Part shown: one piece after another, positions 1 through 64,000 of the stretch
Numbering within the stretch: position 1 is the first letter of the stretch
How the letters are laid out: each line of letters starts with the position of its first letter
NCBI RefSeq assembly: GCF_016863635.1
Contig: NZ_BOPG01000009.1
Location: forward strand, 248,001 to 312,000
DNA: 64,000 nucleotides
Reading direction: 5' to 3'
From: Virgisporangium aurantiacum
GTDB lineage: Bacteria; Actinomycetota; Actinomycetes; Mycobacteriales; Micromonosporaceae
The notes under the pieces: model-generated
What the model was told of the DNA's origin: nothing
What the model saw: the letters and a program-made list of their open reading frames with translations, nothing else
Databases searched by the model: none
Program-made: the position numbers and the translations under genes

Positions 1-1
1 C

Positions 2-574
2 AGCCCCGGTTTCCGGGTGACCCGGCGGCTCGACAAGATGGGCTGGCACTGCTCCGACACCGCCGAACTCGCCTACACCGACGTGCTCGTGCCGTTCGCG
101 AACCTGGTCGGCGCGGAGGGAACCGGCTTCGCGCAGATCATGCGGCACTTCGCCAGCGAGCGGCTGTCACTGGCGACGCAGGCGGTGGCGACCGCGCGGC
201 GCTGCCTCGACCTCACCCTCACCTGGACCCGGCAACGGGAGACGTTCGGCCGGCCGCTCGCGAGCCGGCAGGTGGTGCGGCACCGGCTCGCGGAGATGGC
301 CCGCCGGGTCGACGTCGCTCGCACGTACGTACAGAGCGTAGCGGCGCGTGTCGAGAACGGTGAGCCAGTCGTTAGCGAGGTGGCGATGGCGAAGAACACC
401 GCGGTCGAGGCCTGCGACTTCGTCGTCGACGCGGCGGTCCAACTGCACGGCGGTTTCGGCTACATGCGCGACGCCGAGGTGGAGAGGCACTACCGGGACG
501 CCCGGATCATGGGCATTGGCGGCGGTACGACGGAGATCATGAACGAGATCATCGCTAGACAGCTGGGGGTCTAG
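2..574 (+). CDS. Acyl-CoA dehydrogenase, C-terminal part (5' end outside window)
   Basis: The reading frame is open from the first bases, so the true start lies upstream; a GTG at 17 is internal to the fold. The roughly 190 residues seen cover the end of the middle beta domain and the C-terminal helical domain of the flavoprotein acyl-CoA dehydrogenase family, including the SERL segment and the QLHGGFGYM / EIARQL-type C-terminus. It ends 2 bp before the carboxylase beta gene, so the two are surely cotranscribed. By family knowledge it oxidises an acyl-CoA to the enoyl-CoA using FAD. With the adjacent carboxylase this fits branched-chain acyl-CoA (leucine/isovalerate-type) breakdown, but the substrate is inferred from context only. 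Confidence 0.9.
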   Translation, partial: SPGFRVTRRLDKMGWHCSDTAELAYTDVLVPFANLVGAEGTGFAQIMRHFASERLSLATQAVATARRCLDLTLTWTRQRETFGRPLASRQVVRHRLAEMARRVDVARTYVQSVAARVENGEPVVSEVAMAKNTAVEACDFVVDAAVQLHGGFGYMRDAEVERHYRDARIMGIGGGTTEIMNEIIARQLGV

Positions 575-576
575 AC

Positions 577-2163
<1,587 letters not shown>

Positions 2164-2194
2164 TGCTCAGAAAAACATGTGAGGTTTGCAGAGC

Positions 2195-4207
2195 ATGATC
2201 CGACGACTGCTGGTGGCGAACCGTGGCGAGATCGCCCGCCGCATCATCGTCACCTGCCGTGCGGTCGGGGTGGAGACCGTGGCGGTCCACTCCGACGCCG
2301 ATGCCGACGCGCCCTACGTCGCCGAGGCCGACTACGCCGTCCGCCTGCCCGGCAACTCGCCCACCGAGACCTATCTGCGCGGCGACCTGCTCGTCGACGC
2401 CGCCCGGCGGGCCGGCGCCGACGCCGTCCACCCCGGCTACGGGTTCCTGTCCGAGAACGGCGCGTTCGCACAGGCGGTGCAGGACGCCGGCCTGCTGTGG
2501 GTCGGCCCGCCGCCCAAGGTGATCGACGTGATGGGCTCGAAGATCGAGGCCAAGCAGCTCGTCGCCGACGCGGGCGTGCCGACGCTTCCGACCTGGAACG
2601 ACCCCCTCGACGTCGAGTCCTATCCGGTGCTGGTGAAGGCGTCCGCCGGGGGCGGCGGCCGCGGCATGCGCCTGGTCCGCGACGCGTCGGATCTCGCGGA
2701 CGCCGTCGCGTCGGCGCGGTACGAGGCCGAGTCGGCGTTCGGCGACGGGACGGTGTTCTGCGAGCGCTACGTGGAGCGCGCCCGCCACATCGAGGTCCAG
2801 ATCATCGCCGACTCGCACGGCTCCGTGATCTCGCTCGGCGAGCGGGAATGCTCGATCCAGCGGCGGCACCAGAAGATCATCGAGGAGACGCCGTCTCCCT
2901 TTGTCGACCCCGCCCTGCGGGAGAAGCTGTGTTCCGCGGCCGTGGCGACGGCTCGCGCGGTGGGCTATGTCGGCGCCGGAACGGTCGAGTTCGTGGTCGA
3001 GCCGGACTCGTCGTTCTGGTTCCTGGAGATGAACACGCGGCTGCAGGTCGAGCACCCGGTCACCGAGCTGGTCGTCGGCATCGACCTGGTGCGGTTGCAG
3101 TTGCTGGTCGCCGAGGGCGGGAAACTGCCGTACTCCGGGCCGCCGCCGTTGCGCGGGCACGCCGTCGAGGCGCGCATCTACGCCGAGGACCCGACGTGCG
3201 CGTGGCTGCCCCGCACGGGCACGTTGCACCGGTTCGACTTTCCGGGCGTCGACCAGGAGTTCGGCCCGATGGTCACACCCGGGCTGCGGCTCGACTCCGG
3301 TGTGGTGGCGGGCTCTGCGGTGGGCGTCCACTACGATCCGATGCTCGCGAAACTCGTCGCGTGGGCGCCGACGCGGTACGAGGCCACCCGCCAGTTGGCC
3401 ACCGCGTTGGCGCGGGCCCGCATCCACGGCGTCGGCACCAACCGCGACCTGCTGGTGCGGGTGCTGCGGCATCCGTCCTTCGTGGCCGGTGACCTCGACA
3501 CCGGTTTCCTCGACGGGCATCCCGAGGTCTTCGCGCCGCTGCTGTCCTCTGTGGACTGTCTGCGCCTGTCGTGCCTCGCGGCGGCGCTGGCCGCGTCGGC
3601 CGCGCGCCAGGAGGCCTCGCCGCTCGCGACGCTGCCGGCCCGCTGGCGCAACATCCCGTCGGTGCCACAGACCGTCGCGTACGAGGCGCCGAGCGGCACG
3701 TTCGAGGTCGCGTACCGGCTCGACCGCACGGGCGCACTCAGCGGCTGGACGGTGCGCCGCGTCGAACGCGACGACGTCGGCCTGCCCGGCGCCACCCCGG
3801 AACTCGACGGAAGTTCGAACGTCGCGATCGTCTCGGCGACACCGGCCCGCGTCGTGCTCGACGTGTCCGGCGTGCGGTACACGTTCGACGTCGACCGGGT
3901 CGGCGACGTGTCCTATGTGGACACCGCCGAGGGCTCGGTCGAGTTGACCGAACTCCCCCGGTTCCCGCCGCCCGGCACCGAAACGGCGGAGGGCACGCTC
4001 ACCGCCCCGCTGCCCGGTTCGGTGGTGCGGGTGCTCGTGGTTCCCGGCCAACGGGTCGCGGCCGGCGACCTGCTGCTCACCGTGGAGGCGATGAAGCTCG
4101 AACACGCCGTGCACGCACCCACCAGCGGCGTGATCACAGATCTGAAGGTCAAGACCGGCGCTCAGGTGGAGGCCGGTGCATTGTTGGCGGTGCTCGCACC
4201 GGACTAG
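2195..4207 (+). CDS. Acyl-CoA carboxylase, biotin carboxylase-BCCP (alpha) subunit
   Basis: This 670-residue protein combines an N-terminal ATP-grasp biotin carboxylase (starting IRRLLVANRGEIARRI, with a GGGGRGM ATP-grasp glycine loop near residue 150) and a C-terminal biotinyl domain. The biotin acceptor is K634 in EAMKLEH. I chose ATG 2195 because GAGG lies 10 nt upstream; a TTG at 2186 is in frame but sits against that Shine-Dalgarno. It carboxylates its own biotin with ATP and bicarbonate and hands it to the beta subunit encoded upstream. Length fits methylcrotonyl/AccA1-type alpha subunits with a fused BCCP. Confidence 0.93.
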   Translation: MIRRLLVANRGEIARRIIVTCRAVGVETVAVHSDADADAPYVAEADYAVRLPGNSPTETYLRGDLLVDAARRAGADAVHPGYGFLSENGAFAQAVQDAGLLWVGPPPKVIDVMGSKIEAKQLVADAGVPTLPTWNDPLDVESYPVLVKASAGGGGRGMRLVRDASDLADAVASARYEAESAFGDGTVFCERYVERARHIEVQIIADSHGSVISLGERECSIQRRHQKIIEETPSPFVDPALREKLCSAAVATARAVGYVGAGTVEFVVEPDSSFWFLEMNTRLQVEHPVTELVVGIDLVRLQLLVAEGGKLPYSGPPPLRGHAVEARIYAEDPTCAWLPRTGTLHRFDFPGVDQEFGPMVTPGLRLDSGVVAGSAVGVHYDPMLAKLVAWAPTRYEATRQLATALARARIHGVGTNRDLLVRVLRHPSFVAGDLDTGFLDGHPEVFAPLLSSVDCLRLSCLAAALAASAARQEASPLATLPARWRNIPSVPQTVAYEAPSGTFEVAYRLDRTGALSGWTVRRVERDDVGLPGATPELDGSSNVAIVSATPARVVLDVSGVRYTFDVDRVGDVSYVDTAEGSVELTELPRFPPPGTETAEGTLTAPLPGSVVRVLVVPGQRVAAGDLLLTVEAMKLEHAVHAPTSGVITDLKVKTGAQVEAGALLAVLAPD

Positions 4208-4222
4208 AAAGGTCCACCCCTC

Positions 4223-5383
4223 ATGGACTTCGACCTCACCCCGGAACAGACCCTGCTGCGCGACTCGGTGGCCTCGCTCGGCCGTCGCTTTGGGCACGAG
4301 TACTACGTGGCAAAGGCGAAGGCCGGCGAGCACACCCACGAACTGTGGGCGGAGACGGGCAAGCACGGCTACCTCGGCGTCAACCTGCCCGAGGAGTACG
4401 GCGGCGGCGGTGGCGGCATCACCGAGCTGGCGATCGTCGTCGAGGAACTGGCCGCCGCCGGCTGCCCGCTGCTCCTGCTCGTGGTGTCGCAGGCGATCGC
4501 CGGCACGATCGTCGCCAAGCACGGCACCTCGGCCCAGAAGGAGCGATTCCTCTCCGGGATCGCCGACGGCACGGTGAAGTTCTGCTTCGCGATCACCGAA
4601 CCCGAGGCCGGCTCCAACTTCCACAAGCTGTCGACGGTCGCCACCCGCGACGGCGACGACTACCTCATCACCGGCCGCAAGGTCTACATTTCGGGCGTCG
4701 ACGAGTGCGACCACATGCTCGTGGTCGCCCGCACCGCCGACTCCCGCGACGGCAAGCTGAAGCCCGCGCTGTTCCTCCTGCCCACCGACGCCCCCGGGCT
4801 GTCGCGCAGCAAGATCGAGATGGAGATCGTCTCGCCGGAGAACCAGTTCCAGGTATTTTTCGACGAGGTGCGGGTCCCGTCGTCCGCCCTGGTCGGCGGC
4901 AGTGCCGACGCGGGCCTGCCGGCCCTGTTCAGCGGCCTGAACCCGGAGCGGATCACGGTGGCCGCGATGGGCGCCGGCACGGCCCGGTACGCGCTGGAGA
5001 AGGCCGCGAAGTACGTCGCCACCCGCAACGTGTGGGGCCGCCCGATCGGCGCCCACCAGGGCGTCGCCCACCAACTGGCCAACGCCTGGGCCCAGGTCGA
5101 ACTGGCCCGGTTGGCGATCGCGAAGGCCGCGTCCGTCTACGACACCGGCCGCGACCTGGAGGCCGGCGTGGCCGCCAACCTGGCGAAGTACGCGTCGTCG
5201 GAGGCCAGCGTCCTGGCGGTCGACACGGCGATCCAGGTCCACGGCGGCAACGGCATGACCACCGAGTACGGCGTGGCAACCCTGCTGGGCGGCGCGCGGG
5301 CCGGCCGGATCGCCCCGGTGTCGCGCGAGATGATCCTGAACTTCATCGCCCAACACGTACTCGGCCAGGAAAAGAGCTACTAA
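4223..5383 (+). CDS. Acyl-CoA dehydrogenase
   Basis: A full-length 386-residue acyl-CoA dehydrogenase. The N-terminal helical domain (LTPEQTLLRDSV) is followed by the ITEPEAGSN FAD/substrate loop near residue 130, then the C-terminal helical domain with the QVHGGNGMT segment. It starts 15 bp after the carboxylase alpha gene behind GAAAGG and is the last gene of the operon. It converges on the kinase gene, whose stop is 1 bp away. The partner step in the pathway is probably alpha,beta-desaturation of an isovaleryl- or citronellyl-like CoA. Two different dehydrogenases in one carboxylase operon suggest that two chain lengths are handled. Confidence 0.92.
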   Translation: MDFDLTPEQTLLRDSVASLGRRFGHEYYVAKAKAGEHTHELWAETGKHGYLGVNLPEEYGGGGGGITELAIVVEELAAAGCPLLLLVVSQAIAGTIVAKHGTSAQKERFLSGIADGTVKFCFAITEPEAGSNFHKLSTVATRDGDDYLITGRKVYISGVDECDHMLVVARTADSRDGKLKPALFLLPTDAPGLSRSKIEMEIVSPENQFQVFFDEVRVPSSALVGGSADAGLPALFSGLNPERITVAAMGAGTARYALEKAAKYVATRNVWGRPIGAHQGVAHQLANAWAQVELARLAIAKAASVYDTGRDLEAGVAANLAKYASSEASVLAVDTAIQVHGGNGMTTEYGVATLLGGARAGRIAPVSREMILNFIAQHVLGQEKSY

Positions 5384-5384
5384 G

Positions 5385-7208
5385 TCAGCGGACGAAGCGG
5401 GAGTCGCGGAGTTTGCTGGGTGGGGTGCCGGCCAGGCAGCGGTAGGTGCGGTCGCCGTTGCGGACCTGCTCGCGAGACGGTGGCAGCACCTCGACCTGCC
5501 AGTTCTGCTGGGTGTTCAGCGCACGTGCGTTGGTGGCGCTGCACACCTGGCGGACCTGCTGGTTCTGCTTGATCGTGGTGTGCGACGCGGTGTCGAGGCC
5601 CTCCGGCAGGGGCGCGGTCGCGAAGACCTCCCACACGTGGGGTTCGGTGCACGCCACTGCGGCGGCGCGGGCCACGCCGCCCTGCACGGTGACGCCGTTG
5701 AAGCACTCCGGTTGCTGCACGCACTGCGCGGTGCCGGCCGGCGACAGCGGGCACGTCGGGCTGGACTTCACCGGCGCGGCCACGAACGTCGTCGCCGGGT
5801 CGGCGGAGCCCATCCGCATGCCGGCGACGGCCACGGCGGCCAGCGCCAGCAGATAGCCGGCGGCGATTCCGGCCATCAGGAGGCGGCGCAGGCGCGGCGT
5901 CCGCGTCGGCCGGGCCACACCCTCATGAGGGGACGCGGACCGCACGCCGCCGCGGCCGCCGGGCACGAAGCCCAACCCGGGCGAGCCGACCTCGGGCGAA
6001 ACGGCCGAACCGAAGTCACCGGGCGACCCGGCCACGCCGGACGATCGGATCACACCTGGCGAGCCGGGCATCCCCAGCGAGCCGATCACACCGGGCGAGC
6101 CGGGCATTCCCGGCGAACCGGCCATGCCGATCGGTCCGGGCATCCCCGGCGAACCGGGCGGCCCGAGCGGTCCGGGCATCCCCGGCGATCCGGCCACACC
6201 GTGCTGGCCCGGCATCCCGGGCGCCCCCGGCCAACCGGCGGCGGGTGGAACCGACAGCACCGGCGCCGTCGGTGGCGCCGCCGGGGCGAGCGGTCCCCCC
6301 GGGTTCACCACCTGCGTCTCACCGCTGTCCGCGTCATCGGCACCCGGCGCCGACTGGTGCCGCAGCATGCCCGTCGGGATCGCGTGGGGCGAAACGGCGC
6401 CCAGCTCCATCGCCAGCAACAGGTCCCGCAACTCGGCCGCGCGCGGCCGGGCGGCGTCCACATTGGACATTCCGCGCAGGACGAGGCCCATCAGGTCGCG
6501 CGGGACGTGGGGGAGGTCGGGGATCGGGTCGGCGAACATGTCGACCAGCGAGGCCAGGCTCGGGTCGCGGGAGTTCGGCCACCGGGGCGGCCGGCCGGCC
6601 AGCAGGGCGTACAGGGTGGCGCACAGCGAGTACACGTCGGCCGCGGGTGCCGGGGGCGCGTGGTTGAACATCTCCGGCGGCGCGTAGGCCGGCGTCAGCA
6701 CGTCGAGGGTGATCGAGATGTCGCGGTTCTCGGTGACGACGGCCAGGCCGAAGTCGGCCAGGGCGGGCTCGCCGAAGTGCGTCATGAGGATGTTGGCCGG
6801 CTTGACGTCGCGGTGCAGCACGCCGAGTTCGTGCGCGTCGGCGAGGGCGTCGGCGATCTTGACGCCCACGTCGCGGACCTCGGCCGGCGGCAACGGCATC
6901 CGCCGCATGCGCTCGGAGTACGAGCCCTGGCACAGCTCCATGATCAGGAAGGGGTGGCCGTCGATCGTGACGCCGGCGTCGAACAGGTCGACCACGTGCG
7001 GGTGGCTCGACATCCGCCCTGCTGCCCGGGCCTCCCGCATGAACCGGCGCTGGTCGCGCTCGTTCTCCAGGATCCCGTTCTCGACCTTGACGGCGACCAG
7101 CCGCCCGACCGACTCCTGCATCGCCCGGTACACGGTGGCGTAACCGCCCCTGGCCAGCACGGACAGGCCGGTCAAACCCGGCACCGTCGGTACCCGCTCG
7201 GCGGTCAC
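5385..7208 (-). CDS. Membrane Ser/Thr protein kinase with collagen-like linker and extracytoplasmic Cys-rich domain
   Basis: Residues 10-270 form a Hanks-type kinase: glycine loop LARGGYATV, invariant K41, catalytic H132-R133-D134 with K136, and D152-F153-G154. Residues 300-420 are low complexity. About 327-400 of these are Gly-X-Y-like (repeated GSPGMPG), i.e. a collagen-like spacer on the cytoplasmic side. One transmembrane helix (about 443-464) leads to a C-terminal outer domain of some 140 residues with several cysteines and a CxxPHxxEV pattern reminiscent of septum-formation-type domains. GTG 7208 is the start. The kinase probably senses something at the envelope, but no ligand can be read from sequence. 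The collagen-like stretch may be variable in length between strains. Confidence 0.9.
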
Positions 7209-7235
7209 GTTGACAACGTACGCCAGATCGGTAAC

Positions 7236-10200
7236 TCAGCCGACAGCGGCAAGTGTCGCGTCGGCGGCAACCCGTTCCGAGATCTGCTGCGTTCCGTACG
7301 CTTCGCGCACGGCTGATGCCGCGACGGTCAACGCCTCGGCCCGGTCACCGGCCGCGGCCAGCGCGGCGGCGAGCACCCGGCCGGCCACGACCCGGCTGCG
7401 GACGTCTTCGGCCGGCAGGTCGACGGCCCGGCGGGCCCAGCAGAGCGCGTCGGTCGGCCGGTCGGCGGCGAGCAGCGCCTGCGCGTACCCGGCCACCGCC
7501 TGCCGGCGCGGGAACAGCAGCGACGGCTCGGCCGCGGCCGCCGCGATGTCGCCCAGTTCGGCGAGCGCCTTGCCGGTGTCGCCGGCACCCAGGTCGGCCA
7601 GGGCACGCAGGGCCCGCGGCCCGACCCGCGTCGCCGGCAGCACGTTGTGTGACCGCATCCGGTCGAGCACCAGGTCGGCGTCGGCCGCGGCGGCCACCGG
7701 GTCGCCGAGATCGAGGTGCACGAACCCGCGCACCGTGCCGGCCATGCCGATGAGCAGCGGGTGCCCGGTGCGCGTCGCGCAGTTGTACGCGTCGTCGAGC
7801 AGGTCTCGGGCGTGTGCCGGCTCGCCCAGCCCGCGGGCCACCACGCCGCGCACCACCAGCGACAACCCGCGTCCCCAGTCGTCGTCGGCGGCCTCGAAGT
7901 CGCGGAAGGCGCGCCGCGCCGCGGCGTCGGCTTCGGCCAGGTCACCGAGTTCGGCGGCCGCGTAGGCGCCGACGGCGCGCAACGTGCCGACGGCCCACAC
8001 CTCACCGACCCGCTCCCCGAACGGCAGGAACGCGGTGGCCAGCCGCCGCGCCTCGGCGAGCCGGCCGGCGAGCAGGCGGGCGAACGCGGTGGTGCCGCGC
8101 AGCCAGGCCCGGCCGACCGGATCGCCGAGTTCGGCGAATCGCCGCGCGGCCCGCAGGATCGAGACGTCGGCGCCGACGAAGTCACCGCGGGTGACCGTCA
8201 CCCAGGCCAGGTCCTGCAACGACCAGGCCTCGTTGCGCCGGTCGCCGGCGGCGACCGCGATCTGGTTCGCCGACCGGAACCGCTCGGTGGCTTCGGTGAG
8301 GTGGCCGGCCCGGTAGTCGGCCATGCCGAGCCGGCGCAGCACCGCGGCCCGCTCACCCGGCAGTCCGGCGGCGGTGGCCGCGTCGAAGGCCTCGTTCCAG
8401 GCGGCCCGCGCCCGGTCGAGCTCCCGGTTCGCCTCGTACGCGCGTCCGGCCAGCAGCAGCGCACCGGCGCGAACCGTGGCATCGGTCGCATTGGCGGCAA
8501 TCTTCTCCGCGTACTGAAGAGCATCCGGGACGCGTCCCAGCTGCAACAATGCCCGGGCGTGCACCAGCCGTTGGGGTGCCGACAGCAGGCCGCCGCCCAG
8601 CGCCGCCGCCCGCTCGGAGTACCGGGCCGCCTGCGCCGGCTCGCCACCGGCGAGCGCCCGCTCGGCCAGCCGGGCCAGCGCCGCCAGCCCGATCGGGGCC
8701 ACCGCCCGCGCCGGCGCGTCGGGCCGCAGCCGCACCACCTCGGCGAGCGCGGACGCCCGCTCGGCGTGCTCGGCGACGAACGCGTCGTCGCCGCGACCGG
8801 GGCCGCCGATCGCCCAGTGCACCAGCGCGGCGTGCCGCTCGGCCAGGTTGCTCTTGCCGATTCCGGCGTAGGCCGCCTCACGCAGCAGCGGGGTGGCGAA
8901 CGCGTACCCGCCCCGTACCCGGCGCAGCATCCGGCGCTGGAGCAGTTCGTCGACGGCCCGTTCGAGTTCGACCGCCGCCACGGCCGCCGGCCGGCGGGCC
9001 GCCATCGACCGGGCCTGCTGCAGCGACTCGACCGCGCCGGCCGGCACGGTGTCGCCGACGACCGCCGAGTCGCGGAGCACCGCACGGGCGTCGGGCGGCA
9101 GCGCGTCGATGCGGGCGGCGAGCACCGCGGCCAGGTCGCGGGAGAGCAGCCGGCCGCCGAGCGAGCCGGACGTCAGCCTCCACAGTGGACCGTGCGACCG
9201 CGCCGGACCGTGCTCGGGCACCGCGATGCTGGTGAGCGCGCCGCGCTCGCGCAGCAGCGTGATCAGCTCGGCCAGGTAGAACGGGTTGCCCTGGGCGGTG
9301 GCGAGCAGCTTGTCGGTGTCGGCGGCGCTCAACCGCCCCCCGGACAGGTAGGCGCTGAGCAGGCGGGCGGCGTCGGCACCGCGCAGCGGCGGCAGCGCGT
9401 AGACCTCCGCGTCGGCGAGCCGGGTGAAGATGCCGGCCGTGCGGACCAGTTCGGGCCGGCCCAGCATGAGCACCAGCACCGGACCGGTGAGCCGCTCGAG
9501 CGTGGCGGCCAGCCCGTCGACCGTCTCGGCGGTGGCGTCGTGCAGGTCGTCGACGATCACCACCAGGGGACTCTCGGTGGCCAGCGCCGACAGCAGCTCG
9601 GCGACGGCGGCCGGGGTGGCTTCCAGGTCGAGGTCGTCACCCGGACCGGCGGGACGGCCGTCGCGCGTCAACGCGTACCCGTCGTCGGGGCCGTGGTCCT
9701 CGCCGCGGCCGTATCCCAGCAGGGTCAGCAGCTGGGTGACGGCGACGCCGGGCGAGTCGCGCCGCCGGCCGCGCTCGAGACGCTGGACCAGCCGCCGCAA
9801 CCGCTCCTCGGCCTGGGCCCGGCCCACCTGGGCGCCGTCGGCCGGCAGACCGATGGCCGCCCGCACCAGGTCGGCCAGCGGAGCCAACCGCCTCAGCTCA
9901 CCGAACGCCGCGCAGTGGACGGTGAGCACCCGCGCGCCGGAGGGCACGACGTACCCGCCGGTTGCCACCGGGTAACCCGCGGCCAGCCGCTCGACCTCGC
10001 CGGCGAACCGGGTCTTGCCCAGCCCCGCCTCACCGGTGACCACCAGCGTGCGCGGCTCGCCCCGGTCGATGGTGTCGGCCAGCCGGCTCGCCACCCAGGC
10101 CAGCTCGGGCTCGCGACCCACGAACGTCGCCTCGTCGCCGATGCCGGACCGGGTGCCGGGTGCGTCGAGCAGGCCCAGCAGTTCGAACGCGGCCACCGGC

Positions 10201-10811
10201 TCGCGCTTGCCCTTCAGCCGCAGCGGCCGCAGCCCCCGCCAGGAGGCGATGTGCCGGGTGCCGGCCGAGGTGGTCGCGCCGGCGTAGACCGCGCCGACCG
10301 CCGCCGCGTCGGCCAGGCGCGCCGCGGTGTTCACCGTGTCGCCGATGACCGTGTACTCGATGTCGGCCTGCACGCCGGCCACCACCGGACCGGTGTTCAG
10401 GCCCACCCGCAGCCCGAGCGGCGCGCCGCCGCCGCGCTCGTCGTCGAGGACCCGGCGCACCGCGCGCTGCATCGACAGCGCCGCCCGCACGGCGCGCTCC
10501 GCATCGTCTTCATGCGCGACGGGCGCGCCGAAGACCGCCATGATGCCGTCGCCGGTGAGCTTGTCGACGTGCCCGCCGAACGTGCGCACGGAGCCGGCGA
10601 GCGCGGCGAGCACCCGGTCGGTGACCGCGCCCACGCGCTCCGGATCGGTGTCTTCGGCCCACGCCGTGAACTCCGACAGGTCGCCGAACAGCACGGTGAC
10701 GACGCGGCGCTCGGTGGCCGGCAACGACGCGGCGGCCGGCAGCGCCGATCCGCAGTTGTGGCAGAACCGCGCCCCTGGCACCGCGACGGTTCCGCAGACC
10801 GGGCACGTCAC
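7236..10811 (-). CDS. Zinc-ribbon / class III nucleotidyl cyclase / AAA-type ATPase / TPR regulator
   Basis: This is an 1191-residue multidomain protein. An N-terminal zinc ribbon has C3, C6, C17 and C20. The class III cyclase domain (about 33-200) has metal-binding D44 and D88, K84, and the transition-state pair N161/R165 in GDTVNTAARL. An AAA_16-like ATPase starts with Walker A GEAGLGKT at 260-267 and has Walker B LVVIVDDLHD. The second half is alpha-helical TPR-like repeat. This is the architecture of the large actinobacterial cyclase-ATPase signalling proteins. Key cyclase residues are present, so ATP-to-cAMP activity is plausible but not proven. The GTG start overlaps the stop of the upstream MBL hydrolase gene by 4 bp. 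Confidence 0.9.
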   Translation of the reverse strand: MTCPVCGTVAVPGARFCHNCGSALPAAASLPATERRVVTVLFGDLSEFTAWAEDTDPERVGAVTDRVLAALAGSVRTFGGHVDKLTGDGIMAVFGAPVAHEDDAERAVRAALSMQRAVRRVLDDERGGGAPLGLRVGLNTGPVVAGVQADIEYTVIGDTVNTAARLADAAAVGAVYAGATTSAGTRHIASWRGLRPLRLKGKREPVAAFELLGLLDAPGTRSGIGDEATFVGREPELAWVASRLADTIDRGEPRTLVVTGEAGLGKTRFAGEVERLAAGYPVATGGYVVPSGARVLTVHCAAFGELRRLAPLADLVRAAIGLPADGAQVGRAQAEERLRRLVQRLERGRRRDSPGVAVTQLLTLLGYGRGEDHGPDDGYALTRDGRPAGPGDDLDLEATPAAVAELLSALATESPLVVIVDDLHDATAETVDGLAATLERLTGPVLVLMLGRPELVRTAGIFTRLADAEVYALPPLRGADAARLLSAYLSGGRLSAADTDKLLATAQGNPFYLAELITLLRERGALTSIAVPEHGPARSHGPLWRLTSGSLGGRLLSRDLAAVLAARIDALPPDARAVLRDSAVVGDTVPAGAVESLQQARSMAARRPAAVAAVELERAVDELLQRRMLRRVRGGYAFATPLLREAAYAGIGKSNLAERHAALVHWAIGGPGRGDDAFVAEHAERASALAEVVRLRPDAPARAVAPIGLAALARLAERALAGGEPAQAARYSERAAALGGGLLSAPQRLVHARALLQLGRVPDALQYAEKIAANATDATVRAGALLLAGRAYEANRELDRARAAWNEAFDAATAAGLPGERAAVLRRLGMADYRAGHLTEATERFRSANQIAVAAGDRRNEAWSLQDLAWVTVTRGDFVGADVSILRAARRFAELGDPVGRAWLRGTTAFARLLAGRLAEARRLATAFLPFGERVGEVWAVGTLRAVGAYAAAELGDLAEADAAARRAFRDFEAADDDWGRGLSLVVRGVVARGLGEPAHARDLLDDAYNCATRTGHPLLIGMAGTVRGFVHLDLGDPVAAAADADLVLDRMRSHNVLPATRVGPRALRALADLGAGDTGKALAELGDIAAAAAEPSLLFPRRQAVAGYAQALLAADRPTDALCWARRAVDLPAEDVRSRVVAGRVLAAALAAAGDRAEALTVAASAVREAYGTQQISERVAADATLAAVG

Positions 10812-11560
10812 GGTCTATCCCGTTCCTTCAGGTAGGCGAGCTGGGCCCGCACCGTGGCCTCGGCAGCCGGCCACAGCACCTCGTCGACATCGGCGTAGAC
10901 GGTGCGGACCACGTCGATCGGCTCCTCGGCACCGGCGGCGACCGCACTCCGCACCTGTTCCAGGCGTGCTTCCCGGTGGTTCCGGTAATAAACGGCCGCC
11001 GCGGCGCAGTTGGCCAGCGGTGGACCGTGACCCGGCAGCACGGGCAGCGCGCCCAGCCGGCGGAGCGTGTCGAGGCTGGCCAGGTAGGAGCCCAGGTCGC
11101 CGTCGGGCCAGGCGACGATCGTGGTGCCGCGGCCGAGGATGGTGTCGCCGGAGAGCACCGCCTCGTCGTTGACGACGTAGCAGACGGAGTCGCCGGTGTG
11201 GCCGGGCGTGTCGATCGCCTGCACGGTGAGGCCGCCGGCCTCGAACGTGCCGTCGAAGTCGAGCACCGGAGCGCCGGTGAGCTCAGCCAGGCGCGGCACG
11301 CCCTCGGTGTGGTCGAAGTGGCCGTGCGTGATCAGGATCGACTCGACCGGGCCGTGGGCGGCGACGGCCTGCAGGTGACCCTCGTCGAGCGGGCCGGGAT
11401 CGACCACCACGTAGCCGGCGTCGCTGCCGGGGGCACGCAGCAGCCAGGTGTTCGTGCCGTCGAGCGTCATCGGCCCGGCGTTGGGCGCCCGCACGAGCGT
11501 CGCCCATGAGGGCAACGAGTCGAGCAGAGCGGCCGCAGGCGCGGTGACGTGGCCCACCAT
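10808..11560 (-). CDS. MBL-fold metallo-hydrolase
   Basis: The protein has 250 residues with the metallo-beta-lactamase metal motif THGHFDH, a downstream DTPGHTGDS histidine region, and LPGHGP near residue 175. These match LACTB2-like hydrolases. It is the equivalent by position of Rv3677c in Mycobacterium tuberculosis (known gene order; inferred orthology). It is translationally coupled to the cyclase gene downstream (GTGA). Its substrate is not evident. Confidence 0.9.
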   Translation of the reverse strand: MVGHVTAPAAALLDSLPSWATLVRAPNAGPMTLDGTNTWLLRAPGSDAGYVVVDPGPLDEGHLQAVAAHGPVESILITHGHFDHTEGVPRLAELTGAPVLDFDGTFEAGGLTVQAIDTPGHTGDSVCYVVNDEAVLSGDTILGRGTTIVAWPDGDLGSYLASLDTLRRLGALPVLPGHGPPLANCAAAAVYYRNHREARLEQVRSAVAAGAEEPIDVVRTVYADVDEVLWPAAEATVRAQLAYLKERDRP

Positions 11561-11630
11561 GCCAGCGATGTTACGGGCGCGAGATGACGCCGCTGCCGTC
11601 CGATCGGCGGCCCGTGGCCCCCCTGAACGC

Positions 11631-11706
11631 CGATCTTGCTGGCTCGTTGCCCGGTTTCGCGGTTATTTGTTGTGGTTTGCGGTGGGCAAACTGCAGGATC
11701 AACGAC
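11631..11706. repeat. Degenerate dispersed palindrome (imperfect copy)
   Basis: In the 166-bp gap between the MBL and RidA genes, a left arm starting GATCTTGC and running to TTGCCC is matched by a right arm GGGCAAACTGCAGGATC, with a T-rich loop. It resembles the perfect palindrome at 37820-37893, which shares the GATCTTGCAG...CTGCAAGATC ends, suggesting two members of one dispersed repeat family. The arms are imperfect here. Confidence 0.5.
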
Positions 11707-11726
11707 AGTGCGCTCTCAGCGAACTC

Positions 11727-12191
11727 TCAGCTCGCCTCGACCTCGAAGATCGCCTCGACCTCGACCGGGACGCCCCGCGGAAGCTCGGCCACGCCGACCG
11801 CGCTCCGGGCATGCCGGCCGGCCTCGCCGAGAACCTCGCCGAACAGCTCGCTGGCACCGTTGATCACCGTGGGCACGTCGGTGAAGCCGGGCGCCGCCGC
11901 CACGAAGCCGACCACCTTCACCACGCGCACCACGCGGGCTAGGCCGACCAGCGCGTCGACCGCGGCCAGCGCGCTCAACGCGCACCGGCGGGCGAGCGCG
12001 GCGGCCTCCTCGGTGGTGACCTCGGCACCGACCTTGCCGGTGGCGAGCACCTTGCCGTCGGCGATCGGAACCTGGCCCGACACGTAGACGTGATTACCGG
12101 TCTGCACGGCCGGCACGTACGCCGCCAGCGGCGCGGTGACCGGGGGCAGTTCGAGACCGAGTTCGGCGAGCCGCGCGAAGGGATCGGTCAT
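11727..12191 (-). CDS. RidA/YjgF-family protein
   Basis: A 154-residue protein with the Rid fold: VYVSGQVP near residue 35, the central ALSALAAVD helix, and a C-terminal GVAELPRGVPVEVEA segment. RidA proteins release ammonia from reactive enamine/imine intermediates. The canonical late arginine of active RidA (usually in a CARxAVxVxxLP-like context) is represented here by HARSAVGVAELP, so the catalytic Arg may be retained. By position it corresponds to Rv3678c. Its start overlaps the DUF4177 stop by 4 bp. Confidence 0.88.
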   Translation of the reverse strand: MTDPFARLAELGLELPPVTAPLAAYVPAVQTGNHVYVSGQVPIADGKVLATGKVGAEVTTEEAAALARRCALSALAAVDALVGLARVVRVVKVVGFVAAAPGFTDVPTVINGASELFGEVLGEAGRHARSAVGVAELPRGVPVEVEAIFEVEAS

Positions 12192-12361
12192 CGGGCGTCT
12201 CCGGGGTTGGGCAACGGCCGCTTCAGGTAGGCCACCAGGTTCTCCGAGTTCGGACCCGGAATCACCTGGACCAGCTCCCAGCCGTCTTCACCCCAGTTGT
12301 CGAGGATCTGCTTCGTGGCGTGCACCAGCAACGGCACGGTGGCGTACTCCCACTTCTGCAT
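12188..12361 (-). CDS. Small DUF4177-family protein
   Basis: The gene encodes 57 residues beginning MQKWEYATVP and containing GEDGWELVQVIPG, the hallmark of the DUF4177 family. A longer upstream reading frame exists, but it runs under the tnpB gene and has no family similarity, so I start at ATG 12361. It is the promoter-proximal gene of the minus-strand group RidA - MBL - cyclase, to which it is coupled by a 4-bp overlap. Function is unknown. Confidence 0.8.
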   Translation of the reverse strand: MQKWEYATVPLLVHATKQILDNWGEDGWELVQVIPGPNSENLVAYLKRPLPNPGDAR

Positions 12362-12440
12362 AACCGAGACCTTATCGGGTGGGCGACGCGGGATACGCTG
12401 ACCCCCACACTCTCCCGAGGAGTTGCAAGCCCATCGACAG

Positions 12441-13753
12441 GTGATTGGGTGGGACCCACCGTGATCGTCAACCAGGGGTACCGGTTCGCGCTCGATCCGA
12501 CCCCGGCCCAGCAGCGGGCACTGGTGTCCCACGCAGGGGCGTCGCGGAAGGCCTTCAACTGGGCACTCGGCCTGGTCAAGATGCAACTGGATCAGCGGGA
12601 GGCCGAACGTTCCTACGGCATCGCGACCGGTGAGTTGACCTCGGGGATCCGCAATCTGGTCCGCGGGTTGGATGCGTGGCGGGACTCGAAGTCCGGGAAG
12701 CGTAAGGGTCCGTCGGTGCGGTTCCCCCGCTTCAAATCGAAGCACCGCGACCCGCTGTCGTGCACCTTTACCACCGGCGCGATTCGGATCGAGGCGGACC
12801 GTCGGCACGTCACCCTGCCTCGGCTCGGCATGCTCAGGCTGCACGAGTCAGCCCGGAAGTTGGCCCGTCGCATCGAGGCCGGCACGGCGCGGGTCCTGTC
12901 CGCCACCGTCAAGCGCGACGGCAACCGGTGGTTCGTGTCGTTTGCCTGCGAAGTCGACAAGGCGGAACGCACTCCAGCCCGGCCGGACGCCGTCGTCGGT
13001 GTCGACGTCGGCGTGTCACAACTGGCAGTACTGTCCACCGGCGAGACGATCGCGAACCCGCGGCATCTGGCCGCTGCGAGCCGGCATCTGCGACGCACCG
13101 CCCGCCGCCTGTCCCGGCGTATCGGGCCCGACCGGCGCACCGGTCAGAAGCCGTCGAAACGGTGGCTTCGAGCCAAGGCCGAACTTTGCCACGCCCATGC
13201 TCGGGTGGCCAACCGTCGCCACGACGGACTACACAAACTCACCTCGCGGCTGGCCGCTACCTACGGCACTGTCGTGGTCGAGCACCTCAACGTGGCAGGT
13301 ATGGTCCGCAACCGGCGGTTGGCCCGCGCCATCTCCGATTGCGGATTCGCCACTATCCGTCAGCAGTTGACCTACAAGACCGTGTGGAACGCGGGCCGGC
13401 TGGTCGTGGCCGACCGGTGGTATCCGTCGAGCAAGATCTGCTCGGGCTGCGGCGCAGTGAAAGCCAAACTGCCGCTGCATGTCCGACTATTCGTATGTAC
13501 CGCATGCGGTATGAGGCTGGACCGCGATCTCAACGCGTCCCGCAACCTCGCCGCACTCGCCAGCATCACGGGTACCGGAGTGGCCGTGTACCCGCAACCG
13601 CAAGGTTGGAACGGACGTGGAGCCGACCGTAAGATCCCGACCACGGGGCAGGTGGCCGTGAAGCGTCCACCCGGCACCGCGCCTGCGGGCAAGACCGGGA
13701 CCGTCCCGCCGCAAGGCGAGACATCCAATCACGAGCTCTTCAGAGTTCACTGA
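12441..13753 (+). mobile_element. Solo-tnpB element of the IS200/IS605 (IS607) type; ends not resolved
   Basis: The insertion consists of one tnpB gene with no tnpA or serine recombinase next to it. A 6-bp-arm palindrome (12448-12460) lies immediately before the start codon, and an imperfect hairpin (about 13733-13747) lies at the 3' end. GTGATTGG (12441-12448) recurs inverted as CCAATCAC (13725-13732). IS200/IS605 elements lack terminal inverted repeats, so I treat these only as hints to the ends. The element sits between the DUF4177 gene and the following membrane-protein gene. Confidence 0.55.
12461..13753 (+). CDS. tnpB: TnpB-type RNA-guided nuclease (OrfB)
   Basis: The protein has 430 residues from GTG 12461, which begins the conserved N-terminus (YRFALDPTPAQQ). 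RuvC residues are D182 in VGVDVG, E274 in VVVEHLNV, and D354/D356 in LDRDLNASRN. A zinc finger C327-x2-C330 ... C346-x2-C349 lies between the last two, so all catalytic residues are intact. TnpB proteins are guided by an omega RNA usually templated by the 3' end of tnpB and the element's right end. That RNA would therefore lie around 13600-13760 on the plus strand, which is an inference. Upstream in-frame starts extend into sequence with no family similarity. Confidence 0.9.
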   Translation: MIVNQGYRFALDPTPAQQRALVSHAGASRKAFNWALGLVKMQLDQREAERSYGIATGELTSGIRNLVRGLDAWRDSKSGKRKGPSVRFPRFKSKHRDPLSCTFTTGAIRIEADRRHVTLPRLGMLRLHESARKLARRIEAGTARVLSATVKRDGNRWFVSFACEVDKAERTPARPDAVVGVDVGVSQLAVLSTGETIANPRHLAAASRHLRRTARRLSRRIGPDRRTGQKPSKRWLRAKAELCHAHARVANRRHDGLHKLTSRLAATYGTVVVEHLNVAGMVRNRRLARAISDCGFATIRQQLTYKTVWNAGRLVVADRWYPSSKICSGCGAVKAKLPLHVRLFVCTACGMRLDRDLNASRNLAALASITGTGVAVYPQPQGWNGRGADRKIPTTGQVAVKRPPGTAPAGKTGTVPPQGETSNHELFRVH

Positions 13754-13767
13754 AAGGAAACGGACAG

Positions 13768-14805
13768 ATGAGTACGCCACCCGGGTACCCGCCGCCGGCT
13801 GATCCGTACGGCCAGCAGCCGGGCCAGCCGCCCACGTCGGGTGGGCCGTACCAGGGCTTCCCCCCGCCACCGCAGCAGCCGCCGTACGACCCGAACGCCG
13901 GCCAGTACGACCCGAACGCCGGCCAGCAGCCCGGCTACGGGCAGCCGACCTCGGCACCGCCGTCGTCCGGCGGGCCGTACGGGCCGCCGGCGTCGGGACC
14001 GCCGGCCGGGCCGTACTCGCCACCGGCGTCGGGGCCACCCGCCGGGCCGTACTCGCCGCCGCCGGCGTCGGGACCGCCGGCCGGGCCCTACGCGCCGCCG
14101 CCCGCTTCCGGGCCGCCGGCTCCGGCCGGCCCGTACGGACCGCCGCCCTCCTCGGGCGGACCCTACGGACCTCCGCCGTCGTCGGGCGGGCCGTACGGAC
14201 CACCGCCGGGCGGCCAGTTCGGGCAACCGGGCGCCCCCTACGACCCGAACCAGGCCGCCTACCCCACCAGCGGCTTCCCCGCGCCCACCAGCGGTTATCC
14301 CGGTGCCGGCTACGGGCCCGACCCCACCGGCGCCTACCCGGGCGCGCCCGCACCCGCGCGCAGCCGGCGCACGCTGCTCATCAGCCTGATCGCGGCGGTG
14401 GTGCTGGTCGTGATCGCCGGCGGCGGCATCACCGCGTTCCTGATCTTCGGTCGCTCGGGCGGCGAAGGGCAGGCCAATCCGACCGCGGCGGCCACCAACT
14501 TCCTCACCGCTGTATATAAGGACAAGGACGCGACCAAGGCGGCCCGCTACGTCTGCTCGTCGGCCCGTGACAAGGGCGACATCACGAAGAAGGTCGACGA
14601 GGTCAAGGCCTACGCCACGAAGTTCAACCGCGATCCGCAGTTCACCTGGGACGAGCCGAAGGTCGAGAACTCCGGCAAGGAGACCGCCACGGTAGCCGTC
14701 ACCGTCCGGTTCAGCACCAGCGACGACCGGGCCGCCGAGCAGAAGTTGACCATCACCACGGTGAAGGACGACGGCTGGCTCGTCTGCGAGATCAAGGCCG
14801 GCTGA
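13768..14805 (+). CDS. Proline-rich single-pass membrane protein with extracytoplasmic DUF4878-like domain
   Basis: Residues 1-190 are a Pro/Gly/Tyr-rich cytoplasmic tail with repeated units of the SGPPAGPYSPP and SSGGPYGPP type. A transmembrane helix (about 206-228) follows. The outer domain of some 110 residues (PTAAATNFLTAVYKDKD...) resembles DUF4878/lumazine-binding-like domains and contains two cysteines. ATG 13768 follows AAAGGA and starts 14 bp after tnpB, so tnpB may separate the gene from its native promoter or supply read-through. Function is unknown; similar proteins are common in actinomycete envelopes. Confidence 0.8.
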   Translation: MSTPPGYPPPADPYGQQPGQPPTSGGPYQGFPPPPQQPPYDPNAGQYDPNAGQQPGYGQPTSAPPSSGGPYGPPASGPPAGPYSPPASGPPAGPYSPPPASGPPAGPYAPPPASGPPAPAGPYGPPPSSGGPYGPPPSSGGPYGPPPGGQFGQPGAPYDPNQAAYPTSGFPAPTSGYPGAGYGPDPTGAYPGAPAPARSRRTLLISLIAAVVLVVIAGGGITAFLIFGRSGGEGQANPTAAATNFLTAVYKDKDATKAARYVCSSARDKGDITKKVDEVKAYATKFNRDPQFTWDEPKVENSGKETATVAVTVRFSTSDDRAAEQKLTITTVKDDGWLVCEIKAG

Positions 14806-14822
14806 CAGCTACGGTTGGCGGT

Positions 14823-15797
14823 ATGAGTTCCAACGGGCGCGGGGTCGGCTGGCCGGCCCGGCTGCACGTGGTCACCGGCAAGGGTGGCACCGGCAAGACC
14901 ACCGTCGCCGCCGCGCTCGCCCTCGCGCTGGCCGCCGACGGCGGCCGCATCCTGCTCGTCGAGGTCGAGGGGCGGCAGGGCATCGCCCCGCTGTTCGGGC
15001 TCGGCCCGCTGCCCTACCAGGAGCGGCGGGTCGCCAAGACCGCGGCCGGCGGTGAGGTGCGGGCGCTCGCCGTCGACGCCGAGGAAGCGCTGCTCGAGTA
15101 CCTCGACATGTTCTACAAGCTCGGCGTGGCCGGGCGGGCGCTGCGCAAGATCGGCGCGATCGACTTCGCCACCACGATCGCGCCCGGGCTGCGCGACGTG
15201 CTGCTCACCGGCAAGGTCAAGGAGGCGGTGACGCGCAGCGCCGACGGCCGCCGGGTCTACGACGCCGTGGTGCTCGACGCGCCGCCCACCGGTCGCATCG
15301 GACGGTTCCTCAACGTCACCGCCGAAACCGCCCGGCTGGCGAAGGTCGGCCCGATCAAGACGCAGAGCGAGGGCGTCGCCGCGATCCTGCGCTCACCGAT
15401 GACCACGGTGCACGTGGTGACGCTGTTGGAGGAGATGCCGGTACAGGAGAGCGCCGACGCCATGGCGGAGCTCACCGACCTCGGCATCCCGCTCGGGCGG
15501 GTGATCGTCAACGCCACCCGGCCGCCGGTGCTCGCCGGCGTGAAGGTCACCGGTGCCGAGGTGAAGCGGGGACTGGTCGCGGCCGGCCTGCCCGCCGACC
15601 GGGAGACCGTGGCCGGCCTGGTCGCCGAGGGCAGGGCCCACCAGACGCGGCTGGAGATCGAGACGGAGCTGCGGGCCGGGCTCGACGCCTTCGAGCTGCC
15701 CGTGATCGAACTGCCCGCGCAGGCGGGCGGGGTGACCCGCGACGGCCTCGACCGGCTCGCGGCGCTTCTGCACGACGGGCTCGCTCGGGCACTGTGA
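14823..15797 (+). CDS. ArsA/GET3-like ATPase, first of a pair
   Basis: The 324-residue protein has the deviant P-loop VTGKGGTGKTT near residue 18 and the switch region DAPPTGRIGRFL typical of the ArsA/MinD superfamily. No arsenic genes accompany it. Instead it forms a pair with the next ATPase upstream of whiB and a PBP gene, as Rv3679 does with Rv3680 in M. tuberculosis. That pair is reported to act together as a membrane-associated ATPase linked to envelope stress. Orthology is inferred from gene order and family. Starts 17 bp after the membrane-protein gene. Confidence 0.88.
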   Translation: MSSNGRGVGWPARLHVVTGKGGTGKTTVAAALALALAADGGRILLVEVEGRQGIAPLFGLGPLPYQERRVAKTAAGGEVRALAVDAEEALLEYLDMFYKLGVAGRALRKIGAIDFATTIAPGLRDVLLTGKVKEAVTRSADGRRVYDAVVLDAPPTGRIGRFLNVTAETARLAKVGPIKTQSEGVAAILRSPMTTVHVVTLLEEMPVQESADAMAELTDLGIPLGRVIVNATRPPVLAGVKVTGAEVKRGLVAAGLPADRETVAGLVAEGRAHQTRLEIETELRAGLDAFELPVIELPAQAGGVTRDGLDRLAALLHDGLARAL

Positions 15798-15848
15798 TGC
15801 GGCTCCTCGGCCGAGCAGACCCGGTGATCCGACGGATACCCTCGCAAT

Positions 15849-16964
15849 GTGCAGTCTGACAGTCCGGAGAGCCCCGAGCTGGACCTCGACCTGATCCTCG
15901 GTGACCCGGGGATCCGCACCATGGTCTGCTGCGGAGCCGGCGGTGTCGGCAAGACCACCACGGCCGCCGCGCTGGCGTTGCGGGCGGCCGAGAAGCACGG
16001 ACGCAGCACCGTGGTGCTGACGATCGACCCGGCCCGGCGCCTCGCCCAGTCGCTCGGGCTCACCGAGCTCGACAACACCCCCCGCCGCGTGGCCGGGGCC
16101 GCGGGTGACCTGAGCGCGATGATGCTCGACATGAAGCGCACCTTCGACGACGTGGTGCTCGCGCACACCGACCCGAAGCGCGCCGAGGAGATCTTCGCCA
16201 ACCCGTTCTACCAGGCCATGAGCTCGACGTTCTCGGGCACGCAGGAGTACATGGCCATGGAGAAGCTGGGCCAGCTGCGGGCCCGCGACGCGTGGGACCT
16301 GATCATCGTCGACACGCCGCCGTCGCGGTCGGCCCTGGACTTTCTCGACGCGCCGGCCCGGCTGGGCCGGTTCCTCGACGGGCGGATGTTGCGCATGCTG
16401 CTGGCGCCCGCCCGGGCCGGTGGTCGCAGCGTGTTCACCCTGGTGTCGGCGTCGTTCAGCGTGGTGGGACGGGCGGTCACGAAGGTGCTCGGCACCCAGC
16501 TGCTGGCCGACCTGAGCGGCTTCGTGGCGGCGCTCGACTCGATGTTCGGCGGCTTCCGCGCCCGCGCGGAGCAGACCTACCGCGTGCTGCAGGACCGGGA
16601 GACCGCGTTCCTGCTGGTGGCGACGCCCGAGCCCGACGCGGTGCGGGAGGCGGCGTACTTCGCCGGCCGGCTGGCCAACGACAACATGCCGCTGGCGGGG
16701 CTGGTGTTGAACCGGATGACCACGGTGTCGGCGCCGGCCATCTCGGCGGCGGCCGCCCGGGCGGCGGCCGAGGAACTCACGTCACCGATAGCTGACCTGC
16801 TGCGCGTCCACGCGACGCTGGCCGAGCAGGCCGAGCGCCAGGCCGCCGAGGCCGCCCGCTTCAAGCTGGAGCATCCCCACGTGCCCGTCGCGACGGCAGC
16901 CACCCAGGCCGCCGACATCCACGACCTGGACGGCCTTCGGCGAATCGGCGACGAGCTCTGCTGA
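15849..16964 (+). CDS. ArsA/GET3-like ATPase, second of a pair
   Basis: A 371-residue protein with P-loop CCGAGGVGKTTTAAAL around residues 28-43, TIDPARRLAQSLG switch I, and IIVDTPPSRSALDFLDAP switch II. GTG 15849 is the start; an ATG two bases earlier is out of frame. It lies 51 bp after the first ATPase on the same strand and converges on whiB. The paired arrangement implies a heteromeric ATPase, as known for the Rv3679-Rv3680 proteins. No signal peptide or membrane segment is present. Confidence 0.88.
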   Translation: MQSDSPESPELDLDLILGDPGIRTMVCCGAGGVGKTTTAAALALRAAEKHGRSTVVLTIDPARRLAQSLGLTELDNTPRRVAGAAGDLSAMMLDMKRTFDDVVLAHTDPKRAEEIFANPFYQAMSSTFSGTQEYMAMEKLGQLRARDAWDLIIVDTPPSRSALDFLDAPARLGRFLDGRMLRMLLAPARAGGRSVFTLVSASFSVVGRAVTKVLGTQLLADLSGFVAALDSMFGGFRARAEQTYRVLQDRETAFLLVATPEPDAVREAAYFAGRLANDNMPLAGLVLNRMTTVSAPAISAAAARAAAEELTSPIADLLRVHATLAEQAERQAAEAARFKLEHPHVPVATAATQAADIHDLDGLRRIGDELC

Positions 16965-16989
16965 CGCAGAGCCCGCCGCCGGGTGGAAC

Positions 16990-17313
16990 CTATACGGAGC
17001 CGGCGTTCACCAGTTCCTTCTCGCTGAGGGGCTTGTCCAGGCCTCGGTCACGCATCGCGGCCTCGAAGGTGCGCCGCCAACTCGTGACGTTGGGGTGGCG
17101 GCGCAACAGGGCCCTCCGCTCACGCTCCGTCATACCGCCCCAGACCCCGAACTCGATCCGATTGTCGAGCGCATCCGCCAGACACTCCATCCGCACCGGG
17201 CAGCTGCGGCAGATGCGCTTGGCAACGTTCTGCTCAGCGCCCTGCACGAACAGTGCGTCCGGGTCCCCGTTCCGGCACGCAGCCAGGCTCGGCCAGTCGA
17301 CGACCATGCTCAT
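16990..17313 (-). CDS. whiB4: WhiB-family Fe-S transcriptional regulator (WhiB4-like)
   Basis: This 107-residue protein has the four iron-sulfur ligands C13, C35, C38 and C44 (CxxC between C35 and C38) and the G56-V-W-G-G60 turn followed by the basic MTERERRALLRRHP helix. Its place between the ArsA-like ATPase pair and a class A PBP is the same as whiB4 (Rv3681c), a redox-responsive regulator in mycobacteria, which supports the symbol. It is transcribed divergently from the PBP gene across a 444-bp intergenic region. Confidence 0.88.
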   Translation of the reverse strand: MSMVVDWPSLAACRNGDPDALFVQGAEQNVAKRICRSCPVRMECLADALDNRIEFGVWGGMTERERRALLRRHPNVTSWRRTFEAAMRDRGLDKPLSEKELVNAGSV

Positions 17314-17757
17314 GCTCGCTTATCCCCCCTAGTACTCCCCCAAGTACGTTCGTGGGCGTTCCGCGACGGCTGGGTCTAAACCGGGTCCGATCCCCCCGAT
17401 CCCGGTCAAGCCAGGCCGCACAATGCCCCGAACGGACGAAGCTGTCTGTCCCATGACTTCCGGCCCCGTAGAGCCATCATGCTCTGTAATCACTCGACTA
17501 CGCAACGCTGTTGCACCAGGTTAACCGCCGTTTTCTTCTCCGCCAACCGTCAGTGGAGGGTCATCCCGACGGTTGGCCAAACTCCAGCCCTCTGGGTGAT
17601 TGGCCGGTAAAGCCCGTTTTTTGATCCAGATGTGGCGGAGAATTGACTCCTGAGGACCAACCAACCGCGTGCATCCGTGCGTCTATCCCAACGACGGGGC
17701 GTCCACTCAGGACGCGGCCTCGTCGATGAGGTCACGTACCCTGGGGCGGTGAAGTGG
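17314..17757. promoter_or_regulatory. Divergent whiB4 / ponA2 intergenic region with inverted repeats
   Basis: There is no gene in these 444 bp. A small inverted repeat GTACT...AGTAC (17332-17347) lies close to the whiB start. A 9-bp-arm hairpin (CCAACCGTC 17543-17551 with GACGGTTGG 17568-17576) and an AT-richer stretch around 17605-17645 lie on the PBP side. Both promoters must be here; I do not assign -35/-10 boxes. Confidence 0.5.
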
Positions 17758-20205
17758 ATGCGCAATCGCGATCACAGCCTGCTTACAAACGGAGCGTCGC
17801 TCCTTGTATGCGGGCTGCTCGCAGGCTTGGTGGTGGCTGCGGCGGCGTTTCCCGCCGTAGCTATGGGTGGTCTGGCGGCCAAAGCGGGCGCCGACACATT
17901 CGACAGCCTGCCGGCCGATGTCGATGTGCTCCCCTCGCCACAGATCTCCGAGGTCTACGCGAACGACGGCGCCACGCTGCTGGCGCTGCTGTACGACGAG
18001 AACCGCCGCGACGTGCCGCTCACCGAGATGGCCGAGGTCGTCCGGAAGGCCATGGTCGCCTCCGAGGACTCGCGGTTCTACCAGCACAACGGCGTCGACA
18101 TGAAGGGTGTCGCCCGCGCGTTCGTCAACAACCAGCGCGGCGGTGACACCCAGGGCGCCTCGACGCTGACCATGCAGTACGTGCGGCAGGTGGTCTCGTA
18201 CTCGGCGAAGACGCCGTCCGAGGTCGTCGCCGCCACCGAAGACACCGGCCCCCGCAAGGTCGCCGAGATCAAGCGGGCCCTCGCGATCGAGAAGAAGCTC
18301 GGCAAGGACCAGATCCTCGAGCGCTACCTGAACATCGCGTCCTTCGGCAACGGCGCGTTCGGCATCTTCGCCGCCAGCCAGGTCTACTTCGGCAAGACCG
18401 CGAAGGACCTCACGCTCGGCGAGGCGGCGCTGCTCGTCGGCCTGGTGAAGGCGCCGAGCGACTTCGACCCGGCCGACCCGAGGAAGCAGCCCCGGGCCAT
18501 CGAGCGGCGCGACAATTACGTGCTGCCGCAGATGGTGAAGATGGGCTACGTCACCCAGCAGCAGGCCGACGAGGCGAAGGCGACGCCGCTCACGTTCGTC
18601 AACAAGCGCACGCCGGAGGGCTGCGCCCAGGTGCAGCGGCCCGACCTGAACGCCGGCTTCTTCTGCGACTACCTGGTGCGCTGGTGGGCCGATCAGGCGA
18701 AGTTCGGCAAGGACAGCTACGAGCGGCTCAACAAGCTGCGCTCGGCCGGCTACAAGATCATCAGCTCGCTCGACCTGCAGGCCCAGGCGGCGGCGCAGTC
18801 CAGCGTCACGAACGTCATGAAGAGCAAGAAGGCGTCCGAGGCGATGATGCTCACCGGCGTGCAGCCGGGCACCGGCCGGGTGCAGGCGATGGCGGTCAAC
18901 CGCATCTTCAGCAACGACAACAGCCAGAACGGCCCCAACACGAACCCCGACAAGAGAAACCAGGGGATCAGGGGCAACTGGCCGCGCACCACCGTGCCGC
19001 TGCTGAGTGCCGGCGGCGACATCCACGGCTACCAGGCCGGCTCGGTGTTCAAGATGTTCACCATCGTGGCCGCCCTCGAACGCGGCCTGCCGCTCGACTA
19101 CCCGATCAACGCGGTCTCGCCGTACAAGTCGAAGTACATCATCGACGACGGCAGCCCGGCGGCCTGCCCGGGAACCCACTTCTACTGCCCGGAGAACTCC
19201 GGCAAGAAGTCGGCCGGTGTCGTGAACATGTGGACCGGCCTGGGCAAGTCGGTGAACACGTACTTCGTGCCGCTGCAGGAGCGCATCGGCACCGAGAAGG
19301 TGGTCGACGTCGCCCAGCGGCTCGGCCTGTCCTTCCACAACACCGAAGACGCCAACCTCGCCAAGGCGGCACACGAGTGGGGCGCCTACACCCTCGGCGT
19401 CACCGCGCAGACGCCGCTGGAGATGGCCAACGCGTACGCGACCCTGGCCGCCGACGGCAAGTACTGCAGCCCGATGCCGCTGCTGGAACTCCGCGACAAG
19501 GAAGGCAAGAAGCTCGAGGGCGCCGAGCCCACGTGCAAGCAGGTCGTCGACCCCGACGTGGCCCGCGGCGCGGTCGACGCCGGCCGGTGCCCGCTGGGCG
19601 ACCAGTCGGCCTACGGCAAGTGCGGCGGCGGCACCGCCGGCGGCATCCGCGGCATCGTCAAGCACCCGGTGTTCGGCAAGACCGGCACCACCGACAAGGA
19701 GAAGTCGGCAACGCTGATCGTCTCCACCAAGTCGCTCACGATGGCCGGATTCTTCACCGACCCCGACTGGCCGCAGACCAACGAGCGCTTCGAGCACGCC
19801 GGTGGCGTCAACGACGCGGTCGAGTACGCGATGCGCGACGCGATGGCCGGAAAGCCGCAGCAGGGGTTCGAGAAGCCCAGCCAGAAGATCGCCTTCGGCA
19901 CCCGGCAGTCGATCCCGAGCGTCAAGTGCAACTCGATCGAAGACGCCCGTAACAAGCTCCAGCGGGTCGGCTTCCAGGTCGAGATCGGCTCGGCGGAGGC
20001 GTCGGAGTGCCCGAGGGGCACCGCGGCGAAGACCGATCCCGAAGGCAGCACCGTCAAGGGCGGCGTCGTCGTGATCATCCCGTCGGCCGGTGGCGGGGCC
20101 GGTGCCAGCCCGCCGCCCGGCGGCGGAGGCGGCGGACGCGGAGGCGGCGGACCGGGCGACAACCAGCGCTGCGCCCAGCTCCCCTGGCTCTGCCCGAACG
20201 ACTGA
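17758..20205 (+). CDS. ponA2: Class A penicillin-binding protein with PASTA domain (PonA2-like)
   Basis: The protein has 815 residues from ATG 17758, with GGGG 11 nt upstream; GTG 17749 and further upstream starts are less well placed. A short cytoplasmic tail and a transmembrane helix (about 14-42) come first. The glycosyltransferase GT51 domain follows with catalytic E103 in SEDSRFYQHNG and GASTLTMQ. The transpeptidase domain has S429-x-x-K432, S498-V-N500 and K641-T-G. One PASTA domain (about 725-790) and a Gly/Pro-rich tail end it. It polymerises and crosslinks peptidoglycan outside the membrane. Gene order (whiB4 - ponA2 - metallophosphoesterase) matches Rv3681c-Rv3683. Confidence 0.93.
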   Translation: MRNRDHSLLTNGASLLVCGLLAGLVVAAAAFPAVAMGGLAAKAGADTFDSLPADVDVLPSPQISEVYANDGATLLALLYDENRRDVPLTEMAEVVRKAMVASEDSRFYQHNGVDMKGVARAFVNNQRGGDTQGASTLTMQYVRQVVSYSAKTPSEVVAATEDTGPRKVAEIKRALAIEKKLGKDQILERYLNIASFGNGAFGIFAASQVYFGKTAKDLTLGEAALLVGLVKAPSDFDPADPRKQPRAIERRDNYVLPQMVKMGYVTQQQADEAKATPLTFVNKRTPEGCAQVQRPDLNAGFFCDYLVRWWADQAKFGKDSYERLNKLRSAGYKIISSLDLQAQAAAQSSVTNVMKSKKASEAMMLTGVQPGTGRVQAMAVNRIFSNDNSQNGPNTNPDKRNQGIRGNWPRTTVPLLSAGGDIHGYQAGSVFKMFTIVAALERGLPLDYPINAVSPYKSKYIIDDGSPAACPGTHFYCPENSGKKSAGVVNMWTGLGKSVNTYFVPLQERIGTEKVVDVAQRLGLSFHNTEDANLAKAAHEWGAYTLGVTAQTPLEMANAYATLAADGKYCSPMPLLELRDKEGKKLEGAEPTCKQVVDPDVARGAVDAGRCPLGDQSAYGKCGGGTAGGIRGIVKHPVFGKTGTTDKEKSATLIVSTKSLTMAGFFTDPDWPQTNERFEHAGGVNDAVEYAMRDAMAGKPQQGFEKPSQKIAFGTRQSIPSVKCNSIEDARNKLQRVGFQVEIGSAEASECPRGTAAKTDPEGSTVKGGVVVIIPSAGGGAGASPPPGGGGGGRGGGGPGDNQRCAQLPWLCPND

Positions 20206-20227
20206 CACCGGAGAACCGGACAAACAG

Positions 20228-20260
20228 GCGACCCCCCAGGTGCATTACCTGGGGGGTCGC
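20228..20260 (+). terminator. Strong hairpin terminator after ponA2
   Basis: A perfect 14-bp stem (GCGACCCCCCAGGT and its complement) with a 5-nt loop starts 23 bp after the PBP stop. No T-tract follows, as is common in actinomycetes. It may also serve the converging YqeY gene. Confidence 0.85.
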
Positions 20261-20315
20261 TGCATGATCGATCCGCGCTGCCCGGGCCGCGCTCACGCCG
20301 TCATAAATAAAATGC

Positions 20316-20771
20316 TCAAACCGCGAGCTGCCGGCGGACCTCGGCCGCGATTCGACCACCCTCGGCGCGGCCGGCCACCGCGGCCTGGGCCGCCTTCATG
20401 GCCGGGCCCATGCCCTGCTTCCCGCTGAAGCCGCCGGCGGCGAGCGCCCCCGCGACCAGCTCGCGCAGGTCGTCGTCGGAGAGCTGGGCGGGCAGGTAGG
20501 CGCTGAGCACCTCCTCCTCGGCCCGCTCCTTGGTGGCCAGCGCGTCACGCCCCGCGTCGGCGAACGCGACCGCCGCCTCGCGCCGCTTCTTCGCCTCCTT
20601 GGTGAGCACGCCGAGCACCTCGTCGTCGGAGAGCTCGCGGGCCGCCTTGCCGCTGACCTCCGCCGCCTTCACGGCCGTGAGCGCCATGCGGAGCGTGGAC
20701 GTGACGAGCTCGTCGCGGGCCTTCATCGCGGCGCGGAGATCCGTCTCCAGTCGCGCCTTCATTGTGGACAT
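20316..20771 (-). CDS. GatB/YqeY-domain protein
   Basis: A 151-residue protein matching the YqeY family: N-terminal MKARLETDLRAAMKARD, a helical middle, and a C-terminal GKQGMGPAMKAA segment as in the tRNA-binding tail domain of GatB. There is no amidotransferase partner nearby. ATG 20771 and ATG 20762 are both possible starts, and neither has a clear Shine-Dalgarno. It is convergent with ponA2 and divergent from the metallophosphoesterase gene. Role is uncertain; a tRNA-related one is assumed from the domain only. Confidence 0.88.
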   Translation of the reverse strand: MSTMKARLETDLRAAMKARDELVTSTLRMALTAVKAAEVSGKAARELSDDEVLGVLTKEAKKRREAAVAFADAGRDALATKERAEEEVLSAYLPAQLSDDDLRELVAGALAAGGFSGKQGMGPAMKAAQAAVAGRAEGGRIAAEVRRQLAV

Positions 20772-20833
20772 GGCCGGAAAGTACCGTCGGACAGGCGACG
20801 ATGGCGAGCGGGTTTGAAAGCTAATCTTGCGGG

Positions 20834-21706
20834 ATGCGCTTGAGGACCTTGGCTGCCGGCACCGTTGGTCTCGGCCTGGGCGTGGCCGCGTACGCGAGCC
20901 TGGTGGAGCGCAACTGGTACCGGCTGCGCCGGGTCGTGGTGCCGGTCCTCCCGCCCGGTGCGGCTCCGTTGCGGGTCCTCCATCTGAGTGACCTGCACAT
21001 GACGCCGGCGCAGACGCGGAAGCAGCGCTGGGTCTCCTCGCTCGCCTCGCTCGAGCCCGACCTTGTGATCGTCACGGGCGACAACATGGCCTCCGTTTCC
21101 GCCGTGCCGGCGGTGCTGCGGGCCTTTTCGCCCTTGTTCGAATTCCCGGGCGCGTTCGTGTTCGGGTCGAACGACTACTTCGGGCCGGTGCTGAAGAATC
21201 CGCTCGGCTACCTTCGGCGGGATCGGAAGCACATCGAGGGCCCGCCGCTGCCGGCGCACGATCTCCGCGCGGGGCTGCTGTCCGCCGGCTGGCTCGAGCT
21301 GAACAACGCCCGCGGCGTTCTCAAAGCGGGTGGACGCGCGATAGAGCTGGCCGGCGTCGACGACCCCCACATCGGCCGCGACAGGTACGTGTCCGCTGCT
21401 CTTGAGCCTTCGGCGGATCTCCATTTCGGGGTGACGCACTCGCCGGAGCCTCGGGTGCTCGACCCGATGGTGGCCGACGGCCTCGACTTGATCTTCGCCG
21501 GGCACACCCACGGCGGGCAGGTTTGCGTGCCGTTCTACGGGGCACTCACCACGAACTGCGAGCTGCCCCGGCGGATGGCCCGGGGGCTCCACCGGTATGG
21601 AGAGTCGTGGTTGCACGTGAGCGCGGGCCTCGGGACACATCCGACCGCGCCCGTGCGCTTCGCGTGCCCGCCGGAGGCGTCGATCCTGACGCTGGTGTCA
21701 CGGTGA
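20834..21706 (+). CDS. Membrane-associated metallophosphoesterase
   Basis: The 290-residue protein has calcineurin-like motifs in order: HLSDLH (D-x-H), TGDN, a GSND version of the GNHD box, and GHTHGG. An N-terminal hydrophobic segment (about 3-20) suggests a membrane anchor. The GSND variant keeps the Asn-Asp but loses the His, as seen in some YkuE-like members. By position it matches Rv3683. It overlaps the next gene by 4 bp (GTGA), so the two are cotranslated. Confidence 0.88.
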   Translation: MRLRTLAAGTVGLGLGVAAYASLVERNWYRLRRVVVPVLPPGAAPLRVLHLSDLHMTPAQTRKQRWVSSLASLEPDLVIVTGDNMASVSAVPAVLRAFSPLFEFPGAFVFGSNDYFGPVLKNPLGYLRRDRKHIEGPPLPAHDLRAGLLSAGWLELNNARGVLKAGGRAIELAGVDDPHIGRDRYVSAALEPSADLHFGVTHSPEPRVLDPMVADGLDLIFAGHTHGGQVCVPFYGALTTNCELPRRMARGLHRYGESWLHVSAGLGTHPTAPVRFACPPEASILTLVSR

Positions 21707-22836
21707 CGGCCGAAGCGCTCCCGTTACGACGGTGGCCCCGGCGCGTCGGCTACGGCCTGGCGTTCGGGGCCGCCGGGCTGGCAGTGTTGCTGCCGTCGGG
21801 CACCGCGGGCGCCGGCCTGTTCTTCGCGACCCAGGTGCTGACGCCGGCTCGCTGGTATCCGCTTCTCGTGCGATCCGTTGATGGTTCCCTGATCGAGCTT
21901 TCGCGCACCGAAGACACCGAGCGGCCGATCCCGCTGGGCCTGGCCTGGCGCGGCGGCCACGCCATCCTCGGCGACGTGGTGAGCGTCGAGCGGAACCTGG
22001 TGGTCCGCGAGGTCACGTCGGTGCTGCGGGGTGAGTTGCGGCCGGGGCTGCGGGCGTACACCAGCGGATCGATCTACGAGGGCGACCCGCGGTCGGTGCA
22101 CGGCCTGCCGTTCACGTCCGTCTTCGTGCCGGGCGACCTGGGCCACTTCCCCGCCTGGGTGCTGCCAGGATCCGACACGTGGGTCATCGGCGTACACGGC
22201 CGCGGCGCCAGCCGCGTCGAGGCGCTCCGCGTGCTGCCGACCCTGGCCGCGACCGGCGTCACCACGATGGTGATCTCCTACCGGAACGACCTGGGCGCCC
22301 CCGCCAGCCCCGACGGCTACTACCACCTGGGCGCGACCGAGTGGGAAGACCTGAAGGCCGCCGCCGCCTACGCCGTTTCGGCCGGCGCGAAGCGCATCGT
22401 GCTGTACGGCTGGTCGATGGGCGGAGCGGTAGCCCTGAACGCGTTGCGCCACGATGCGATCCCCGGCGTGGCCGGCCTGATCCTCGACTGCCCCGTGGTC
22501 GACTGGTCGGCCACCCTACGCATGCAGGCCGCCCAACGCCGCCTGCCGGCACCCCTGACCTGGTCGGCGATGCGGTTGATCGAGCAGCGCATCGGCACGA
22601 AACTGGCATCCCTGGACTTCCGCTCCTACCAGCCTCCCGTGCCCACCCTCGTCTTCCTCGACGGCGACGACCGCGTGGTCGACCCCTCGCCCACCCGCGC
22701 GTTCGCGGCCGCTTCCGGAGCCGCCCTGATCGAGACCACCGGCGGCGGCCATGTCCGATCCTGGAACGTCGACCCGGCGGGGTATGAGCAGAGGCTGGCA
22801 GCGTTCCTCGGCGACCCCGCGGGGTATCGAGTTTGA
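21703..22836 (+). CDS. Membrane-anchored alpha/beta hydrolase
   Basis: The protein has 377 residues from GTG 21703, which overlaps the phosphoesterase stop; the reading frame is open further upstream, but that part is inside the phosphoesterase gene. A transmembrane segment near residues 14-40 is followed by an alpha/beta-hydrolase with nucleophile elbow GWSMGG, the acid loop FLDGDDRVVD, and a histidine in GGGHVRSW. Probably an esterase or thioesterase acting at the membrane; substrate unknown. Confidence 0.85.
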   Translation: MTAEALPLRRWPRRVGYGLAFGAAGLAVLLPSGTAGAGLFFATQVLTPARWYPLLVRSVDGSLIELSRTEDTERPIPLGLAWRGGHAILGDVVSVERNLVVREVTSVLRGELRPGLRAYTSGSIYEGDPRSVHGLPFTSVFVPGDLGHFPAWVLPGSDTWVIGVHGRGASRVEALRVLPTLAATGVTTMVISYRNDLGAPASPDGYYHLGATEWEDLKAAAAYAVSAGAKRIVLYGWSMGGAVALNALRHDAIPGVAGLILDCPVVDWSATLRMQAAQRRLPAPLTWSAMRLIEQRIGTKLASLDFRSYQPPVPTLVFLDGDDRVVDPSPTRAFAAASGAALIETTGGGHVRSWNVDPAGYEQRLAAFLGDPAGYRV

Positions 22837-22873
22837 CCCGTGCGGGGGGTGGGCTAGTATTGCTCGGCACGCT

Positions 22874-22950
<77 letters not shown>

Positions 22951-22965
22951 ATGAAGTAGCAGTTC

Positions 22966-22998
22966 AGGGCCGGTCTCCGTTTCTCGGGGACCGGCTCT
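22966..22998 (+). terminator. Terminator brought by the AICE downstream of the tRNA
   Basis: A 14-bp stem with one G-T-type imperfection region (AGGGCCGGTCTCCG / CGGGGACCGGCTCT) and a 5-nt loop starts 18 bp after the tRNA. It lies inside the element and replaces the chromosomal terminator now at 37569-37600. Confidence 0.75.
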
Positions 22999-23018
22999 GA
23001 TGCTGTTGCGGGGCATTC

Positions 23019-23039
23019 TTGGGGCAGGTTTTGGGGCAG
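23019..23039. promoter_or_regulatory. Candidate integrase arm sites, left end
   Basis: TTGGGGCAG occurs twice in direct orientation (23019-23027, 23031-23039) between attL and the int stop codon. TTGGGGCA occurs twice again near attR. Paired repeats at both ends of the element are what arm-type sites of a tyrosine integrase look like. Confidence 0.6.
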
Positions 23040-23045
23040 ACCTCA

Positions 23046-24569
23046 TCACAGGGCCTGCAGCAGGCGATCAAGAACGGCGACGGCGGATCTCGGTGCCATC
23101 GCCTTCCGAGCGCGTAGTGCCGCTTCCCAGCGCTGGGTGAGGCCGTCGCAGAGTGCTTGGCGCATGGCGTTGGTGATGTGGGAGTACCGGGCGCCGACGG
23201 ATCCGTCGAGGTGACCCATGCGGTCGTCCTTGAGGCGCTTCGGGGTGCCCATCTCGTCCATCTCGGTCTTGTGGGAGTGCCGTAGTCCGTGCGGGGTCAG
23301 CCCTGGGGCGATCGGTAGCCAGCACGCCTCGGCGCGTGCGGCGGCGCCTCGACCTCGGGCCGGGATGCCGGGCCACGGCTTGCCGAGGATCGGCACGGGC
23401 CTTGCCGCTCGACCACCGACCGGCGGGTACGAGCCGGTGGCTGCCGGCTGGAAGATCCACGACGCGAAGCCGGACCGCCGCCAGTGTGAGGCGAGTTCGC
23501 GGACGGCCGGCCCGCCACGGACGTAGTCGAGTTCCGCGATCGCCTTCATGACCTTCTCGCGGTTGCTGAGAGATACGGCCTCGGGCCGGTTCAACACCGT
23601 CGACACTGTGCCGGTCGACACGCCGGCGGCCCGCGCCACGTCGACGAGTTTCACGCCTGGCGTCCTCGCCGCACCGTTTGCCGGACGGTGGCTCCTGAAC
23701 ACGTACGTGTGCCCGTGGCATGGGCACGGCTTTGGCTGCGTCCGGTTGATGTGCTCTCGAATCAGGCGGGAGAGGAAGTCGGGCGTGTCGATCGTCCGGT
23801 AGGAGTCGTCCTTGGGTGGGCAGCGGATGAACTCGCCGGTGTCGAGTTCGTAGAGCTGCCACTCGACGCGGATGTTCGCAGGGCGGACGTACTTCGTCTC
23901 CAGGCCGACAAGCTCTCCCCAGCGGCAACCCGTGGTTCCCTTCGTCACCACTGCTACGAACTCGTCGTCTCGACCGGACAGGAGGCTTGCCCGTTCGCCA
24001 AGGAGGATCAGCTCCATGGTGGAGACGATGACCTTCTCCGGCCCACGTTGGGCATGCTTTCCCGCGCGCTTTCCGCGTCCGCGCCGGGTCGCAGCCGGGT
24101 TGACGTCGATCACGCCCTCCTCCAGCGCATCGGCACAGATGAGGTGGAGCGTGCCGTGCCAGGTCTTGATACTCGCCGGGGCGTATCCGGCCTCCCGTTC
24201 CTTCTTCTCCCACTCCTTCACGTCCTTGTTGCGGATCTGCCGGAACGTTTCCTCCTCGAAGGCTGGAAGCAGATGGTTCTCGATGTGGCGCTTGTAGTTC
24301 TGCATCGTTGATCGGGCCAGGTCCTGGCCCTGGTACCACGAGCGCACGTAGTCGCCGAACTTGATGTTGGGGTCGGCCGGTCCCGGGCGTGACTGCTCGG
24401 CCTGCTGTGCATCTTTGGCTTCCGCGAGGTCAGCGGCACGCTTGGCGTCGCGCTTGGAGTCGAAACGGGCCGGCCGACCCGTCACCGGATCCCGGACGGT
24501 CTCCTTCTTGCCGTTTGCCGACCAGTACCGCCCACGCCAGTAGCTTCCAGCGTTCTCCGGGAATCCCAT
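23046..24569 (-). CDS. int: Tyrosine integrase with an internal LacI-type DNA-binding domain
   Basis: The protein has 507 residues from ATG 24569, preceded by AGGAAA; the frame is open upstream but unrelated. Domains: Arm/AP2-like N-terminus (about 1-60), SAM-like core-binding domain (about 70-165), and a catalytic domain with R216 (GCRWGE), K253, H427-x-x-R430, H453 and nucleophile Y462, all present. Residues 305-350 inside the catalytic domain match the LacI-family headpiece (VDVARAAGVSTGTVSTVLN, then LDYVRGG), inserted between K253 and the HxxR box. The gene's 3' end faces attL, as usual. It catalyses integration into and, with Xis, excision from tRNA-Pro. Confidence 0.9.
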   Translation of the reverse strand: MGFPENAGSYWRGRYWSANGKKETVRDPVTGRPARFDSKRDAKRAADLAEAKDAQQAEQSRPGPADPNIKFGDYVRSWYQGQDLARSTMQNYKRHIENHLLPAFEEETFRQIRNKDVKEWEKKEREAGYAPASIKTWHGTLHLICADALEEGVIDVNPAATRRGRGKRAGKHAQRGPEKVIVSTMELILLGERASLLSGRDDEFVAVVTKGTTGCRWGELVGLETKYVRPANIRVEWQLYELDTGEFIRCPPKDDSYRTIDTPDFLSRLIREHINRTQPKPCPCHGHTYVFRSHRPANGAARTPGVKLVDVARAAGVSTGTVSTVLNRPEAVSLSNREKVMKAIAELDYVRGGPAVRELASHWRRSGFASWIFQPAATGSYPPVGGRAARPVPILGKPWPGIPARGRGAAARAEACWLPIAPGLTPHGLRHSHKTEMDEMGTPKRLKDDRMGHLDGSVGARYSHITNAMRQALCDGLTQRWEAALRARKAMAPRSAVAVLDRLLQAL

Positions 24570-24589
24570 ACCCGTTTCCTGCTTTCTGG

Positions 24590-24937
24590 TTAGGCGGCTG
24601 TATTGCTCGCGCTTCGGAGTCGGCGGGGAGCCCGCGCCTTGAGTTGTGTCGCGTCTGCCGATTCGGCGGGTCGTCCTTGGGTAGCTGGCTTCCGCGGCAC
24701 CGGCGTGGCGCTGAAGGTCGGCTGCTTCTCGAAAATCTCGACGATCGCGTTCACGTGGTCGTCGGTGAAGCGGTAGCTGCCGCCGATCCAGGAGAACGGG
24801 ATACGGCGCTTGCGGGCCTGCTCTTTCACCCACCATTCGGAACAGCCGAGCAGGCGAGCGACTTCAATCGGGCGGTACAAGGGCGGACGCGACGTGCCTT
24901 CCAAACCAGTCCCTTCGTCGTCACTTGTCGGGGCCAT
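24590..24937 (-). CDS. xis: Excisionase / helix-turn-helix protein
   Basis: A 115-residue protein with a MerR/excisionase-type winged HTH: YRPIEVARLLGCSEWWVKEQARKRR-like recognition helix followed by a wing with SYRFTDDHV (about residues 20-65). The basic C-terminal tail is rich in Arg and Ala. It starts at ATG 24937 and overlaps the 3' end of repSA by 17 bp; int follows 20 bp downstream. Position and fold identify it as Xis, controlling excision direction. Confidence 0.85.
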   Translation of the reverse strand: MAPTSDDEGTGLEGTSRPPLYRPIEVARLLGCSEWWVKEQARKRRIPFSWIGGSYRFTDDHVNAIVEIFEKQPTFSATPVPRKPATQGRPAESADATQLKARAPRRLRSASNTAA

Positions 24938-26627
24938 CTCGGTCCTGAGCGGCCTTGTCGAGCGCGGCCCGGATCTCGGCCCGTTGCTGGATGCGGGCGG
25001 AGACGGCTCGCAGGAGCCGGAGCTGCAGGGGCGCGACGTCGGGGTCGTCCGGGCGGGCCATCTCCCAGGCGACCGGCGCCGGCTTGCCGAGCTCGGGCGC
25101 GTCGACCGCATCGACCTGGTCGTGGGTGGTGGTGATGCCGAGCAGGGAGCGGACCCAGGCGCGGGTGTCGTGGCGGTGGTCGGCGAGGGTCTTGCCGGAC
25201 CACTGCCGGGAGACGAGCACGCGCCGGCCGCCCATGCCGAGGGTGGTCCGCTGGTGGACCTTGGCCTTGCACTTGCCGGGGTGCTGGCCGGGTCGGGCCT
25301 TCTTGGGTTGGACGCCGTAGCGGAGCCAGTTCGCGCAGCGGGGTGAGCATGGGACGTACCGGAGTTCGTGCCAGAGGCGTTCGAGGTGCCCCCGCTGGGC
25401 GTTGGTCTCGACGGCGTGGCAGGAGTCGACGGACTTGGTGAGGTACTTGGTGAGGTAGCCGATGAGCTTGTCGGCCTGCTTGGTGCCGGCGAGGACGCCC
25501 TCTGCGTGGACCTGTGGTCCGAACCGGGTGACGTGGACCGGTTCGGCGGTCTCGTCCTCGTCGAGGGCGTCGAGGGCCTGATCCCAGGATGGGAGCGGTT
25601 CCCTGGTGTCGGGGTCGACGTAGGCCTTGGCGTCGGTGTCCCAGCTGGGTGCGTGGTGGTCGGGGTAGCGGACTTCGTCTGTGGGTGGCCACCAGACCTG
25701 GTGGTAGGTGGCTGCGGCGATGCGGCGGATGAGGTCACGCGGGATGGTGCCGCGCATGGCGAAGTGGGCGTGTGGTGCAAGCCGTCGTTGGGGTTCGACA
25801 GCGCCGAAGTATTGGAGGTTGGCGCCGGCGGCTCGGCGGGCGTTCTGCCAGAACCGGTCGAGCAGGGCTGGGAAGTGGACGGCGTCCCAGGCCGCGCGCC
25901 GGTAGTCGTAGGTGTCGGGGTCCACCGGGGTGCCGTCGTTGCGGACGCGGCCGTAGCTGTCGAGGGTCAGCGTCAGGAACGTGGACGGCTGAAACACGGT
26001 GCCGTCGCGGCCGGTGAACCGCCGGCCGAGGGTCGACGGGTTCACCTTGTGCCGAGGTAGGTCCGGAGCGTCCTGGCGCCTTTTCGTTGAGCGGGTGCGT
26101 CGGGTCTTGCGTTCGGGTTCGTGTTCCTGGGGGTTGCCGTCGGCGTCGACGGGCGCCGGCGGTGGGGCGGTGAGCCGGCCGCGTAGTCCGGATTCGGTGA
26201 TGGCTTGGTCGACTTCGTCGATCGCGGCGTCGAGGTCGGCCACCTGGTCCCAGCGGGCCGCCTCCTCCATCCGTCCGCGTTCGAAGACGAAGTGTGCCCG
26301 CAGGACGATGAGCGCACATTGTCCGGCGGACGGTTCGTCGGGTTCGGGGAGTGGTTCGTCGGTGCGGTGCCAGCCTTCCCGGCACTGCTGTTGCCGCAGC
26401 CTTCTCGCCCGTTTGGCGCACGGCGGGCATTTGTCATCGCGGGTGGCGCCGCACGGCAGGTCGATGACCTGGGTGCCGCCGGTGGTCAGATCGGTGCGCC
26501 GCAGCAGGATCGGCCGGACGCAGATGCCGTGTTCCTGCGCGAGTTGCTTGAGGGCGTCGACAGCGCGTGGCATGGCGAGCCGGGCCGCGCGAGAGTCGGG
26601 CCGGACCGGTAGTTCGGTCAGGGTCAC
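24921..26627 (-). CDS. repSA: RepSA-type rolling-circle replication initiator
   Basis: The protein has 568 residues from GTG 26627, which overlaps the SpdB-like gene by 4 bp. The HUH motif H286-A-H288 (APHAHFAMRG) and tyrosines Y391/Y395 in GYLTKYLTK give the expected nickase active site. An N-terminal zinc-binding CGATRDDKCPPC (about 59-70) is typical of RepSA. By family it nicks the element's double-strand origin to start rolling-circle replication after excision. The origin is probably close to or within this gene, but I could not locate it. Confidence 0.88.
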   Translation of the reverse strand: MTLTELPVRPDSRAARLAMPRAVDALKQLAQEHGICVRPILLRRTDLTTGGTQVIDLPCGATRDDKCPPCAKRARRLRQQQCREGWHRTDEPLPEPDEPSAGQCALIVLRAHFVFERGRMEEAARWDQVADLDAAIDEVDQAITESGLRGRLTAPPPAPVDADGNPQEHEPERKTRRTRSTKRRQDAPDLPRHKVNPSTLGRRFTGRDGTVFQPSTFLTLTLDSYGRVRNDGTPVDPDTYDYRRAAWDAVHFPALLDRFWQNARRAAGANLQYFGAVEPQRRLAPHAHFAMRGTIPRDLIRRIAAATYHQVWWPPTDEVRYPDHHAPSWDTDAKAYVDPDTREPLPSWDQALDALDEDETAEPVHVTRFGPQVHAEGVLAGTKQADKLIGYLTKYLTKSVDSCHAVETNAQRGHLERLWHELRYVPCSPRCANWLRYGVQPKKARPGQHPGKCKAKVHQRTTLGMGGRRVLVSRQWSGKTLADHRHDTRAWVRSLLGITTTHDQVDAVDAPELGKPAPVAWEMARPDDPDVAPLQLRLLRAVSARIQQRAEIRAALDKAAQDRDGPDK

Positions 26628-27142
26628 CGTGGCTCCGTTCCGTTGTCGGTGCGAACGAGCGCGAGCGCTGGCAACGTCGGGAGCTGTTGGTGTGTAACGG
26701 GTTTGGTTGGTTCGTCCTGTGTGGACTGTCCTGTCGGGACGGTCGCCAGCGACTCGCCTGTGTCGCGGATGCGTGCGCCGAGTTCGACGAGGCAGATGGA
26801 GGCGACGACGATGAGTCCGTCGACGGATAGTGGGATGAGGTAGGGGGCGGCGCCGGTTTCGCCGTAGCGGGCGGTGACGCCGACCATGTGTCCGTACGAG
26901 ACCCACGCTGCGATGCCCGCGATGAGCGATGTGGAGACGAGCCGGACGACGGCCAATGCCCTGCGGTGCACCGGAACGCGGGAGATGAGTTCGACGGTCA
27001 GCAGGAGCGCCAGCGGTGGCCAGGCGGCGATGGTCTGGGAGATGGGGTTTTGGTTGGCGTGGAGGATGTTGGCGGCGACGGAGGCGATGACGCCGAGGAT
27101 CAGCGTGGCGCGGACGGCCCAGCGGACGCGGTGCAGGTTCAC
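26624..27142 (-). CDS. SpdB-like DUF2637 membrane protein
   Basis: A 172-residue protein with about four transmembrane helices in the first 120 residues (starting LILGVIASVAANILHA) and a soluble tail rich in Thr/Gln/Pro. It belongs to the DUF2637 family found next to tra genes in AICEs and Streptomyces plasmids, where Spd proteins assist spread within the recipient mycelium. Both ends overlap neighbours by 4 bp (GTGA), so it is translationally coupled to the FtsK-like ATPase and RepSA. Confidence 0.85.
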   Translation of the reverse strand: MNLHRVRWAVRATLILGVIASVAANILHANQNPISQTIAAWPPLALLLTVELISRVPVHRRALAVVRLVSTSLIAGIAAWVSYGHMVGVTARYGETGAAPYLIPLSVDGLIVVASICLVELGARIRDTGESLATVPTGQSTQDEPTKPVTHQQLPTLPALALVRTDNGTEPR

Positions 27143-28551
27143 GCCGCCTCCTTGGCCGCGTCCGGCGCGTAGCGGCTGGCGAGGTCGTGGATATCGGGAT
27201 CCGTGAGGTAGGAGAACCGCACCCGCACGGGTGAGGGGTCGCCGTCGAGGACCACGAAACCGACGCCGGGTGCGGATTGTGGGATGCGGTCGCAGAGGGC
27301 ACCGCGGTCGCGGGTGCCGTCGCCGAGGACGAGGTCGACTTCTGCCTCTTCGGTCAGCCGCAGCCCGACGCGCGTGGGGAAGAGGTTCCGGAACGGCAGG
27401 ACTTCTTTGCGGGGGTCCTGTAGGCAGGCCAGGACGTGGACACCGACCGCGCGGCCTTGTGTGAGGAGGAGGCCGAGGGTGGCCTTGATGCGGTCCTTCA
27501 ACTGCCGCTCGGTCAGATAGGCGGTGAGCGCGGCCAGCTCGTCAATGACGATGACGATCAGCGGCTCGTCGACGGTCGGGATGTGCTGGCGGGTGATACC
27601 TCGTAGCCGGGCCGCCCGCCGGCGAGCCGTGGCCAAGGCCTCATCGAGCATGTCGGCCATCGCCTTGTAGTCCTCACAGGCGAACCGGGCGAACAGCCGC
27701 TCCCCCGCACCGAGTTCCATCCCACCTTTCGGGTCGAACGCCCATACCTCCACCAGCCCCGTGGAGATGCCGCCGGCGACCGAGCGGAGGAACGACCAGA
27801 TGACCGACCCCTTCCCGGCGCCGGTCGCGCCGACGACCAACACCTGGGTGCCGAACAGGCGCAGCCGGTACGGGTCGCCGTCCTCGGTCATCGCCACCGG
27901 CAGCCCGTTGAAGTTCGGCGCCGCCGGGACCGGCAACGGCCGCACGATCGCGGAGAGCGGGTCACTACGGCGGAACGTCATGACGACGAGGTCCGGTCGA
28001 GTGCCGGGGGTGACGCGGTAGGCGATCGCGCCGAAGGTGTGGGCGAGGCGTTCGCCGGCCTTGGCGAAGTCGTCCGGGATCTGGCCGGTGATCATCCGGA
28101 TGGTGACCTGGTCGCCGGTCGCGCCGACGCGTACCCGTTTGAGGAGCGGCAGGAAGGTGTCTTCTTTGAAGGTGACGGCGAGGTTGGCGGTGGCCATGGC
28201 GGCGTGCCAGTGCCGGCGGTAGCGCATCCGCCGCCAGCGGCCGAGGACCGGCCACCACGCGAACCGGCGGAACGAGGCCAGGTCGACCAGTCGCCACACG
28301 GTCAGCAGTCCGGTCGGGATGCCGACCGCGATGACCGGGCCGGGCCAGCCGTAGCGGTGATACAGCCACGCCAGCACCGTTGCCGGGACGGTGGCATACC
28401 AGAACCGGATGTAGACCACGACGAGGCGGTAGAGGCCCTTGCAGAGCCAGCCGGCCAGCATCAGCCACAGCGGCACCCGCAGGTACGGGGTGCGGACGGT
28501 GAACGGCGCGGGCTCGATCCGCTCCCCACGGATGACGTTGATCAGCGGCAC
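27139..28551 (-). CDS. traSA: FtsK/SpoIIIE-like DNA translocase (TraSA/TraB type)
   Basis: The 470-residue protein has two N-terminal hydrophobic segments (about 26-92), Walker A GATGAGKGS at 241-249, Walker B VIVIDELAAL, and a late winged-helix-like C-terminus. This is the single protein by which AICEs move double-stranded DNA between mycelia. GTG 28551 overlaps the preceding small gene by 10 bp and the stop overlaps the SpdB-like gene by 4 bp. Confidence 0.9.
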   Translation of the reverse strand: MPLINVIRGERIEPAPFTVRTPYLRVPLWLMLAGWLCKGLYRLVVVYIRFWYATVPATVLAWLYHRYGWPGPVIAVGIPTGLLTVWRLVDLASFRRFAWWPVLGRWRRMRYRRHWHAAMATANLAVTFKEDTFLPLLKRVRVGATGDQVTIRMITGQIPDDFAKAGERLAHTFGAIAYRVTPGTRPDLVVMTFRRSDPLSAIVRPLPVPAAPNFNGLPVAMTEDGDPYRLRLFGTQVLVVGATGAGKGSVIWSFLRSVAGGISTGLVEVWAFDPKGGMELGAGERLFARFACEDYKAMADMLDEALATARRRAARLRGITRQHIPTVDEPLIVIVIDELAALTAYLTERQLKDRIKATLGLLLTQGRAVGVHVLACLQDPRKEVLPFRNLFPTRVGLRLTEEAEVDLVLGDGTRDRGALCDRIPQSAPGVGFVVLDGDPSPVRVRFSYLTDPDIHDLASRYAPDAAKEAA

Positions 28552-28964
28552 GTGTCACCGCCGTCTCGATCGGCGAACAGCGGCAGTTCCGGTTGCCGCC
28601 CGACACGGCGGACCACGCGGCGGGCGCGCTTCGCCGGGCGGGTGGGCAGTGCGGCGGGCATGAGGGTGGCCAGGTCGACCGGGCCGGTTGGCGGAGCCGG
28701 GACGTGTCGGGTCATCGTGGGCAGCCACCGGCCCCGGCCGAGGACGGCGCGCAGGTCGACCGGGTCCACGACATGCGGCGCGATCAGCGCTGGATCCAGC
28801 CGGCGGAGCTTGACCACGGTGCGGGCCAGCGCGGCGGCGGCAGCGGCGATCTCGACCAGCGCCGCCACGCGGACCGCGTCGGAGGGGACGGTGGTGTAGA
28901 GAGTGCGGGCGGCGTCGACGCCGGGAGCGGCGAGCGCGGCGACGGTGCGGCGATGCGTCCTCAC
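28542..28964 (-). CDS. AICE protein of unknown function
   Basis: A 140-residue, Ala/Arg-rich protein with an N-terminal helical part (about 20-55) and a basic C-terminal half. I recognise no domain. It overlaps both neighbours (4 and 10 bp), so it is a real member of the transfer operon. GTG start at 28964. Confidence 0.7.
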   Translation of the reverse strand: MRTHRRTVAALAAPGVDAARTLYTTVPSDAVRVAALVEIAAAAAALARTVVKLRRLDPALIAPHVVDPVDLRAVLGRGRWLPTMTRHVPAPPTGPVDLATLMPAALPTRPAKRARRVVRRVGRQPELPLFADRDGGDTCR

Positions 28965-29281
28965 TTGGCACCACCTCGACCGGCGACGGCGCGGCGGACG
29001 CGGCGTTCGATGGCGGTCAGCCAGTCGCGGGCGTCCTGGATGGCCTCGGCCATCTGGTCCAGCGCGGCGTGGAGGCGGGCCATCTCGTCCGGTGCGTTGC
29101 CGAAGCAGTACCAGGACCCGGGGTCGGTGATGTGGTGAAAGGAGATGTCGGCGATCGCGCCGGCAAATATGAGCCCGGCGTTCCGCATCTCCGTGAGATC
29201 GGTGCTGGTGAACGCGTCCGCCGGGAGCACGGGCTCGGCGGGGGTCGACGGGACGGGGGCAGCGTTCGGTAGCGTGGACAT
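28961..29281 (-). CDS. Small acidic-to-neutral AICE protein of unknown function
   Basis: The gene encodes 106 residues: a Pro/Ala-rich N-terminus, then a helical region (ARLHAALDQMAEAIQDARDWL at about 67-88, coiled-coil-like) and a basic tail. No known domain recognised. It overlaps the next gene by 4 bp. A 112-bp gap upstream separates it from the first gene of the operon and contains nothing I can assign. Confidence 0.7.
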   Translation of the reverse strand: MSTLPNAAPVPSTPAEPVLPADAFTSTDLTEMRNAGLIFAGAIADISFHHITDPGSWYCFGNAPDEMARLHAALDQMAEAIQDARDWLTAIERRVRRAVAGRGGAK

Positions 29282-29393
29282 TCCAGCCTTCTCGACGAGG
29301 GGTTGGGAAAGCCGGGGGCGGGCGAGTCTCTAGCCGGAGGGGCCCGTCCCTGGCGATGCATCACGGGGCCTTACATGTGTTGCACCGCAGCGG

Positions 29394-29852
29394 TTACGCC
29401 GCCTTGGCCGTCGCCGGAATCTCGCTCGGGGCGACCATCGCCGAAGCGCGGTAGGACCAGGCGAGGCGGGCGCGACAGCGGTGCGGGGTGCGGTCGCCCT
29501 TGCAGCCGCTGCTGTCGCTGTACGGGGTGACGGTCAAGTCGACGAACGCGACCGGGCGGATCGACATCCCCGCGACCTCGACCGCCGGCGGCGGGACGGG
29601 CTGCTGCGGGGCGGCGATCTTCACCTTGGCCTGCGGCGAGCGGCCGAACTTGGCGGCCTGCGGGTCCTGGTCGATGATCGTGACGACCCAGAGCAGCACG
29701 CCGTTCTCGTCACGGGCCTGGTTGTCTGCCTCCTTGATCCGGTCGTAGTCGACCTGCTTGTCCACGCCGAGGAATAGGGCGCCGGCGGGGAACGCGTACG
29801 GGAACGGCACCGGGTAGCGGACCGAGTTGGGAACCACCTGTGTGACCTCCAT
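29394..29852 (-). CDS. First gene of the replication/transfer operon, unknown function
   Basis: A 152-residue protein from ATG 29852 (TTG 29858 is also in frame; neither has a good Shine-Dalgarno). It contains YPVPFPYAFPAG, a beta-rich middle with WVVTIIDQDPQ, and a C-terminal part with two cysteines (SSGCKGDRTPHRCRA). Similar proteins occur at this place in other AICEs, as I recall, without assigned function. It is preceded by the operator-like repeats at 29869-29926. Confidence 0.7.
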   Translation of the reverse strand: MEVTQVVPNSVRYPVPFPYAFPAGALFLGVDKQVDYDRIKEADNQARDENGVLLWVVTIIDQDPQAAKFGRSPQAKVKIAAPQQPVPPPAVEVAGMSIRPVAFVDLTVTPYSDSSGCKGDRTPHRCRARLAWSYRASAMVAPSEIPATAKAA

Positions 29853-29868
29853 CGACAACGGTGAGCTT

Positions 29869-29926
29869 GTACCTAACGGTACGACTGCTTAGACGCACAA
29901 GCAAGCAAGGGCGGTTGCTTATGCGT
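29869..29926. promoter_or_regulatory. Candidate KorSA-type operators and promoter of the AICE operon
   Basis: Two inverted repeats lie directly upstream of the first operon gene. GTACC-TAAC-GGTAC (29869-29882) is perfect. A 12-bp-arm repeat (ACGCACAAGCAA 29893-29904 with TTGCTTATGCGT 29915-29926, 11 of 12 positions matching) has a 10-nt spacer. The GntR repressor gene is next door, as korSA is to its target in pSAM2. Confidence 0.65.
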
Positions 29927-29954
29927 ATAGGTGTTTGCGGATGGTGAACACACA

Positions 29955-29984
29955 GACGCCCCGGACCTTTCGGACCGGGGCGTC
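29955..29984 (-). terminator. Terminator after the GntR gene
   Basis: A 10-bp GC-rich stem (GACGCCCCGG / CCGGGGCGTC) with a 10-nt loop lies 14 bp after the GntR stop and before the operator region, separating the repressor transcript from the operon. Confidence 0.75.
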
Positions 29985-29997
29985 GGAGGTGGTTCTG

Positions 29998-30726
29998 CTA
30001 TGCGAGGGGGTAGGTGTCCTCGATCTCGTGCCGGCTACCCGGCAGCACCAGCAGCGATGCGAGCACCGGGTCGCCGGCGGCGGTATACGCGGCGATCATG
30101 ACCGCGAGGACCGGGTCGTCCTTACCGATGTCCAGCAGCTCCGCCTCTTCCGGCGTCGGCCGGCGGGCCGTCGTCCACTCGACCGCATAGTCCCCACGGA
30201 TGTCCTTACGGGAAGCCAGATGCGCGAGCAGACTCCCCGCGATCGGTTCCGGTTTGCCCACATCGGAGCCCGCCGCCACGTCCACCGGGATGTAGATCGT
30301 GACCAGGTCGATCGGCCCATCATCGCTGACCGTGCGACGGCTGCGCCGGTAGACCGGCGTCCCTTCCGCGATGTTGAGCAGCGCGGCTACCCGTGGCTCG
30401 GCCAGCACCGGCGTCACCGACAGCAGTTCGACGGCCGTCGACTCGTCTGCTTCCAGCGCGGCCCGTGTGTGTGCCGGCGCCGTCCGTCGCGCGGTCGGCT
30501 GGCCTCGCACGAAGTTGGCCTTGCCCTGCTGGGACTCGATCCAGCCGTCCTGTTTCAACGACTGCAGCGACTTGAGCACGGTCGCTCGGGCGACGCCGAA
30601 CTCGGCGGCGAGTTGATTCTCCGACGGCAAGGCCATGCCCGGCCGGTAGGTTCCGTCCCCGATGCGCTGGCGCAGAGTGTTGAGAACGTGGATGTACTTG
30701 GGTGTTCTGGCCTCAAAAGGGGCCAT
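29998..30726 (-). CDS. GntR-family repressor, KorSA-like
   Basis: The protein has 242 residues from ATG 30726 (AGGGA 11 nt upstream; GTG 30735 is too close to it). An N-terminal GntR winged HTH (LPSENQLAAEFGVARATVLKSL, seen here as two overlapping helices at about 35-55) is followed by a UTRA effector-binding domain (about 85-235). In pSAM2, the GntR protein KorSA silences transfer and replication genes. The neighbouring inverted repeats and the operon orientation support the same role here. Confidence 0.87.
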   Translation of the reverse strand: MAPFEARTPKYIHVLNTLRQRIGDGTYRPGMALPSENQLAAEFGVARATVLKSLQSLKQDGWIESQQGKANFVRGQPTARRTAPAHTRAALEADESTAVELLSVTPVLAEPRVAALLNIAEGTPVYRRSRRTVSDDGPIDLVTIYIPVDVAAGSDVGKPEPIAGSLLAHLASRKDIRGDYAVEWTTARRPTPEEAELLDIGKDDPVLAVMIAAYTAAGDPVLASLLVLPGSRHEIEDTYPLA

Positions 30727-30794
30727 CGACGTCACCGTCCCTTGACGGATGCCACAACATGATGGAGCCAGACGTTAATAGACGTGCGCACAGG

Positions 30795-31145
30795 CTACAA
30801 CCCGGGTTGACGGTGACGACCGCCAACCGAGTCCTCTGTCACCGGTTCCCGTTGCTCCGTCACCGGCCCCAACCAGCCGAACGACGGACCACTCGACCGC
30901 GACGGCGCGCCGGCAGATATGACAATCTCCTCCGGCCGGGTCGCCCCGGGCCGCCGACGCGGAAGCCGCCCGTAGGAGCCGAGCACCGCCAGCGCGTCAC
31001 GTCTCGCCTCACACGGACCGGGCACGGCGCACCGCACGCATCGCTCGGTGGCCGCGTCGATCGCATGCCCGTCCACCACGACCTGCGCGACCCGGATTCG
31101 ACGAGCCGCCTCCGCACCCAGGTACACAGCGGTAGTCGCGCCCAT
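30795..31145 (-). CDS. AICE hypothetical protein with CxxC-C motif
   Basis: The gene encodes 116 residues. The N-terminal half has VVVDGHAIDAATERCVRC then PGPCEARRDAL, i.e. three cysteines spaced like a small zinc site, and the C-terminal half is low complexity. Proteins of this kind are common in actinomycete mobile elements. Six bases separate it from the gene upstream. Function not known. Confidence 0.6.
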   Translation of the reverse strand: MGATTAVYLGAEAARRIRVAQVVVDGHAIDAATERCVRCAVPGPCEARRDALAVLGSYGRLPRRRPGATRPEEIVISAGAPSRSSGPSFGWLGPVTEQREPVTEDSVGGRHRQPGL

Positions 31146-31151
31146 CGGATG

Positions 31152-31472
31152 TCACCGGGCCGTCTCGTCGGCGAGGCGAAGTGCTTCACCGAGTGCGGCA
31201 TGCACCCGACGCGCCTCCTCGATCGCGAGGTCGGTGAAGATTGCCATCAAAGGGTCCCGGTTGAAGATCGACACCACGATCCGGGGTGGCCGGCTGCCGC
31301 TACGGGCCAGCTCAATCTCGACCGCGACCGACTTCAGGTGGGGGTCCCGCAACACGGCCCCGGTCAACCGCGTGTGATTAATCGCGTCCGGGTCAGCGTG
31401 ATCGGCATCGCACCACGGCGGACAAACAGCGGGAGCCCGCCCAGATACAGAACGTCGGGTCGACGTGGACAT
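31152..31472 (-). CDS. DUF6907-like AICE protein
   Basis: A 106-residue protein starting near CPPWCDADHADPD, the pattern I associate with DUF6907 proteins in actinomycete mobile elements, followed by a beta-rich part and a C-terminal helix (IEEARRVHAALGEALRLAD). Function unknown. Same strand and close to the next small gene. Confidence 0.65.
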   Translation of the reverse strand: MSTSTRRSVSGRAPAVCPPWCDADHADPDAINHTRLTGAVLRDPHLKSVAVEIELARSGSRPPRIVVSIFNRDPLMAIFTDLAIEEARRVHAALGEALRLADETAR

Positions 31473-31521
31473 GTGAAGATCTCCGTCTCATCAAAGTTGT
31501 CGCGGCCCGCGGTCGTCGTCC

Positions 31522-32241
31522 CTAGAACCGCACCCTGGACTGGAACCGCGCTCGGGCCAGCTCGACGATCGCGACCGCGCTCAACAACGCGGCCTCACGC
31601 GGGTCCTGACGCAGCAGGACCTGCCACACGACGGCGAAGATCTCGGGATCGGCGAAGTCGGTCCGGCGGATCAGAAGGCGGACCGCATCGGTGAGCGCCG
31701 CCAACTCGCGCTCCGTCCGTGGGCGACACCGCTCGACCGTGGCCAGCAGCCCCGACGGCCGCTGACCCTGCACCGAGACCGCGCCCAGCTCGTTCGCGAA
31801 CACCCGATCCACGACCGGCGCCCGCGACGGCATCGCCCGCCCCGGCCCAGCCGCCCTCCGGGCAGCGTGATGATGCTGGCTCAACTCGTCCTGCATCGCG
31901 GCAGCCCAGATCAGCAGGCAGCGATCAGCGTCGCCCAGCAGATTTCCGTCCGCGCCCAATGCCCTGTCCGTCAGCGCCCAGAAGACCCGAGGACCCGGCT
32001 TCAACCCGTGCTCGACGTCGCTGACGGCCTTCACCGGGTAGTGCACGCAGTCGGCCAGCTCCTGGCGGGTCATGCCGCGCTGTTCCCGCCGGACGGCCAG
32101 CCGACGACCGAGGCCCTTCAACACCTCGAACGACGAAGACTCACCCGCCGTTGATGGCGCCTCAGCGTTGGAAGGCACCGAGACGGGCGCGACTTGCGAA
32201 CCGGAGAAGTCGCTGTTCGTCACCCGCCCCGGTGCCAGCAT
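31522..32241 (-). CDS. XRE-family transcriptional regulator
   Basis: The 239-residue protein from ATG 32241 has an HTH at about 40-85 (RREQRGMTRQELADCVHYPVK region) and a helical C-terminal part of some 120 residues without a recognised domain. Its start overlaps the stop of the zinc-knuckle gene by one base (TGATG), which decides this start over an upstream in-frame one. It may control the flavoprotein/XRE module or the element. Confidence 0.78.
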   Translation of the reverse strand: MLAPGRVTNSDFSGSQVAPVSVPSNAEAPSTAGESSSFEVLKGLGRRLAVRREQRGMTRQELADCVHYPVKAVSDVEHGLKPGPRVFWALTDRALGADGNLLGDADRCLLIWAAAMQDELSQHHHAARRAAGPGRAMPSRAPVVDRVFANELGAVSVQGQRPSGLLATVERCRPRTERELAALTDAVRLLIRRTDFADPEIFAVVWQVLLRQDPREAALLSAVAIVELARARFQSRVRF

Positions 32242-32447
32242 CACGCCGACCTGGCCGTCGTAGGCGTCACCCTGCTCGCCGCGCCTTGGCAGTCGAAGCA
32301 ACTACGCCGTTCGCGAGGCGCCGGCGACTCGCAGCTCACCGCAGTTGAGCGGATGGCCGCCTTCGTGGTCACGTACTTCCAGCCCTTGCCAGCACACGAG
32401 GAACATCCAGCGTTCGCGGTGTCCGCTGCGGCGTACAAGCAGACCAT
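32241..32447 (-). CDS. Small CxxCxGxG-type protein
   Basis: Up to 68 residues with CSSCAGKGWKYVT near the N-terminus and CFDCQG near the C-terminus, resembling a DnaJ-type zinc knuckle. AGGAG abuts the ATG at 32447, so TTG 32438 (9 nt from it) may be the real start. The TGATG overlap with the XRE gene shows that translation reaches the stop. Comparable tiny proteins accompany XRE genes in AICEs; role unknown. Confidence 0.6.
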   Translation of the reverse strand: MVCLYAAADTANAGCSSCAGKGWKYVTTKAAIRSTAVSCESPAPRERRSCFDCQGAASRVTPTTARSA

Positions 32448-32569
32448 CTCCTACGACTCGTGCCGATCAACGAACACGAATCGTGAGGCATAAGTCACCC
32501 GAGGCGGCGCAGCCGGGTGCGGCCAGCACGGAGGTACGGCCGGAGGCCCGCACAAAAGTGCGGGTTCGT

Positions 32570-33121
32570 TCAGCGATTGAGCGCTGCCGCTACTGCGGTC
32601 GCCAGCCACCGGGGGTCGAACCGCTCAACTACCTGCGGCCCGGTTCCCGACTCGACCGCCACGGGGCGATGGTCGCCCGTATGCAGATCCACAAAGGTTG
32701 CGCCGACCGAGCGGAGTACGTCAAGAGAGGTGCTCCACGCCGGATGGCCCCACAACTTGTTGTTGACCATCGGCGCCACGACTAACGGCAGCCGCGCGCC
32801 CATCGCCGAGCAGATCGACGAGAGCGCGTAGCTGTCGGCCGCGCCAGCGGCAACCTTGTTGACCGTGTTGAAGGTGGCCGGGCAGACCACCATCGCCATC
32901 GGGTCGACATCGCTCTTCGCCGACCCCGGCGCCCGGAAGGCCAATCTCGGAGCCGCGCCGGTCACAGCCTCGACCGCGTCGGCGTCCAGCCAATCCGACG
33001 CCGCCGGCGTGGCGATGACCGACACCTGGTAGCCGCTGGTGATGAGGGATGCCGCGAGATCCGGTGTCCGAGAGGTCAACGGAGCACCGCAGACGACAAG
33101 CGAAACGGCAGGTTCGGTCAC
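32570..33121 (-). CDS. Flavoprotein of the HFCD (Dfp/PPC decarboxylase-like) family
   Basis: A 183-residue protein with the Rossmann-like start LVVCGAP, a VVCPATFNTVNKVAAGAADSYAL segment (the PATANT-like flavin/phosphate loop) around 78-100, and PMVNNKLWGHPAW around 115-128, corresponding to the PAMN...MW substrate loop. Such lone flavoproteins next to XRE-TPR regulators are frequent in actinomycete mobile elements. Whether it decarboxylates a peptide or another substrate is unknown. Confidence 0.82.
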   Translation of the reverse strand: MTEPAVSLVVCGAPLTSRTPDLAASLITSGYQVSVIATPAASDWLDADAVEAVTGAAPRLAFRAPGSAKSDVDPMAMVVCPATFNTVNKVAAGAADSYALSSICSAMGARLPLVVAPMVNNKLWGHPAWSTSLDVLRSVGATFVDLHTGDHRPVAVESGTGPQVVERFDPRWLATAVAAALNR

Positions 33122-33126
33122 GCCGC

Positions 33127-34338
33127 CTAGTCCAGCACACCAGCCCGGACGGCCAGCTTGTGCAAGGCACTCGTCTTGGATTTCTTCTGTCGTGCCAGCA
33201 TCTCGCGCACCAGCTCCCCGACCCGGGAGTTGTACCGGACCGCTTCCGGCGCGATCTCCTCAGCCTCCAGTAGATGGAGCAACGCGTCCGCGTCACGCTT
33301 GCGCTGTACGTTCGCCCACGCCAGGTCCACATGGATCTGGGAGCGACGCCCACTCAGGCCAACCGGGAGCCGGGCCGGGTCGATGTCTTCGGAGACACGG
33401 TCTACCTCACCCGGGTCGCCCAGCTCGGCCGCCACCGCCGCACGGTGCAAAGCGACGTTGGTCGGCCCGAACGCGGTCCACGCAAAGTTGCCATCCTCGC
33501 CGAGCGTCGTCGCCAGCCCGCTTGCGATGTCGAGCCGCCGGTCCGCCTCAGGCCGATCGGTCCGACGGGCCGCCGCGATCGCAGAGGCCAGCCAGAGCGC
33601 GCCACCGACGGACAACAGGGTCGGCTTCCCAGGTCCCGCTTGACGCTGCACCAGCTCGGCCATGCTGACCGCCAACCGCTCAGCGTCCTCGATCCGGTCG
33701 TTGCGCATCAGCGCGCAGACGACCTGATACGCCGCCATCCCGCGCGCCGAGAGCGAATCGGCGTCGACGGCCGCGGTGGCGCACCGGTCGGCAGCCAGCA
33801 ACGCCAGGTCGTTAACGCCCATCTTCGTCAGCAGCTTCGCCGTCACGGTGTAGGCCGACACGTACTCGTGCAGCGCCTCCCGCCTAGTGTCGCCGGCAGC
33901 CGTCCGGTGTACCGCGTCAGCCGAGGAGAGAAGCGCCGGAAGGCCAGCCACAACCTCCTGATACCTGGCCGCCTGGTACGCCTCATGAGTGCCGATGACC
34001 TGCGCCCGGAAGTCTTCCAGCGCGATCGGCTCCTCCGGTCCGACGTCGAGAAGACTGTCGTACCGGCTGAAGAACGTCCGCACCTCATCGATACCGTCGA
34101 GCACCGCGCCACCGTTGGGCGCGTACCGCCAAGGGCGACCGATCAGCGCCTCAACCTCGACGTGCAGGAGTTTGGCCATATCAAGCAGGACCGACAGCCG
34201 ATCAACCGACCGAACACCGCGCTCGACCTGCGACAACCAAGACTCTGACCGCCCGACGAGGCCCGCCAGCGCAGCCTGACTCAGCCCACGCCTCCGTCGG
34301 TACGCTGCGATCCTCTCACCGACTGACCCGGAGACCAT
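33127..34338 (-). CDS. XRE-type regulator with TPR-like C-terminus
   Basis: The protein has 403 residues. The N-terminal HTH is at about 8-62 (RRGLSQAALAGLVGRSESWLSQVERG-like, LLDMAKLL). The remainder is helical, TPR-like, resembling the peptide-sensing regulators of Gram-positive bacteria. It sits 5 bp upstream of the flavoprotein gene on the same strand. A link to signal sensing is inference from architecture. Confidence 0.83.
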   Translation of the reverse strand: MVSGSVGERIAAYRRRRGLSQAALAGLVGRSESWLSQVERGVRSVDRLSVLLDMAKLLHVEVEALIGRPWRYAPNGGAVLDGIDEVRTFFSRYDSLLDVGPEEPIALEDFRAQVIGTHEAYQAARYQEVVAGLPALLSSADAVHRTAAGDTRREALHEYVSAYTVTAKLLTKMGVNDLALLAADRCATAAVDADSLSARGMAAYQVVCALMRNDRIEDAERLAVSMAELVQRQAGPGKPTLLSVGGALWLASAIAAARRTDRPEADRRLDIASGLATTLGEDGNFAWTAFGPTNVALHRAAVAAELGDPGEVDRVSEDIDPARLPVGLSGRRSQIHVDLAWANVQRKRDADALLHLLEAEEIAPEAVRYNSRVGELVREMLARQKKSKTSALHKLAVRAGVLD

Positions 34339-34428
34339 CTACCGAGTATCCCACAGCTGGCCGCCGACAAGGATGCGCCTATTTCGTCGGCATGGGACGC
34401 ATTAAGAACCGACGACCATGATTTCTCG

Positions 34429-36210
34429 CTACGAAAACGCTGGGATCGGCAAGTCGTTGGCTGTGCGAAGGTACTGGACCATCCTGCCAATCATTTCCTC
34501 CAGATCGAACAGGCCACTTGGCTGTCCAGTCGTCTCAACCACCCGTTCGGCGATTCCTACCTTATTGGGCCGTTTTTTGACAGTGACAAATCGGTCTTCG
34601 TATTGGCCATCGCCTGCGGACGGCTCGACAGTCTTGTGAACCGCCTTGGCGGCCGCGTTGAAGATCTCGCACGGAATGTAATTCTCGATTTCGCGTCCCG
34701 CTGTCACCCATGCAATCGCGCCAGATTCTTCGAAACTTTCCACGACGCGTCGCTTGGTTGAATTAATATCATCTTCGGCAACTCGCTTGTCCGAGTCGAT
34801 AACAATGATCATGTTGCGGTTGATTCGAACCAGGCTAACGAAATCATCGACATTGTAGTCATAGAAATCCGACTCCGAACCCGTGAGGTGCGCAATCAGC
34901 CTGCCTCCGTAAAACATGATCGAGTAATGGATTCCTTCAATAAGTTCCGGTGCACGTTGAGAAATCCAATGGTTGATATAGATCCGGTCAGAAGGGCCCT
35001 CAACCCAGATCACCGCGTTGCTTTGGAGAATATCCGATGCGCGGTAACCAAGGTGCTGCGAAACCCGTGCACGTTGTGCGGGAGTAAGTGCCGCTTCGGT
35101 GACCGTCCCCTCGCCTACCGAATATCCGATCCTAATGACTGAGACGGCAGGATCATCGAGCATGTGCGCCGAATGCGTGCTCAGTAGGTATTGATTATTG
35201 GTCGTCGCCAAGTATCGAGTAAGCCTACGCAACAGAATTGGGTGAAGATTAATCTCAGGCTCCTCGATGCAGATCAGTCGCCCGTCGTAAAAAGTCGCAA
35301 TAACGGCAAGAATCGTAGCCTGAGAGATTCCTCTACCTAGGTTTTCTAGCGGCAGTACTCGATCGCCAAGGCTCACATGAACTGTCCCGCGGTTGTGGGG
35401 AACCAGAATCTGTGCAGTATCGTCTTCCAAAACATCCTTAAGAAACCTGTTGATTCGCAGAAACCGTGCGGAATCCTGCCGGTATCGATCGGCGGTTGGA
35501 GCCTGAAGCGCTTGTAACAGTCCCGGCAGGCCAAGCCCGGATGTATCAAATTTGTCGGGGTCAGGGGTGCCAGTGCTTGGTGAAATCGCCCGGAGTGGAG
35601 GGACCATTACCACCTCAGGATTTGGAATCAGCGAATGCCACCTGTCCAAGACCGAGACGAGATTCGAGGTGAGATCGGATGTATTACGGAAGAGACGTGA
35701 ACTCAAAGAAGACACGAGGCCATCCCTACCGCTGAACTCTTCGGACAGTCGTGTCAATTGCTCGCCGTCCCTTTTGAGCTTTCCGTCAACCTCCCGGAAC
35801 AGGAACCAAACCAAATCTTCGGCGCGGTCTGTTCGGCGGAGAGCTTGGCTCCCAACGAGCTGTCGCAGTACCGCATAGACGTCATCCGTAGGCTTGGGGG
35901 CGTTGGGCAGAATTCCAACTAGCGAATCCAACAACTGGGCGTTATCCCCGGCGAGCGCGACGCCCAATCGGACCTCCGGCACATCCACCCCATCACCTAA
36001 GATCGGCCGATCTAGGGAGGACATCTCCAAGTCCTGTGCTAGCTTTGCAATTTTCGGAAGCCATTTCTCCGCGCTGAGTAAAATGTTGCTCTTCCCGTTG
36101 TTGTTGTGGCCCGCAATCACGGTTACGTTTCCAAGTGGGGTAATATATTGAGGCTTTGAGTAGAAACTCCGGTATCCGCAAACCATGAAGCCAGGAACAA
36201 TGACGCTCAC
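34429..36210 (-). CDS. OLD-family ATPase-TOPRIM endonuclease, candidate defence protein
   Basis: The 593-residue protein from GTG 36210 has an ABC/SMC-like ATPase with Walker A G34-HNNNGKS41, signature NLGRGIS, and Walker B LICIEEPEINLHP. A C-terminal TOPRIM nuclease has a glutamate in WVEGPSD, the DSD metal pair in IIVIDSDKR, and GREIENYIP. That is a complete class-1-like OLD arrangement. No GajB-type helicase or other partner is adjacent. Base composition is clearly lower than its surroundings (near 50-58% GC in lines I counted, against about 70%), so it was recently acquired as cargo. Antiphage or anti-plasmid function is inferred from the family. Confidence 0.85.
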   Translation of the reverse strand: MSVIVPGFMVCGYRSFYSKPQYITPLGNVTVIAGHNNNGKSNILLSAEKWLPKIAKLAQDLEMSSLDRPILGDGVDVPEVRLGVALAGDNAQLLDSLVGILPNAPKPTDDVYAVLRQLVGSQALRRTDRAEDLVWFLFREVDGKLKRDGEQLTRLSEEFSGRDGLVSSLSSRLFRNTSDLTSNLVSVLDRWHSLIPNPEVVMVPPLRAISPSTGTPDPDKFDTSGLGLPGLLQALQAPTADRYRQDSARFLRINRFLKDVLEDDTAQILVPHNRGTVHVSLGDRVLPLENLGRGISQATILAVIATFYDGRLICIEEPEINLHPILLRRLTRYLATTNNQYLLSTHSAHMLDDPAVSVIRIGYSVGEGTVTEAALTPAQRARVSQHLGYRASDILQSNAVIWVEGPSDRIYINHWISQRAPELIEGIHYSIMFYGGRLIAHLTGSESDFYDYNVDDFVSLVRINRNMIIVIDSDKRVAEDDINSTKRRVVESFEESGAIAWVTAGREIENYIPCEIFNAAAKAVHKTVEPSAGDGQYEDRFVTVKKRPNKVGIAERVVETTGQPSGLFDLEEMIGRMVQYLRTANDLPIPAFS

Positions 36211-36746
36211 GTGTCAACCTGCCCGAGTATTGGAAGGGCTCGTGTGTTGCGACGCAGTTTACAGGCTTAGGTCCGAGCGGGAAGACGTGAAGGCGCCGCA
36301 TGGAGCGCCCCGAAATCGTATGCGGAGACGGCTGCATCTTCGTGTTTGTTCATTCGGCGTGCCGAGCATGAGTAGCGCCTGGCTGCCGAAATCGCCTCTT
36401 CTCAATCAAGGGCCGCGCTCCGCGCGGCCTGGCGCGGTAACCCGGCCCAGCGGTCATCCGCCCCGGCTGCCTGCGGCACCGGGGCGGTAAGCCGCCTGAC
36501 GGGCCGGCCAGCCGCCAAACTCGAACTTCCAATGCATGTCGATCGCCAGCCCCGGCCACCACCGTCGAGTGCAGGGGTGGTAGCTGCCGCGCCGCTTCGC
36601 GGCTTGCCACCGAATCAACATCCCCGGCCGCCGCCGAGGTCGATGAGGACCAGGCCGACGCAGCCGTCCCCGCCGGTGGTACGGCCATGCCGTCATCGAA
36701 GGTTTCGGGCTCACGGGCAACGCCCCGGGATTGGTACCGTCGAGAC
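36211..36746. other. Gene-free segment with two hairpins
   Basis: There is no convincing coding sequence in 536 bp. The first part is low in GC like the OLD gene. GGCCGCGC-TCC-GCGCGGCC (36411-36429) and CCGCCCCGG...CCGGGGCGG (36458-36487) form hairpins. The segment must contain promoters for the OLD gene (minus) and the PIN pair (plus). Confidence 0.5.
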
Positions 36747-36923
36747 ATGAGTCAGGCGACCCCGGACCAGACCCATCCGAGCCCGAACGCGGAACGTGTT
36801 CGCGAGGCATTGGGATGGGATCGGCTGCCTGAGTTGACGGCCGAAGAGCGCGAGGAGTTCAACGCCGAGCAGCGCCGAGCCGACGAAGAGGCCCGCCGCT
36901 TCTACGCCAACCCAGCCGCGTGA
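36747..36923 (+). CDS. Antitoxin-like small protein
   Basis: The gene encodes 58 residues from ATG 36747, acidic and helical, with LPELTAEEREEFNAEQRRADEEARRF. It overlaps the PIN-domain gene by 4 bp (GTGA), the usual order of an antitoxin before its toxin. No DNA-binding motif is seen, so autoregulation is not evident. Confidence 0.65.
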   Translation: MSQATPDQTHPSPNAERVREALGWDRLPELTAEEREEFNAEQRRADEEARRFYANPAA

Positions 36924-37279
36924 CCGAGGCCCGCATCTTCGACCACACGGCGATCATCGCCTACTTCCAAGGCAACCGACGCCTCTTCGAGTTCTGGCAG
37001 CAGGCCGACCGGGGCGAACTCACCCTCGTAATGCCCGCCGTCGCGGTCGCTGAGGCGAACAACGTGCTCGGCGCGACGAGCGACGCCTGGCGACCCGTGC
37101 TCGACCCGGGCCAGGTGATCGTTACCCCGCTGGACCAGTCGACCGCCATCGACACCGGGCAGAGCATCGGCTCCGTCGTCGTGCGGCACGTGCTGTACGA
37201 GGCGCGCAGCACCCAGGGCGTCATCGTCACCAGCTCGCCCTGGCAGTACCCCGCCGGCGTACCGATCTGGCCGTTCTGA
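36920..37279 (+). CDS. PIN-domain (VapC-like) protein
   Basis: A 119-residue protein resembling PIN proteins found near the ends of AICEs: D8 in IFDHTAIIAYF, an acidic residue in VAVAEANN, and the strand-loop region YEARSTQGVIVTSSPWQYP. In active relatives the last motif is usually TADP; here the aspartate position is Ser, so nuclease activity may be reduced or lost. Toxin function is inferred. Confidence 0.7.
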   Translation: MTEARIFDHTAIIAYFQGNRRLFEFWQQADRGELTLVMPAVAVAEANNVLGATSDAWRPVLDPGQVIVTPLDQSTAIDTGQSIGSVVVRHVLYEARSTQGVIVTSSPWQYPAGVPIWPF

Positions 37280-37391
37280 CCGACCCGCATGAATGCGGCC
37301 GGCCCGCGCTGCGGCTGCTGGCGGCCTCCGGCCGGCATCGCCGCGCGCCGCCGGGGACGGCGATCGGGGCGAACTGATCAGGCGGTCGCGC

Positions 37392-37410
37392 TTGGGGCAC
37401 GCTTGGGGCA
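37392..37410. promoter_or_regulatory. Candidate integrase arm sites, right end
   Basis: TTGGGGCA occurs at 37392-37399 and 37403-37410 in the same orientation as the two copies beside attL. They lie about 110 bp inside attR. Confidence 0.6.
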
Positions 37411-37516
37411 GCAGCGCCGATATCGTCCCCGGAACGCCGTGCCAGACCAACGCACACCAACGCCATGACCTGCGCATACGCCGAAGTCGCCGGTCACAAC
37501 GGCTGTAACAACCTGA

Positions 37517-37561
37517 TTCGGGACGAAGAGGTCGTCGGTTCGAATCCGGCCACCCCGACAG
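37517..37561 (+). repeat. attR of the AICE (45-bp direct repeat)
   Basis: An exact copy of 22906-22950: the 3' part of tRNA-Pro from the anticodon loop, without the 5' half. It marks the right boundary of the element and is the original chromosomal tRNA 3' end. Confidence 0.95.
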
Positions 37562-37568
37562 CAGGTCA

Positions 37569-37600
37569 GAGGGCCACTCCCATCATCGGGAGTGGCCCTC
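37569..37600 (+). terminator. Original tRNA-Pro terminator, displaced by the AICE
   Basis: A perfect 13-bp stem (GAGGGCCACTCCC / GGGAGTGGCCCTC) with a 6-nt loop starts 8 bp after attR. Before insertion it would have followed the tRNA gene directly. Confidence 0.75.
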
Positions 37601-37800
37601 AGTCGTTGCAGGGGGTCTCCAGCGGTTGGCCTTCTGCGTCACGTCCGTGCCGGAGTGCCGACGAGATCGGCGATGTTCTCCAGCGACAAGCCGAGCGCCG
37701 AGGCGACCGACACGAAGCTGTGTCGCGGTTCCCGAGGGGTCCACGCGTTCGGGTTGAGGCCAGCGAGCTTGACACCCGGCGTTCGCCCTACTGCAACGGC
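37583..37800 (-). pseudogene. Remnant of a tyrosine integrase (C-terminal end, frameshifted)
   Basis: On the minus strand, LNPNAWTPREPRHSFVSV and LGLSLENIADLVG match the HxxR-box region of phage/ICE integrases. The frame then breaks; one base later the next frame continues SGTDVTQK. A single missing C in GGCCACTCC restores LVGHSGTDVT. The usual Leu before RHSF is Pro. No catalytic tyrosine or N-terminal part follows. The 3' end faces attR exactly as int faces attL, so this is probably what is left of another element at the same tRNA. Confidence 0.8.
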
Positions 37801-37819
37801 AGTTGAGGTTGTCCCTCAA

Positions 37820-37893
37820 TCGATCTTGCAGTTGTGGTGCCTGCCAAAACGTGATAAAGCCACCGCAACCCGGCACCACAACTGCAAGATCGA
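37820..37893. repeat. Perfect 22-bp-arm palindrome, dispersed repeat
   Basis: TCGATCTTGCAGTTGTGGTG-type left arm (37820-37841) and its exact complement (37872-37893) flank a 30-nt loop. It is too long and loop-rich for an ordinary terminator. An imperfect relative lies at 11631-11706, so it looks like a REP- or MITE-like element. Confidence 0.75.
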
Positions 37894-38511
37894 CTTTTGC
37901 GGGCTGGTAACTGTGGTGGTTGTGGATGGCGTGCGGGTTGGCCTGATCGGCTCGGAACGAGTGGCTTTGGGCTTGTGCGGGCACTTTTTGCAGTCCTGGC
38001 TACAAAATGTGTCCGCTCAGTGCCGCGCACCCGGGGTGGCCGCTGCTGTTACGAGTTCAGTTTTCGCACCAGAGCGACCACAGCCGAACTCGTAAGCGTG
38101 CCAACGCCGCCTCCGACGGGCACGCACACGCACCACCTGAACGGTTACGCGGGCTGATCTCCCAACCCGCAATGAGGCGTCGGGTTGGGTCCGCGAACTG
38201 CGCGCGATCGGGCACATTCGCCACATTCCGTTGCAGTACCAAGACACACTCGCTCCGGATGAACAAAAGTCGGACAGTGGCGCGAGGTGAGTGGCGGAAC
38301 TGGGTGTCGTACTGACAAACACGCGCGCAATCAGCGTTGCCACCAGGCGCGACCAGGGCAACCGCACGATACGCGCTGGAGAAGCACGTGACACCGGTTG
38401 CTTTGTATTTGGTTATGACAGGGCTCAGGCCCGCGGCGGTACACATTTCTGCTGCGGGTGCGCGACGATCGATCCCCTGAACTGTTAGTCCGACAACAGA
38501 AGGGATTCGGT
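37894..38511. other. Gene-poor segment beyond the integrase remnant
   Basis: No frame here shows family similarity or good codon structure. Short frames around 38150-38290 (plus) contain RELRAIGHIRHIPLQYQ, but no start, so it may be another decayed gene. Composition is somewhat lower in GC than the chromosome. I read it as debris of the older element. Confidence 0.45.
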
Positions 38512-38682
38512 GTGGAAGAGGCGGAGAAGCAACGCCGCTTGGCGGTTCTCGGCATCGCATTGTCCGTCATACAGACGGCCATCGCGTTGAGCGAGGCGGA
38601 GCCAGGCACGGCATTGGCGACCTGGCTCCTCCTGCTCGTCATCGTCACGGCGATAGCTTGCCGGCTGAGTCCGCGACGCTGA
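38512..38682 (+). CDS. Small membrane protein
   Basis: The gene encodes 56 residues from GTG 38512 behind AGAAGGGA. A charged start (EEAEKQRR) leads into two short hydrophobic segments (about 9-22 and 33-50). A 13-bp-stem terminator follows 12 bp after the stop, which supports expression. No family recognised. Confidence 0.55.
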   Translation: MEEAEKQRRLAVLGIALSVIQTAIALSEAEPGTALATWLLLLVIVTAIACRLSPRR

Positions 38683-38694
38683 CTGCGGTAGTGC

Positions 38695-38734
38695 CCTCGT
38701 TGCGTGTACTGCACAACGCAGACACGCAACGAGG
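38695..38734. terminator. Bidirectional terminator
   Basis: A perfect 13-bp stem (CCTCGTTGCGTGT / ACACGCAACGAGG) with a 14-nt loop lies between the small membrane gene and the converging dehydrogenase-like gene, whose stop codon abuts it. Confidence 0.8.
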
Positions 38735-39850
38735 TTACCGGGATCCCACCTCGGAGACGACGGCCGGAGCCAGCGCGTCCAGGAACTCCCGCGCGTCGAA
38801 CACCGCGCCCGCCGATGCGACGCCACTGCCGGCGGCGGCCAGGGTCCGGCCATCGAGGATGCGCTCGACGGCCAGCACGGCCAGCGGCGCGCTGACGGCG
38901 TAGATGTCCCGGCCGCGCGCCACCGCGCGGCGCTTCCGGCCGTTCCGGTGCACGACGACGTCGACGACGAACCGCTGCTCGGACGGCCCCGACGCGGGCG
39001 GAGCCGGCGTGTCCGGCGAGGCTATGTCCCGGGCCGCCTCGACCGTCATGTACGTGCGCACAGACGGTACCGACAGGTGGCTGGGCACGGTCACGATGTC
39101 GGCCATCGAGAACTCCGCGATGACCTTGCGGCTGCCGATCGGCTCGGGGAAGATCCACTCCTGCGGGGCCAGCAGCGCGTGGTCGACGTACTCCAGTTGG
39201 CCGCCGCTGAAGCGGACTCGGCGGCCGGCGCGGCGTTCGCGGGAGACCTGGCCGGCGGCGCGGGTTCCGGCCGTCGGGTGCCAACGGTCCAGGCCGTACG
39301 CCACCTGAATCTCGTCGGCCTCGGCCCAGTCGCCCATCGCCGCGGTCGCCAGCAGATCGCCGAGGCCGCCGAAGAACGCCATCGCGGGCACGACCAACGC
39401 ATCCGAGGCGCCAGAAGAGGCGCCAGAGAAGGCGCCAGAGAAGGCGCCAGAGAAGGCGCCAGAAGAGGCGCCAGAAGAGGCGCCAGAAGAGGCGCCAGAA
39501 GAGGCGCCGGAAGAACGGCGGAGCGTGTCGACATTGGCCTCGATCTCTGCGGCGACGTCAACGTACGGGATGCCGGCGCGCGATGCCGCCTCGATCACCG
39601 GTGCCGCGGTCACGGCGAACGGCCCGGCGCAGTTGATGACCGCGTCGGCCCCGGCCAGCGCGCGATCCAACGACGCGGGGTCGTCGACCGAGGCCGGCCG
39701 CGCGTCCAGGCCCGGAAACAACGCCAGCTTGTCCGGATCGCGGCCCGCCACCACGGGAACAAAACCACGATCGACCAACTCCGCCACGACGAACCGGCCC
39801 GTGTGCCCGTACGCCCCGTACACCGTCACGGTGCGACCTGAAAGTTTCAC
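38735..39850 (-). CDS. Saccharopine dehydrogenase-like NAD(P)-binding protein with an internal SGAS repeat
   Basis: The 371-residue protein from GTG 39850 has a Rossmann start VTVYGAYGHTGRFV and a VVAGRD second strand, then NCAGPF, as in the trans-acting/saccharopine reductase-like family. Between PYVDVAAEIEANVDTLRRS and DALVVPAMAFFGG lie nine 4-residue units (SGAS/SGAF) that related proteins would not need. It is divergent from the GlxA-type regulator, 52 bp away. Substrate unknown. Confidence 0.85.
   Translation of the reverse strand: MKLSGRTVTVYGAYGHTGRFVVAELVDRGFVPVVAGRDPDKLALFPGLDARPASVDDPASLDRALAGADAVINCAGPFAVTAAPVIEAASRAGIPYVDVAAEIEANVDTLRRSSGASSGASSGASSGASSGAFSGAFSGAFSGASSGASDALVVPAMAFFGGLGDLLATAAMGDWAEADEIQVAYGLDRWHPTAGTRAAGQVSRERRAGRRVRFSGGQLEYVDHALLAPQEWIFPEPIGSRKVIAEFSMADIVTVPSHLSVPSVRTYMTVEAARDIASPDTPAPPASGPSEQRFVVDVVVHRNGRKRRAVARGRDIYAVSAPLAVLAVERILDGRTLAAAGSGVASAGAVFDAREFLDALAPAVVSEVGSR
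39405..39516. repeat. 12-bp tandem repeat inside a coding region
   Basis: About nine copies of a unit of the form GGCGCCAGAAGA (with AGAGAA variants in the middle three) lie in frame in the dehydrogenase-like gene and encode the SGAS/SGAF units. Copy changes would keep the frame. Confidence 0.9.
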
Positions 39851-39902
39851 CCGGTCATGGTGTCGGGCCCGGACTCGCCGCACGAGCGTCCGGAACGACG
39901 AG

Positions 39903-40883
39903 ATGCGTACAATTTCGGACGTGAGCACAGGAGGCGACAGAAGCACAGTCGGAATCGCCATCGCCGACGGGATCCTCCACTTCGAGCTGGCCCTGGCGTA
40001 CGAGCTGTTCAGCGCGGTAGCCGACCGGTACGACCTGATGATCTGCGGCGCCGGGCCGGTCCGGGCCGACGGCCGCTTCCTGCTGGAGCCCGACCACGGC
40101 CTCGACCGGCTCGTAGAAGCCGACACGGTGATCGTTCCCGGCTGGGCCGAGCTCGACGTCGACCCGCCGGCCGACCTCGTCGCCGCCGTGCGGGCCGCCC
40201 ACGAGGCCGGAGCCCGCATAGCGTCGCTGTGCACCGGCGCCTTCGTCCTCGCCGCCGCCGGGCTGCTCGACGGGCGCCGCGCCACGACCCACTGGCTCTA
40301 CGCCGACGCGTTGGCCGCGCGGTACCCCCGGATCGACGTCGACCCGGACGTCCTCTACGTCGACGAGGGCAGCGTGCTCACCTCCGCCGGCAAGGCCGCC
40401 GCGATGGACCTGTGCCTGCACCTGGTCCGCCTCGACCAAGGCTCGGTCGTCGCCAACGCGATCGCGCGCCGGCTCGTGGTGCAGCCGCACCGCCCCGGCG
40501 GCCAGGCCCAGTTCGTCACCACACCCGTTCCGGAGCCGCACGACCGGCCCTTCAGCGAGCTGCTCGCCTGGGCGGCCCAGCGGTTGAACGAGCCGCTGAC
40601 GGTCGACGACCTGGCCCGCCGCGCGAACCTGAGCACCCGTCACCTCGGCCGCCACTTCCGGTCCGCGACCGGCACCACCCCGCTGCAGTGGCTGCTGACC
40701 CAGCGCATCCGGCGGGCCCAGGAACTGCTGGAAACCACCGACGACAGCATGGACGCGATCGCCGGGGCCACCGGCATGGGCACCGCGACCACGTTGCGCC
40801 GCCACTTCGGCCGCACCGTCGGCGTCACGCCGGGCACCTACCGGCGGACCTTCCGCAGTCAGGCTCCGCCAACCGGGGCGTGA
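39903..40883 (+). CDS. GlxA-family transcriptional regulator (DJ-1/PfpI-like + AraC HTH)
   Basis: The protein has 326 residues from ATG 39903 (GTG 39921 also possible). The N-terminal class I glutamine amidotransferase-like domain (about 10-185) carries ASLCTGAFVLAAAGLLDGR, the nucleophile-elbow region with Cys. The C-terminal AraC-type double HTH (about 220-318) has LARRANLSTRHLGRHF and GTTPLQWLLTQR. Such regulators often control a neighbouring catabolic gene; here the divergent NAD(P)-binding gene is the obvious candidate. The 3' end overlaps the DedA gene by 25 bp. Confidence 0.9.
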   Translation: MRTISDVSTGGDRSTVGIAIADGILHFELALAYELFSAVADRYDLMICGAGPVRADGRFLLEPDHGLDRLVEADTVIVPGWAELDVDPPADLVAAVRAAHEAGARIASLCTGAFVLAAAGLLDGRRATTHWLYADALAARYPRIDVDPDVLYVDEGSVLTSAGKAAAMDLCLHLVRLDQGSVVANAIARRLVVQPHRPGGQAQFVTTPVPEPHDRPFSELLAWAAQRLNEPLTVDDLARRANLSTRHLGRHFRSATGTTPLQWLLTQRIRRAQELLETTDDSMDAIAGATGMGTATTLRRHFGRTVGVTPGTYRRTFRSQAPPTGA

Positions 40884-41494
40884 AGCCTGGCAACCGGACG
40901 GCGTCGGCGCGGTCGAACAGCGGTCGCCGCGCGGCTCCGCGCGGCGGCGCCCGCGCGATTCCGGCGGACCAGTTCGATGACGCCGCCGAGCACGAACGAC
41001 AGGCCGAGACCGACCGCGAGGCCGAGCAGCGGATGCTCGGCGAACGCCGCCCCACCCAGGTAACCCAGCCCGGCCGTGTACGCGGCCCAGGCGACGGCCG
41101 CGATCGCCGACGCCGGGCTGAACCGCGACAGCGGCACCCCGGCCGATCCGCAGGCCAGATTCATCGTCACCCGCCCGCCCGGGAGAAAACGCGAGGTGAC
41201 GATCAGCAGCCCGGCCCGGCGATCGAGGTGCCGGCCCGCCGCGGCGACGGCCCGGCTGATCCGCTCGGACCGGCCGATCAGCCGGGGGCCGAAGACGCTG
41301 CGGGCGAGGCCGTACGCGAGGTGGTCGCCGATGAAGACGCCCAACGCCGTGGCCACGATCACCAGCAGCATGCTCGGCGCGTAGACACCGGCCGCCAGCA
41401 CCACCGCCTCCGACGGGATCATCGGCAGCACGCCGTCCAGGCTGGTCAGCCCGGTGAGCAACGGGTACAGCAGCGGAGAGGTCATGATGTCCAT
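40859..41494 (-). CDS. DedA-family membrane protein
   Basis: The 211-residue protein from ATG 41494 has a SNARE-associated/DedA core: LPMIPSEAVVLAAG near the N-terminus, GDHLAYGLARSVFGPRL, and SRFLPGGRVTMNLACG with the conserved Arg and Gly. Several membrane segments and a basic Arg-rich tail are present. DedA proteins act as lipid scramblases or flippases of undecaprenyl phosphate in some bacteria; the precise role here is unknown. Confidence 0.88.
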   Translation of the reverse strand: MDIMTSPLLYPLLTGLTSLDGVLPMIPSEAVVLAAGVYAPSMLLVIVATALGVFIGDHLAYGLARSVFGPRLIGRSERISRAVAAAGRHLDRRAGLLIVTSRFLPGGRVTMNLACGSAGVPLSRFSPASAIAAVAWAAYTAGLGYLGGAAFAEHPLLGLAVGLGLSFVLGGVIELVRRNRAGAAARSRAATAVRPRRRRPVARLHAPVGGA

Positions 41495-41628
41495 GCGCCG
41501 AAGGGTCGGCGTGCGGTTCGGGTCGGGGCGTCTGCCTGCGGAGGCATTGCACGTCACCATGACGTAGGGGGTCGGATACCTCTCCAGTTGGACGCCGCCG
41601 CGCGGGTGATCTCGGTAGGGTCGCCCGC

Positions 41629-42897
41629 GTGACGAGATCGGAGCGGCTGCGGCGGGTGGTCGGCGACCGCGTCGGCGCGCTCCGCGCGTTCGCAGCGCGT
41701 CGCCTCGCGTCCCGTCTCCACGCGCGGCCCGAAACGTCGTGGTTGTTGTGGTGGGTGTTCACGGGCGTGCTCGCAGTGGTGGCGCTGCCGCTCAACGTAG
41801 CGATCGCCGCCGAGAGTTTCGACGTGAACCCGCTGGTCGCGTTCCTGGTGGGCATCGGGCAGAGCACCGCGCTACTGCTGCTCCTGGTGCGCCCGAAGGC
41901 GGCCACCGCGTTGCAGTTCGTGTCGGTCGCCGTCATGTCGGTGGCCCTCCCGCCCGACTCGGGCTCGCCCTGGCCGCTGACGGTCATCGGGATGATGGCG
42001 TTGATGGCGCACGTCGGGCTGATCGCCGGCCGGTACCCGCGACGGACGGCGCTGTCGGTCTGGTGGGCGAGCGTCGTGCTCCTCACCCTGCTGGTGCTGC
42101 TCGATCCGCGCGGCCGGTCGATCAGCGACGGGCTGGGGGCCATGCTCGCCTACCTGATCCAGTCGGTGATCGTGCTGGGCGCCGTCGTGCTGGCCCGCCG
42201 CTGGCGGCAGATCCGCCGCGAGCTCGCCGACGCGCGGCACGACGTCGAGGTCGAGCAGAGCCAGCGGGCGGTCGTCGAGGAACGCACCCGGATCGCGCGG
42301 GAGTTGCACGACGTCGTCGCGCACAGCATGTCGGTGATCCACATGCAGTCGACGTCGGCGTCCTACCGTCTCCCCGACCTCGACCCGGCCGCCAAGGCCG
42401 AGTTCACGCAGATCGCCGCCGCGGCCCGATCGGCGATGCGCGAGATGCGGCAGCTGCTGGCGGTCCTGCGGGACGAAGGCGCAGACGCCGAACTGACGCC
42501 GGTGCCCGACCTGGCCCGCGTCGCGGAGCTGGTCGAGTCGGCCGAGCGGGCGGGCGTTCCGGTGGAGCTGCGCATGGCCGTGCCGGCGGCGACGCCCGCG
42601 GAGAGCGTCACCGTCGCCGCGTTCCGGATCATCCAGGAGTCGCTGAGCAACGTCATCCGGCACGCGCCCGGCGCCCGCACGGTGGTGAGCGTCGACGTCG
42701 ACGGTCCCGACCTGGTCGTGGTCGTCGAGAACGACGCGGCGACGCTGCCGATCCTGAATACGGCGGGCGGTGGTGGGCACGGGCTGCGCGGGATGCGCGA
42801 GCGGGCCCGCCTGGCCGGCGGAATGGTGGAGACCGGTGCCCGCGACAGCGGCGGCTACCGGGTCGTGGCGAGGCTGCCGATCGGAGGTCCCGAGTGA
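41629..42897 (+). CDS. Sensor histidine kinase (NarL/DesK type)
   Basis: A 422-residue protein with about six N-terminal membrane helices (about 38-190), the HisKA_3 dimerisation domain with phospho-acceptor H227 in ARELHDVVAHSMSV, and a HATPase with GHGLRGMRERARLAGG. No large extracellular domain is present, so it probably senses the membrane. Its stop overlaps the response regulator start by 4 bp. Confidence 0.93.
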   Translation: MTRSERLRRVVGDRVGALRAFAARRLASRLHARPETSWLLWWVFTGVLAVVALPLNVAIAAESFDVNPLVAFLVGIGQSTALLLLLVRPKAATALQFVSVAVMSVALPPDSGSPWPLTVIGMMALMAHVGLIAGRYPRRTALSVWWASVVLLTLLVLLDPRGRSISDGLGAMLAYLIQSVIVLGAVVLARRWRQIRRELADARHDVEVEQSQRAVVEERTRIARELHDVVAHSMSVIHMQSTSASYRLPDLDPAAKAEFTQIAAAARSAMREMRQLLAVLRDEGADAELTPVPDLARVAELVESAERAGVPVELRMAVPAATPAESVTVAAFRIIQESLSNVIRHAPGARTVVSVDVDGPDLVVVVENDAATLPILNTAGGGGHGLRGMRERARLAGGMVETGARDSGGYRVVARLPIGGPE

Positions 42898-43580
42898 TCC
42901 GCACGTTGATCGTGGACGACCAGTCGATGATCCGGGTGGGTATCCGGGCGATTCTCGAGTCGCAGGACGACATCACGGTCGTCGGCGAGGCGGAGAACGG
43001 GCAACTCGGCGTGCAGCGGTGCCGCAGCCTGCGTCCCGACGTCGTTCTGATGGACGTGCGCATGCCGGTGCTCGACGGCCTGGCCGCCACGCGGGAACTG
43101 TTGGGACCGAACCGCGCCGGCGACCACACGCCGCGGATCCTCATGCTGACGACGTTCGACCTCGACGACTACATCTACGCCGCCCTGCAGGCCGGTGCCA
43201 GCGGCTTCATCCTCAAGGACAACGAGCCGGAGGACCTGCTGCGCGCCGTCCGGGTGGTCGCCGGCGGCGAGGCGCTGCTGGCGCCGACCATCACGCGTCG
43301 TCTCATCGAGAACTTCGTCGAGGCGCGGCCGCGCCGGCCGGCCGGCACCACCGCACTCAACGCCCTCACCGACCGCGAGCGCGAGGTGCTCCGCCTCCTG
43401 GCGTTGGGAATGTCGAACGCCGAGATCGCGGCGGCGCTGTTCATCTCCGAGCAGACCACCAAGACCCACGTGAGCCGGATCCTGCAGAAACTCAACCTCC
43501 GTGACCGCGTGCAGGCCGTCGTGTTCGGTTACGAGACCGGCCTCGTCACCCCGGGCGGCGAACCCGGTAAAACAAGGTGA
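42894..43580 (+). CDS. NarL-family response regulator
   Basis: The 228-residue protein from GTG 42894 has a receiver domain with acidic pair D8/D9, phospho-acceptor D54 (LMDVRMP) and K near 106, then a LuxR-type HTH (LTDREREVLRLLALGMSNAEIAAALFIS region, about 150-200). It is coupled to the kinase gene upstream and overlaps the GNAT gene downstream by 4 bp, so all three are one unit. Confidence 0.93.
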   Translation: MIRTLIVDDQSMIRVGIRAILESQDDITVVGEAENGQLGVQRCRSLRPDVVLMDVRMPVLDGLAATRELLGPNRAGDHTPRILMLTTFDLDDYIYAALQAGASGFILKDNEPEDLLRAVRVVAGGEALLAPTITRRLIENFVEARPRRPAGTTALNALTDREREVLRLLALGMSNAEIAAALFISEQTTKTHVSRILQKLNLRDRVQAVVFGYETGLVTPGGEPGKTR

Positions 43581-44581
43581 CGCCCGAGCGCGGGGTCCAT
43601 ACGGTCGGCCGCATGCGCGAAGCATTGACGTGGCGTCCCCTCAACACGGAAGACGCGAAAGCGTCGGCCGACCTCCTCGCCGCCATCGAGGCCGTCGACC
43701 GGATCGGCGAGAACTACACCGAGGAGGACACCTTCCAGGAACTGGTTGACCCCTACGCCGACCTGGAGCGGGCCAGCCTCGCCGCCTTCGACGGCGACGT
43801 GATGGTCGCCTTCATGAAGGCCAGGTACAAGCCGGTCGCGGAAGACGTCCACCGGATCCTCATCGACGGCGGGGTGCACCCGGGCTACCGGCGCGGGCGC
43901 ATCGGCACCACCCTCCTCAAGGCCGGCATGGCGGCGTCGAAGGACCTGCACGAGCGCCACCACCCGGGGCTGCGACTCGTGCTCGAGGTCCAGAAGGCCG
44001 AGCACACCGCCGGCGTGGCCGAACTCCTCGGCTTCCACGGCTTCGCGCCGATCCGCTACTACCAGCACATGGAGCACCCGCTGGGCGCGGCGATCCGGGA
44101 CACGCCGATCCCCGCCGGTCTCCGCATCGAGCCGTGGTCAGACCGGAACGACGAGGAGTTCCGGATGATCCGGAACGAGTCCTTCAGGTTCCACTGGGGT
44201 ACGGCACCGATGACCGCCGATGCCTGGCAGAACCGGATCACCAATCACACGTTCCGGCCCGACGTCAGCTTCCTCATGCGCGACGAGGCGACCGGCGCTC
44301 CGGCCGGCATGCTCGTCACCATGTACTGGGAGGCCGACACCGTGGCCACCGGCATCCGTGACGCGCATTTCATGGTCATCGGCACCCTCGCGGAGTACCG
44401 GCGGCGGGGCGTGGCCAGCGCGCTGATCGCGCACGCGTTGCGGGCGGCCGGCGATCGGGGTTACGGCCGCGCCAGCCTGCGGGTCGACTCGGCGAACGGC
44501 TCGGGGGCGTTCGGGGTCTACGAGAAGGCGGGCTTCACGTCGAGACTGCGGTTCGTGCGCTGGGCGCTTGAAGCCTCGTAG
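43577..44581 (+). CDS. Double GNAT-domain acetyltransferase
   Basis: The protein has 334 residues if GTG 43577 is used (overlap GTGA with the response regulator); ATG 43613 is the alternative. The first GNAT half has VHPGYRRGRIGTTLLKAG and the second has TLAEYRRRGVASALIAHALR, each an acetyl-CoA pyrophosphate loop. C-terminal VYEKAGFTSRLRFVRW is typical. Such tandem GNATs resemble mycothiol synthase in shape but are a broad group; substrate unknown. Confidence 0.85.
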   Translation: MTPERGVHTVGRMREALTWRPLNTEDAKASADLLAAIEAVDRIGENYTEEDTFQELVDPYADLERASLAAFDGDVMVAFMKARYKPVAEDVHRILIDGGVHPGYRRGRIGTTLLKAGMAASKDLHERHHPGLRLVLEVQKAEHTAGVAELLGFHGFAPIRYYQHMEHPLGAAIRDTPIPAGLRIEPWSDRNDEEFRMIRNESFRFHWGTAPMTADAWQNRITNHTFRPDVSFLMRDEATGAPAGMLVTMYWEADTVATGIRDAHFMVIGTLAEYRRRGVASALIAHALRAAGDRGYGRASLRVDSANGSGAFGVYEKAGFTSRLRFVRWALEAS

Positions 44582-44604
44582 CCGCCCAGGTCAGGCTCAA
44601 TTTA

Positions 44605-44677
44605 TGTGGTACAGAAACTGGCCTTGATCAGCGAAATTAAGGGTTCTGATCAAGACGTTTTTGTGGTACGGTAAATG
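44605..44677 (+). promoter_or_regulatory. Palindromic operator-like region of the RHH gene
   Basis: CTTGATCAG (44623-44631) and CTGATCAAG (44646-44654) form a perfect 9-bp-arm inverted repeat with a 14-nt spacer. A direct repeat TGTGGTAC (44605, 44663) flanks it. The region is AT-rich compared with its surroundings and ends at the start of a ribbon-helix-helix-like gene. Confidence 0.65.
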
Positions 44678-44678
44678 G

Positions 44679-44909
44679 GTGAACGAGCAGCAGATCCCGC
44701 GCCGTGGACGCCCCCGGACAGGCGTCACCCCGAAGCGGAACATCCGCGTCGGTCACGTCTGGGATCAGGCCGCCGCGATCGCCGAGGCTCGCGGCGAGAC
44801 CATGACCGCTGTCATCGAGCGCGCCCTGCACTCCTATGTCAACCGCAACCGTTCCATCGCCGAGGCGCTCGCGGCCGACGCCGCGCAGGAGACCCGGCAC
44901 GCGGGCTGA
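44679..44909 (+). CDS. Ribbon-helix-helix-like small protein
   Basis: The gene encodes 76 residues from GTG 44679 (TTG 44661 in frame). A basic N-terminus (RRGRPRTGVTPKRNIRVG) is followed by two helices (DQAAAIAEARGETMTAVIERALHSYV). This is the strand-helix-helix pattern of Arc/MetJ-type DNA-binding proteins. No Shine-Dalgarno is seen, so a leaderless transcript is possible. A 21-codon frame begins in the stop codon (44909-44974) but is too short to call. Confidence 0.65.
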   Translation: MNEQQIPRRGRPRTGVTPKRNIRVGHVWDQAAAIAEARGETMTAVIERALHSYVNRNRSIAEALAADAAQETRHAG

Positions 44910-45024
44910 TGCCCGCCGCGGCTGCGGTTTCCACCACCCTCCGTGATGAGCGGCGCGGCTCAAGCGCGCGCTGATCACCGGCTCCTCTCCAGACCCTGAA
45001 AGGGGTAGCGAGGCCGCGCACGGC

Positions 45025-45055
45025 GGAGGTGCCCTCGACCGGCGAGGGCACCTCC
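45025..45055. terminator. Bidirectional terminator
   Basis: A perfect 13-bp stem (GGAGGTGCCCTCG / CGAGGGCACCTCC) with a 5-nt loop lies between the RHH gene and the converging SGNH hydrolase gene. Confidence 0.85.
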
Positions 45056-45076
45056 GCTTCGCTGCTTACGAGCTCT

Positions 45077-45943
45077 TTACGAGACGCCCGCGGTCACGGC
45101 CGTCGCCATGCCGCGCTCGCCGGCGGCGTTCGGGTGGAACGGCGCCGCCGACGTGGCCGGCACCAGGCCCTCGACCCAACGCGTGCCCGAACCCCGGCAG
45201 GCGTCATGGCCGATCGACGGCGTGTACGTGTCGACGAACCGCGCGCCGTTGGCGGCGGCGGTGTTGGCGAGCATCGCGTTGAGCGACTTCTCCACGCCGC
45301 GCAGGTAGGGCACGTCGCCGTAGGCGATCGGCACCACCGGCCAGCAGCCGTACCCGGTGTCGGGCACGATCGCCGGGTACCCGACCACCGCCACGCGGGC
45401 GTTCGGCGCCTTGGCCCGGACGGCCTGGAGGACGGCGGCCACCTTCGGCGCGGTGGCGGCGATGCGGGCCTGCAACTGGTCGGTGCCGCCGGCCGTGTAC
45501 CGGTTCTTGCACGGGGTGCCGAACGGGCTGTTGACGCTCTCCTCGGCACAGGTGGTGATGATGTCGCTGAAGCCGATGTCGTTACCCCCGATGCCGACCG
45601 TCACCAGCGCCGTGGCCGCGGTGACCGCGTCGAGTTGCGCCGGCACCGCGACGCCCAGCGTGCCCTCGCCCGGGTTCAGGATGTCGCCCGTGGTCGCGCC
45701 GCCGCAGCTCACGTCGACGAACGCCGAGGAGCCGATCGCCGACGCGGTGAGGGCCGGATAGTTGCGGTTCGAGCGGACGCAGTTCAGGTCCACCTGGGTC
45801 GGGATCAACGGCCCGGACGTGTAGGAGTCGCCGAGGGCGACGTACCGCCCGGTGGGCGCGGCGGCGCCGGCCGCGCTCGGGCCGGCGAAGACGATCGTGG
45901 TGGCGGCGAACAGGGCAACGAGTACGCGTGAGGTGCGACCCAT
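45077..45943 (-). CDS. Secreted SGNH/GDSL hydrolase
   Basis: The 288-residue protein from ATG 45943 has a signal peptide (about 1-29, ending AAGAA). Block I is ALGDSYTSGP with Ser nucleophile, block III is IGGNDIGF, and block V is PFHPNAAGERGM with His. Six cysteines suggest disulfides, as in streptomycete SGNH lipases. It probably hydrolyses esters outside the cell; substrate not predictable. Confidence 0.9.
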   Translation of the reverse strand: MGRTSRVLVALFAATTIVFAGPSAAGAAAPTGRYVALGDSYTSGPLIPTQVDLNCVRSNRNYPALTASAIGSSAFVDVSCGGATTGDILNPGEGTLGVAVPAQLDAVTAATALVTVGIGGNDIGFSDIITTCAEESVNSPFGTPCKNRYTAGGTDQLQARIAATAPKVAAVLQAVRAKAPNARVAVVGYPAIVPDTGYGCWPVVPIAYGDVPYLRGVEKSLNAMLANTAAANGARFVDTYTPSIGHDACRGSGTRWVEGLVPATSAAPFHPNAAGERGMATAVTAGVS

Positions 45944-46004
45944 GGCAACCCCCGTGGCGGCGGACGGTGCGGGAGATGAGTTTGCGCCGCCGCAGTGAAC
46001 CACG

Positions 46005-46529
46005 TCAATGGGTTGCGCTGATCTCACTCTGCGTGGTCGATGCGAGGTGACGCCAGCGGAGCCCGACCGCGAGCGCGACCACACCGGCGACGAGATAGCC
46101 ACCCCACCACTGGAGGGCCGACTCGTCGAACGGGCGGGCGTCGAGCATGAACACCAACGCGCTGCCGGCCAGCAGAGCCGTCGCCGGCACCAGCGCGAGC
46201 GCCACCCCGAACCGGTCGACGGCCATGGGTCCCGCGCGGTTGAACCGGTACACGCGCAGGGTCGTCGCCACCAGAAGGGCCAGCGCGGCCACCTGTTCGA
46301 TCGGTCGCACCGGCCCGAGGTCGCCAACCGTGAGCAGCGCGCCCGCGGCGATGACGAGCCCGACCAGGCCACCGAACTCCACGGGCCCTGCCTGCACCTT
46401 CGGCGCCCGGACGCCGGGCACCGGTGCCGGCGACCGCGCGGACCGCACCGCCCAGATGACGGTCGCCCCACCGGCCAGCACCGCGGAGACGGACGTCAGC
46501 ACCGCGTACGAGTTGACCGACTCGGCCAT
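46005..46529 (-). CDS. Small multi-pass membrane protein
   Basis: A 174-residue protein with about five hydrophobic helices and no known domain. ATG 46529 overlaps the stop of the Hsp70-like gene by one base (TGATG), so the two are cotranslated and may form one membrane unit. Confidence 0.75.
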   Translation of the reverse strand: MAESVNSYAVLTSVSAVLAGGATVIWAVRSARSPAPVPGVRAPKVQAGPVEFGGLVGLVIAAGALLTVGDLGPVRPIEQVAALALLVATTLRVYRFNRAGPMAVDRFGVALALVPATALLAGSALVFMLDARPFDESALQWWGGYLVAGVVALAVGLRWRHLASTTQSEISATH

Positions 46530-48196
46530 CAGGCCACCTCCATCGCGGCGTACGCGAGCATCACGACGGCGCCGATCCCGGCGAGGACGATCGCGGTCCA
46601 GTCGGCCACACGGGGTCCGGGACCCACGAGTCGCCAGGCCCGCCAGGCCGCGGCCGCGCCGATCAGCAGGCCGGCGACCAGCCAGGAGCTGGGCGCGCCC
46701 CAGTTGCCGTAGATGAGCAGCAGCACCATCGAGGCGAACCCCGCCGCCACGACGCCGTACAGCTCGGCAAGCCCGGTGCCGACCGCCCGGGCGGGTGTGG
46801 AAACGGCTGCGCCGGTCGCCTCGGAAGCGGGTGCGGCCATGGCCACGGAGACAACCGGCGGGGTGGTCCCACCGGTGGGAGGCCCGGAGACAGGACTGGT
46901 CGGCGGCCACGACGATTCGGACGGCGGCGTCGCGTATGGCGGCGGCGCGTACATCGGAGCCGGGCCGAACGGCCCCGCCGCGACGCCCGGCGACACGGGC
47001 ATGCCGGGCGGAGGCGACACGGGCATGCCGGGCGGAGAAGACACGGGGACACCGGGCGGAGCCGACACCGGCGCGGCGAACGGTGCGGACGGTGGGGACG
47101 GTGGGGCGGATGGTGGCGCAGCCGCGGCCCCCGCGAGGTGGAGCGCGCCTTCGGCCACGACCAGTTGCGGCTCCTCCAGAACCGTCGGCGCCACGCCCGT
47201 CGCCCGGTGCAGCATCGTCGCGATCAGCGGGGTGCGCGTCGGTCCACCGACCAGGAACCAGCCGGCGACGGCGCCCGGCTGCACCCTCGCCTGCCGCAGC
47301 GTGCTCAGCGCCAGGTCGACGGTCCGCCGCAGCACCGGCTCGGCGGCCTGCTCGAACTGCTGACGGGTGAGCAGCACCTCCTCGTCGGCCGCCGGGATGA
47401 ACATGCTCCCCGACGACTCGCGCGACAGCGCCTCGCGCAGGTGCCGCGCATCGGTCCACAGCATCGTGGTGTGCCGCCGATCGGCCACCGTCTGTGGCGC
47501 CGACAGGCGTTGCCACAGCTCAGGTTTCAGCACGGTGCGGGCGTGCGAAAGCACAAGCGCGTCGAGGTCGATCCCGCCCACGTCGTCGAGGCCCTGACAG
47601 GACAGGTCGCGGAAGCCGTCCGGGGTCCGCTGCACCACGCTCACGTCGCACGTGCCGGCGCCCAGGTCGTAGACGACCACGCACTGTCCGATGTGGACGG
47701 CGTGCCCCAGCACCGCGGCGAAGTACGTCGCCGCCGCGACCGGCTCGGGCACCAGGGTCGGCGGCGGCAACCCGGCGGCGGCAGCCGCGTCGAGCAGCAC
47801 CTGGCGACGGGCCGCGCCCCAGGTGGCCGGGCACGTCATCGTCACCGACGGGGGCGTCCCGCCCAGGGTCCGCGCGACCTCGTCACGCACCCGGGCCAGT
47901 ACCGCCGCCACCAGATCGGTGACGCTGTACGCCCGCTCGCCCAGCAGAACGTCCAGGTCGTCGATGCGCCGTTTCGGGTGCGGTTCGAAGCGCTCCGGCG
48001 CGAGCCGGGCGGACCGCTCGGCGTCACGCCCGACCAGGATCCGACCGGCGTCGTTGATGAACACGGCCGACGGCAGCAGCGGCGACGAGTCGAACAGCAA
48101 CGGCCGGATGCGGCCGTCCGGGCTGCGGATCACCGCCACCGTGCTAGACGTTCCGTAGTCGATACCAAGCGCAGCGTCTGGCACGTCGAGCAGCAT
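46529..48196 (-). CDS. Hsp70-like ATPase with proline-rich linker and C-terminal membrane segments
   Basis: The 555-residue protein has an actin-like ATPase (about 8-360): phosphate-1 loop ALGIDYGTSSTVAVI, phosphate-2 VYDLGAGTCDVSVV, and adenosine loop FLVGGPTRTPLI. No peptide-binding domain follows. Instead there is a Pro-rich linker of about 100 residues with repeated PPGMPVS units and then two or three transmembrane helices. This is the architecture of the actinobacterial membrane Hsp70-like proteins with unknown clients. No clear Shine-Dalgarno; ATG 48196 is chosen by domain start. Confidence 0.88.
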   Translation of the reverse strand: MLLDVPDAALGIDYGTSSTVAVIRSPDGRIRPLLFDSSPLLPSAVFINDAGRILVGRDAERSARLAPERFEPHPKRRIDDLDVLLGERAYSVTDLVAAVLARVRDEVARTLGGTPPSVTMTCPATWGAARRQVLLDAAAAAGLPPPTLVPEPVAAATYFAAVLGHAVHIGQCVVVYDLGAGTCDVSVVQRTPDGFRDLSCQGLDDVGGIDLDALVLSHARTVLKPELWQRLSAPQTVADRRHTTMLWTDARHLREALSRESSGSMFIPAADEEVLLTRQQFEQAAEPVLRRTVDLALSTLRQARVQPGAVAGWFLVGGPTRTPLIATMLHRATGVAPTVLEEPQLVVAEGALHLAGAAAAPPSAPPSPPSAPFAAPVSAPPGVPVSSPPGMPVSPPPGMPVSPGVAAGPFGPAPMYAPPPYATPPSESSWPPTSPVSGPPTGGTTPPVVSVAMAAPASEATGAAVSTPARAVGTGLAELYGVVAAGFASMVLLLIYGNWGAPSSWLVAGLLIGAAAAWRAWRLVGPGPRVADWTAIVLAGIGAVVMLAYAAMEVA

Positions 48197-48305
48197 AAGG
48201 ATCGCCGCTCGGGAGCGGCGATCGGGCGATCGGCCCGCGTCACCCGCCCGGTTCGGCGAGCCGATCAGGGCACGTGGTCAGGAGACGACGGTCAGGAAAC
48301 GACGG

Positions 48306-49067
48306 TCAGCCGGCCTGTTCGGTCGGGCGCACCAGAAGCTCGTTGATCGCCACGTGCCGCGGCCGGGTGACGATGTACAGCACCGTGTCGGCGATGTCCT
48401 CCGCCTGCAGGCGTTCCACGCCCTTGAACCGGGCCATGATCGCCTCCATGACCTCCGGCCGGTTGTGCTCGCGCAGTTCCGTGTCGGTGGCACCCGGCTC
48501 GACCAGCGAGATCCGCACGTGCTTCTGCGTCACCTCCTGGCGCAACGCCTCGCTGAACGCGCCGACCCCGAACTTCGTCGCGTTGTAGACGCCGCTGCCC
48601 GAGCGGGCCACCCGGCCGGCCACCGAGCTGACGTTCACCATGTCCGAAACGCGGCGCGGGCTGTCCGAAGCCGCCCGCACCAGGTGCGGCAGCGCGGCGT
48701 GCGCGCAGTACAGCAGGCCGAGCAGGTTGACGCGCACCATCCGGTCCCACTCCTCGGTGGGCGCGTCGGTCACCGGACCGAGCAGCATGACCCCGGCGTT
48801 GTTCACGAGGGTGTCGAGCCGGCCGAGTTCGGCCACCGTGCGCTCGACCGCGGCGATCGCCTGCTCCTGATCGGTGACGTCGGCCTCGATCACCAGCGCC
48901 GTGCCGCCGGCGTCACGGATCCGCCCCGCGAGCGTCTCCAACCGGTCGGCCCGACGGGCCACCAGCGCCACCCCGGCACCCTGCGCGGCAAGCTGTTCGG
49001 CGGTCGCTTCGCCGATGCCGCTCGACGCGCCCGTGACGAGCGCGACCGTTCCGTCCAACCGCACCAT
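48306..49067 (-). CDS. Short-chain dehydrogenase/reductase
   Basis: A 253-residue classical SDR: VTGASSGIGEATAEQ nucleotide-binding motif, NNAG at about 90, catalytic Ser in VNVSSVAGRV, and YNATK with Tyr and Lys. Resembles NADP-dependent clavaldehyde-type or YdfG-like reductases. It stands between the acylphosphatase and Hsp70-like genes on the same strand. Substrate unknown. Confidence 0.92.
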   Translation of the reverse strand: MVRLDGTVALVTGASSGIGEATAEQLAAQGAGVALVARRADRLETLAGRIRDAGGTALVIEADVTDQEQAIAAVERTVAELGRLDTLVNNAGVMLLGPVTDAPTEEWDRMVRVNLLGLLYCAHAALPHLVRAASDSPRRVSDMVNVSSVAGRVARSGSGVYNATKFGVGAFSEALRQEVTQKHVRISLVEPGATDTELREHNRPEVMEAIMARFKGVERLQAEDIADTVLYIVTRPRHVAINELLVRPTEQAG

Positions 49068-49077
49068 TGACGCCCAC

Positions 49078-49344
49078 CTATCGCACGACGAACTCGGTCA
49101 ATCCCTCGGCGGGTTCGGTCTGCACCGCGATGTCGGCGACGGCCGACAGACCGGGCCCGTGCTCCGCCCACTCCACCATCGCGTCGACCTGCTCCACGGT
49201 CCCCTCGAACACCGCCTCGACCCGGCCGTCACCGAGGTTGCGGACCCAGCCGGTGACCCCGCGCTCGGTGGCCACCCGCCGGCAGGTGTCGCGGTATCCG
49301 ACGCCCTGCACCCGCCCGGAGATCAGAACCCGCCGACGGATCAT
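49078..49344 (-). CDS. Acylphosphatase
   Basis: An 88-residue protein from ATG 49344 (TTG 49350 also in frame) with the family signature GRVQGVGYR (catalytic Arg in the loop) and GWVRNLGDGRVEAVFEG (catalytic Asn). It hydrolyses acyl phosphates. It ends 10 bp before the SDR gene on the same strand. Confidence 0.93.
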   Translation of the reverse strand: MIRRRVLISGRVQGVGYRDTCRRVATERGVTGWVRNLGDGRVEAVFEGTVEQVDAMVEWAEHGPGLSAVADIAVQTEPAEGLTEFVVR

Positions 49345-49358
49345 GGGCAAACCCTAAC

Positions 49359-52565
<3,207 letters not shown>

Positions 52566-52787
52566 ACCTCCTCGCGGCCCTGCCACCAAGCGTCGACCCG
52601 GTGGCGGCCGCGGCCACCGCGCCGGACGCTCCCGCGTGTTGCGCAGCTTCCTCGATCGTCCGACGTTGTTCCGCGTAATACCAGACAAAGCGGCCTGGAC
52701 CGACCGAGCCCACCACAACCTCTACCGCGAACTGGCGACGCTCGAGGCGGCCAGGTGACGAGCGCTGCCCGGCTAAACTCGGCAATC

Positions 52788-53120
52788 ATGATGCGACGCC
52801 GTCTCGCCGCCCTTGCCCTTGCCGCCGCCCTTGCCGGATCCGTTCTCGCCGGCTGCAGCAGCGAAGGTGCCGACGTCGACTGCAACCTCAACTCCTGCAC
52901 CGTCACCATGGACCGTGGCGTCGACGCCTCGGCCAGCGTGCTCGGCGTCGACGTCAAGTTGCAGAGTGTCCAGGGTCAGCAGGTGACGCTCGACGTCGAG
53001 GGCAACACGGTCACGGTGCCGGTCGGCGCCGACGGCAGCACCCAGGTGGCCGGTCTCACCGTCACCGTGCAGTCGATCACCGACGACCAGGTGGTGCTGC
53101 AGGTCACCGGCGGCAACTAG
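52788..53120 (+). CDS. Small lipoprotein
   Basis: The 110-residue protein from ATG 52788 (or 52791) has a lipobox LAGC about residue 22 after an Arg-rich start, then a beta-rich domain with two cysteines close together (DCNLNSC). It is separated by 2 bp from the GlcD-type gene on the same strand. No function known. A short coding-like frame at 52636-52758 between it and asd may be a gene remnant. Confidence 0.8.
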   Translation: MMRRRLAALALAAALAGSVLAGCSSEGADVDCNLNSCTVTMDRGVDASASVLGVDVKLQSVQGQQVTLDVEGNTVTVPVGADGSTQVAGLTVTVQSITDDQVVLQVTGGN

Positions 53121-53122
53121 GC

Positions 53123-54517
53123 GTGATCGAAGCACTGGCAGCGGCCTGCACGGATCTGATCACCGACCCCGACCTGCTCGTCTCCTACCAGCGCGACGAG
53201 GCCGACCTGTGCGATTCTGCGCCGCCGCTCGCGGTGGCCCGCCCGACGACCACAGACGAGGTGGCAAGACTCGTCGCCGTGGCGGCCGCGCACCGGATCC
53301 CGGTGGTGCCACAGGGTGCCCGCACCGGGCTCGCGGGCGGCGCCAACGCCGGCGCCAACGCGTTGGTGATCTCGATGACCAGGATGAACCGCATCCTGGG
53401 GGTCGACCCGGCCAACCGCACCGCAACCGTGCAGGCCGGCGTGATCAACCGGGCCCTCCGGGAGGCGGCGCGGGAGCACGGCCTCACCTACCCGCCCGAT
53501 CCGGGTTCGTGGGAGACCAGCACGATCGGCGGCAACGTCGCCACCAACGCCGGCGGCATGTGCTGCGTGAAGTACGGCGTCACCGCCGAGTACGTCCTGG
53601 CGCTCACCGTGGTGCTGGCCGACGGCGAGGTGCTGCGCTGCGGCCGGCAGACCGCGAAGGGCGTCGCCGGGTACGACCTGGCCCGCCTGTTCGTCGGCTC
53701 CGAGGGGACGCTCGGCGTCATCACCGAGGTCACCGTCAAGCTTCGCCCGCAGGCCGAGCCGGGCCTCACCCTGGTGGCCGAGTTCCCGAGCGTGGCGGAG
53801 GCCGGTGCGGCGGTCGCGCGGATCACCGCCGCCGGCCTCACCCCGAGCCTGCTCGAACTCCTCGACGGCCCGATGGTCGCCGCGCTGGAGGCGTACCGGC
53901 CGATGGGGCTCGACACCGGCGTCGGCGCGCTCCTGCTGGCGTCCGCCGACACCGGGTCGAAGGCGGCGGACGATCTCGACAGGATCGCCGCCTGCTGCGG
54001 GTCCGCCGAGGTCCATCGGGCGACGGACGCCGAGGAGGCCGACGCCCTGCTGGCCGCCCGCCGCAACGCCCATCCCGCGCTGGAGCACCTGGCCGCGACC
54101 ACGTTCCCGGGTGGCGGCGGTGCGGTGGTGGTCGACGATGTGGCCGTCCCGCGCAGCCGGCTCGTCGACCTCATCGAGGGCATCGCGCGGATCGGCGAGC
54201 GCACGGGCGTCATCGTCGCCACGGTCGGGCATGCCGGCGACGGCAACCTGCACCCCAACCTCATCATCGACCGCACCGACCCGGCCAGCCTCGCCGCCGG
54301 CCGCCGCGCGTTCGACGACATCATGGCGCTCGGCCTCGAACTCGGCGGGACGGTCACCGGCGAGCACGGCGTCGGCCTGCTCAAACGCGACTGGCTGGAG
54401 CGCGAACTCGGCCCGGTCGGCCTGCGCGTGCACCACGCGGTCAAGGCCGCGCTGGACCCCGCCGGCATCCTCAATCCCGGCAAGGTGATCGCACCACCAG
54501 TAGATTCACCGGCGTGA
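53123..54517 (+). CDS. FAD-linked oxidase (GlcD / D-lactate dehydrogenase type)
   Basis: A 464-residue protein with an FAD-binding_4 domain (VVPQGARTGLAGGAN, then TIGGNVATNAGG and GSEGTLGVIT) and the FAD-oxidase C domain with HAGDGNLHPN and GEHGVGLLK. This combination is that of glycolate oxidase subunit D and D-lactate dehydrogenases; substrate not decided. It overlaps the subtilase gene by 4 bp (GTGA). Confidence 0.93.
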   Translation: MIEALAAACTDLITDPDLLVSYQRDEADLCDSAPPLAVARPTTTDEVARLVAVAAAHRIPVVPQGARTGLAGGANAGANALVISMTRMNRILGVDPANRTATVQAGVINRALREAAREHGLTYPPDPGSWETSTIGGNVATNAGGMCCVKYGVTAEYVLALTVVLADGEVLRCGRQTAKGVAGYDLARLFVGSEGTLGVITEVTVKLRPQAEPGLTLVAEFPSVAEAGAAVARITAAGLTPSLLELLDGPMVAALEAYRPMGLDTGVGALLLASADTGSKAADDLDRIAACCGSAEVHRATDAEEADALLAARRNAHPALEHLAATTFPGGGGAVVVDDVAVPRSRLVDLIEGIARIGERTGVIVATVGHAGDGNLHPNLIIDRTDPASLAAGRRAFDDIMALGLELGGTVTGEHGVGLLKRDWLERELGPVGLRVHHAVKAALDPAGILNPGKVIAPPVDSPA

Positions 54518-56814
54518 ACCAGCCCCGGCCGCCGTTCTGGCACTTCGTCCTTGCTGTCCTGGTCGGCGGCTGGGTCATCGCGGTCACCGTCGTCGCCCAG
54601 TTCGTGTTGTACGCACTCGACGCGATCGCCGCCCTCACCCGGGGCGAGCCGGGCTCCGACGGCTCGCAGGTGCTCACCGGCATCGTCGCCGCGGTGCTGG
54701 TCGCCGTGCCGCCGGCGGTCCTGATGCGGCTGCCGCTCGCTCCGGGCGTCGCGGCGGCGATGCGGGCCTGGGCGCTGGCCGGCGCGGCCGCCGCGGTGCT
54801 TGCGGTGGCGCGGGCCGCACCGCTCTGGTTCCACGAGGCCTACCTTTGGGGACTCGCTGCGCTTGCGTTCGCGTGCCTGCTGCTCCCCTGGCTGAAGCGC
54901 ACCGAACCGGCCCGCACCGGGGCGCATCCGCGCGCCGCGATGGTGACCGCCGCCGCGCTCGGGCTCGTCCTGCTGGTGCCGTGGGTCTACGTGGGTGCGC
55001 TCGGCGGGGTGGTCGAGACCGTCGGGGCGGCCGCGGCCGCGATCGCGCTGGGCGTGCTCGCCGGACGCATCGTCGAGCCGACCGCCCACGCGTACAGCGT
55101 GTACCGGCCCAACGGCTGGCGGGGGCATGCCAACGCGCTCGGCGTCGGGCTGGTACTGGGCGTCGCGATCGTGCCGCTCGCCGGTGCGGCGGGCGAGCCG
55201 GGCATCCCACTGATCCAGCTGTGCGTCCTGCCGATGCTGGGATTCGCGGTCGACGTGCTGCGGCGCGGCACGGCGGTCCTGGTAGCGCTGACGGCGTTCG
55301 GGCCGCTGACGTTCGTCGACCCGGAAGAGACCAGCCCGCTGCTGGGCGCGTCGGATGTCGGTTTCTGGGCACTGCTCGCCACGGCGGCCGCCTTCCTGAT
55401 CACGGCGCTGGCTGCGGTGCTCGCCAGCATCGCCGCTCAGGCGTTCGGGCCGGGCGACATCGACATACCGATGCGACGTCCGGTCGCCGCCGGGCTCGTG
55501 GTCGCGCTCGCCCTGGGTGTTGGCGCCGTCTACGTCGCGGCCGGCCAGCCCGGCCTGTCCGGCGATCGGCTGTTCGTGGTGCTCAAGGAGCAGGCCGACC
55601 TGTCCGGGCTCAGCGCCGTGACCGACCGGACCGAGCGGCTGCGCCAGACGTACCGAAGGCTGGTCGACACCGCCGAACGCAGCCAGGTGGCGATCCGGCG
55701 GGACCTGCGCACGTGGAAGGTCGACGCCCGGCCGTACTACCTCGTCAACGGCCTCGAAGTGAACGGTGGCCCGGTGGTGCGGGCCTGGCTGGAACGACGG
55801 TCCGATGTCGACCGGGTGCTCACCAACCCGGTGCTGCGCCCGCTGCCGGGTGACCCGGAACCGATGCGCGGCGACGCGCCGAAACCCGACGGTCCACTGT
55901 GGAACGTCAAGGCACTGAACGCCGACCGGGTCTGGGAGTTCGCCGACGCCCGCGGCGCCGGCATCGTGGTCGGCTCGTCGGATTCCGGCGTCGACGGTGC
56001 GCATCCCGCGCTGGCGCCGGGTTTCCGGGGCGGCGACGACTCCTGGTACGACCCGTGGAACGACACGACCAGCCCCACCGACCAGAACGGGCACGGCACC
56101 CACACGCTCGGCAGTGCACTCGGCCGCGACGGAATAGGCGTCGCACCCGACGCCACCTGGATCGGCTGCGTCAACCTTGCCCGCAACCTCGGCAGCCCGT
56201 CGCATTACCTGGACTGCCTGCAGTTCATGCTCGCCCCGTTCCCCCACGACGGCGATCCGTTCCGCGACGGCCGGCCGGACCGGGCCGCCCACGTGCTCAG
56301 CAACTCGTGGGGCTGCCCCGAACTCGAAGGCTGCGACGGACGCGTCCTCCGGCCGGCGGTGGCCGCGCTGACCGCCGCCGGCATCTTCGTCGTGGTCGCC
56401 GCCGGCAACACCGGGTCGCGGTGCGGGTCGATCACCGACGAACCGGCGACCGATCCCGGTGCGTTCGCCGTCGGCGCGGTGACGGAGGACCGGGAAATCG
56501 CCGACTTCTCCAGCCGCGGACCGGTACCCGGCGCCAGCAAACCCGACGCGATGGCTCCCGGCGTCGACATCCTCTCGGCGCTGCCGGGCGGCGGCTACGG
56601 CGCACTCGACGGAACGAGCATGGCCGCGCCGCACGTGGCGGGTGTGGTCGCGCTGATGTGGTCGGCGAACCCGCGCCTCGTCGGAGACATCGGACGCACC
56701 GCCGACATACTGCGCTCGACGGCGCGGGTGTCCGGGCTCACGGGGTCCACCGGAAATGTGGCGACGAGCGCAACGTCCGCGGCGCGGGCGAGGTCGACGC
56801 GCTGGCCGCGGTGA
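54514..56814 (+). CDS. Membrane-embedded subtilisin-like (S8) protease, 3'-end frameshifted
   Basis: The 766-residue protein begins with about ten transmembrane helices (1-350), then a linker with a propeptide-like helical part, then an S8 protease domain: D490 (SSDSGVDGAHP), H527 (NGHGTHTLG), Asn in LSNSWGC and S702 (GTSMAAPHVAG). The last residues (SAARARSTRWPR) are unlike any S8 ending. In the next frame the DNA encodes GAGEVDALAAVTAARAMG, the normal S8 terminus, ending at 56837, one base before the dipeptidase stop. So a one-base shift lies near 56757. The catalytic residues are unaffected. Confidence 0.85.
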   Translation: MNQPRPPFWHFVLAVLVGGWVIAVTVVAQFVLYALDAIAALTRGEPGSDGSQVLTGIVAAVLVAVPPAVLMRLPLAPGVAAAMRAWALAGAAAAVLAVARAAPLWFHEAYLWGLAALAFACLLLPWLKRTEPARTGAHPRAAMVTAAALGLVLLVPWVYVGALGGVVETVGAAAAAIALGVLAGRIVEPTAHAYSVYRPNGWRGHANALGVGLVLGVAIVPLAGAAGEPGIPLIQLCVLPMLGFAVDVLRRGTAVLVALTAFGPLTFVDPEETSPLLGASDVGFWALLATAAAFLITALAAVLASIAAQAFGPGDIDIPMRRPVAAGLVVALALGVGAVYVAAGQPGLSGDRLFVVLKEQADLSGLSAVTDRTERLRQTYRRLVDTAERSQVAIRRDLRTWKVDARPYYLVNGLEVNGGPVVRAWLERRSDVDRVLTNPVLRPLPGDPEPMRGDAPKPDGPLWNVKALNADRVWEFADARGAGIVVGSSDSGVDGAHPALAPGFRGGDDSWYDPWNDTTSPTDQNGHGTHTLGSALGRDGIGVAPDATWIGCVNLARNLGSPSHYLDCLQFMLAPFPHDGDPFRDGRPDRAAHVLSNSWGCPELEGCDGRVLRPAVAALTAAGIFVVVAAGNTGSRCGSITDEPATDPGAFAVGAVTEDREIADFSSRGPVPGASKPDAMAPGVDILSALPGGGYGALDGTSMAAPHVAGVVALMWSANPRLVGDIGRTADILRSTARVSGLTGSTGNVATSATSAARARSTRWPR

Positions 56815-56837
56815 CCGCGGCCCGCGCGATGGGCTGA

Positions 56838-57953
56838 TCAGCCCGCGACCGCCTCGGTTTCGCGCAGCACGCGCAGCGCGTTGTGCCAGGTGAGCTTCGC
56901 GAGATCGGCGTCGGACCAGCCCCGGCGCGCCAGTTCGGCGAGCAGCGCCGGATAGGTCGAAACGTCGCCGAGGCCGTCGGGCAGCGCGCCGACGCCGTCG
57001 AAGTCACCACCGATGCCGACACAGTCAACACCGGCCACCGATCGGACGTGCTCGATGTGGTCGGCGACGTCGGCGATTCCGCACGGCGGGCGCGGGTTCG
57101 CCGCGAGCCAGGCCGCGCGGGCGGCGTCGGCCTCCTCGGTGGCGGCATCGACGACGACCTCGGCCTCGGCCTTCACCGCGGCGGCCATCCACACGCGGCA
57201 CTCCTCGGTGAGGAAGCCCGGAACGAACGTCACCATCACCACGCCGTTCGACGCGCGGACCCGTTCGAGCACGTCGTCGGGAACGTTGCGCGGGTGGTCG
57301 CAGCGGGCGCGCGCCGAGGAGTGGGAGAAGAACGCCGGCGCCGTCGACACGTCGAGCGCCGCGTGCATCGTCGTCGGTGCCACGTGCGACAGATCGACGA
57401 GCATCCCCAGCCGGTTCATCTCACGCACCACGTCGCGACCGAAGTCGGTGAGGCCGCCGTGTTCGGGCTCGTCGGTGGCGCTGTCGGCCCACGAGGTGTT
57501 GTCGTTGTGGGTCAAGGTCATATAGCGGACGCCGAGGCGGTGCATCGCGCGCAACGCACCCAACGAGTCGGCGATGCTGTGCCCGCCCTCGGCACCGATC
57601 AGCGACGCGACCCGCCCGTTGCTCCGGGCCCGCTCCACCTCGTCGGCGGTGGTGGCCAACGCAAGATGGTCGGGGTGCCGGTCGATCATCCGGTGAACGA
57701 GGTCGATCTGCTCCAGCGTCGTCGTGACGGCTTCGTGGCCGTTCAGGTGGCTCGGCACGTACACCGACCAGTACTGCGCACCGACCCCGCCCGACCGCAA
57801 CCGTGGCAGGTCGGTGTGCAGGCCGTCGGCTGACATGTCACGGTCGACGGCGGGGTCGTCGGTGCGTCGCCGCCGGCGCAGGGCCCAGGGCAGATCGTTG
57901 TGGCCGTCGATAACGGGTGCCGCGGCCAGCAGCCGGCGGATGCGCTCGTCCAT
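56838..57953 (-). CDS. Membrane dipeptidase (peptidase M19)
   Basis: A 371-residue protein with M19 metal ligands: DGHNDLPWA at about 16, AEGGHS with the bridging Glu, MLVDLSHV and FFSHSSAR. The GIGGDFDG loop and [10 protein letters not shown]-terminus are conserved. Renal-dipeptidase-like enzymes cleave dipeptides, possibly L-D bonds. Convergent and abutting the subtilase gene. Confidence 0.93.
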
Positions 57954-58036
57954 GGGGAACCACAGTAGATCGATATCCGCGCGACGGCGTCGGCGAGCGT
58001 TCTACGGTGAGGCTGTTCCTGGAAGGGGGAGACCAC

Positions 58037-58327
58037 ATGGCTAGGAACCAACCCGACGACTTCTCCGACGACGCACCGGGCTCACTCGGTGCCAACGGCC
58101 TCACCAGTGCCGACATGGATCTGACCGGCATGGGCGAGCGGATGACCGGCGACACCTCCATCGAGCCGAACCTGAGCCCGTCGAGCCGGCCGCCGACACC
58201 GTCACCGGCACAGGAAGCGGCCCGTGCCGCACAGCGGACGGCGACGAAGAGCCGCACGTCGACCGGTAGCAGCAGCGACCCGTCGCCGATCTCGATGGCG
58301 AAGAAGCGGCGCAACCAACCCGGATAG
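58037..58327 (+). CDS. Small hydrophilic protein of unknown function
   Basis: The gene encodes 96 residues from ATG 58037 behind GGAAGGGGGA. The protein has an acidic N-terminus (NQPDDFSDDAPGS), then a Ser/Pro/Thr-rich part ending MAKKRRNQPG. It looks disordered. Followed by a strong bidirectional terminator. Confidence 0.7.
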   Translation: MARNQPDDFSDDAPGSLGANGLTSADMDLTGMGERMTGDTSIEPNLSPSSRPPTPSPAQEAARAAQRTATKSRTSTGSSSDPSPISMAKKRRNQPG

Positions 58328-58338
58328 AACAACACGAC

Positions 58339-58370
58339 AGCGGGCGGGACGCATACGCGTCCCGCCCGCT
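58339..58370. terminator. Bidirectional terminator between small gene and groEL
   Basis: A perfect 14-bp stem (AGCGGGCGGGACGC / GCGTCCCGCCCGCT) with an ATAC loop. It is followed on the plus side by GTTGGTTTGT. Confidence 0.9.
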
Positions 58371-58399
58371 GTTGGTTTGTACTGCGGACTACTCGAGAA

Positions 58400-60310
<1,911 letters not shown>

Positions 60311-60337
60311 TTAGCACTCTCGGCGGTCGAGTGCAAG
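60311..60337 (-). promoter_or_regulatory. CIRCE element 2 (HrcA operator)
   Basis: TTAGCACTC and GAGTGCAAG with a 9-nt spacer; the left arm is canonical. It lies 8 bp from element 1. Confidence 0.85.
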
Positions 60338-60586
60338 GAGTCCCCGGTTAACGGGTCACGCCCGGTCACCGGGCCCGCGGGCCCGGAATCTGCCCAGGAA
60401 TACGGAAAGATCGCTGCCTCCGGGGAAAGTGGCCGTACTTTCCGTCCGCAAACAGCGATCTCGATCTACGTTTGGTTGTCTGCCTTTGCATGCACGCGGC
60501 AGCGCAGATACCACGCGGGGCACCGACTTCCGCCCCTCGTGCCTGAGGGCGGCAAACGGTGCCCCGTCAGTGGTGCGAGCAGGGGT

Positions 60587-60790
60587 TCAGGCGAGCACGC
60601 GTACCTTCTCAGCCTGGGGCCCCTTCTGGCCCTGAGCGATCTCGAACTCCACGCGCTGTCCGTCCTCAAGCAGCTTGTAGCCGTCCATCTCGATCGCGGA
60701 GAAGTGGACAAAGACGTCCGGCCCTCCGTCGACCGCGATGAAACCGTAGCCCTTCTCGCTGTTGAACCACTTGACGGTGCCCTGTGCCAC
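60587..60790 (-). CDS. Cold shock protein
   Basis: The 67-residue protein from GTG 60790 (GAGGAA 7 nt upstream) has RNP1 KGYGFIA and RNP2 VFVHFSAI in a CSD fold starting [10 protein letters not shown]. It binds single-stranded RNA/DNA and acts as an RNA chaperone. A 172-bp upstream region to the next gene may carry a long 5' leader. Confidence 0.95.
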
Positions 60791-60962
60791 GGTGCACTTC
60801 CTCACTTCGGTGGTGCTGGCGCCGTGCCCATTCCCGGCTCGCCGCCCGGCGCAGCGGTCGCGGCGCCGAAACGCACGCTACACGAGCGTTCCCAACGCCG
60901 CACTCCCCTGATTCGGACACTTCGACGTTGCAATCCGGATGCCGCCAACGTAGGAAAGCTGG

Positions 60963-61460
60963 GTGCGCATCAGGCAGGCTCACATTGATGACGGTCCCCG
61001 GCTGTGGGCTTTGCGGCTGGAAATGCTGGCCGACGCCCCACTGGCGTATCTCGACACCCTCGACCGCGCGGTCGCACGGGGGCTACGGGAATACCACCAC
61101 CGTGTCGAGGGCTGGGTGACCGAACCCGACCGGGCGCTGTTCGTCGCCCAACTGGCGGACCGGCCCGACGCTGCGCTGGTCGGGCACCTGGGCGTGGTCG
61201 ACGAGCGTGGCTACGCCGGGCTCGTGATGGCGTACGTCAGTCCCGACGCCCGCGGGCAGGGGGTGCTGAAAGGGTTGGTCGACGCCGCGGCGGAATGGTC
61301 GAAGCGGATCGGCCGGAGCGACTTGTTGCTGGAAGTGATGGAGCGCAATCACCGCGCCATCCGGGCGTATCAAAAGCTCGGTTTCTCGGTAACCGGCAAT
61401 CGCCATCCGCATCCTTACCTCGCGCCGTTCATGGAGCTGGAGATGATGCGGCCGGCATAA
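60963..61460 (+). CDS. GNAT acetyltransferase
   Basis: A 165-residue single GNAT: VSPDARGQGVLKGLVDAA is the acetyl-CoA loop, followed by LEVMERNHRAIRAYQKLGFSVTG. GTG 60963 is the start. Substrate unknown. Confidence 0.88.
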   Translation: MRIRQAHIDDGPRLWALRLEMLADAPLAYLDTLDRAVARGLREYHHRVEGWVTEPDRALFVAQLADRPDAALVGHLGVVDERGYAGLVMAYVSPDARGQGVLKGLVDAAAEWSKRIGRSDLLLEVMERNHRAIRAYQKLGFSVTGNRHPHPYLAPFMELEMMRPA

Positions 61461-61502
61461 AGAGTCAGGCCTTTCGTCAATCACGTTGACCGAAGTCTGC
61501 GG

Positions 61503-62762
61503 CTAGCCGACAGGTGCCGGTTCCCGTTCGTCACCTCTGGGCAGTTCACGCATGGTGCGAAGGGGCGAGAAGAACACCGGAAGGAACGCCAGGCAGGCAC
61601 CGGCCATGCCGATCATGACGGTTTCCCGCACGCCGACGTTGGCACCCAACACACCGCCGATCAGACCGCCGAGCGGCATCGTTCCCCACACAAGGAATCG
61701 CATCGTGGCGTTCATTCGGCCGAGCAGGCGCTCGGGAGTGAGACCCTGGCGGAAACTCACCTGCGCGATGTTGTAGACCACCGCGCCGAACATCGTCACC
61801 CCGAACCCGGCCGCGCCGAGCCACAGCATCCACCCCGGCTGCACCACCGCCATCAGCAGACCGAAGGGTGCGGTGACCCCGATGACGTAGACGATGGTCT
61901 GCCCCTGCCCGAGCCACCGCGCGATCCGCATCGCGGTGAACGCGCCGACCAGTCCGCCGATCGAACCCGTCGACATGAGCAGACCGATGGTGCCGGCCGA
62001 CACGTCGAGGTCGTCGGCGAGCAGCACCAGGAACATGGCCATCGCGATCGACATGAACAGGTTCGCCGTGCCCGTGCACATCGCGATCGACCGCAGCAAC
62101 CGGTTGCCGAGCACGAACCGCAGCCCTTCGCCGATCTCCCGGCCGAGGTGCCGGTCGGGCGCGGCCGTCGGCTTCGGCTCGCGCTTGCGGATCAGTCCGA
62201 CGAATACCGCCGACAGGAGGAAACTCACCGCGTCGACCACGATGGCCACGGGCGCGGTGAGCCACTGCACCAGCAACCCACCGACGGTGGGACCGGCGAC
62301 CTGGCTGACGCCGCGCACCGCCTCCAGCTTGGCGTTGCCCTCGACCAGGTTCTCGCGGCCGACCAGATGCGGCAGGTAGCTCTGGTAGGCGACGTCGAAG
62401 AACACCGTGAAGACGCCGAGCAGCAGCGCGACCGCGTACAACTGCGGCATCGTGAGCGTCCCGGCCCACCACGCCAGTGGCACCGAACCCAGCAGGACGG
62501 CGCGGGCCGCGTCACCGAAGATCAACACGCTGCGGCGCCGCATGCGGTCGACCCAGGCGCCCGCCGGGAGCCCGACGAGCAGGAACGCCGCGGTCTCGCA
62601 GGCGGCCAGCACGCCGACCTCGAGCGGCGTCGCGTCGAGCGCGAGGATGGCGACCAGCGGCAACGCGATCTGGGTGACCTGCGTGCCGACCTGGCTGATC
62701 GTGTCGGCGACGAACAGCTGACGGAAGTCGTACTCGCGGAGCAGGCCGAGGCGGCGGTTCAC
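61503..62762 (-). CDS. MFS exporter
   Basis: The 419-residue protein from GTG 62762 (GAGG 9 nt upstream) has twelve predicted membrane helices and resembles the macrolide-efflux/enterobactin-exporter type (DHA3): LREYDFRQLFVADTISQVGTQ start and AGAWVDRMRRR loop. It is divergent from an ArsR-like regulator gene 55 bp away, which is probably its controller. Substrate unknown. Confidence 0.88.
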   Translation of the reverse strand: MNRRLGLLREYDFRQLFVADTISQVGTQVTQIALPLVAILALDATPLEVGVLAACETAAFLLVGLPAGAWVDRMRRRSVLIFGDAARAVLLGSVPLAWWAGTLTMPQLYAVALLLGVFTVFFDVAYQSYLPHLVGRENLVEGNAKLEAVRGVSQVAGPTVGGLLVQWLTAPVAIVVDAVSFLLSAVFVGLIRKREPKPTAAPDRHLGREIGEGLRFVLGNRLLRSIAMCTGTANLFMSIAMAMFLVLLADDLDVSAGTIGLLMSTGSIGGLVGAFTAMRIARWLGQGQTIVYVIGVTAPFGLLMAVVQPGWMLWLGAAGFGVTMFGAVVYNIAQVSFRQGLTPERLLGRMNATMRFLVWGTMPLGGLIGGVLGANVGVRETVMIGMAGACLAFLPVFFSPLRTMRELPRGDEREPAPVG

Positions 62763-62817
62763 GGGCGTCAGCCTCACCGACTGATTGGGAAAAGTCAACC
62801 AGTTACGCTGTGGGGCG

Positions 62818-63357
62818 ATGAGCGCACCGAAGTACCAGCCAGCGGCCCGTCGATGGCCCGAGCGCCGCGCCGCCACCGAGGCCGAGGCGAAGGCCCTCGC
62901 GTCGTCGGTGCGGCTGCGGATCCTGCGACTGTGCCTGGACCAGGAACTGACCAACAAGGAGATCGCCGAGCGGCTCGGCGCGAACCCGGCCACCGTGCTG
63001 CATCACGTGCGCACGCTGGTGGACACCGGGTTCCTGGAGGCGCGGCCGCCCCGGCGCGGCAAGCGCGGCTCCCGCGAGGTGCCCTACCTGGCCACCGGCA
63101 AGTCGTGGGCGATGGAGGAGACCGGTTCGATGCCCGCGATGATCGAGGCCTTCGTCGACGAGGTGCGCGGCGTCGACCTCGACGAGAAGACCCTCATGTA
63201 CCGGCTCGGCCTACGGCTGACCCCGGAGCAGTACAAGGACCTGTGCGACCGTCTCGGCGCGGTGCTCAAGCACTTCGCCGACCTGCCGCTGGCGCCCGAG
63301 GGCCAGCCGTACTCCGTGTTCGTCGTCGCGCACGAGGACGTGACCCGGGCGCCCTAG
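62818..63357 (+). CDS. ArsR-like winged-helix regulator
   Basis: The 179-residue protein from ATG 62818 has an HTH (LRILRLCLDQELTNKEIAERLGANPATVLHHVRTLVDTGFLE region, about 28-72) and a C-terminal ligand/dimer domain. No metal-binding cysteines, so it is not a metal sensor of the usual kind. It probably represses the divergent MFS gene. The 3' end overlaps the converging GNAT gene by 4 bp. Confidence 0.87.
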   Translation: MSAPKYQPAARRWPERRAATEAEAKALASSVRLRILRLCLDQELTNKEIAERLGANPATVLHHVRTLVDTGFLEARPPRRGKRGSREVPYLATGKSWAMEETGSMPAMIEAFVDEVRGVDLDEKTLMYRLGLRLTPEQYKDLCDRLGAVLKHFADLPLAPEGQPYSVFVVAHEDVTRAP

Positions 63358-64000
63358 ATTTCCACCTGCCAGTTGTGCCAGAGGTCGACGGCGCGGAAGC
63401 CCATCTGCTCGTTGATGGCGATCATGTGCGCGTTGACCGACGCGTTCCAGGTGTCGATGTACCGCAGGCCGGGCAGTTCCGCGATCCCGTAGTTCAGGTT
63501 CTCGATCTTCGTGAGCAGCCCGAGCCGGTGCCCGCGGTGCGCCGGATGCACCAGCGTGATGCCCTGGCCGGCGTGCTCCACGTGGGTCGCCGAGCGGCTC
63601 AGTGCCGACCACGCGACCAGGTCGCCGGTGGCGTCGTGCACGGCGGCGGTGTTCACGACCACCCGGCCGGTCCTCATCCGGGCCGCGTCCGTCGCGCGGA
63701 TCCGGGCCGCGTCGACCTTCTCGGCCTCCAGCGCGAGGTCGCCCAGCGGCGCCTGGTTGAGGAAGTCGCCGTCGAGATACGCGACGTCGGCCAGGTACTC
63801 CTCCGGGGTGACCCCGCCCCAGCGCACCAGGCTGTAGCCGGTCGCGGCGGCCCGCGCGTGCGCGAGCATCCCGTCGAGCCCGGCCCGGTCGAGGGTCGCC
63901 AGGTCGAGCCGGCGCCGTACCTCGGGGAGCGCGCTCGTCATGCCCAGGGCGCGGGCGAACGCGGTCGGACCCGGGTCGCGGGGCTCCCCGCCGTCGGGCA
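63354..64000 (-). CDS. Double GNAT acetyltransferase, N-terminus beyond window
   Basis: The frame stays open to the window edge: residues before an internal ATG (63941) read PTAFARALG, the normal continuation into SALPEVRRRLDL. This is the second half of a tandem GNAT protein with VHPAHRGHRLGLLTKIENL as acetyl-CoA loop and NEQMGFRAVDLWHNWQ at the end. The start is not in this window. Confidence 0.82.
   Translation of the reverse strand, partial: PDGGEPRDPGPTAFARALGMTSALPEVRRRLDLATLDRAGLDGMLAHARAAATGYSLVRWGGVTPEEYLADVAYLDGDFLNQAPLGDLALEAEKVDAARIRATDAARMRTGRVVVNTAAVHDATGDLVAWSALSRSATHVEHAGQGITLVHPAHRGHRLGLLTKIENLNYGIAELPGLRYIDTWNASVNAHMIAINEQMGFRAVDLWHNWQVEI

Follow-up and report, generated by a model that had tools for sequence, protein, structure and literature searches.

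A LacI-type headpiece carried as a module within the catalytic domain of actinobacterial tyrosine integrases

In regulators of the LacI family the DNA-binding headpiece comes first, ahead of the hinge and the ligand-binding domain, and the usual job of such headpieces is to bind operators for repression. The locus described here raises the question of what a headpiece of this kind does within the catalytic half of an integrase, and whether it may still read DNA there. The gene, int, lies in a stretch of 64,000 nucleotides of Virgisporangium aurantiacum DNA, analyzed at its full length and here called the window (Table 1). From its sequence, the product is classified as a tyrosine recombinase, on account of both its catalytic residues and its core-binding and catalytic fold, and recombination activity is predicted. 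Pfam places a phage-integrase SAM-like domain at residues 71-121, with 28.9 bits; the match to the C-terminal part of Phage_integrase, at residues 423-466, scores slightly under its cut-off (25.6 against 27.1 bits). A PDB sequence search assigns the front part of the protein to the phage-integrase domain and the insert to LacI-type repressors. The catalytic set is complete (R216, K253, H427xxR430, H453 and Y462) and all six residues are invariant in the 80 aligned integrases (79 from genome loci plus that of the window). In a wider set of 288 sequences, R216 and K253 are each present in 288, H427, H453 and Y462 in 286 and R430 in 282.

Inside this otherwise conventional enzyme, the Pfam LacI model (PF00356) matches residues 308-350 with a score of 56.6 bits, the cut-off being 27, and an E-value of 2.3e-15, and the same stretch matches the solved LacI headpieces 2bjc and 1cjg and the LacI-type repressor 3h5o in the PDB sequence search. 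The integrase hence contains a three-helix HTH of the LacI headpiece type, scoring above the gathering cut-off, and the chain then continues directly into the integrase motif HWRRSGF, the hinge and ligand-binding domain of the LacI family being absent. The earlier note on this DNA had recognized a LacI headpiece at about residues 305-350, had placed it between K253 and the HxxR box, and had held that all catalytic residues remain; the match, the position and the intact catalytic set are all borne out. The residues equivalent to S16, T19, S21 and N25 of LacI, which we take to contact DNA phosphates, are kept in 264, 273, 272 and 271 of 274 headpieces, respectively. At the positions corresponding to residues 17, 18 and 22 of LacI (T319, G320 and N324), the headpieces mostly present T (207/274), G (241/274) and N (204/274); the window integrase itself, unlike the family-typical N, has T at residue 324. 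Taken jointly, the 13 DNA-contact positions are not conserved significantly above the remainder of the headpiece (permutation p 0.19).

An AlphaFold model built from 85 sequences reaches a mean pLDDT of 90.7 and a pTM of 0.76 (with 18 sequences the pLDDT was 60.9). Block means over residues 311-350 lie between 84 and 97, and the linkers are of low confidence, with pLDDT under 50 at residues 296-304 and a mean of 60 for block 351-360. Structure prediction, which the earlier note had linked to the question of whether the insert projects from the catalytic domain, yields a folded headpiece between low-confidence linkers, its placement relative to the rest of the enzyme being tentative. After the module come, in the model, helix 365-378, a region containing short strands, and HxxR. 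According to the accessible text on XerH (PMC5241119), helix K of its catalytic domain lies in the major groove, at the outer half-site of the core. By analogy, helix 365-378 may take the place of XerH helix K, in which case the module would extend outward from the rim of the core complex.

Table 1. Features of the integrase gene and of the element that carries it (window coordinates)
Feature	Position	Strand	Basis or remark
tRNA-Pro(CGG), integration target	22874..22948	plus	ARAGORN; integrase faces tRNA
attL, 45-bp repeat	22906..22950	plus	exact repeat; starts in anticodon loop
P' spacer, CAGATGAAGTAGC then AGTTCA (22961-22966)	22948..22966	plus	candidate headpiece site; poor TGAAAC match
P' arm-type repeats GGGGCA, at 23010, 23021 and 23033	23010..23038	plus	
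int, tyrosine integrase with internal LacI headpiece	23046..24569	minus	507 aa
Helix 365-378, directly after the module	23436..23477	minus	model; putative counterpart of XerH helix K
Inserted module, residues 294-361 (headpiece and both linkers)	23487..23690	minus	alignment with LacI-less sisters, where missing
LacI headpiece proper, residues 305-350	23520..23657	minus	Pfam 56.6 bits; AlphaFold helices 308-315, 319-327, 334-347
N-terminal arm-binding-type domain, residues 1-60	24390..24569	minus	AlphaFold model; arm-class association of residues 23, 22, 43, 53
xis, HTH_17 excisionase-like	24590..24937	minus	PF12728, 28.5 bits; cut from longer open frame, start approximate
repSA, pSAM2-type replication initiator	24921..26699	minus	PF20199, 320.8 bits; cut from longer open frame, start approximate
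FtsK/SpoIIIE-type transfer ATPase	27139..28551	minus	PF01580, 36.9 bits
GntR-UTRA regulator	29998..30735	minus	PF00392, PF07702
P arm-type repeats GGGGCA, at 37394 and 37405	37394..37410	plus	
Two ACCAACG repeats, 10 bp apart	37446..37462	plus	probable excisionase sites
TGACCTG accessory motif of P arm	37466..37472	plus	
attR, copy of 45-bp repeat	37517..37561	plus	exact repeat

The headpiece is not a peculiarity of this genome. PF00356, aligned at the same place, is present in all 120 of the homologues listed, which are the best 120 of 1121 above threshold. Among the closest 80 of 298 relatives located in a scan of GTDB genomes, 79 loci are intact and all 79 encode the headpiece (L041, with two internal stops, was excluded from the protein counts). 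In a class sample of 394 genomes, for which three candidates per genome were scored, four besides that of the window give nearly full-length matches with E-values below 1e-250, and a further nearly full-length match (L100, E 7e-128) also has the headpiece. The collected sequences number 288, of which 274 carry the headpiece and 14 cleanly lack it, which shows that the stretch is not ordinary core present in all family members, a possibility that the earlier note had named. In the LacI-less relatives (about 45-57% identity), YVFxG joins H[WP]RRSxF through a turn of a few residues, the headpiece forming a neatly delimited unit, some 60 residues long, in a loop of the catalytic domain. In one related integrase (L103), a long insert of another kind lies shortly before the place of the headpiece, suggesting that the region tolerates other insertions.

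Presence and absence were mapped on a maximum likelihood tree of 70 integrases (49 with the headpiece and 21 without), computed after removal of the module columns; L109 was excluded from it and L103, whose insert is a different one, was scored as LacI-less. The state of the headpiece changes seven times on this tree (six to seven across bootstrap trees, at least four being forced by well-supported branches), a number of changes that carries no direction, gain and loss being indistinguishable. Its absence from several lineages indicates that the headpiece is dispensable. Headpiece and backbone distances are correlated (r 0.547, with none of 500 permutations as high), which speaks against frequent recent exchange of the headpiece. 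To judge from these sequences, the fusion is common in actinobacteria, with repeated presence and absence. Outside chromosomes, plasmid records gave four integrase matches, two of which cover most of the query, phage records gave one weak match to the integrase, and viral contigs yielded a single relative with a LacI-integrase (L091, an IMG/VR contig). The plasmid LacI-integrases are on the Streptomonospora plasmid phiM2 (L089) and the Streptomyces plasmid pSITFR-21c (L090), in one of which the integrase lies near RecT and lambda-exonuclease genes. Many such integrases are named 'LacI family DNA-binding transcriptional regulator' in databases, a designation that hides the integrase family and will mislead the annotation of mobile elements.

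In the window, int belongs to a 14.6-kb element inserted in tRNA-Pro(CGG), with an exact 45-bp repeat at its two ends. The combination of int, xis, a RepSA-type initiator and an FtsK-type transfer gene in one element, together with the tRNA gene and direct repeats, identifies it as a putative AICE of the pSAM2 kind, known here from gene content and att repeats, and we take the GntR-UTRA regulator, by its position, to be KorSA-like. A stretch homologous to xis was found by tblastn upstream of the headpiece-bearing int in 79 of 81 regions (that of L058 being on the other strand).

The DNA that surrounds the core offers several candidate partners for an additional reader. The arm repeats of 63 elements fall into four classes, TTCTCCC (25 elements), GGCTCCC (23), CACTCCC (9) and TTCTCCA (6). 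The highest mutual information with arm class, in a statistic that ignores kinship, belongs to residues 23, 22, 43 and 53 (ranks 1-4 of 507), and by the same measure the reading-helix residues 320, 319 and 324 rank 95th, 138th and 258th of 507. The headpiece was accordingly dropped as the reader of the arm repeats, the class of which tracks residues 23, 22, 43 and 53 and not 319-324. The reading helix is nevertheless not wholly independent of lineage, as A occupies residue 320 in 8 of the 9 elements of the CACTCCC class. The association of residues 23, 22, 43 and 53 with arm class in these 63 elements, kinship being ignored, might point to a recognition code of the arm-binding domain. The TGACCTG/CAGGTC motifs were likewise set aside as headpiece-specific sites, since by eye they occur in P arms of both genome kinds.

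The best lead for a headpiece site, though a lead and not a result, is the P' spacer, which by sequence resembles a half-operator, TGAAAC, of free LacI regulators. In headpiece-bearing elements at tRNA-Pro, a spacer of 12-14 nt separates the end of the tRNA from AGGTCA (66 of 67 attL parsed, one omitted), and its modal end is GAAACACC, then AGGTCA. In 28 of the 66 spacers GAAAC is found at one and the same position. TGAAAC with at most one mismatch is present in 36 (4.6 after shuffling); among random letter arrangements of TGAAAC, only TGAAAC itself and GTAACA (40/66, a better score) reach 36 of 66. The spacer of the window reads TGAAGT at this place, with two mismatches to TGAAAC. Free actinobacterial LacI regulators of the xGTVSN type possess a headpiece and reading helix like those of the integrase, the one encoded in the genome of the window (L002) sharing 65% identity over 46 residues. 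When 21 of them were considered (L002 plus 20 taken from the best headpiece matches), a CG-centred palindrome was found upstream of 10 and not found upstream of 11, and 7 of the 10 palindromes contain GTTTCA. Six of these seven operators come from near-identical, apparently orthologous regulators and the seventh is the palindrome upstream of L002, GTGAAACGTTTCAC, so that they amount to about two independent cases. In the place of the spacer, attL sequences with intact LacI-less integrases (L164, L166, L167 and L176) have only 1-2 nt, as do those with integrase fragments (L158 and L159); one of the four with intact integrases, L122/L176, lies at tRNA-Pro. The spacer is absent from L024, a headpiece-bearing locus at tRNA-Val whose attR was searched for and not found, and spacer-like gaps occur at tRNA-Val in L161 and L163, where no headpiece-bearing integrase was found within 1.5 kb. 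The signal is confounded with the tRNA-Pro target and the spacers are related by descent.

What is observed, then, is a LacI headpiece in an integrase with intact catalytic residues, an att repeat, clean presence and absence among relatives, and a reading helix that stays largely constant despite differing arm repeats. We predict, with about even confidence, that the headpiece, held in a loop of the catalytic domain, gives the integrase a second, tethered contact for reading DNA in the complex at the attachment site. The module would be suspended at the foot of the helix that lies outermost on the core half-site, from where a tethered headpiece could reach flanking or looped DNA; with neither a LacI-type hinge nor a partner domain, it would read a single half-site, and through this contact the integrase complex on attP would be made firmer or be oriented. 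The least certain step is to place this site within the 12-14-nt P' spacer, as a half-operator of GAAAC type adjoining AGGTCA. A more elaborate version, which we advance tentatively and think rather unlikely to hold in full, would make the headpiece a swappable third reader: the N-terminal domain would read the arms, the clamp the core and the monomeric headpiece a TGAAAC-type half-operator beside the AGGTCA of P', as a plug gained or lost many times with the rest of the enzyme unchanged.

Other roles for the headpiece must be weighed against this second contact. It might read the P-arm array of ACCAACG-type repeats, given that nnnAACG is the form of a LacI half-site, which ACCAACG resembles. 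The P arms compared were 25, taken from genomes with headpiece-bearing integrases (24 loci, L131-L203, plus the window) without enforcing their pairing to a single element. Among them, CCAACG occurs in 11 and the looser CCRAM, at -92 to -59 from the core, in 19, with two CCRAM 10-11 bp apart in 8; no CCRAM was found in this interval in the other six (L131, L150, L188, L193, L195 and L203). CCAACG is, however, absent from six attR-like P arms of five genomes with LacI-less integrases, which by eye hold other repeats, and the Xis helix differs as well, reading KASWLKEQ or KPSWLNEQ in four of those five genomes and mostly S[EA]WWVK in headpiece-bearing elements. Both differences suggest that the ACCA-type arrays are Xis sites, and the accessible text of PMC11963761 describes one-turn arrays bound by wHTH proteins such as BldC. 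These direct repeats are thus probably filament-type excisionase sites, and we set the array aside as a headpiece site, considering that reading improbable. We regard as slightly less probable again that the headpiece is an operator-binding module through which the integrase represses its own operon in the manner of a classical LacI repressor. A reading helix of the xGTVSN type, as in free actinobacterial regulators, would suit this role, but no hinge or ligand-binding domain of the LacI type stands behind the headpiece, and in the window 20 nt lie between xis and the int behind it (24569 to 24590). Moreover, when stretches of up to 8 kb ahead of int were compared, no gapless 14-bp palindrome proved common to more than 4 of 81 elements, and a shared gapless palindromic operator was dropped on this ground; gapped palindromes, coding sequence included, are common to up to 31 of the 81. 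Of the two roles proposed in the earlier note, a second DNA contact is therefore plausible, in view of the conserved phosphate-contact residues and of the intact modelled headpiece beside the helix expected to touch the outer core site, and autoregulation of int finds no support among the gapless palindromes.

The headpiece could also set the target tRNA, with tRNA-Pro chosen in its presence and tRNA-Val in its absence. In its favor, 62 of the closest 80 headpiece-bearing loci hold tRNA-Pro(CGG), and LacI-less or fragmentary integrases (L097, L099, L101, L106 and L108) adjoin tRNA-Val(CAC); of the other 18 loci, 17 have no detected tRNA and one (L024) has tRNA-Val(TAC) only. Yet L122, which is LacI-less, adjoins tRNA-Pro(CGG) and has a candidate attR at a distance of 57.6 kb, the headpiece-less L105 is at tRNA-Ala, and the half-site sequence GAGGTC is common to both main tRNA targets; contradicted by L122 and by L024, the headpiece as tRNA chooser was dropped, and we give it very little credence. 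Finally, the module may no longer read DNA at all and may serve as a spacer or as a protein contact, either with Xis or between integrase subunits. The repeated clean absence of the module, the missing LacI hinge and the specificity positions (T, G and N, against Y, Q and R in the LacI of E. coli) are all congruent with such a role, which we nonetheless hold to be unlikely, as the phosphate-contact residues are almost invariant and would be needless in a mere spacer.

To our knowledge, insertions of a whole domain in the catalytic half of a tyrosine recombinase, with all catalytic residues intact, are uncommon. A Foldseek search with the integrase model returned, as best matches and at 14-15% identity, the Tn1549 integrase (6en2) and lambda integrase (1z1b), with Cre on DNA lower down; these chains (314 and 350 residues, respectively) are shorter than the 507 aa of the window integrase. 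Both enzymes consist of core-binding and catalytic domains, preceded in lambda integrase by an N-terminal arm domain; neither chain is known to contain a headpiece and, similarly, XerH is not known to have a domain inserted ahead of helix K. The integrases of pSAM2-type AICEs share with that of the window the tyrosine integrase itself, the association with replication and FtsK-type genes and insertion into the 3' portion of a tRNA gene (PMC3218068, Ghinet et al. 2011), and in the accessible text of that survey LacI appears once, in a figure legend and as a separate transcriptional regulator, an internal headpiece going unmentioned. Literature searches at title and abstract level, covering few subscription papers, returned no description of an internal LacI headpiece in an integrase. 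The internal headpiece is real, widespread, modular and, as far as searched, undescribed, and most likely provides an additional DNA contact. That nature provides relatives both with the reader and without it, at a single exact position that tolerates it, makes this position a candidate place for building recombinases with added DNA specificity, and opens the question of what the headpiece of a transcription factor contributes when recombination takes place.

Several minor observations were made on the same element. In the integrase, a CxCH motif is near-invariant (C282 and C284 in 288 of 288 sequences, H285 in 280) and C416 is found in 246 of 288; C282, C284, H285 and C416 might form a metal site in the catalytic domain. 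A terminator-like hairpin seen by eye at 22966-22998 lies between the arm repeats and the tRNA and is also present in the attL of headpiece-bearing loci, its stem kept and its sequence differing among elements. The cargo of the element includes, on the minus strand, two HTH_31 proteins and a Flavoprotein-domain protein (31522-34338) and a 593-aa AAA/OLD-like ATPase (34429-36210) with partial matches to the Old and GajA defence models.
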